Shown here one piece after another: positions 1-24,988 of a DNA stretch of 24,988 nt (the first letter of the stretch is position 1; the number at the start of each line of letters is the position of its first letter). The notes beneath the pieces were generated by a model. It was not told the DNA's origin. It searched no databases and saw nothing but the letters and a program-made list of their open reading frames with translations. Source of the stretch: a virus; the IMG/VR virus record IMGVR_UViG_3300025383_000100, positions 1 to 24,988 of that record; one strand, 5' to 3'. A program made the translations under genes and the position numbers.

Positions 1-276
1 GGCGTTATTTTGTAAAGAGTGATGAAAGACTTGCAAAACAACGGTGTAATCAACGCGTTTCCAGCCATTAGTTGCGCCACCGATTGCAAGACGGGTTTCG
101 CGCTCGCTCTGGATGAAAATTACGGCGGCGGCTCGACTCATCTGCCCTGCCGTTGCATTTACCTGAAAGTTGATGCGCTTTGGAAAGGATGTAAAGACTT
201 GGTTGAGGGTAGGGATAGCTGCCCCAACAAGATAGGAGTTGAGGGTTGCCCTGAGATTGGCGCGACCTGCTGCCAC
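1..276 (-). CDS. Partial head-tail joining / tail-terminator-like protein
   Basis: The reading frame is open for 92 codons from a GTG at 276 and runs off the left edge, so only the N-terminus is present. The GTG shares its G with the TAG stop of the adaptor gene (TAGTG overlap), which indicates translational coupling and decides the start. The end of the visible part reads GGATNGWKRVDYTVVLQVFHHS. The position directly after a head-tail adaptor and the Gly-rich turn followed by an alternating beta strand fit the tail-terminator or head-closure proteins of siphoviruses. That role is inferred mainly from gene order. A generic minor structural protein is the alternative. Confidence 0.6.
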   Translation of the reverse strand, partial: MAAGRANLRATLNSYLVGAAIPTLNQVFTSFPKRINFQVNATAGQMSRAAAVIFIQSERETRLAIGGATNGWKRVDYTVVLQVFHHSLQNNA

Positions 277-1172
277 TAGCGCATCCTTCGGAACGGAGAT
301 AGTAGCTGCTTGGCAAGGGCAAGGTCTGAGCCAATAATCTCTTGGACGCTTGGCCCTGATGTTGCTCTGGTAGTGACTGCCATCGTAAGGGAGTTATCTC
401 CACGCACTTTGAGGAAATCTGTGGTGGCTAAGATTGCCGCTTCCTTAACTGATTGTGGCATATTGCCAACCGCTACGCCTGAAGCGTGAGTGTATTTCAG
501 GGTTCCCGTGATATTAACGGTGCTTGAGCCGTAGGCGTAGGTGGGTGAAACGACAACTTGCTCTGTGCTTGCGCCATCATAAATAGTAACTACCGTTCCA
601 GCCGTTAGACCGATTGGGTCAACCATTGTGAAAGATGTTCCACCGGCGGTAGCCGCTGAAATGTTTCCGTTACAGAATCCGGCGCAGTAGTTGTAAGAAG
701 CATAAATGCGAGAGCGCGTAGATGGTGGAAAGCCAAAAGATAGTGGGCCTTGTGATGAGTAGGAAAGCCCGACCTGACTCATTGGGTAGATAACTTGGGA
801 CTTCTCAAACCAGCATGATTGAAGTGCACCATCGGAAACGGCAGTCATGTTGGTAGGGGTCACGCCATAAGAAAGGCTATTGAGGGATACGATGTTGTTG
901 TAGTCTGGCGAGAGAATGAGAAATCCCTCTTGGCTGATACGGGCGCGAGATTGCTCCTGAAAGTTTTGAGCAATAAGAGGTTGGTTTACATAAATATCAA
1001 TCCATGATGAGGCGCGTTGAATAACTGAAGATAACTCTGCATCCTGTTGAGCAGAGGTACCGCCAATCACAAGGTTGTTATAGTCAATCGCTGTTGGGGC
1101 GTTTTTATACTCAGCGATTGTTAAATAAGAACCTGACTGAAACTGTGTGATTGGCGATACTGCTGCGACCAT
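276..1172 (-). CDS. Head-to-tail adaptor (connector) protein
   Basis: A 298-residue protein three genes after the capsid, where siphoviruses encode the ring protein joining portal to tail. The N-terminal part has helices typical of gp6/gp15-type adaptors (around residues 42-66, QQDAELSSVIQRASSWIDIY). The C-terminal part ends in a helical segment (VKEAAILATTDFLKVRG, about 242-258) and a basic end, FRRMR. Between them, about residues 75-235, lies an extended beta-rich Gly/Thr/Ser section, which makes the protein longer than ordinary adaptors and may be an inserted beta domain. The ATG has GGAG upstream, overlapping the stop of the zinc-ribbon gene. The role is inferred from position and fold pattern, not from a diagnostic motif. 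Confidence 0.6.
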   Translation of the reverse strand: MVAAVSPITQFQSGSYLTIAEYKNAPTAIDYNNLVIGGTSAQQDAELSSVIQRASSWIDIYVNQPLIAQNFQEQSRARISQEGFLILSPDYNNIVSLNSLSYGVTPTNMTAVSDGALQSCWFEKSQVIYPMSQVGLSYSSQGPLSFGFPPSTRSRIYASYNYCAGFCNGNISAATAGGTSFTMVDPIGLTAGTVVTIYDGASTEQVVVSPTYAYGSSTVNITGTLKYTHASGVAVGNMPQSVKEAAILATTDFLKVRGDNSLTMAVTTRATSGPSVQEIIGSDLALAKQLLSPFRRMR

Positions 1173-1174
1173 GT

Positions 1175-1462
1175 TTAATCTCCGTCTGTTTTAGGACTTG
1201 CTTGATCGTGTCCACACCGTGAACATAACTTGAACCAGCTGCCGAATCCGCACTCGGTACAAGTGTACCCTCTGTCATTATCGCCCTGCGTGTGTAATGC
1301 GAGGTTTGCCTCTGTAAAACCTTCTGCCTTGAGTGCCTTAATGTCTTTTGGATTATCTGCGCTATACAAGCCTGATCTATCTGCGCGTAATACTCTTGAA
1401 CCTGATTGCCTTTTAATCTCGACTTCTTTAGCGAAGCCATCTCTAGGAACTAAGCGTGACAC
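1175..1462 (-). CDS. Small zinc-ribbon protein of the head module
   Basis: A 95-residue protein starting at GTG 1462, preceded by AGAAAGG at good spacing. Residues 1-60 are charged and include DNPKDIKALKAEGF, which looks helical. The C-terminus carries a four-cysteine zinc-ribbon pattern: YTCTECGFGSWFKLCSRCGHD (Cys-x2-Cys, 10 residues, Cys-x2-Cys). It sits between capsid and adaptor genes, so it is probably expressed with the structural genes and may be a virion or assembly protein. I do not recognise a characterised family. Zinc binding is inferred from Cys spacing. Confidence 0.75.
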   Translation of the reverse strand: MSRLVPRDGFAKEVEIKRQSGSRVLRADRSGLYSADNPKDIKALKAEGFTEANLALHTQGDNDRGYTCTECGFGSWFKLCSRCGHDQASPKTDGD

Positions 1463-1528
1463 GATTTGCCTTTCTTATAGAACAGGGAGAGAGCCGATTA
1501 AGACCCTCTCCCCATTATTTGCTAATTA

Positions 1529-3205
1529 CTAAGCAGAAACGATTCCTGAAACTACGCCATTCCAAGCAGGAGCAGCGCAGAAGAAAGTTCCGCGGAAGTA
1601 GGTAGAGAACTCATAAGCGAACTGAGTTACAGGCCATTGGATGCCCATGTAATCCTGTACCAAGTAGTTAGACCAGACATCAGAAACCTCTGTATCAGGA
1701 ATTGGAAGGGTGTAAGAAAGAACTGGAGCAACACCCTGTGGAAGCCAAGGGTGAACAGTCAAAGGTACTGACTTTCCTGTTGTTTCGTTCACGATTCCAT
1801 TAACTACTGAACCGTAAGTAACGCCTGATGTTTCATCTTGGTTGATCTGTAGGCGGTAGTTAGCGTTTGCAGAACCCTTGATTGCATCTGAGAGTTGCTT
1901 GCGGTCTGAACCGTTAAGTAGAACCTCATCTGGATCAGCCTTTACTGAGTTGTAGAGGTTAGCGAATACAGTCTGGAACTCTGTGCCCGGATTTGTATTG
2001 CTGAAGGTTGCGTTGATGTTGTTGTTGTACCCGGTGTTAGCACCAAGAACAGTTGTCAGGATTCCATCGTAACCTGTTGCATAAGCAGAAGTATCTGCGG
2101 CTGCGCGAGTAGCGACTGCACCAGTTGTGTTGAGTGGTGCTTGGTTTCCAAGTGTTGAGGTTGCTGTTCCACCGAGGTTGAAAGTCAACGAAGTTGTGCG
2201 ACCTTGGAACTTAGCATTGGCAGCACCAGTTGTTGTGCCGACATAGATGTTGTAAGCAAGCGCACCCTGAATAGCAGTAGGGATTGTTACTGTGAGCATC
2301 TGACCCGAAGTGGTCGTTGCTGATCCAACTGATGAAACGATGGACTCACCAAAACCAGTTGATGAGATACCAGCATCAGCGGTGTAGTAGACATAGTAGG
2401 TTGTTGCGGCGATTGCCGTAACTGAACCTGCGGCAGTAGCACCTGCGACTGTTGGAGCGGTTGGTGCTGCGCCAGCGTTAAGTGAACCAGCGTAGCCTGT
2501 AGCAGTTCCACGAGCCATAAGCATCATGCGCTCTTCCATCAACATTGTTGCGTAAAGAGTAGATGTTGAGGAGAGCTGACGGAGATCCTGATAACCCAAG
2601 CCAGAGAAGTTAGCATCGAACGATACTGAATCTGAGAGGCTGTAAGAGTTGTAAGGCAAGATGATGTCATCTGATGAGTAGCTGATCTTAGAACCGCGCT
2701 CGAAGTTGATTGAACCGAATGCAGTTGTTGTTGATTCAGTAATGCCAGGCCAAATTTGTCCTTGTCCACCTGTGCCTGTACCTGTGTAACCAGTGATGCG
2801 CTTGATGCGGTGTGAAGTACCGACACCCTTCTTGCGAGGGATACGGTTACGAAGTGGTGTTGGGCGTGGTGTCAAGAGCTTTGCAGGTGCTTCGAGATCG
2901 AAGGCTGCGAAAGAAGTTGAGAGTGGGCTAGTAAGTGTGATGTCCTTTTGCATATCCTGTAATGCCAAACGCTGTGAGGCGATTGCATTGTTCAGACCTG
3001 CGAGAGCATCAGGAGCGAGTGACTTGTTGGCTGCGAGAGCCTCAAGTGCGCCTGTTGGATCAACGGCTGGAGATAATCCGTTTGAGTTTGGAAGTGAGAA
3101 GGACTTATTCAGTTCAGACTGAAATTCATCCATGAGCTTTGCGGCCTTCTTAGGAGATACATCTTCTCCAAAGAGGTCGGCAGCTTTAGGTGCTTGAAGT
3201 GCCAA
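1529..3205 (-). CDS. Major capsid protein (HK97 fold) with inserted Ig/FN3-like domain
   Basis: A 558-residue protein directly after the prohead protease, the canonical place for the capsid subunit. Residues 1-100 are helical and may be the scaffold-like delta region removed by the protease. Residues 100-240 and 360-558 show the pattern of an HK97-type shell protein, with YQDLRQL near 205, a long helix including MLMEERMMLMARG near 221-233, and a late beta section. Residues about 244-357 are a Thr/Ala/Gly-rich insert with TYYVYYTA, FGESIVSSVG, LTVTIPT and AYNIYVGT, a strand pattern typical of FN3/Ig-like domains. Such domains probably decorate the outer surface. Ordinary HK97-type subunits are roughly 300-400 residues, so the insert explains the length. 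Confidence 0.88.
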   Translation of the reverse strand: MALQAPKAADLFGEDVSPKKAAKLMDEFQSELNKSFSLPNSNGLSPAVDPTGALEALAANKSLAPDALAGLNNAIASQRLALQDMQKDITLTSPLSTSFAAFDLEAPAKLLTPRPTPLRNRIPRKKGVGTSHRIKRITGYTGTGTGGQGQIWPGITESTTTAFGSINFERGSKISYSSDDIILPYNSYSLSDSVSFDANFSGLGYQDLRQLSSTSTLYATMLMEERMMLMARGTATGYAGSLNAGAAPTAPTVAGATAAGSVTAIAATTYYVYYTADAGISSTGFGESIVSSVGSATTTSGQMLTVTIPTAIQGALAYNIYVGTTTGAANAKFQGRTTSLTFNLGGTATSTLGNQAPLNTTGAVATRAAADTSAYATGYDGILTTVLGANTGYNNNINATFSNTNPGTEFQTVFANLYNSVKADPDEVLLNGSDRKQLSDAIKGSANANYRLQINQDETSGVTYGSVVNGIVNETTGKSVPLTVHPWLPQGVAPVLSYTLPIPDTEVSDVWSNYLVQDYMGIQWPVTQFAYEFSTYFRGTFFCAAPAWNGVVSGIVSA

Positions 3206-3222
3206 TTTGTTTCCTTTCGGGG

Positions 3223-4575
3223 TTATTCCTCTGAAGGTGTTCCAGCCTTAGAGAGATATTCCTTCTCTAGTGCCTTGTAGCCTTTTGCGAGGATAGGGTC
3301 TGAGGTCGCTGATGCCTTAATGCGGTATTCAGCGGCTTTGATGAGGAGTTCGTTTGTGTCAGTTACAGCAACGCGACCAGTGCGCTTTGGGCCACCCGCG
3401 GCTGCTGCTGACTTAGCAATGACGAGTTCCGACTCAAGAGCCACCACCTTCTCTTCAGCCGCCTTTGTTGCGTTCTGAAGTTCGGTGATCTCAGCCTTGA
3501 CACTATCGGTAGCACTCTTTACTGCTTTCTCGATGATGGCCGTTACTGACTTCTCATCAAGAATCTCTGGGGTTTCTGTCGCCTTCTCTTCAAGGAGTTC
3601 TTCGGCGGCTTCGATTTTCGCTTCATCGACTGGAGCATCGGTTTCACCTTCGGCAGACTTAACACTTCCACCGAGAGAGTCTGGGGTGAGGATTGTCGCT
3701 GTTGAAACATTAGCGACTTCATTGGTAGGCGTTGCGCCGGTGACGATTGTTTGAGTCTTGCCGTGAGCGTTAGATACATCTCCGCAACCGCACTCTAGGC
3801 ACTTGGCGTGGTCAGCAGTCGCGCCGAGATTGAGAAGTGAGCCTGAAATGTCATCGCTTGCCTCATCTGCTTCGCCATCGCGGAAGTTAAAGAGGTGCTT
3901 GAGGGCAGAGAGCAGGGTATCAATATCATCGCGCTCATCTGAGTCAGTTTCAGCAATTTCGCTAGCCTCTGAAATGATGAGTTGAGCGATCCCCTTGCGA
4001 GCCGCATCATAAGACACCTGATCGAACTTAGCGGAGTCTGCGGCGATTTCCTTAATGACTTCTGCGAGCATGGATTTATCCTTTTCGGTGTATTCCTCAA
4101 CTTTGACAAGAGAGGTTTCGCCCTCTACTGACTTAGCGAGCATGAGTTTGGCATTTGGGTTTGCAGGGCGATCTACGAGAGAAACTTCTACGATTTGACC
4201 ATCGATAATTCTGCCGTTGGCGGCTTTCTGATCTCTGACAACGCGTGGGGCTTTGATTCCGATTGAGAAGCCCTTGAGGACTCCTGACTCAACTTTCTTA
4301 ACGCTGACTGGATCGACAACGAGAACTGAGATGTAGTGTCCATCGCTCTTTGCTTCGTATTCCTTAGCTACACCAGCAGCGATTGATGAGTGCTGTTCGC
4401 GGATGTTGCCACCTGACTTAAACCACTCAGGCATTGCGGCAGAGAGCCATGTGTCATCGCAGATTTGCTGGTCGATGTCTAATGAGTCATCGGTTGCCTT
4501 GCCATAGACGAGAAGTGAGCCGTCTGCTTGCTTTTCTTGCTTAACAATCGCGGCGTAGGAATTAGCGAAGTCCAT
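3223..4575 (-). CDS. Prohead serine protease fused to scaffold domain
   Basis: A 450-residue protein. The N-terminal 150 residues match the S78-type prohead protease: EVSLVDRPANPNAK at about 130-143, a probable catalytic His62 in REQHSSIAAG and Ser104 in KGFSIG. It cleaves capsid and scaffold proteins during head maturation. The rest is acidic and Ala/Glu-rich, with a long predicted coiled coil at about 310-392, as expected of a scaffold. Residues 256-271 contain a Cys/His cluster (HAKCLECGCGD and a later His) that could bind metal. The ATG follows GGAGC. No separate scaffold gene was seen between protease and capsid, so this protein probably supplies both functions. Confidence 0.88.
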   Translation of the reverse strand: MDFANSYAAIVKQEKQADGSLLVYGKATDDSLDIDQQICDDTWLSAAMPEWFKSGGNIREQHSSIAAGVAKEYEAKSDGHYISVLVVDPVSVKKVESGVLKGFSIGIKAPRVVRDQKAANGRIIDGQIVEVSLVDRPANPNAKLMLAKSVEGETSLVKVEEYTEKDKSMLAEVIKEIAADSAKFDQVSYDAARKGIAQLIISEASEIAETDSDERDDIDTLLSALKHLFNFRDGEADEASDDISGSLLNLGATADHAKCLECGCGDVSNAHGKTQTIVTGATPTNEVANVSTATILTPDSLGGSVKSAEGETDAPVDEAKIEAAEELLEEKATETPEILDEKSVTAIIEKAVKSATDSVKAEITELQNATKAAEEKVVALESELVIAKSAAAAGGPKRTGRVAVTDTNELLIKAAEYRIKASATSDPILAKGYKALEKEYLSKAGTPSEE

Positions 4576-4584
4576 TTTGCTCCT

Positions 4585-4872
4585 TTAGGCTGAATAGATG
4601 ACTGAAACTGCGCCGGCTGAAGTACCTGCGGCTGAAATTGCGTAAATTGAATCGTTGCCGTTCATCCACACCTGTAGCGCACCTGTAGTTGCGGCAATTA
4701 AGTGTCCGCCATTTCCACCTGCTGTTGCAACTGCAACTGTTGAATCGCCAACATAGATAGCGGCTGAATCACGATTTTGAATTTGAACAGCCACACCCTT
4801 TACGCCATTTGGAATAGTGACAAGCAAAGTTGGAGTTGTTCCGACTGTTACATTTGTGTGGATAAGAGCCAT
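4585..4872 (-). CDS. Small beta-rich virion protein, possible decoration protein
   Basis: A 95-residue protein with almost no charge and alternating hydrophobic and Thr/Gly/Ser residues (TLLVTIPNGVKGVAVQIQN, AIYVGDSTVA, ALQVWMNGNDSIYAIS). This indicates a compact beta sandwich or jelly-roll-like fold. It lies between the MuF gene and the protease, in the head operon, where decoration or head-fibre proteins are sometimes encoded. There are no Cys residues and no signal peptide. I do not recognise a named family. Decoration is an inference from size, composition and position. Confidence 0.65.
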   Translation of the reverse strand: MALIHTNVTVGTTPTLLVTIPNGVKGVAVQIQNRDSAAIYVGDSTVAVATAGGNGGHLIAATTGALQVWMNGNDSIYAISAAGTSAGAVSVIYSA

Positions 4873-4915
4873 TGTTTTCCTTCTCTCGGATTATTGTTAA
4901 ATTGTAATGGTTATT

Positions 4916-5797
4916 TTAATTGTCTGCGTTAAGTGCTGCATCTAAAGCCGCTGAGTAATCATAAGTTGTGTAATCAATAGCGGCTGGAGTTGTAGAACAT
5001 CGGCAATTTGGGTGAACAGGTAACTCGTCAGGGGCTACGCCATTGGAAAAGGTTTCATCGATGCCGATAACTTCCCCGTCAATGTCGCACTCTTCGCAAG
5101 GATCAACAGCTACCCACTCGATTTGCTCAACTCCTAGTGCTTGATAAGAGTCCATGTTTGCGGCGTTTGCGGCGCGTGAACCCTCAGTAAGCGCGATCAT
5201 TAAAGAACGCTCAGGAGTAGAAAGTGAGTCTTGGATCATTGAAGCCAAGTGAGTCGGGCTAGCACCTATGGCGAATCCGTCAGCCAACTTGCTTCCGAGT
5301 AGGTCATAACTCGTTGTCTTCATGTCTAGGGATTTAATCTTTATCCCGTTGAGTAACTTCTCTAACCCGCCAGGCGGTTTGAGTAACGCTTCAGCCGCAG
5401 GGTTGCCGGGTTTCCATGTGTCCCAGTTAAACGCGCCTTCTAATGCTTGAAGGGCAAACTCGCCAGGGTTCCAGTTATGCGGTGGGGCTTTAACCGCTTT
5501 GGTTTTGCGTAACTTACCTACTGCCTCATAAGCCGATACAACGCCCGTCACATACATCTGCGCGTAATGCTGGCGAAGTGCGACCTCTAGGGCTTGGTGG
5601 TCTAGGGTCACATTATGCATCGCCCATGCTCTAGCTCTCGCCCTGTCCTGAGAAATAAACTCAGAAACGGTCGGGTGAGTGTGCGCGTAATCTGCGACTA
5701 CTTTTCTAGCATCTACGCTTTTAGCAAGCGCGGCGCGTATCTTGACTGCTGAATTACTAGCGATGCGCCCATCAACTTGATGGACTCCTAGAGTCAT
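4916..5797 (-). CDS. MuF-like capsid morphogenesis protein
   Basis: A 293-residue protein whose ATG overlaps the portal stop by four bases (ATGA), so it is coupled to the portal. The C-terminal signature is that of the phage Mu gpF / SPP1 gp7 family: a helix LTEGSRAANAANMDSYQALG, then DPCEECDIDGEVIG, then LPVHPNCRCSTTPA. Cys234, Cys237, His262, Cys265 and Cys267 are the conserved metal-binding set. Family members are minor head proteins that bind the portal and act in head assembly or DNA delivery. The N-terminal half is helical and shows no other domain. Confidence 0.88.
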   Translation of the reverse strand: MTLGVHQVDGRIASNSAVKIRAALAKSVDARKVVADYAHTHPTVSEFISQDRARARAWAMHNVTLDHQALEVALRQHYAQMYVTGVVSAYEAVGKLRKTKAVKAPPHNWNPGEFALQALEGAFNWDTWKPGNPAAEALLKPPGGLEKLLNGIKIKSLDMKTTSYDLLGSKLADGFAIGASPTHLASMIQDSLSTPERSLMIALTEGSRAANAANMDSYQALGVEQIEWVAVDPCEECDIDGEVIGIDETFSNGVAPDELPVHPNCRCSTTPAAIDYTTYDYSAALDAALNADN

Positions 5798-8400
5798 GTC
5801 AGATAAGCCTTAGCCAGAGATTTCATCGTGTCGGTATCGCCGTCAAAGTAGCAGCGATTTAGAGCATCCCCCACGATTGGGTCTAGGGCTTTGAACTCAA
5901 ACTGGCGAGCGCGTTTTCCTTTACTAGCCCACTTGAGAAACGCCTTCACTTCAACGCTGGCTTCCTTAGCGGTGTCGGGAGTGCCGACCCAGACCGGAAC
6001 TTGATCCATGCCTAGAAGCCACATCGCTAGGAGGCGGTGGTGTCCATCGATAATGACCTGCTTCTCGCCATCGTCATACACGAGAGGGAAGTTGCGGTAC
6101 GGCTTTAGTGATTGCCCCATTGTCTTGATGCGATCTTCAACCTTTGATCTGTCAAGGACAGTGTCGGTTGCGTAAAGGTCTTTTACTGGCACAAGTTTCA
6201 ACTCTGCCTTTTGCCAGACATCAGGGTCTACCGCGATTTGGTCTGTGACTTCCCAGGGCGACTCTACGAAGTCACTAGGGTTATCCTCAGTTGAGACAGC
6301 ATTGCCGGCTGGATTAGGCAGAACATTGAGTCGGCTCATAGCAATTTCGGCTTCAGCCTCGGAAGGTACTCCGGCTTTATCAACTGACGCGCTTTTTAGA
6401 GCCGCGATCTGTTGTCCAAGTGCATAGATTTCCTGAGTGCCTACTCCGCCTTCATTTGCCTTACCAGCATTGAGCATACTTCTTGCTGCGTCATTGAGGT
6501 CTGCCTTGCCGCGAGAGTTTTCCGAGATTCGATTTTCTAGGGCTTGCCGAGCGTCTGATAGATGATTGGCTGCCTCGGTATTACCGAAAGAAGATACGCG
6601 ATCTTGGATTTGGTTCAGCTGCGGAATGATTTTGTCTTTAATGGTTGACTCAGTTTTACCGCCGCCTCCGCTAGAGAAACGCCCTGTCTCATCGTGATTG
6701 TCATTGTATTTGTTGAGGGCTTTTTCTTCAGCAGGTTTTGGCTCAGTTGGTTTTGGCTGCTCTGTTTCGGTCTGTGCAGTTGTAGGAGCCATTGGATCGA
6801 CTTCATCTTGAACATTCTCAACACCAGCAATAGGCGCGGCAGCGTTCACGATTCCCTCTGGGCTAAAGAGGAACACGCCATTACCAGCGACAAGGATTGG
6901 CTGATCGGCGGCTGGAGTATCTAGGAGAGGCAAGCCCAACTCTGAACGGCGTTCATTGATTGTCTTTGTGCCACCGCGTAATTCAAGGTCTGACTTCTTA
7001 GCCATTTCCTCATCGTCACGGATTTCAGAAACCATGAACTTAAACTCTAGCTCGCGTGGCATACTTAAATAGGTATAAGAGATGTTGGTGAGCATCTTAG
7101 AAATCCATTGAGCCAAAGGCGCGACACCGATTGACTGCGCGGCCTCTGCCTCTCCTGCTTGATGACCTGATGCGCCGAGTCCACCCTTTTGAGAGAAGCC
7201 GATCTCAGTTGGCAGAACGCCGAAGTGACCTGTGATTGAGGTAATTAAATATTCATCTAGCGCGGCTTTGAACTTCTCGCCGTAGCCCTCATAGAACTCA
7301 GGCTTCAGACCAGAAGGCAAGATAAGAGCGCGTTTGCGTTGCTCTGTCTGCCCTGCCAAATTGTCGTTAATAATGTTTTCATACTGCTTCATTACGAGAG
7401 GGTCATTACCGAAGTCAGCATCTGAGGTAAGCATCATCTCGGGGGTAACGCCATCGGTGTATTCAGCGCGTAACCATTGCTGGCGGCGTAAGTAAAGATC
7501 GGCTAGGGGTAGGCAACGCTCTACTGGAGATGAGCCATAAACGGAGTTAGCGCGGCGGTTTCGGATGAAGTAAGAAAGATCATCTGATGAGAACTCGCCA
7601 TCTGCCTTAACATCGTCAGAGTTAGCCATAAACTCGGAGCGAGGGAAGCCATAGAGAATCTGCTGATAGGCAGCCTGTGGAGCCATTGGGCGCATACCGC
7701 GATCATCAAGCATTGGCTTAATAGTCGAGCCGTCTAAAATCTGAAAGCCGTATAAATCCCCACCAACTGTTTTCTGAGGCCAGATAGCCCACGCATCTAG
7801 CACAAGGATTTCCTCTAGCGACATCATCATCCAGTCAATGAAGGTCAGTCCATTAGCCTTATCTGGATTTTCCCAAAATGTCCTAAGTCGGTAAATCTCA
7901 TCGGAGAACTTAGAACGAGCTTGTGACATGGCGCGAACATGATCGCCACCGATTTCGGAGATAATCTTTTCGCTTGCATCTTGAGCGATAACGATGTCCC
8001 AATCTAAACCTGAAATCTTAGCCTTTAATACTTCGATGCAACGGCGCACAATGTCAATTTGCTCTGCTGCTCCGCGAAGTGTTTTGAATTGAACGAGTTT
8101 CTGCTCTGTCCCGATATTAAGGTTCTGAGCGACTTGGTATTCATAGCGGCGAGGATCTGCTCTGCCGTCATCGCGTAATGGGTTGATTGCGCCCGGCATG
8201 ATCGGCTGACCGGGGCCGAAAGGAACGCCCGACATAAGGGGATTGCGTTGTAAGGGAGTCTGTGCGCCGTATGTGTTTTGCTGGTTAGCATCTCGCATCT
8301 GTTGTTCAGACATAACGACTGCGCCAGCAGGTAAGTTACTCGGAGCCTTCTCGATCTGTGCATCTACGATTGCTTTTGCTAGACGGTCTAATAGACCCAT
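5794..8400 (-). CDS. Portal protein with C-terminal ParB-like domain
   Basis: An 868-residue protein preceded by GGGGGACAC-ATG. Residues about 85-500 have the portal pattern, including YGSSPVERCLPLADLYLRRQ, LPSGLKPEFYEG and ITGHFGVLPTEIGFSQKGG. Portal dodecamers form the DNA channel and dock the terminase. A Pro/Glu/Thr linker (about 540-560) leads to NKYNDNHDETGRFSSGGGG, a short motif often seen at domain joins of phage head proteins. A helical section follows. Residues about 735-810 then form a ParB/Srx-like domain with VPVKDLYAT and IIDGHHRLLAMWLLG (motif at 783-790). Ordinary portals are about 400-550 residues, so the extra 300 are an added domain. Whether it is an active nuclease or NTPase is unknown. 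Confidence 0.88.
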   Translation of the reverse strand: MGLLDRLAKAIVDAQIEKAPSNLPAGAVVMSEQQMRDANQQNTYGAQTPLQRNPLMSGVPFGPGQPIMPGAINPLRDDGRADPRRYEYQVAQNLNIGTEQKLVQFKTLRGAAEQIDIVRRCIEVLKAKISGLDWDIVIAQDASEKIISEIGGDHVRAMSQARSKFSDEIYRLRTFWENPDKANGLTFIDWMMMSLEEILVLDAWAIWPQKTVGGDLYGFQILDGSTIKPMLDDRGMRPMAPQAAYQQILYGFPRSEFMANSDDVKADGEFSSDDLSYFIRNRRANSVYGSSPVERCLPLADLYLRRQQWLRAEYTDGVTPEMMLTSDADFGNDPLVMKQYENIINDNLAGQTEQRKRALILPSGLKPEFYEGYGEKFKAALDEYLITSITGHFGVLPTEIGFSQKGGLGASGHQAGEAEAAQSIGVAPLAQWISKMLTNISYTYLSMPRELEFKFMVSEIRDDEEMAKKSDLELRGGTKTINERRSELGLPLLDTPAADQPILVAGNGVFLFSPEGIVNAAAPIAGVENVQDEVDPMAPTTAQTETEQPKPTEPKPAEEKALNKYNDNHDETGRFSSGGGGKTESTIKDKIIPQLNQIQDRVSSFGNTEAANHLSDARQALENRISENSRGKADLNDAARSMLNAGKANEGGVGTQEIYALGQQIAALKSASVDKAGVPSEAEAEIAMSRLNVLPNPAGNAVSTEDNPSDFVESPWEVTDQIAVDPDVWQKAELKLVPVKDLYATDTVLDRSKVEDRIKTMGQSLKPYRNFPLVYDDGEKQVIIDGHHRLLAMWLLGMDQVPVWVGTPDTAKEASVEVKAFLKWASKGKRARQFEFKALDPIVGDALNRCYFDGDTDTMKSLAKAYLT

Positions 8401-8444
8401 GTGTCCCCCATTAGTTATGCCTCTTGTAATTCAGGCTAGTGTTG

Positions 8445-8675
8445 TTATTCTTGAACAGGCAAAGCTGATAGAACATCTTGATGGACTTTGATAGCTGTTT
8501 CAAGAACTGCCAAAGCTTCATCAGCTGCGGTAACGCCTTCTGTGCTTCCAGAAGAAACAGCTACTTGCTTGTTAAGGTCATGCTGGTATGCCTCACTAGC
8601 AAACTGAGTAATGCGCTGCTGTAGTAGGTTGCGCTTCTGCTCGTCTGTAAGTAGTGCTGAGTAATCTATTGCCAT
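8445..8675 (-). CDS. Small helical protein of unknown function
   Basis: A 76-residue protein starting MAIDYSALLTDEQKRN. I chose the ATG at 8675 because AGAAAGAG stands about 6 bases upstream. A longer frame from 8714 would intrude into the preceding fibre gene and adds a basic stretch with no support. The sequence is predicted helical throughout and acidic at its C-terminus (ALPVQE). It sits between the fibre cassette and the portal. I recognise no family. Its co-transcription with head genes suggests a virion or assembly role, but this is only inference. Confidence 0.7.
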   Translation of the reverse strand: MAIDYSALLTDEQKRNLLQQRITQFASEAYQHDLNKQVAVSSGSTEGVTAADEALAVLETAIKVHQDVLSALPVQE

Positions 8676-8695
8676 TTTATTTCTCTTTCTGTTAG

Positions 8696-10018
8696 TTAGT
8701 ACGATGGATACCACTTGGTTGTAATTGGGTCGTAGGTCAGCGTTAGCGCCTTAGAAACGACCGCCGTTGAAGCAATAGCGATGTTTCCACTTACCCCAGT
8801 TGTGAAAATCCCCGTAGGGATAAGCGTGATTTGTCCACCATTAGTTGAGATTGGGGCAGGTGGGGTAATCGTGTTAATCGTTGTTACACCCGACACGAAA
8901 GCGATTGGCGTAACAGGTGCGATTGTTGCGGCTGAGGCGATAGTTGGTGCACCTGCGGTTGTACCCGTTGCGATAGTGCCGTTGGCCCCTACTGCTACCA
9001 ATGCCGTACCTGCTGAGTTCTGCCATTCTTGAAGATTGGCTGTTTGGGAAACTGCACCGCGAATAGCCGCGCCGACTGTTGTTGCAGCGGCGGAAACTAC
9101 ACCAAATTGCTGAGCAACTGAACCACTACCGAGAGTTTGAGAGTTACTTCCAATACTGGTAATGCCCGCTAAAAAGTTGTAAGCAGTACCAGCCATGTAG
9201 AGGTTCCAACGGTTAGCACCACTAGGGATGTTGCCAAAGAAGCCGTAATTGTTGGTTGCGCCAGTGAGAGATGCCGCGACATAAACACCATACTGATTAG
9301 TTACTGACCCGCCAGCCGTGACATTCTGAAATGCTGTTGCTGCGGTCAGATAGATGTGTGATAGTTCTGGCAATGCAAAGTTCACATTTGTGGTATCCAC
9401 GAATGTGCGAAACAAACGCCCCGCGACAGTCACATCACTTGCAACTTGGTCAGTGATGATGAATGCGTTTGCAGTAGTTGCACCAGTGATGTTTTTTGAA
9501 AATGTAACGCCTGAGCCCGCTGCAGGTGTGTTCCCACCAATGTCAAATTCACGGTTCGCATTGAAGGAAAATGCCTTTAATCCGTTGGTAGCAAGCCCAA
9601 CCGTATTTGCGGCAGGTAGATACATCCCATTAGTGGGAACAGTAGATGAAGTTGGGATAATTGATGCAGCGGTTAGGTTGCCTGATGAGTCTACTTTTGC
9701 AATAACCGTTCCAGCACTATTCTGCCACTCTTGAAGATTTGTGGATTGCCCTGCGAAACCTTTAATAACCAAGCCTTTGTTGCCTGCTGCGCCAGTATTA
9801 ACAACCAAAGCAGTCGAAGCACCTGAGGGCGTAATCGTCTGCCCTGCTGTAAAAGTTTGCGTGTTGCTTAGTGCAGCGTTTTGCACCCAAGTCGTGCCGT
9901 TGTACACATAAATGGCATTGGCAGATGAATCGAAATAAGTATCGCCTGTGCGAAACGCGCCAGTGGGAGAACCTGATGATTGGAGAAGGTTGATGGGGTC
10001 AAGAGCAAGTTTGCTCAT
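8696..10018 (-). CDS. Fibre-like structural protein
   Basis: A 440-residue Ala/Thr/Gly/Ser-rich protein with the low-charge, beta-repetitive composition of phage fibres. Residues about 24-46 (GDTYFDSSANAIYVYNGTTW) match a short motif common in tail-fibre and head-fibre proteins. The segment LQEWQNSAGT occurs twice, at about 95-104 and 329-338, each followed by a strand of the type VIAKVDSSGN / LVAVGANGT, so there is an internal module repeat. The C-terminus ends LTLTYDPITTKWYPSY. The protein probably forms trimeric fibres and may bind the host surface. It lies between terminase and portal rather than after the tape-measure gene. Confidence 0.75.
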   Translation of the reverse strand: MSKLALDPINLLQSSGSPTGAFRTGDTYFDSSANAIYVYNGTTWVQNAALSNTQTFTAGQTITPSGASTALVVNTGAAGNKGLVIKGFAGQSTNLQEWQNSAGTVIAKVDSSGNLTAASIIPTSSTVPTNGMYLPAANTVGLATNGLKAFSFNANREFDIGGNTPAAGSGVTFSKNITGATTANAFIITDQVASDVTVAGRLFRTFVDTTNVNFALPELSHIYLTAATAFQNVTAGGSVTNQYGVYVAASLTGATNNYGFFGNIPSGANRWNLYMAGTAYNFLAGITSIGSNSQTLGSGSVAQQFGVVSAAATTVGAAIRGAVSQTANLQEWQNSAGTALVAVGANGTIATGTTAGAPTIASAATIAPVTPIAFVSGVTTINTITPPAPISTNGGQITLIPTGIFTTGVSGNIAIASTAVVSKALTLTYDPITTKWYPSY

Positions 10019-10022
10019 GTGA

Positions 10023-10925
10023 TTATCCGACTATCACAACGCGGTAAGCGTTCGCAGAAGGAGCCACTGAGAAGTTGAGTGTTACGGTGTTAGTCGTAGC
10101 ACGAAGGTTATCGACTGTAACTTCAGAGCCATCGGCTACGGTGTAAACCTGCACTAGCACATCGAGCGTTCCGAGGTTATGGGTGATGGTGTAAGTCGTG
10201 GATGAAGTAGAAAGAGTTGTCGAATATTTTTGTGGGGTAGTCGAAGCCACCGAAATAACATTGCCCGAGATCGAGATACCTGTTCCAGCGGTGTATTCGC
10301 CAGCGGCAGAGAATTGTGTCCATGTTGTAGAGCCTGAAGCAAGAATCCAGCCCTGTGAACCGTTGGCTGTCCCCTGTTCAACGAAAGTGAAGTCGCCCTG
10401 TGTTGGGGTTTGCTGGTCGGCTGAACGCGCCCACGCACTAGCGGAAGCAACATAGATGCCGTTTTGTGTAGCGGTAGTCTGATTCTTAACAAGTACGCGA
10501 TTGCCAGCAACGATAGAAACGCCGTCAATGGTCTGTGCGCCTGAGAGCGTGATGTTACCGCCGGCAACCGTAGTGGCAGCGACAACTGAAGCCTTAACAT
10601 TAAGCCCTTGCGCTACGCCATCTACATAACTTTTGTTAGCCGCATCTGTGGCATTTGTAGGAGTAGTAAGGTTTGTAATCTTATGAGAGTTAAACGATAC
10701 ATCGGCTGCGGGTGCGCCGAACTGGTCGAGCGTGTACGCGCTAGGAGTAAACGAAGTAAGAACGATCCACGCAGAACCGTTGTAATACTGAAAATTATTA
10801 GAGGTCGTGTTGTAGTAAATCTGTCCAGCAACGGGTGAGCTAGGAGCCGAAGCAAGGTTTTGGACAGTCGCATTAAGCAACTGGTTTTGGCTAAGGTCAA
10901 GATTGACTAAGAATTTGCGTGACAT
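10023..10925 (-). CDS. Fibre-like protein with knob-type C-terminal domain
   Basis: A 300-residue protein. Recognisable phage-fibre motifs occur in order: PVAGQIYYNTTSNNFQYYNG (about 32-51), HKITNLTTPTNATDAANKSY (about 81-100, a widespread tail-fibre motif), GNRVLVKNQTTATQNGIYV (about 141-159), then a C-terminal beta domain beginning YTITHNLG. That C-terminal domain recurs in the next, shorter gene. Starts near its upstream neighbour and is 4 bases from the following gene, so all four fibre genes are probably one transcript. Receptor binding or capsid decoration is inferred from composition. Confidence 0.78.
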   Translation of the reverse strand: MSRKFLVNLDLSQNQLLNATVQNLASAPSSPVAGQIYYNTTSNNFQYYNGSAWIVLTSFTPSAYTLDQFGAPAADVSFNSHKITNLTTPTNATDAANKSYVDGVAQGLNVKASVVAATTVAGGNITLSGAQTIDGVSIVAGNRVLVKNQTTATQNGIYVASASAWARSADQQTPTQGDFTFVEQGTANGSQGWILASGSTTWTQFSAAGEYTAGTGISISGNVISVASTTPQKYSTTLSTSSTTYTITHNLGTLDVLVQVYTVADGSEVTVDNLRATTNTVTLNFSVAPSANAYRVVIVG

Positions 10926-10933
10926 ATTATCTC

Positions 10934-11242
10934 CTAGACTATGTAAGCCGTACCGCTAAACGCGGCTGTAAATGTAATAACCATTGTATTCGCATTAGTG
11001 TAACTGATAGAGCCTTCACATTGGTTGTTTGCTGAGTCATATACCGCAGCAAGAGGATAGCCGTTGAGGTTATGAGTAATTGTCCAAGTGTTAGATGGGG
11101 TCGCCTGGTTGAAGGTGTAGAAGTTAGCGGTTAATCCCTGCGGCCCCTGAACACCAACTGATGAGATGGTAATCGTTGGGGTCGTGGTGCTGACTGTGAC
11201 ATTTTGAACAGTTGTCGTGACTGTGATGTTATCTACGGTCAT
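10934..11242 (-). CDS. Short fibre/decoration protein sharing the THNL domain
   Basis: A 102-residue protein. The N-terminus is a run of Thr/Val strands (MTVDNITVTTTVQNVTV), followed by GVQGPQG, a brief collagen-like element often found in trimeric phage fibres. Residues about 50-102 (TWTITHNLNGYPLAAVYDS to SGTAYIV) match the C-terminal domain of the adjacent 300-residue fibre, so it looks like a free-standing copy of that domain. The ATG overlaps the stop of the upstream gene by four bases (ATGA). Confidence 0.7.
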   Translation of the reverse strand: MTVDNITVTTTVQNVTVSTTTPTITISSVGVQGPQGLTANFYTFNQATPSNTWTITHNLNGYPLAAVYDSANNQCEGSISYTNANTMVITFTAAFSGTAYIV

Positions 11243-11577
11243 ACGCGAGCCGCCGCAATAGTAATTGTTCCATCTACCCAGTCGTAGTTAATGCCGCCAG
11301 ATGAGGTTGCCTTGATCCCGTAGTAATAAGTCCCGACAGGGATAGCGGTTGTTTGTGCTCCTGTAATTTGATAGGTAGCGATTCCACTTGCCGGGGTCGT
11401 AAGGGTAATCCCTGAGCCGTTGGTAAGGGTCAATACAACTGTGCCAGTTACCTGATTACTAATAGCCATCTTGACGGTGAAACCCGTAATGTTAATGGCG
11501 GTTCCAGTAGCATCGGTGTTCGTGGTCGTAAAGATAAGGTCGATGCCCTGATTAACTGTTGGATTGTACGCGCCCAC
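11239..11577 (-). CDS. Ig-like / BppU-N-like structural protein
   Basis: A 112-residue beta-rich protein with the layout of the short baseplate or fibre proteins resembling the BppU N-terminal domain: GIDLIFTTTNTDATG near the start, FTVKMAISNQ, ATYQITGAQTTAIPVGTYYYGIKA, then YDWVDGTITI at the end. The TYYYGI strand is typical of this fold. It is the first gene of the fibre cassette after TerL. It may anchor or decorate fibres. I assign a fold with moderate confidence and no specific function. Confidence 0.68.
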   Translation of the reverse strand: MGAYNPTVNQGIDLIFTTTNTDATGTAINITGFTVKMAISNQVTGTVVLTLTNGSGITLTTPASGIATYQITGAQTTAIPVGTYYYGIKATSSGGINYDWVDGTITIAAARV

Positions 11578-11591
11578 TTAAACTCCTTAGT

Positions 11592-13022
11592 CTATTTGGT
11601 GATTATAGCGGTTTGACATCTTGGACATGATTTCGTGCCGCGCACTAATGGCAAACGGCAACTAGGGCAGAAATCAGCCATCGCAGCGAGTGACCTCATA
11701 GCAACTGACCCACCCATCAAATCTGAAACCGCCCACACCATCGCATCCATTCTGTCTGGGCTTTTATCAGAGTCAGGCTCCCATGTAACTAGCTGATCCT
11801 CTAACTGTGCGAAATCATTGCCGACAAAGTGAAGGCGTAACTGTTCAGAGAGGGCAGATACTGGCTCGGCTCTCACTCGCTTGCCTCTAGTAGCGGTTAC
11901 TTTCCGATAAGGGATTGAGGCATCGACTTGCCGTAATAGGGCTTCAATCATGTCGCCCCCGTTATTAGCTTCACCGATTACCCGATCGCACTTCCACTTC
12001 CTAAACATCTCTACGGCTTTTCTCGCCCACGCTTCAGGGGTTCCGCGCATAGTCGCATCTTCCAAAATGTAGTAATGCCCGTCAGGTGTAGCACCGGCGA
12101 CAACGATTCCCGTTTCATCGCTTGACTCACCACTCGTCACGGCAGGGTCAATCGCTACAACCACGCGGAAATAAGGCGGTGCATCTTCGGGCTTGATTCT
12201 TGATTCTTCAATAAGAGCGCGTGTCCAAAGGGCGTTTTCTGAATCTTCGAGAAGTTCGCCGTAAAGTTCTTGTCTGCCCGTTCGGGTTCCGGCGTATCTT
12301 GCCTGTAATTCAAGCAATGCGGCAGGTGAAAGGTTTGTGGCGTTGTCGAAAGTTGAGCCTCTGGTAACGAATACCGACCCATCAGTTCTGTTCAGCCATT
12401 CGCGCAAGATCACAATGGGTTTGGGGGTTGTGGTGATACAGGCTTTTGGGTGCTGCCCGATTCTGAGTGCTGGCGCAATTCCTTCATGCCAGGTCGCATA
12501 CGGGTATCTCCATTTCGCTATTTCATCAGCCCACACGCCAGAAAGGTTTAATCCACGACCAGCATCAGGGTTGTCTGCGCCAAATATATGAATCTTCTGT
12601 CCATCGCCAAAAACTATTTGCCAGTTGGATTTGTTATAGGTGAAATCCTGATCTTCAACTAGCCCACGATTCTTGAGAACGCGCAAAATCCCACTTGCGC
12701 CCTCGATACAGATTTTTCGAGCATCGCTGAAGGTTTCGGCAATAACCGCCCATTCGGTAGGTGCGCCGTCAGGGGCTTGAGGATGAGTAAAGACTTGATT
12801 AATCATCCATTCGCTGCCGGTGCGAGATTTACCCCATCCGCGCCCAGAGAGAATCAGCCAAATATGCCAATCGCCTTCGGGTTCCTGTTGTTCAGGTCTG
12901 CCGATGTACCACCAGGGGGATTTAGCCAAATCATCTAAGACTTCAGAGGGTAATGAATTGATGTGGGCTTCTAGTTGATCTGGCGGTAAGGCTTTGAGTT
13001 GCTCAAATAGGCTCTGAGCCAT
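11592..13022 (-). CDS. Terminase large subunit
   Basis: The packaging ATPase/nuclease, 476 residues, a normal length. The Walker A motif is GRGWGKS at 60-66, Walker B with catalytic acidic residues is VWADE at 163-167, and the coupling motif TTTPKP is at 197-202. The nuclease half has VVAIDPAVTSGESSDETG (Asp292), DRVIGEANNGGD near 346-357 and DRMDAMVWAVSD near 423-434, giving the expected acidic metal-binding residues. The extreme C-terminus carries a four-Cys zinc ribbon (FCPSCRLPLVRGTKSCPRC; Cys452, 455, 466, 469), which is an extra element. It overlaps the TerS end by 20 bases. Confidence 0.95.
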   Translation of the reverse strand: MAQSLFEQLKALPPDQLEAHINSLPSEVLDDLAKSPWWYIGRPEQQEPEGDWHIWLILSGRGWGKSRTGSEWMINQVFTHPQAPDGAPTEWAVIAETFSDARKICIEGASGILRVLKNRGLVEDQDFTYNKSNWQIVFGDGQKIHIFGADNPDAGRGLNLSGVWADEIAKWRYPYATWHEGIAPALRIGQHPKACITTTPKPIVILREWLNRTDGSVFVTRGSTFDNATNLSPAALLELQARYAGTRTGRQELYGELLEDSENALWTRALIEESRIKPEDAPPYFRVVVAIDPAVTSGESSDETGIVVAGATPDGHYYILEDATMRGTPEAWARKAVEMFRKWKCDRVIGEANNGGDMIEALLRQVDASIPYRKVTATRGKRVRAEPVSALSEQLRLHFVGNDFAQLEDQLVTWEPDSDKSPDRMDAMVWAVSDLMGGSVAMRSLAAMADFCPSCRLPLVRGTKSCPRCQTAIITK

Positions 13023-13437
13023 CTTCGCCTTCTATTGCTAACGGTTGGTGACCTAACATAGCCAAGACAAGGGCTTTAGAATCAATCTCAATCGGCTTGC
13101 CGTCTTTACCTGAAATTTCTTGAGTAAGTTTATCTTTGCGCCCCCACTTATCAGGAAATTTACGCTCTAAGTACCATGCGCCGGCAGTCCAGTTATCACG
13201 CGAAGCCTCTTGGATTACTTTAACGGCGTTTGTTTCCGCAATAGCCTCAGCCTTTTTAATAGCGTCCGCATATTCCGCGTAAGGTTCAATTCCTTGCTCG
13301 CCCTTCTCCATCCATTCGTAATGTGTGGATTTTCCAATGCCAGCGGCTTCGGCGGCGGTTGTGGCGTAGTTACCGCCCTCTATCGCCTCGACCATAGCAT
13401 TTTGTATAGCCTCACTTAGAATTGTTGTTCTGCTCAC
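13003..13437 (-). CDS. Terminase small subunit
   Basis: A 144-residue protein just upstream of and overlapping TerL. Residues about 22-44 (GNYATTAAEAAGIGKSTHYE) form a helix-turn-helix typical of small terminases that recognise the packaging site. The central region WTAGAWYLERKFPDKWGRKD is strongly characteristic of phage TerS proteins. The remaining C-terminus is acidic (EGEDGSEPI) and may contact TerL. The ATG at 13437 overlaps the end of the preceding small gene, as expected in a coupled operon. Confidence 0.9.
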   Translation of the reverse strand: MSRTTILSEAIQNAMVEAIEGGNYATTAAEAAGIGKSTHYEWMEKGEQGIEPYAEYADAIKKAEAIAETNAVKVIQEASRDNWTAGAWYLERKFPDKWGRKDKLTQEISGKDGKPIEIDSKALVLAMLGHQPLAIEGEDGSEPI

Positions 13438-13603
13438 TTATGGCTTCCAATCGGGCATCTAGCAGACTGTCCAACTCGCTCATCAGAAATGCCTTGCGCT
13501 GATGAGTCAATCTGTTTCTGTATCTGTCCTTCATCATTTCAGAAAGGTGGGCAATAGCCTCGTCTATGTCGGCGAGTGTTATTACTTCCTTATCAATGAT
13601 CAT
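13412..13603 (-). CDS. Small charged helical protein, unknown
   Basis: A 63-residue protein, predicted helical (IDEAIAHLSEMMKDRYRNR, then AFLMSELDSLLDARLEAISE). It overlaps the TerS start by 26 bases and begins 4 bases after the stop of the HTH gene, so it is embedded in the SSB-terminase operon. No family recognised. The overlap on both sides and natural composition support its being real. Confidence 0.65.
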   Translation of the reverse strand: MIIDKEVITLADIDEAIAHLSEMMKDRYRNRLTHQRKAFLMSELDSLLDARLEAISEQNNNSK

Positions 13604-13607
13604 GTAG

Positions 13608-13796
13608 TTATTTTACTGTTTTGCGCACCTCGCGTTTTAATTTGTAGGCTCTGACATCATCGGCGAGATAGAAAACTGACTTCCCTTCTTTCTTCACCCA
13701 TGCCAGAGTCTTGCGAAATTGCAGTTGGCGCAAGTTATTAATCTCAATTTCAAGATGTTCGATAACCTGCTTTGAAGTCCAGAGTTCCTCTACCAT
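13608..13796 (-). CDS. Small helix-turn-helix DNA-binding protein
   Basis: A 62-residue protein starting MVEELWTSKQVIEHLEIEIN. The pattern (WTSKQV.. then NLRQLQFRKTLAWVKKEGKSVFYLADDVRAYKL) is that of a single MerR/excisionase-type winged helix, where the Tyr-x-x-x-Asp-Val end of the wing precedes a short helix. It overlaps the SSB gene by 7 bases. It could be a small transcription or packaging regulator. An excisionase role is possible in general for this fold, but there is no integrase in the window to support it. Confidence 0.7.
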   Translation of the reverse strand: MVEELWTSKQVIEHLEIEINNLRQLQFRKTLAWVKKEGKSVFYLADDVRAYKLKREVRKTVK

Positions 13797-14179
13797 GCTG
13801 GCTTGTCCTCAGTAGGAACAGAAGCAAAGAAATCTGATGGTGAAGCGGTTGATGAACCCTTGCCACGAGCTACAAGGTAAAAGTTAGTTCCGGCGATCTC
13901 AAGTGAAGTCTTTTCTACGCCGTCTTTGCCCGTGAACTTGGATTGAGCAAGTTTGCCAGCGACTAGGACTTTCTCACCTTTTCTGAGCGTGTCGAGAACA
14001 TTGTCGGCTTTTGCATTCCAGAAGGTCACGCGAAACCAAATTGTGTCCCCGTCTTGCCATTGATTATTAACCTTCTTGCGCGGAGTGTGCGCTAATGAAA
14101 ATGTGGCGAGAGTTTCATCGCCGAATACTTTGAGTTCAGGATCAGAGCCTAGATTGCCTTCGATAACGATTTGATTCAT
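13790..14179 (-). CDS. ssb: Single-stranded DNA-binding protein
   Basis: A 129-residue OB-fold protein that coats single-stranded DNA during replication and recombination. The N-terminus MNQIVIEGNLGSDPELKVFG, the WFRVTFWNAKADNVLDTLRKGEKVLVAGKL core and the final strand region (GVEKTSLEI) are typical of bacterial and phage SSBs. The C-terminal tail is short and ends TEDKPAW, an acidic tip with a terminal aromatic instead of the bacterial DDDIPF, so partner binding may differ. GAAAGG precedes the ATG. It heads the SSB-HTH-TerS-TerL run. Confidence 0.92.
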   Translation of the reverse strand: MNQIVIEGNLGSDPELKVFGDETLATFSLAHTPRKKVNNQWQDGDTIWFRVTFWNAKADNVLDTLRKGEKVLVAGKLAQSKFTGKDGVEKTSLEIAGTNFYLVARGKGSSTASPSDFFASVPTEDKPAW

Positions 14180-14210
14180 GTTGTTTGCCTTTCTTGTTGG
14201 ATTGATTACA

Positions 14211-14534
14211 TTACACTAATTCCATACTCCCGTCATCTTTCAGTAATGCTTGAGTACCGTCTAAGAGAGTGATAGGGATTAAGTTGGGATCGCCCCACGC
14301 GCTTACCATCCAGCCCTTTTCGGTAGCCTCTTTAGGGTTTAAGTGAATCGAGTGAGTGCCGAGATTGTGGCATTTGTGGCAGACGGCTACGAGATTAGTC
14401 ACCGAGTCTTTACCGCCTCGGCTCTTTAACTTTCTATGGTGCAGGGCTAGATCGTGTGAGGGCTTTCCGCATCTCTCGCAGAACCCCCGTGAGCGACCTA
14501 GCACCGCTTCAGCTATCTCTTGTTTCAATACCAA
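14211..14534 (-). CDS. HNH endonuclease
   Basis: A 107-residue protein with a complete zinc-supported HNH motif: GFCERCGKPSHDLALHHRKL (first Cys pair and the His-His), SRGGKDSVTNLVAVCHKCHN (Asn and second Cys pair) and THSIHLNP (final His). It is one of the small HNH nucleases often found near phage terminases, where they assist cos cleavage or packaging. The C-terminus (WGDPNLIPITLLDGTQALL) is a beta-rich tail. The first usable start is TTG at 14534, overlapping the upstream stop by 10 bases; TTG 14528 or a GTG a few codons on are alternatives because an in-frame stop lies just upstream. Confidence 0.85.
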   Translation of the reverse strand: MVLKQEIAEAVLGRSRGFCERCGKPSHDLALHHRKLKSRGGKDSVTNLVAVCHKCHNLGTHSIHLNPKEATEKGWMVSAWGDPNLIPITLLDGTQALLKDDGSMELV

Positions 14535-14914
14535 CCAAATCTCTGCTCATGTCGCCACGCGTTACAACTCGTTGAGTAGCGAACCTTTATGTAATGAAGC
14601 CCGAACTCTACCTGCCTCATGGCGTTTGAAGTCTTTTTAAGGTTGTAGTTGCGCCATGTTGTCGGGAGGAACTGAGCTATCCCATAAGCACCAGATGACC
14701 TGTTAAGGGCTTTAGGATTCCAATGAGATTCTTGAGTCCATAATTTGACAAGGCAGGCGTACTGATGATTATTGGGGATCAGCGTTTTAGCGTAGAGCTT
14801 AGGTTCTCTTATGAAGGAGATGTGCTTTTTTGGCGCGAAGGCTGCTTGTGCGCTGATGTTCTGGCAAAACCCTACCAAGATGGCTATTACAAGGATTTTA
14901 CCTAAAGCCTTTAT
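14525..14914 (-). CDS. Secreted transglycosylase-like enzyme (lysozyme-like)
   Basis: Residues after the leader contain the SLT / lytic-transglycosylase core: LWTQESHWNPKALNRSSGAY with a probable catalytic Glu in TQES, then GIAQFLPTTWRNY, then a helix with FGLHYIKVRY. It cleaves peptidoglycan and is a candidate lysis or entry enzyme. The frame opens at 14914 with a textbook signal peptide: a basic start (KALGK), a hydrophobic core (ILVIAILVGF) and AQAAFA before the mature part. The only codon at its head is ATA, overlapping the preceding stop as ATAA with TAAGG about 7 bases upstream; the first standard-type start, TTG 14878, would cut the signal in half and has no ribosome site. I annotate from 14914, 129 residues, with the start uncertain. 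Confidence 0.78.
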   Translation of the reverse strand: MKALGKILVIAILVGFCQNISAQAAFAPKKHISFIREPKLYAKTLIPNNHQYACLVKLWTQESHWNPKALNRSSGAYGIAQFLPTTWRNYNLKKTSNAMRQVEFGLHYIKVRYSTSCNAWRHEQRFGWY

Positions 14915-15012
14915 CTATCTGCCTTACCCCAGTTCGTGCAGTAGGAGCAGACTGTTGCCACCCATAATTGAACGCCGCAAGCGCGGCACCGGCTTATCTG
15001 TGAATCATCCAT
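14911..15012 (-). CDS. Zinc-ribbon micro-protein (33 residues)
   Basis: Starts ATG at 15012 with AAAGGA upstream and reads MDDSQISRCRACGVQLWVAT, then VCSYCTNWGKADR. The two CxxC pairs (RCRAC, VCSYC) spaced by 9 residues form a minimal zinc ribbon. The TAA stop overlaps the start region of the transglycosylase gene (ATAA), so the two look coupled. It is too short for many gene finders. The function is unknown; nucleic-acid or protein binding is the usual role of such ribbons. Confidence 0.7.
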   Translation of the reverse strand: MDDSQISRCRACGVQLWVATVCSYCTNWGKADR

Positions 15013-15056
15013 TTTCGTACATCCTTTCGGGAGATAGCGGATTGCATTATTTTACT

Positions 15057-15227
15057 TTACTTGCTGCCACCCCACCCTGATCCCTTAAAGATCGGGCGAA
15101 AGGTGGAAATCTTGCGGGTCATGGGGTCTTTGCAGACCGGACATTCAACAGTTTCTGGCGCGGTTCCGATAGGGAACTGGCGATCATAGATTCCGTCTAG
15201 CTCGCACTCGAACTCATAGTTCGCCAT
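15057..15227 (-). CDS. FmdB-like zinc-ribbon protein (56 residues)
   Basis: Starts MANYEFECELDGIYDRQFPI and continues to VECPVCKDPMTRKI and a Gly-rich end (GSGWGGSK). The layout (Tyr-Glu-Phe-x-Cys, then a Cys-x-x-Cys pair, then a short basic and Gly/Ser tail) resembles the small FmdB-type regulatory zinc ribbons. Only three cysteines are present: the first knuckle has one Cys (FEC) where the family usually has two, so metal binding may be partial. GATAAGGG lies upstream of the ATG. It overlaps the end of the preceding 30-residue frame by 14 bases. Confidence 0.75.
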   Translation of the reverse strand: MANYEFECELDGIYDRQFPIGTAPETVECPVCKDPMTRKISTFRPIFKGSGWGGSK

Positions 15228-15306
15228 AACTGATACCCTTATCTCGCATCACTAGCGGTTTCATCCGTTGGTTTAGTCCTGAGTAAGACTTGTCAAAACT
15301 GCTCAC
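15214..15306 (-). CDS. Possible 30-residue micro-protein
   Basis: GTG at 15306 overlaps the TGA of the upstream gene as GTGA, the same joint used repeatedly in this train. It reads VSSFDKSYSGLNQRMKPLVM followed by RDKGISYGEL. Charge and composition look natural, but there is no recognisable domain. Its existence rests on the stop/start coupling and on filling an otherwise empty gap. Confidence 0.45.
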   Translation of the reverse strand: MSSFDKSYSGLNQRMKPLVMRDKGISYGEL

Positions 15307-15518
15307 TTCAACTCCTTCTCAATCGCTTGGATAGTTGGGCAGGGATAAGGAAGTTGATAAGCACCTTCGTTTGTCCATTGTTCGCAAGCATTACAACCCC
15401 CTGTCGAATCAGGCTTATGCAATTCCACTACCGCTTTAAGTGCGTTTCCCAAACGGCTCGAAACGGAACAAGAATCGTTTAGAGATTTAATTTCAGCCAG
15501 CAATTCATCGTGGTTCAT
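15303..15518 (-). CDS. Cys-rich protein of the CxxC...YPCP family
   Basis: A 71-residue protein: a helical N-terminus (ELLAEIKSLNDSCSVSSRLG) followed by GGCNACEQW and then LPYPCPTIQAIEKELK. The same C-terminal pattern (Cys-x2-Cys, variable loop, aromatic-Pro-Cys-Pro, short helix) occurs in the genes at 17067 and 17696, so they are one family. The pattern is common among small actinophage proteins. It probably binds zinc through three cysteines and one more ligand. The ATG overlaps the upstream TGA (ATGA). Confidence 0.72.
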   Translation of the reverse strand: MNHDELLAEIKSLNDSCSVSSRLGNALKAVVELHKPDSTGGCNACEQWTNEGAYQLPYPCPTIQAIEKELK

Positions 15519-15769
15519 TTCTCACCCCTAGCGATAGCTGCGGCATCTTCAACGGCAATAACCTTTAGTCCTGGCCATGTGCCGTTATCTAAGCGAATAG
15601 CATCCTCATGGATGTAAGCAAGCGTTGATGCCTCAATCTCCCGCGCTATTTGCTCGCCAATCTCAAACCGAAAAGAGCAGTAGCAATAATGCGCCGTTGG
15701 CTTATCAGGGAAGTAGTATGTGATTTTGGTTCCGCAACCCTCGCATGGCAAATCTTTTAGGTAACTCAC
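15515..15769 (-). CDS. Cys-rich protein, paralogue A of the MSYLKDLPC family
   Basis: An 84-residue protein from GTG 15769. Residues 1-46 (starting MSYLKDLPCEGCGT, with AHYCYC near 26-31) match the gene at 16280 at 40 of 46 positions. The four cysteines suggest a zinc ribbon. Residues about 36-46 (EIGEQIAREIE) and the end (DAAAIARGEK) form a second module shared with the gene at 15847; between them is a segment of its own. The start codon is set by the repeated GAGGTGGAGAA-GTG cassette and GTGA coupling to the 25-residue frame upstream. Confidence 0.75.
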   Translation of the reverse strand: MSYLKDLPCEGCGTKITYYFPDKPTAHYCYCSFRFEIGEQIAREIEASTLAYIHEDAIRLDNGTWPGLKVIAVEDAAAIARGEK

Positions 15770-15788
15770 TTCTCCACCTCGCTTTGTT
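15764..15788 (-). repeat. QSEVEK/GTG stop-start cassette, copy 1
   Basis: A 25-base sequence that reads AACAAAGCGAGGTGGAGAAG then TGAGT on the minus strand. It ends the upstream frame as QSEVEK-stop and starts the downstream gene at GTG. The segment AGGTGGAG doubles as ribosome-binding site. Copy 3 (16945-16969) is identical and copy 2 (16523-16547) differs at one base. Confidence 0.85.
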
Positions 15789-15843
15789 TAAAACGAATTT
15801 GCCGGACTTCCTCATCGCTGAGGATTTGCTTAGTTAGGTTCAT
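15766..15843 (-). CDS. 25-residue micro-protein ending in QSEVEK
   Basis: Starts ATG at 15843, three bases after the preceding stop, and reads MNLTKQILSDEEVRQIRFKQ followed by SEVEK. The TGA overlaps the GTG of the next gene. The C-terminal QSEVEK comes from the same repeated cassette that ends the 39- and 141-residue proteins upstream, so the frame may be a shortened descendant of one of those, kept for translational coupling. No domain is visible. Confidence 0.45.
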   Translation of the reverse strand: MNLTKQILSDEEVRQIRFKQSEVEK

Positions 15844-15846
15844 AAC

Positions 15847-16143
15847 TCAACCGCTTTTCGATATAACAACAACGCCTCGAAAGATGTTGTTGTTCGCACT
15901 CATTTTACTTTGTTGCGGTTCGTACTCACCCCTAGCGATAGCGGCGGCATTGGCGCAACTCTTACAAACTACTGGCTCAAAGAATGAAACCGAATTGCCG
16001 TTTACGCCGACAGAAGTGACCGAACCTTTAGCGTGTTCTCGGCGTTTACAATCAGCCTCAATCTCCTGCGCTATCTGCTCGCGGAGTTGTTTAATAGCTT
16101 CAGGAGCAACTATCTCTATTCGGCGCAGTTCTGATTTGCTCAC
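15847..16143 (-). CDS. Mosaic Cys-containing protein with EQIAQEIE/AAAIARGE module
   Basis: A 98-residue protein from GTG 16143. The N-terminus (KSELRRIEIVAPEAIKQL) is unique, then REQIAQEIEADC matches the centre of paralogues A and B, then VVCKSCANAAAIARGE matches their ends. A further 20 residues (EPQQSKMSANNNIFRGVVVI) follow the normal end of the module, so the C-terminus is extended. It sits between the two paralogues and looks like a recombinant with a different N-terminal domain. Confidence 0.65.
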   Translation of the reverse strand: MSKSELRRIEIVAPEAIKQLREQIAQEIEADCKRREHAKGSVTSVGVNGNSVSFFEPVVCKSCANAAAIARGEYEPQQSKMSANNNIFRGVVVISKSG

Positions 16144-16184
16144 TTCTCCACTCCCTTACTGTAGATTTCTCTAGTTGTGCCCAT
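16140..16184 (-). CDS. Possible 14-residue coupling peptide
   Basis: ATG at 16184 reads MGTTREIYSKGVEK and stops in GTGA at the start of the 98-residue gene. The end GTGGAGAAGTGAGC is a diverged form of the QSEVEK cassette (here GVEK-stop). GGAGAG stands upstream of the ATG. So short a frame is weak evidence alone; the cassette resemblance is the support. Confidence 0.3.
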   Translation of the reverse strand: MGTTREIYSKGVEK

Positions 16185-16293
16185 CTAATAGCCACTCTCC
16201 AATTTTCCAAATTATCCAAGTAAATACCGCTCCTCCAGACCAACAGGCGACGGTGAACTTAATCGCCCACCACCAATCATTAAGACTTGGCAT
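16171..16293 (-). CDS. Single-span membrane micro-protein (40 residues, Trp-rich)
   Basis: ATG at 16293 lies inside the end of the upstream gene and gives MPSLNDWWWAIKFTVACWSG, then GAVFTWIIWKIGEWLLDGHN. A hydrophobic stretch of about 20 residues (roughly 10-30) could cross the membrane once, with Trp belts at both ends. AGGGGGC precedes the ATG. It is one of several membrane micro-proteins in this train. Holin-like or membrane-modifying roles are possible for its class but are not shown by the sequence. Confidence 0.6.
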   Translation of the reverse strand: MPSLNDWWWAIKFTVACWSGGAVFTWIIWKIGEWLLDGHN

Positions 16294-16528
16294 CTTGCCC
16301 CCTAGCGATAGCGGCATCCTCTAAGTGGGAACATTCGCCCGTATTGCACTTATTTTTATTGGCAAAAGCCATTTTTATTTCGTGGCAGTTCTCAATCTCC
16401 TGCGCTATCTGCTCGCCAATCTCATACCGAAACTCACAATAGCAATAATGCGCCGTTGGTTTATCGGGGAAGTAATAAGTGCTTTCAGTTCCACAACCCG
16501 CACAGGGCAAATCTTTTAGGTAACTCAC
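16280..16528 (-). CDS. Cys-rich protein, paralogue B of the MSYLKDLPC family
   Basis: An 82-residue protein from GTG 16528. Its first 46 residues match the gene at 15515 at 40 positions, including CAGCGT and AHYCYC. After EIGEQIAQEIE it diverges (NCHEIKMAFANKNKCNTGEC, with two more cysteines) and ends in EDAAIARGQDAKS, the shared module. The DNA match includes the GTG cassette, so a segment containing the end of the previous gene and this gene was duplicated about 760 bases apart. The function is unknown; a zinc-binding role is likely. Confidence 0.75.
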   Translation of the reverse strand: MSYLKDLPCAGCGTESTYYFPDKPTAHYCYCEFRYEIGEQIAQEIENCHEIKMAFANKNKCNTGECSHLEDAAIARGQDAKS

Positions 16529-16547
16529 TTCTCCACCTCACTTTGTT
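16523..16547 (-). repeat. QSEVEK/GTG stop-start cassette, copy 2
   Basis: Same 25 bases as at 15764-15788 except for one G-to-A change on the plus strand (cctca in place of cctcg). It ends the Trp-repeat protein in QSEVEK-stop and starts paralogue B at GTG 16528. Confidence 0.85.
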
Positions 16548-16950
16548 GTAGTCGCTGCCAATCCTCTGCAAATAGTGAGAACTGGCATGATGTCCAAGGT
16601 TGAGTCAGTATCTCGAATTGTTTAGTTGTGATTTTGTCGCGTACAAGAACAGCGAGGTTCGCGTCCCGAGCGGAGTTCCAAGCGTTGTTCCAAGCGGTGT
16701 CCCAAGCGTTGTACCAATCGTTGTACCAATCGTTGTGCCAATCGTTGTACCAATCGTTGTACCAATCGTTGTACCAATCAGTGTACCAAGCAGCGGCGCG
16801 AGCAGTGCCCCAAGCGGTGTGCTGAGCGGTGCCCAGAGCGTTGTACCAAGCGGCTGATAATTCTTTGCGCTTGTCATCATCAAGCGACTTCCATACTTCT
16901 ATGAATTGCTTTGTAGTCATGTAGGTCCTAGTTGCGGTTTCTTCACTCAC
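16525..16950 (-). CDS. Tryptophan tetrapeptide-repeat protein
   Basis: A 141-residue protein. I set the start at GTG 16950 because the conserved cassette (AGGTGGAGAA-GTG) is there; a longer frame from ATG 16977 would read through the cassette. Residues 11-30 (MTTKQFIEVWKSLDDDKRKE) are helical. Trp then occurs at 55, 59, 63, 67, 71, 75, 79, 83, 87 and 91, in units such as WYND, WHND, WYNA and WDTA, preceded by looser AAW units. Every-fourth-residue Trp would form a stripe along a helix. TTKQF recurs at 108-112. The C-terminus has QPWTSCQFSLFAEDW and QSEVEK. Small actinophage proteins with Ala/Trp tetrad repeats are known as a type; this WYND form I do not recognise. The function is unknown. 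Confidence 0.75.
   Translation of the reverse strand: MSEETATRTYMTTKQFIEVWKSLDDDKRKELSAAWYNALGTAQHTAWGTARAAAWYTDWYNDWYNDWYNDWHNDWYNDWYNAWDTAWNNAWNSARDANLAVLVRDKITTKQFEILTQPWTSCQFSLFAEDWQRLQQSEVEK
16669..16848. repeat. Period-12 tandem repeat (15 units)
   Basis: Fifteen consecutive 12-base units on the plus strand with consensus atcgttgtacca in the centre (16717-16776, five units with one change in one unit) and agcg/agca variants on both sides. The minus strand reads tggtacaacgat, encoding WYND. Because 12 is a multiple of 3, several frames stay open on both strands; only the minus frame encoding Trp joins two non-repeat ends with plausible start and stop. Confidence 0.92.
16896..16931. repeat. 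36-base duplicated start region, copy 1
   Basis: This stretch encodes TYMTTKQFIE of the Trp-repeat protein. The same 36 bases with a single mismatch occur at 17427-17462, in a frame that has lost the rest of the protein. Confidence 0.85.
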
Positions 16951-16969
16951 TTCTCCACCTCGCTTTGTT
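16945..16969 (-). repeat. QSEVEK/GTG stop-start cassette, copy 3
   Basis: Identical to copy 1 at 15764-15788. It ends the 39-residue Cys protein in QSEVEK-stop and starts the Trp-repeat protein at GTG 16950. Confidence 0.85.
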
Positions 16970-17066
16970 GTATCCAATTACTTCCTGCTAATTGTTTAGA
17001 AAATTGTTCATAAGTCAGTAGAGAGAGTGGGTGCTTGCATTTGGATGGTCTGTCGCAACACTTCAC
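16947..17066 (-). CDS. 39-residue Cys-rich micro-protein ending in QSEVEK
   Basis: GTG at 17066 directly follows the upstream TAG. The protein reads VKCCDRPSKCKHPLSLLTYE followed by QFSKQLAGSNWIQQSEVEK. CC, C and H near the start could hold a metal. The final QSEVEK and the GTGA joint belong to the repeated cassette. No family is recognised, but adjacency on both sides and natural composition support it. Confidence 0.55.
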   Translation of the reverse strand: MKCCDRPSKCKHPLSLLTYEQFSKQLAGSNWIQQSEVEK

Positions 17067-17315
17067 CTACATCACCTCGTCTAATCGTTGGGCTATGTCT
17101 AGGTAGGTAGGGCAGGGGAAATCAACGCGACAACAATTACATTGATGACTTTCGTATTGGTCGCTTGATTCATAAGGATAAGAACCTGTCGGCAACATTT
17201 CTCCCTCATGCCTCACCAACACATCTCGGTTGGCTAGGCGTAAAGCATTAATCAATTTGTCGCTTGATTCTTGTTCATCAATCCACGCCAAGTATTCCTC
17301 GGTTGTGTGTTTCAT
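17067..17315 (-). CDS. Cys-rich protein of the CxxC...FPCP family
   Basis: An 82-residue protein: helical residues 1-40 (EEYLAWIDEQESSDKLINAL), then HQCNCCRVDFPCPTYLDIAQ. The loop between the Cys pair and the PCP motif is shorter than in its relatives at 15303 and 17696, but order and the trailing helix are the same. The ATG shares ATGA with the stop of the membrane micro-protein upstream. Probable zinc binding, unknown function. Confidence 0.72.
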   Translation of the reverse strand: MKHTTEEYLAWIDEQESSDKLINALRLANRDVLVRHEGEMLPTGSYPYESSDQYESHQCNCCRVDFPCPTYLDIAQRLDEVM

Positions 17316-17416
17316 TTGGAATCTCTATTCCATAAATATCTGCCAATTTGAACCCCTACACATATTCCAAACAAATTCATACCGATTATCGCCAGAGTTA
17401 CGGCTGTCTCTAACAT
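17312..17416 (-). CDS. Single-span membrane micro-protein (34 residues)
   Basis: ATG at 17416 follows an excellent ribosome site (GGGAGAGAAGG). The protein reads MLETAVTLAIIGMNLFGICV, then GVQIGRYLWNRDSK: a membrane span at about 4-24 with a basic C-terminal end, which suggests the C-terminus stays in the cytoplasm. Its TGA overlaps the next ATG (ATGA). Too small to assign; membrane location is the only supported statement. Confidence 0.65.
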   Translation of the reverse strand: MLETAVTLAIIGMNLFGICVGVQIGRYLWNRDSK

Positions 17417-17487
17417 CCTTCTCTCCCTTCTATGAATTGCTTTGTAGTCATGTAGGTCTTAGCATCTGCGTGTTTAGGATTAGTCAT
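17410..17487 (-). CDS. 25-residue truncated copy of the Trp-repeat protein start
   Basis: ATG at 17487 overlaps the upstream TGA. The frame reads MTNPKHADAKTYMTTKQFIE and then GREGC-stop. TYMTTKQFIE is identical to residues 9-18 of the Trp-repeat protein and the DNA matches over 36 bases with one mismatch. After the match the sequence turns into the ribosome site of the next gene. It therefore looks like a decayed duplicate retained as a translated leader. It could equally be read as a pseudogene fragment. Confidence 0.5.
   Translation of the reverse strand: MTNPKHADAKTYMTTKQFIEGREGC
17427..17462. repeat. 36-base duplicated start region, copy 2
   Basis: Matches 16896-16931 with one change (ctag to ttag near the end). 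It lies in the truncated 25-residue frame. Confidence 0.85.
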
Positions 17488-17699
17488 TTGATTAACCAAC
17501 TTCCTAATTCGGTGAGTGCGCCACCTAAAACCATGTAAAGAATTACGCTACCCCACGAAAAGCAATTATGTTCAGCGACTTCTTTTACTGGCAATTCTGT
17601 TGCGAAAGATTTGCGGTGATAAGTGCAAAGTGCATCTCCACTTTTCATAAGTTCAATGTCATAGTTAAAGCATCCAAAAATTGAACAATGTACGCTCAT
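17484..17699 (-). CDS. Small protein with Cys/His knuckle and C-terminal membrane span
   Basis: A 71-residue protein. Cys5, Cys10, Cys25 and His28 (VHCSIFGCFNYD ... LCTYHRKS) could form a zinc knuckle. Residues about 45-70 (CFSWGSVILYMVLGGALTEL then GSWLIK) form one membrane span with a short basic tail. The ATG overlaps the TGA of the upstream gene. The combination suggests a membrane-anchored cytoplasmic metal-binding head. No family recognised. Confidence 0.65.
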   Translation of the reverse strand: MSVHCSIFGCFNYDIELMKSGDALCTYHRKSFATELPVKEVAEHNCFSWGSVILYMVLGGALTELGSWLIK

Positions 17700-17959
17700 T
17701 CCGTTACCCCCATAATCGCTTTGGCTTGTGCTACTGATTCAGGGCAGGGATAAGACGCTCTGTATTCTGAATACTCGCAAATCTCACACAAATCACCCGC
17801 ATATGTTTCAAGTCGCTTATGCCTCTCAAAGAACGCTTTGTGGGCGAGCCATGAGTTGTGTTGGTCGTGGATGTCTTTGATGTCATCACCATCACGCCAA
17901 TAATTTATTTGCCACTCAATCCGTTCCTGCGCCTCTTGGACAATCTCTAGGTCGGTCAT
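17696..17959 (-). CDS. Cys-rich protein of the CxxC...YPCP family
   Basis: An 87-residue protein: a long charged helix with Trp and His residues (residues 5-55), then AGDLCEICEYSEYRASYPCP and a short helix (ESVAQAKAIMG). It shares the C-terminal pattern of the genes at 15303 and 17067. Its ATG overlaps the end of a 13-residue frame and its own stop overlaps the next ATG, so it is part of the coupled chain. Confidence 0.72.
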   Translation of the reverse strand: MTDLEIVQEAQERIEWQINYWRDGDDIKDIHDQHNSWLAHKAFFERHKRLETYAGDLCEICEYSEYRASYPCPESVAQAKAIMGVTE

Positions 17960-17997
17960 TTATCTAGCCCATCTAATTCCCATGTATAAAGTTTCAT
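17956..17997 (-). CDS. Possible 13-residue coupling peptide
   Basis: ATG at 17997 overlaps the TAA of the upstream gene (TAATG) and the TGA at its end overlaps the next ATG (ATGA). It reads MKLYTWELDGLDK. It bridges exactly what would otherwise be a 37-base gap in a chain of overlapping genes. Real translation is plausible but unproved. Confidence 0.35.
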   Translation of the reverse strand: MKLYTWELDGLDK

Positions 17998-18296
17998 TAT
18001 CGCCCCGTAACTGCAAAGACATAGTTTTCATAATCCTCGCGGTGCTGGTCGAGATCGTAGCTATTCAGCTCTAGCGCGGCTTCAGCTTCGCAATGGCAAC
18101 ATGGAGTCACTAGGTACTCCCCATCTACATTCCAAAGCATTTCAGGGATAGTCCAGAGATCAGAGTTTGAGCAGTTATTACACTCAAAAGTATCTGTTTC
18201 GTCTAGGTCATGTCTTGCGAGAAATACTGCGACTAGTACCGGCGTTGCTTTGCTGATCTTGCAGTCTGAGCAACTGAGGTCGCTGGCGGTTTTCAT
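17997..18296 (-). CDS. Zinc-ribbon-type protein (99 residues)
   Basis: Starts ATG 18296, reading MKTASDLSCSDCKISKATPV. Cysteines fall in three groups: CSDC at 9-12, CNNC at 39-42 and CCHC at 66-69, so one or two zinc sites are possible. The end is acidic and aromatic (DLDQHREDYENYVFAVTGR). A longer open frame to 18551 exists, but its extra 85 residues cover two other coupled genes in different frames, so I reject it. The ATG overlaps the upstream stop by four bases. Confidence 0.7.
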   Translation of the reverse strand: MKTASDLSCSDCKISKATPVLVAVFLARHDLDETDTFECNNCSNSDLWTIPEMLWNVDGEYLVTPCCHCEAEAALELNSYDLDQHREDYENYVFAVTGR

Positions 18297-18409
18297 AATG
18301 CGCGACCCCCACCGATACGACCTGAGAAATACATCAAGCCAAAGAAAAATGCTGACCAGAAGATGACTCGAACGATTGTGCGAGTTCTGTAATAAGCGCG
18401 TGACTTCAT
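18293..18409 (-). CDS. Single-span membrane micro-protein (38 residues)
   Basis: ATG 18409 gives MKSRAYYRTRTIVRVIFWSA, then FFFGLMYFSGRIGGGRAL. A basic N-terminus followed by a span at about 12-28 indicates an inner-membrane protein with the N-terminus inside. Both ends overlap neighbours through ATGA. No function can be assigned. Confidence 0.62.
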   Translation of the reverse strand: MKSRAYYRTRTIVRVIFWSAFFFGLMYFSGRIGGGRAL

Positions 18410-18564
18410 TCTGTTTCCGCCTTTTCTGTGCGAAGGAGTGGGATAGGTGCGCTCCAAGTTCTTGCGCCGAGTGGTCGGATAGATAGTCGGGTGATTCCGT
18501 TATCAAAGCTAGTGACAAGGTACTCATCACCGTTCTCATCGCGGAATACATGGGTAGTAATCAT
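18406..18564 (-). CDS. Small beta-rich protein (52 residues), unknown
   Basis: ATG 18564 follows GAAGG and overlaps the upstream TAA (TAATG). It reads MITTHVFRDENGDEYLVTSF, then DNGITRLSIRPLGARTWSAP and a charged end. Alternating strands and a conserved-looking turn (ENGDEY) suggest a small beta sheet. No domain recognised. Its TGA overlaps the membrane micro-protein start. Confidence 0.6.
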   Translation of the reverse strand: MITTHVFRDENGDEYLVTSFDNGITRLSIRPLGARTWSAPIPLLRTEKAETE

Positions 18565-18704
18565 TAGTTGCCTTCTTTCATTAGTTCGACTTCGATTTTA
18601 AGGGAACACCATTCACACTCGTAAACTGGCGTTGATTCTTCTACTAGATGGATGAGTAGGCGATTAACAAATCCCCCTTTAGTACCGCAGAACACGCATT
18701 GCAT
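18564..18704 (-). CDS. Zinc-ribbon micro-protein (46 residues)
   Basis: ATG 18704 gives MQCVFCGTKGGFVNRLLIHL then VEESTPVYECEWCSLKIEVE and a charged end. Two CxxC pairs (CVFC, CEWC) form a classical ribbon. A longer frame from 18785 would cover the coupled membrane micro-gene upstream, so the internal ATG at the TAATG joint is preferred. Confidence 0.68.
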   Translation of the reverse strand: MQCVFCGTKGGFVNRLLIHLVEESTPVYECEWCSLKIEVELMKEGN

Positions 18705-18778
18705 TAGTGTCGCTCGATCCAGAGTCCGGTAATTGCTAGGACTCCAATTGTTCCGCAGACCAACATAAGAACGATCAC
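18704..18778 (-). CDS. Very short membrane peptide (24 residues)
   Basis: GTG 18778 overlaps the preceding TGA as GTGA and the frame reads VIVLMLVCGTIGVLAITGLW then IERH, stopping in TAATG at the next gene. Nearly the whole peptide is one membrane span with a basic end. There is no separate ribosome site, so it would depend on re-initiation. Existence is moderately supported by the tight joints and the composition. Confidence 0.45.
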   Translation of the reverse strand: MIVLMLVCGTIGVLAITGLWIERH

Positions 18779-19059
18779 ATCGCACCGCCGTAGTTAGTAG
18801 TCAAAACATAGGTGTCGTCTGCGGTGTCAAAGTAAACGCGTGAGTCGATGTTCTGCGCTTCAAGAAATGCTTTAGCAAAGAGAACATCTGAGAAGCGTAC
18901 CAACCAGTAAGCGCGTTGAAAGGAGTAATCAATCGGTGCCTGATTATCAAAGTCCAAATCCTCAAAGCGACCCTCTTGGAGTTTCCATTCGCTCTGGTAT
19001 TCGCTCCAGTTGGCAGAATTGACTGTGAGTTGATCAAAGTCTTTAGATGTGAGTTTCAT
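18775..19059 (-). CDS. Unknown acidic protein (94 residues)
   Basis: Reads MKLTSKDFDQLTVNSANWSE and onward, with a predicted helix at AYWLVRFSDVLFAKAFLEAQ (about 50-69) and a beta end (RVYFDTADDTYVLTTNYGGA). It has no Cys and no membrane span, unlike most neighbours. The ATG directly follows the stop of the 47-residue gene. The helix and final strands could form a small alpha/beta fold, but I recognise no family. Confidence 0.68.
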   Translation of the reverse strand: MKLTSKDFDQLTVNSANWSEYQSEWKLQEGRFEDLDFDNQAPIDYSFQRAYWLVRFSDVLFAKAFLEAQNIDSRVYFDTADDTYVLTTNYGGAM

Positions 19060-19203
19060 TTATGCACCAAACCCATCTGCAAAAAACTTAGCGGTGACTG
19101 CGTGGGCTTCCATGTCATCGTAACCAGCTGTGATTGCCCGAGCGTAAACTTCAACATACTTGTCAATCATGTTGCTGATAAGAGTTTCGGTAGCTGTTTT
19201 CAT
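19060..19203 (-). CDS. Small helical protein (47 residues), first gene of the mini-gene train
   Basis: ATG 19203 follows GGAAGG at proper spacing. It reads MKTATETLISNMIDKYVEVY, then ARAITAGYDDMEAHAVTAKF and FADGFGA, helical throughout. An in-frame ATG six codons earlier is possible, but it lies upstream of the ribosome site. It is the first gene behind the duplicated promoter-leader element and ends immediately before the next ATG. Function unknown. Confidence 0.65.
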   Translation of the reverse strand: MKTATETLISNMIDKYVEVYARAITAGYDDMEAHAVTAKFFADGFGA

Positions 19204-19208
19204 TTTCT

Positions 19209-19280
19209 TGCCTTCCGTCATTGGGGCTGTGTTGCCCTGTTAAGGAATAGATTACGGCATAGATTACAGAATGGGAAGCC
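19209..19280 (-). promoter_or_regulatory. Duplicated promoter-leader element, copy A
   Basis: On the minus strand this holds GCTTCCCA, four unmatched bases, then GTAATCTATGCCGTAA, and about 33 bases later ACGGAAGGCA, the ribosome site. The same order and nearly the same spacing occur upstream of the replication operon at 24361-24433. The 28-base core matches at 24 positions. GTAATCTATGCC is followed at once by GTAATCTATTCC, a 12-base direct repeat that could be an operator or include the -10 region. Which part is promoter is not resolved. Confidence 0.65.
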
Positions 19281-19292
19281 CTAGAGCCAAAA

Positions 19293-19670
19293 TTAGATAA
19301 AAATTTCGTAACATTTGACATCTGCGCCGGGGGTGTCGGAATAGACTTTTCTAGCCTTAATGTCTACTACTTGTGAATCGTCTTGGTAGCAGATACCTGT
19401 GAGTGAGTCTAATAATCCGCGCAAATACTTGTCCAAATCTGGAGCAACTGTGGGGCGATCTCGCTTTACTGTTTTAGGTCGGCGAACCCTAAAGGTGACC
19501 TCAATGCCTATCGCGCTATCTACGGGCTTGGCTCCGGCAAATCGGGCGGCTAGGGCGATAGTTGAACGCCAGACGGCTAGGGCTGACCCCTGAGAATGTA
19601 AAACATGACCATTGATTACCTTCATGCTCCCCTGCGGTACAGGTGTTCCATCGCAGGAAAACTCAATCAT
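19293..19670 (-). CDS. RusA-type Holliday junction resolvase
   Basis: A 125-residue protein of normal RusA length. It begins with the family signature TPVPQGSMKV, and the catalytic region reads PDLDKYLRGLLDSLTGICYQ followed by DDSQVVDIKARKV, with the acidic residues that bind the metal (PDLDK, LLDSLTG, DDSQV). It cuts branched DNA during late replication and before packaging. It is the last gene of the replication operon, 4 bases after the preceding stop, and is followed by the second promoter element. Confidence 0.92.
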   Translation of the reverse strand: MIEFSCDGTPVPQGSMKVINGHVLHSQGSALAVWRSTIALAARFAGAKPVDSAIGIEVTFRVRRPKTVKRDRPTVAPDLDKYLRGLLDSLTGICYQDDSQVVDIKARKVYSDTPGADVKCYEIFI

Positions 19671-19674
19671 GAGC

Positions 19675-19854
19675 CTAGTTTGACAGAATAGCTACTGGGT
19701 CAATTACAACCTTGTGAGAATCTACTGAGCCATCAGTCAAATAGAGATCGTAGGCTCCAGCGTAATCAGGGCCATCAATGACCTTGACGATGCCTGTAAA
19801 ACCTCCAACTGCGACTTTATCTCCGCATTGAATCTGATTTGGTGTTACCAGCAT
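19675..19854 (-). CDS. Small beta-barrel-like protein (59 residues)
   Basis: ATG 19854 has GGGGAAG upstream. It reads MLVTPNQIQCGDKVAVGGFT, then GIVKVIDGPDYAGAYDLYLT and DGSVDSHKVVIDPVAILSN. The rhythm of short strands and turns (GDKVAVGGFTG, VKVI, DLYLTDGS) resembles SH3/KOW-like barrels. It lies just before RusA, in the DNA-metabolism operon. No specific role is assignable. Confidence 0.68.
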   Translation of the reverse strand: MLVTPNQIQCGDKVAVGGFTGIVKVIDGPDYAGAYDLYLTDGSVDSHKVVIDPVAILSN

Positions 19855-20012
19855 GACTTCCCCTCTCGTAATGCTTACGATAATGGTAACAGATTACTTA
19901 TGCGCTTGCGCCTCTTTAAGCCTCTCTCTTTGGCGTTTGCTTAGGATTTCACCTAGAGTCAATTAAAGAGGCTGAGATTGAATCCTCGGGCGTTTTAGGG
20001 CTATCTCAGAGC
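19855..20012. other. 158-base intergenic region with inverted repeat and possible 22-residue frame
   Basis: A perfect 10-base inverted repeat (gcctctttaa at 19910-19919, ttaaagaggc at 19963-19972) flanks a 43-base spacer. Near 19870-19898 there are GTAATC-like and TTACGATAA-like words resembling the duplicated promoter element, so a promoter for the beta-barrel and RusA genes may lie here. A minus-strand frame from TTG 19962 to 19894 reads MTLGEILSKRQRERLKEAQA-HK, charged and helical, but without a good ribosome site. I do not annotate it as a gene. Confidence 0.4.
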
Positions 20013-20483
20013 CTATTCATCCTCAATAATAAACCCGATCTTTGCATTTTCAGGCCGTAATTCATCCTCAGCAAACACATCGACTCCACCTCTTGCCGCA
20101 TATTGCCCCGTGCCGATCTCTGACTCCCACTCTAATCCGCCCAACTTGTAAGGTTTACCCTTGTCTAACTGGATTTTGGCTTTGAGGTCAGCCGATACGA
20201 CCTTGCGCCATTCGTGATCTACTACGGTGTTTGGAGCCTCAATAGCTCCCATATCAAATTTAGGAATGTTTCTAGCGTTACGGTGCATGAGGTTTATATC
20301 GCTCGGCATGATTGAGTCTTTAGAGTTTTTATAATGTGTGCAGGCGTACTCAAGTGCCATGTCATAGGGCATATGCGGATTGAGAACTTTATCCCACGCC
20401 ATAATCTTTGAGTCCTCGGGGACAACTCGTGCATCTATGGAGTTGATAAAGACTAGGAGTTTTGCGACTTCATTAGTTTGCAT
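20013..20483 (-). CDS. Replication-associated protein, possible helicase loader or initiator partner
   Basis: The start at ATG 20483 is set by AAGGAG seven bases upstream; a longer frame to 20534 lies inside the initiator gene. The 156-residue protein begins MQTNEVAKLLVFINSIDARV. Residues 20-70 (IMAWDKVLNPHMPYDMALEY, HYKNSKDSIMPSDINLMHRN) follow the pattern of small actinophage proteins encoded directly after the replication initiator. Position suggests a partner for the initiator or helicase. The C-terminus is acidic (GFIIEDE). The exact role is inference. Confidence 0.65.
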   Translation of the reverse strand: MQTNEVAKLLVFINSIDARVVPEDSKIMAWDKVLNPHMPYDMALEYACTHYKNSKDSIMPSDINLMHRNARNIPKFDMGAIEAPNTVVDHEWRKVVSADLKAKIQLDKGKPYKLGGLEWESEIGTGQYAARGGVDVFAEDELRPENAKIGFIIEDE

Positions 20484-21315
20484 TGATAGCTCCTTGCATA
20501 GTTTGATCGATTGCGCCCCATCGGGCAAGAACATCTAAACGGTAAGCATCGCCTTTAAGCGGTTTTTTACTTTGTTGCATCTTTGCTCGCATCCGCATCG
20601 CCGGATACTGGATTCTAAGTTTTGCTGGTGAGAGAATATTTATAGCCCAGAAATCGTCGTTCATCGCCCAGTCGATTGCAGTTTTTATTTGCTCAGAAGT
20701 AAGTGGCCCTGAGTTTTCTCTAGTATCTCCTTTGCCGATCTTGCCTTCGAGAAGTAAGCGCATCTCCGAATACCAGCGATCTGATTCGGTTTGCTCTTGA
20801 GTTGGTTTCGGTTTCAACCCTCGATTGCCTATGGCATCTGCCAAATACAAGCAGAGATCAACGATTTCAGGATTTCTCTCTTCTTTGTGTTCTCTTTGTG
20901 TATTCTTTGTAGAATTAGTACAAACGCCAATTTTGGCGATTCCATCTGACATTTCTGTCGCTTCCATCTGACTTTCTGCGCTATTCCAAAAGACATGAAA
21001 ATAGTCAATGGTGTACCACTTTGTTCGATCATAAGCCTGTGGCTGGCATGAAATTATCAAGCCCAATTCCTCAAGTGCTTGCATTGCCGATCTAACTTGT
21101 CTTGGCGTTAGCCCCAGATTTTCAGACCAATCCTCATAAGTGTTATAGACCCAAATCTGCCCGTCATACTCGTTGTCTGATCTTTCTAGCCAATATGAAA
21201 GTTGCTGGAGAACCATCGCTTGAGAAGATGACCCAAGCCTTTTAACAATTTCTGGGTGAACTTGTATGAAATAGCCCGATGCTAGTAATGAGGGCTTTGG
21301 GTTGGTATCATTCAT
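20473..21315 (-). CDS. Replication initiation protein with winged-helix N-terminus
   Basis: A 280-residue protein resembling phage replisome organisers. Residues about 12-110 form a winged helix: SSQAMVLQQLSYWLERSDNE, then YEDWSENLGLTPRQVRSAMQ and ALEELGLIISCQ, ending with a Trp/Tyr-rich strand. The C-terminal part includes IDWAMNDDFWAINILSPAKL followed by RIQYPAM, a DnaD/replication-O-like C-terminal pattern. It probably binds the origin and recruits the helicase. The next gene overlaps its end by 11 bases. No iterons were identified in the gene itself. Confidence 0.78.
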   Translation of the reverse strand: MNDTNPKPSLLASGYFIQVHPEIVKRLGSSSQAMVLQQLSYWLERSDNEYDGQIWVYNTYEDWSENLGLTPRQVRSAMQALEELGLIISCQPQAYDRTKWYTIDYFHVFWNSAESQMEATEMSDGIAKIGVCTNSTKNTQREHKEERNPEIVDLCLYLADAIGNRGLKPKPTQEQTESDRWYSEMRLLLEGKIGKGDTRENSGPLTSEQIKTAIDWAMNDDFWAINILSPAKLRIQYPAMRMRAKMQQSKKPLKGDAYRLDVLARWGAIDQTMQGAINAN

Positions 21316-21330
21316 GGTACTGCTCCTAGT

Positions 21331-21420
21331 CTAGTAGTGAGTGGTCACGCCCTCGGCAGTTGATAGCTGCGCGAGGGTCTTAATTTTACTCTTTTCCACG
21401 CCCTCACGCTTTGCGCTCAT
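21331..21420 (-). CDS. 29-residue micro-protein
   Basis: ATG 21420 overlaps the stop of the WhiB gene (ATGA). It reads MSAKREGVEKSKIKTLAQLS then TAEGVTTHY, basic and helical. The words GAGGGCGTG occur twice in it, giving EGV twice. A strong hairpin lies inside the frame. It may be translated by coupling, or the region may be mainly regulatory. Confidence 0.45.
   Translation of the reverse strand: MSAKREGVEKSKIKTLAQLSTAEGVTTHY
21350..21377 (+). terminator. Hairpin with T-rich flank, plus orientation
   Basis: CCCTCG-GCAG pairs with CTGC-CGAGGG (one extra G in the right arm) around a 7-base loop, followed on the plus strand by tcttaattttactctttt. This is the layout of an intrinsic terminator for plus-strand transcripts, although all neighbouring genes are on minus. 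Read on the minus strand it lacks a U tract and would be only an RNA hairpin in the 29-residue gene. Confidence 0.45.
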
Positions 21421-22007
21421 AAATTACTGCTTTCGTGACATTGACACTCGCACTCTGCCGTTCCTTGATCTGTTGATTTCTGGCAGACATGGTGGGTATT
21501 GAACTTACACATAAGCGAAAGCCTCATTCTTTTCTCAATCGCCTCGTAGATCATCTCTTGAGTTATCCCGTACTTTGCAAAGTCTTTGATGACCTTATCT
21601 TTCATCTCTGACTTTCGGTTATCCATAACTGCCTCTCTTTCATCTGTCGTCATCCCACCCCAGACCCCATAGTCCTCGTTGCGTGAGGCATACCCTAAGC
21701 ATTGCTTCCAGATAGGGCAAGGGGCGCAGGTGAATCTAAAGACTTCAACACCGATCAGCTTGAGAACTCCGCGCTCCTCGATTTTGTAAAAGAAGTCTGT
21801 GGGCAGGTTTTTACACGCTGCCCTAGACCAATCAATTTCCAGATAATCAGGTTTTGCGTAACTGTCGTTGAGATCGTCTAACTGATCGCGGTCATAAAGT
21901 CCATCTTCATACTGGGTGATTTCATATTTAACCGCCCAGCGATGGATAGTCCTTTGCGATACCCGATAGCGAAGCGCAGCATCCGTTACCGAGATTTTGA
22001 AGGACAT
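21417..22007 (-). CDS. HTH-WhiB fusion transcription factor
   Basis: A 196-residue protein with three parts. Residues 5-47 form a helix-turn-helix of the excisionase/MerR kind (VTDAALRYRVSQRTIHRWAV, then YDRDQLDDLND). Residues 60-125 are a WhiB domain: Cys65, Cys94, Cys97 and Cys103 for the 4Fe-4S cluster (FTCAPCPIWKQC) and GVWGGMT at 114-120. The C-terminus has another Cys/His-rich patch (CKFNTHHVC, then ECECQCHE), possibly zinc-binding. WhiB proteins are redox-linked regulators of actinobacteria and their phages and normally bind sigma factor. Most are 80-130 residues without an N-terminal HTH. It overlaps the Cas4-like gene by 22 bases. Confidence 0.88.
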   Translation of the reverse strand: MSFKISVTDAALRYRVSQRTIHRWAVKYEITQYEDGLYDRDQLDDLNDSYAKPDYLEIDWSRAACKNLPTDFFYKIEERGVLKLIGVEVFRFTCAPCPIWKQCLGYASRNEDYGVWGGMTTDEREAVMDNRKSEMKDKVIKDFAKYGITQEMIYEAIEKRMRLSLMCKFNTHHVCQKSTDQGTAECECQCHESSNL

Positions 22008-22651
22008 CCAAACTCTCCTGTCGCATCGTAGTAATTGCAGAATGAGGCGCAGAATCGGACATCCTTTTCTGGTTCGGGGATTTCTCCGTCACTTACCATC
22101 TGCCTTACCTCTTTAAGCCACGCTAGACCTTCAAGAGCCATTTCGCGGTTATACGGCTCGGTGTGTTCTCTGACATCTTGAGATGAGCCATCTCTAGCGA
22201 TAGCTACGAGAGTGACATTCTCTACTGGTAGCCCGTTTTCCTCGATGAGATAGCCATAGACCTGAACCTGCATCCGTTGTTGAGCCGATGGGAAATAGCG
22301 CAAAGATTTTACCTTTGTTGTTTTCCAGTCCACCACCTGCTTGCGGTTTTTGATGTAAAGATCAACATGACCCCGAAGCCCGTCAATAGAGAACTCCTGC
22401 TCAATCATGAAGTTGTCGCCAAACGGGTCTTCTCGCTTAATACTTTCAGCGATTCCGGCGTGGATAAATGTCCCCATAATCGCGGCGAGAGAGTCAGTTT
22501 CATTGACCTTTGGCTGATCTGTCAGAAATGACCAGACTCGCCTTTTACAGTCGCCGATAGATGAAGGGCCGACATCTTTCTGAATAGAGCGATCACGCTG
22601 AGAGTCATGAGCCGATAACGAGCCGACTAGCATCTTTGCTATTTCGCTCAT
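21986..22651 (-). CDS. Cas4-like PD-(D/E)XK exonuclease
   Basis: A 221-residue RecB-family nuclease. The motifs in order are Cys35 (SSIGDCKRRVW), His64 (GTFIHAGI), Asp97 (LRGHVDLYI), Asp108 and Lys110 (VVDWKTTK), and Gln/Tyr in QRMQVQVYGY. Three further cysteines at 201, 205 and 216 (FCASFCNYYDATGEFGCPS) with Cys35 match the Fe-S set of Cas4/AddB-type nucleases. It probably resects DNA ends for recombination with the annealing protein upstream. No cas genes or CRISPR are nearby. It overlaps its neighbours on both sides. Confidence 0.9.
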   Translation of the reverse strand: MSEIAKMLVGSLSAHDSQRDRSIQKDVGPSSIGDCKRRVWSFLTDQPKVNETDSLAAIMGTFIHAGIAESIKREDPFGDNFMIEQEFSIDGLRGHVDLYIKNRKQVVDWKTTKVKSLRYFPSAQQRMQVQVYGYLIEENGLPVENVTLVAIARDGSSQDVREHTEPYNREMALEGLAWLKEVRQMVSDGEIPEPEKDVRFCASFCNYYDATGEFGCPSKSR

Positions 22652-23010
22652 GCTTCCATCCCCGTTCTGACCGAAGTGCCGATTGAGCGTGCAATGTCCA
22701 CCTGAACCCTAAGTCTTGCGACATTGGCGCGGTTTGCCTTGACGATTGCTTCACACTCAGCGACCTTCATGTGGCGTTCCTCATTAGCTAGTAATGCCAA
22801 ATCCTCGCGCTCGCCTACTGTGCGATTTCTGCCACCGGCATCTGACTTCCCCGCTAATTCAATACGAGATTTCGCCATCGCCACTTCATAAGTTGCTTTT
22901 GCGGCGTGGTAGAGCATCTCTGAATCTACAAGGTCATCGTGCGCTTCATCGATAAGTTTGCTGAGGTCTTTTAATCGAGCCTCTACTTGAACGGGTGTCA
23001 CAATGCTCAT
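22648..23010 (-). CDS. Helical protein of the recombination operon
   Basis: A 120-residue protein, almost entirely helical with likely coiled-coil stretches (VQVEARLKDLSKLIDEAHDD; YHAAKATYEVAMAKSRIELA; CEAIVKANRANVARLRVQVD). A Gly-rich middle segment (GKSDAGGRNRTVGERED) separates two long helices, which suggests a helical hairpin. It overlaps the Cas4-like gene by four bases (ATGA), so a link to the nuclease is likely but unproved. Confidence 0.7.
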   Translation of the reverse strand: MSIVTPVQVEARLKDLSKLIDEAHDDLVDSEMLYHAAKATYEVAMAKSRIELAGKSDAGGRNRTVGEREDLALLANEERHMKVAECEAIVKANRANVARLRVQVDIARSIGTSVRTGMEA

Positions 23011-23282
23011 TCGGCAACTCCAATCGTGTAGATGTTGGCAATTCTGCGAAGTTCCTCTTTGCGTTTTTCAATACCCTTGCGCGCTAGTTCCTCAGCTTTG
23101 AGTTGGGTGGGCGCATCGCCCATTTCAATAGTCAAGTAAGCAAACTCTAAAGAACCTTTACCGGATAATAATTCTTTTAAGTACCAGTTCCAACCATTGC
23201 CATTTATGTCTTCCCTAATTGTTATTTTGTATTGGTCTGGTTTTTCGGGCTTTTGCTTTTTGTTTTTCTTGAAAATGCTCAT
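23007..23282 (-). CDS. Small basic protein, unknown (91 residues)
   Basis: Begins with a very basic tail (MSIFKKNKKQKPEKPDQYKI), then WNWYLKELLSGKGSLEFAYL and a helical region rich in Lys/Glu (AEELARKGIEKRKEELRRIA). It is ATGA-coupled on both sides. No family recognised. The basic tail would suit nucleic-acid contact. Confidence 0.68.
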   Translation of the reverse strand: MSIFKKNKKQKPEKPDQYKITIREDINGNGWNWYLKELLSGKGSLEFAYLTIEMGDAPTQLKAEELARKGIEKRKEELRRIANIYTIGVAE

Positions 23283-23545
23283 TTGTATTCACCTATGGCA
23301 ATCTGAGCGCAGGCATCTTGAACGAGCAGAGCTACATTCTCAATTCCTAACTTCACCAGTCGCTTGCGATCTTTGACGAGATCAAGAGCGCAGATTTGGT
23401 CATAGATGTCTAAGCGGATTTCGGCTTCCAAGCGAGCAGTCATCTTGGCTAATTGAACTGCTAGAAACTCGTCAGACTCAGCACCGAGAATTAACTTGCC
23501 GTTGTTAATTTCCCAATGTTGTTTGGCTTTACAAAATAATTTCAC
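23279..23545 (-). CDS. Small unknown protein (88 residues)
   Basis: Begins MKLFCKAKQHWEINNGKLIL and continues into helices (DEFLAVQLAKMTARLEAEIR; LDIYDQICALDLVKDRKRLV). Four-base overlaps with both neighbours place it firmly in the operon. No catalytic motif or domain is recognised. Confidence 0.68.
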   Translation of the reverse strand: MKLFCKAKQHWEINNGKLILGAESDEFLAVQLAKMTARLEAEIRLDIYDQICALDLVKDRKRLVKLGIENVALLVQDACAQIAIGEYK

Positions 23546-23817
23546 AGGAGCATCCCTTCATCTGCCGAACGCCAGACTATGCAAGCGTTTCCATTTGCAT
23601 TTTGTCGAGTCGTTCCGGTGTCGATGATGAAGCCGTCTTTAACAAGTGAGCCTCGGATTGGTCGAACTGTGTTGCCGTCAAGGTGTAGGTAACGCTCCAC
23701 TTCTTGATCTGTCGCACCTGCGATCCCTCGATTGGTAAAGAACTCGTAAACTTTACGGCGAAGTGTTCCAATGTGAGGTTCAATCTTTGCCCTCGCTTCC
23801 AGTGATGTCTGCTTCAT
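23542..23817 (-). CDS. Winged-helix DNA-binding protein
   Basis: A 91-residue protein. IGTLRRKVYEFFTNRGIAGA leads into TDQEVERYLHLDGNTVRPIR (recognition helix) and GSLVKDGFIIDTGTTRQNAN, whose end is the beta wing, closing with CIVW. This is a compact MarR-like winged helix. It sits second in the operon after the annealing protein and could autoregulate the promoter-leader elements, which is inference. Overlaps by four bases on each side. Confidence 0.78.
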   Translation of the reverse strand: MKQTSLEARAKIEPHIGTLRRKVYEFFTNRGIAGATDQEVERYLHLDGNTVRPIRGSLVKDGFIIDTGTTRQNANGNACIVWRSADEGMLL

Positions 23818-24356
23818 GACAGTTCCTGCACTCTCTTGTTAAGTGCATCTTTAAGAGTTGTCCCTGCCACCTTGATGTCCAAAAAATCTTTTTCTTGATT
23901 CCAAACGATGCGAAGGTTATCTACATCGTTAGTTTCGCCAATAAGTTTTAGGATTCCCTCTAAGCGTTCTAACTGCTCAGGGGTTAGAGTGCGAACAATG
24001 CTCAGAGGTTTGCGTGGCTCTTTTGCATAACGCTCAACCTTCTCCATCTCGTCACGGCTAGGGCGTTTATTGCCTGAGAAAATAAAGTTGGCGAGTGCGC
24101 GACCTATTGATGAGGATTCTGCGTTCTCTAATGCGCTAGTGGTGTTCACCATTCCAACGCCGATGATCTCCTCAGCCATGCCCGTTGTGATTGGGCGATT
24201 GTCTTCTTGATTTGTGTATAGCTCTGCGCGAACGATGAAACTTCTATCGTCACGATGAACTAGGAAAGTGTGGATTCTGCCGTTTGGGAATTGCGCCCAG
24301 AACTTTTTGAGTCTGGATTCAACTGTTTCATAATCGTCTAAGTTGAACTTAGCCAT
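23814..24356 (-). CDS. Probable single-strand annealing / recombination protein
   Basis: A 180-residue protein at the head of the operon. Residues 13-52 are an alpha/beta opening (SRLKKFWAQFPNGRIHTFLV), followed by MVNTTSALENAESSSIGRAL with ANFIF. The Thr-Ser-x-Leu-Glu-Asn...Ser-Ile-Gly-Arg-Ala-Leu-Ala pattern is typical of ERF/Rad52-like phage recombination proteins. The C-terminal 60 residues are helical (LTPEQLERLEGILKLIGETN). Working with the Cas4-like nuclease, SSB and RusA it would form a recombination set. The functional call is moderate. Confidence 0.68.
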   Translation of the reverse strand: MAKFNLDDYETVESRLKKFWAQFPNGRIHTFLVHRDDRSFIVRAELYTNQEDNRPITTGMAEEIIGVGMVNTTSALENAESSSIGRALANFIFSGNKRPSRDEMEKVERYAKEPRKPLSIVRTLTPEQLERLEGILKLIGETNDVDNLRIVWNQEKDFLDIKVAGTTLKDALNKRVQELS

Positions 24357-24360
24357 GAGG

Positions 24361-24433
24361 TGCCTTCCGTTTGGGGGTTCCTGTTGGAACCTGTTGGGCG
24401 ATACCTTACGGCATAGATTACGATTTGGGAAGC
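24361..24433 (-). promoter_or_regulatory. Duplicated promoter-leader element, copy B
   Basis: On the minus strand: GCTTCCCAAATCGTAATCTA then TGCCGTAA, about 35 bases, then ACGGAAGGCA before the ATG at 24356. It matches copy A at 19209-19280 in order and spacing. The core is followed by GTAAGGTATCGCC, a weaker second copy of the 12-base direct repeat. It probably drives the replication operon. Confidence 0.65.
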
Positions 24434-24468
24434 ACCCAATTTCGGGCGTTTCGTGCTTAGATTAGGTC

Positions 24469-24654
24469 ATGATTAGAGTCCAAATCAGCCTGTACGGCCT
24501 TGCCGTTATGGTAGAGGCTGAACTGAAGTACCCCGATCAGATTGACGATATTGTGGGCAGAGCCAGCACCCTATTTGTAACGGGCTTAATGGCAGCCAAG
24601 AACCAAGAAATAGATATTTCTCAGGTCAGTTTCTTAGATGATGAAGAGGATTAG
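24469..24654 (+). CDS. Only plus-strand gene: small acidic protein (61 residues)
   Basis: Reads MIRVQISLYGLAVMVEAELK, then YPDQIDDIVGRASTLFVTGL and MAAKNQEIDISQVSFLDDEED. It is divergent from the replication operon and convergent with the proteasome-like gene, whose stop it overlaps by four bases. A ribosome site is poor (AGG 3 bases from ATG) and the leader is short, so it may be leaderless. The natural alpha/beta pattern and the lack of a minus-strand alternative support it. No family recognised. Confidence 0.62.
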   Translation: MIRVQISLYGLAVMVEAELKYPDQIDDIVGRASTLFVTGLMAAKNQEIDISQVSFLDDEED

Positions 24655-24988
24655 TCCTTTTTCTGCTCTGCGTAGATAAATGGTGGGCCGGTATAGGGGT
24701 CGTGTTTTGCGGCTATTTCTAACGCTCGCTTGATTGACTTTCCCGACTCCAGCGCACCCAGAGCGAACGCGCTACCCGAACCGATAGCGTATAAACCACC
24801 AGCATCAATAGAAACGGCGAAATCATCCCCAATGTCAAACACTTCGCCACATACTGCAATAAGGAACGCGAATCGAGTTTCCTCATCTTTATCTCCCTCT
24901 AACTTGAGATCGTTGTCTTTGAAGCATTGCTTAAGCGATGGGATTACTTTTGAGATGACAAAGTGATAGATGTCTTTCTTATCATTAG
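24651..24988 (-). CDS. Proteasome/HslV-like Ntn-hydrolase, C-terminal part
   Basis: The frame is open from the right edge for 111 residues, so the N-terminal catalytic part is outside the window. The end reads VSIDAGGLYAIGSGSAFALG, then ALESGKSIKRALEIAAKHDP and YTGPPFIYAEQKKD. The AIGSGSAFALGAL strand-helix and the following Ala-rich helix ending in HDPYTGPP are the C-terminal signature of proteasome beta / HslV-type subunits, also known in some phages. The N-terminal visible part (FVISKVIPSLKQCFKDND) has the expected helix. Whether the Thr nucleophile is present cannot be seen. It could act in protein turnover or be an inactive relative. Confidence 0.72.
   Translation of the reverse strand, partial: NDKKDIYHFVISKVIPSLKQCFKDNDLKLEGDKDEETRFAFLIAVCGEVFDIGDDFAVSIDAGGLYAIGSGSAFALGALESGKSIKRALEIAAKHDPYTGPPFIYAEQKKD

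Follow-up and report, generated by a model that had tools for sequence, protein, structure and literature searches.

A long-standing question about phage mosaicism is whether illegitimate joining at random sites produces it or whether exchange takes place at short, conserved boundaries. For lambdoid phages, conserved boundary sequences have been described (Susskind & Botstein 1978; Clark et al. 2001, HK620; as cited in PMC3029335) as short sequences common to mosaic modules and proposed sites of homologous exchange. According to the available text of PMC3029335, such sequences are not identifiable at most mosaic borders. The same text reports that genes 67 and 68 of Island3, among the cluster I mycobacteriophages, have 18 C-terminal residues (~50 bp) in common, which was read as recombination between repeats and described as the first such mycobacteriophage case. 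This is a single event, for which the available text discusses neither a combinatorial set nor a role of the RBS. Another repeated element, the SAS of cluster K phages, is 13 bp long, with 11-19 copies spread across half of the genome and an extended form containing inverted repeats (PMC3203893, available text). Concerning the enzymes, the minimal pairing length of Red-beta is 23-27 bp (PMC3945230), and mosaic exchange via short or imperfect identity, shown in lambda/phi80, is known for Rad52-like phage recombinases (PMC3945230, PMC2327257). ATGA and TGATG overlaps between neighboring genes are associated with termination-reinitiation and coupled translation (PMC6728339).

Here, we analyzed the 24,988-base record of an uncultured virus (the window), in which all called genes lie on the minus strand. 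It encodes a terminase, an exonuclease, RusA and a WhiB protein, while portal-like and capsid-like ORFs were judged by eye. From this gene content, WhiB included, an actinobacterial host is likely. The terminase region gave no blastn match to cultured phages, and the tblastn matches of TerL were all below 60%, so that no named phage genus could be assigned. Small genes, most of which overlap, form an array from ~15.0 to 18.6 kb of the window; they were called with a length-weighted gene caller, a first caller having missed small genes. Pfam and PHROG searches with the ORFs flanking the seams described below returned nothing or families of unknown function, and tblastn of the payload ORFs among the fetched loci found copies only and no other relatives. 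Two repeats were also observed in the array. A 12-nt unit repeated 15 times (16649-16864) encodes the Trp-rich four-residue repeat DWYN in gene 16525-16950, and a 36-nt direct repeat (97%; 16896-16931 and 17427-17462) places the MTTKQFIE start of the same gene a second time just upstream of 17312-17416. The latter is probably the leftover of an exchange.

Table 1. Positions of the seams, small genes and candidate recombination genes in the window.
Feature	Position	Strand	Remarks
Seam copy 1, QSEVEK stop/GTG start	15764..15788	-	ends mini-ORF 15766-15843, starts 15515-15769
Seam copy 2, one mismatch	16523..16547	-	ends 16525-16950, starts 16280-16528; in four-combination set with L014, L005, L105
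Seam copy 3	16945..16969	-	ends 16947-17066, starts 16525-16950
Diverged seam, GVEK stop/GTG	16138..16157	-	ends 14-codon frame 16140-16184, starts 15847-16143
Second seam type, RLDEVM-stop/GTG	17065..17090	-	with copy 3 brackets interchangeable payload ORF 16947-17066
Third seam type, IARGEK-stop/ATG	15515..15538	-	ends 15515-15769, starts 15303-15518
IARGEY form of IARGEK seam, within gene 15847-16143	15919..15942	-	
In-gene seam EQIAQEIE in 16280-16528	16394..16414	-	joins N-module SYLKDLPC, C-module NCHEIKMAF
In-gene seam EQIAQEIE in 15847-16143	16060..16080	-	joins N-module SKSELRR, C-module ADCKRREH
Mini-ORF MNLTKQILSDEEVRQIRFKQSEVEK, 25 aa	15766..15843	-	precedes seam copy 1
Small ORF, SYLKDLPC N-module, Cys-rich, 84 aa, no family	15515..15769	-	
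Paralog of 15515-15769 over first ~45 codons	16280..16528	-	
Small ORF, SKSELRR N-module	15847..16143	-	
Trp-rich 12-nt-repeat ORF, phrog_8332, unknown function	16525..16950	-	
Payload ORF between RLDEVM and SEVEK seams	16947..17066	-	no homolog among fetched loci
PD-(D/E)XK exonuclease, phrog_1674; possible partner of recombination system	21986..22651	-	
phrog_11717 protein, possible single-strand-annealing protein (weak evidence)	23814..24356	-	

A 25-mer, AACAAAGYGAGGTGGAGAAGTGAGT, occurs three times in the small-gene array. Read on the minus strand (AACAAAGCGAGGTGGAGAAGTGAGT), copies 1 and 3 are identical and copy 2 carries T instead of C at one position, while no further site with 8 or fewer mismatches exists in the 24,988 bases. 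The odds of such copies arising by chance are negligible (~3e8 position pairs x 76/4^25 = ~2e-5). In each copy, CAA AGY GAG GTG GAG AAG TGA closes the upstream frame as QSEVEK-stop, the GTG of the next gene overlaps this stop as GTGA, and the Shine-Dalgarno sequence (SD) GAGGTG lies 5 nt upstream. The overlapping stop and start with the SD inside the upstream gene is the arrangement by which a translationally coupled pair is recognized. The original prediction had placed and read the three copies correctly; the diverged fourth form that it proposed is present as well, with a 13-nt core (GTGGAGAAGTGAG, 16139-16151) closing a 14-codon frame (MGTTREIYSKGVEK). The gene that follows this GVEK form in the window is preceded by QSEVEK in contigs L014 and L105 and by QIGEVEK in L010. 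As far as the available text of PMC3203893 allows a comparison, the SAS resembles the seam in that it is repeated, places an SD just upstream of the starts of genes from different families and sometimes contains the upstream stop. Its sequence is unrelated to the seam, however, and gene shuffling at the SAS is not described there. The SAS consensus GGGATAGGAGCCC, located 3-7 bp before starts, is also not found at the seam, which reads AACAAAGYGAGGTGGAGAARTGA.

The genes before and after the element had been said to differ. This holds for all three upstream genes, which are mutually unrelated, but not for the downstream genes of copies 1 and 2, which are paralogs (D2 duplication, 157 nt, 87%) with 11 synonymous and 6 non-synonymous codon differences over codons 1-45; copy 3 alone begins a different downstream gene. 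The paralogous starts behind copies 1 and 2 could point to one recent tandem duplication within this genome. As a full explanation this was rejected and is most improbable, given the unrelated upstream genes and third downstream gene and the yet other genes with which the seam is paired in other genomes. A single recent duplication with all genes homologous was looked for in the relatives, and it is refuted by them.

An exact 23-mer search of IMG/VR retrieved seven other contigs, and a looser 18-mer search retrieved 57 contigs, which split into a freshwater group and a rumen-and-other group. In the freshwater contigs the element sits at a stop/start joint in every case, with CAAAGY kept upstream of the SD except in a few GEVEK variants. 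The joints are of the GTGA, ATGA and TGATG kinds and connect many unrelated gene pairs, with at least nine unrelated upstream and at least seven unrelated downstream contexts. In the rumen-and-other group, sharing is limited to the 18-mer itself. When bacterial and archaeal genomes totalling 257 Gb were scanned, one match was obtained (L163, a Poseidoniales MAG) against ~0.5 expected by chance, and a cellular origin of the element was rejected at this chance level.

Recurrence at unrelated joints could also be explained by convergence, whereby each joint independently reached the same optimal combination of SD and overlap. This explanation is accepted for the rumen and other contigs, in which 45 sites with AGYGAGGTGGAGAAATGA at stop/start joints cover 32 x 34 unrelated contexts, exact runs have a median of 19 nt (the pattern itself being 18) and only 4 of 990 pairs are one-sided. 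Across many phages in this set (L091-L139), AGYGAGGTGGAGAAATGA stands at joints of unrelated genes, apparently through convergence on SD + ATGA. For the freshwater joints convergence was rejected and is very unlikely: 18 of 78 pairs are one-sided, the runs reach 23-29 nt, the codons outside the SD are identical (CAA AGY ... AAG), and the four-combination set described next contradicts it.

Of the 190 pairs of freshwater joints compared, 25 show homology downstream only, 6 upstream only and 4 both upstream and downstream; the remaining 155 lack it on either side. Homology ends abruptly. Between L005 and L105, identity is 100% over more than 100 nt up to the seam and then drops to ~25%, i.e. unrelated sequence; the window and L004 at seam copy 2 share 95-100% identity up to the seam and are unrelated beyond it. 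Furthermore, the four combinations of the upstream genes ELRTQ and QRLQ with the downstream genes SYLK and SKSE are all present, in L005, L105, the window and L014. In this set, flanks of the same gene match at 88-100% identity and those of different genes at 28-38%, with 96-100% for the element itself. Unless the element was inserted independently several times, all four can have arisen only by recombination at or inside it. The gene combinations of the window itself have no replicate in a second contig. A short identical border sequence, unrelated flanks and a switch of homology exactly there, the marks of a conserved boundary, coincide at the seam. At the level of sequence comparison, these alignments demonstrate an exchange of different genes precisely at the seam, which bears out the idea of a recombinogenic junction where genes are shuffled. 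We therefore favor, with a probability of about 0.74, the reading that the 25-mer is a conserved boundary sequence at which short-homology recombination shuffles the small-gene cassettes of freshwater actinophages.

The freshwater sequences come exclusively from metagenome contigs, in which chimeras would form at shared repeats, and the arrangements might instead be assembly errors joined at the repeated 25-mer. We consider this very improbable, because identical arrangements were recovered in independent samples (L003, L006 and L007; L155, L159 and L160; L166 and L167) and open frames continue through the joints. The final word sizes used in assembly are usually longer than 25 nt, which also counts against chimeras.

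Compared with the lambdoid boundaries in the available text of PMC3029335, the boundary here consists of stop, SD and start, is reused within one genome and between many gene pairs, and occurs in four combinations. The seam unites features of boundary sequences with SAS-like features and adds combinatorial evidence; it is a strong case of a known idea, not a new kind of element. With a defined 25-nt seam, four combinations and controls, the boundary model can be tested and measured directly.

In ~90 related or seam-bearing contigs, 506 abrupt homology breakpoints were mapped. The share lying no more than 10 nt from a gene end was 25.0% for left and 17.7% for right breakpoints, compared with 5.2% and 4.8% for randomly shifted positions, a 4-5x enrichment, although most of the 506 lie away from gene ends. 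Among 2865 pairs of gene-end sites with 26-mers at least 80% similar, 333 had unrelated flanks on both sides; at fixed mid-gene control positions this was the case in just 6-51 per 1121-2382 pairs. Ranked by contexts on both sides, SEVEK came first, and further gene ends with SD-like runs in the ranking were IARGEK, AIEKELL, RLDEVM and KVGA.

The majority of breakpoints away from gene ends, together with the many left breakpoints that fall no more than 10 nt from a stop and for which a long shared element need not be assumed, are in line with the Hendrix/Hatfull view, in which illegitimate recombination occurs everywhere, selection lets joints at gene ends survive, and the shared sequence is simply the RBS brought along by the downstream gene. 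For the seam this account is unlikely. One and the same element stands before at least seven unrelated downstream genes and after at least nine unrelated upstream genes, it extends ~8-10 nt upstream of the SD (ACAACAAAG), more than an RBS requires, and four combinations are all found across it.

Besides SEVEK, the other seams of the window (Table 1) behave similarly. The RLDEVM seam recurs in L003, L005, L008, L009, L092, L105 and others with differing payloads, and the slot between RLDEVM and SEVEK holds entirely different payloads of 32-42 codons in the window, L003, L005, L008 and L009. IARGEK joins 10 upstream with 11 downstream contexts. The in-gene seam EQIAREIE connects 7 N-modules with 12 C-modules in 17 observed combinations, including a full four-combination set (N0/N2 x C5/C9). 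With both flanks unrelated, the exact shared run has a median of 25 nt (23-29) for SEVEK, 31 for IARGEK, 35 for RLDEVM and 24 for EQIA, so that the medians of 24-35 nt are at or above the Red-beta minimum. In addition, an 18-mer within 17067-17315 (CCAACCGAGATGTGTTGG, encoding NRDVLVRH) occurs with numerous unrelated flanks (8 x 11 contexts) and is perhaps another in-gene seam.

The original prediction had also called the junction possibly mobile. The element is indeed repeated, directional and found at the same kind of place every time, as would befit a site-specific recombination site or an integron-like mobile mini-element. This description did not hold up: sequence-unrelated seams without a common motif behave alike, one of them (EQIAREIE) lies inside genes without any stop or start, the freshwater element has zero copies outside joints, and no recombinase gene is tied to the seam. 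With neither an occurrence outside this one context nor an associated recombinase, a mobile element was rejected and is scarcely credible.

Under the preferred reading of a conserved boundary, the last 24 nt of the upstream gene carry the RBS of the next gene, whose start is overlapped by the stop. As the same seam stands between many unrelated gene pairs, co-infecting genomes have 23-29 identical bases in common there, and recombination at this short identity would swap everything to one side of the seam. Every recombinant would retain a complete RBS and stop/start, and selection for these working signals may keep the seam in register. The IARGEK and RLDEVM ends, which also bear an RBS, and the in-gene EQIAREIE would act alike, by which whole mini-genes and half-proteins would be reassorted. 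For annealing, 25 nt would suffice, and the agent may be a phage annealing protein with an exonuclease, or host enzymes; annealing at the seam would then parallel the relaxed recombination of the Rad52-like enzymes. The PD-(D/E)XK exonuclease of the window is a clear assignment. A candidate for the annealing protein is the phrog_11717 protein, whose low-confidence structure model (pLDDT 62) gave weak viral structure matches named ERF/Rad52/SAK3 and no significant match in a PDB search. It could possibly represent a new single-strand-annealing family, and it was found in only 1 of 11 other seam-bearing records. The protein is conserved, with the motif ETSAIGRALA in relatives.

The carriers of the seam are diverse. 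Six seam-bearing records (28-104 kb) gave no match to the TerL of the window in a search that found controls at 63-100% identity, and four encode another terminase above the Pfam cut-off (nine records searched). WhiB is encoded in all nine seam-bearing records tested. Together, this shows that the cassettes are common to actinophages with different packaging genes. It is a tentative proposal, which we hold with less than even confidence, that otherwise unrelated freshwater actinophages draw on a common pool of mini-genes and half-genes, recombined at a few standard seams (SEVEK, IARGEK, RLDEVM and the in-gene EQIAREIE). Such a pool would be integron-like, yet without a dedicated recombinase, and would serve small, probably host-interaction, proteins. 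In phages of lake actinobacteria, the in-gene seam further allows small proteins, whose role against hosts is a guess, to be assembled combinatorially. The 25-mer itself acts like a standard connector for rebuilding the small-gene region of lake viruses. As a caution, common C-termini or N-termini in small phage ORFs need not imply homology elsewhere.

Finally, the seam resembles termination-reinitiation sites (PMC6728339) in its GTGA, ATGA or TGATG overlaps and its SD, the overlaps here being read from the sequence. From these overlaps with the SD, and from the L155 and L162 contigs, we infer that the stop/start overlap would couple translation. In both contigs, the mini-ORF upstream of the SKSELRR gene has lost 5 nt, so that the seam is read as STKRGG instead of QSEVEK, and a GAG-to-GAT change (G-to-T) creates a TAA directly before the same GTG. 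In this one lineage, the change is suggestive of a seam peptide that may be dispensable and of a stop adjoining the start that tends to be retained. A related observation concerns the mini-ORF MNLTKRILSDEEVRQI in L154 (677-724), which there has a different end, followed by a kinase-like gene, in place of the SEVEK seam.
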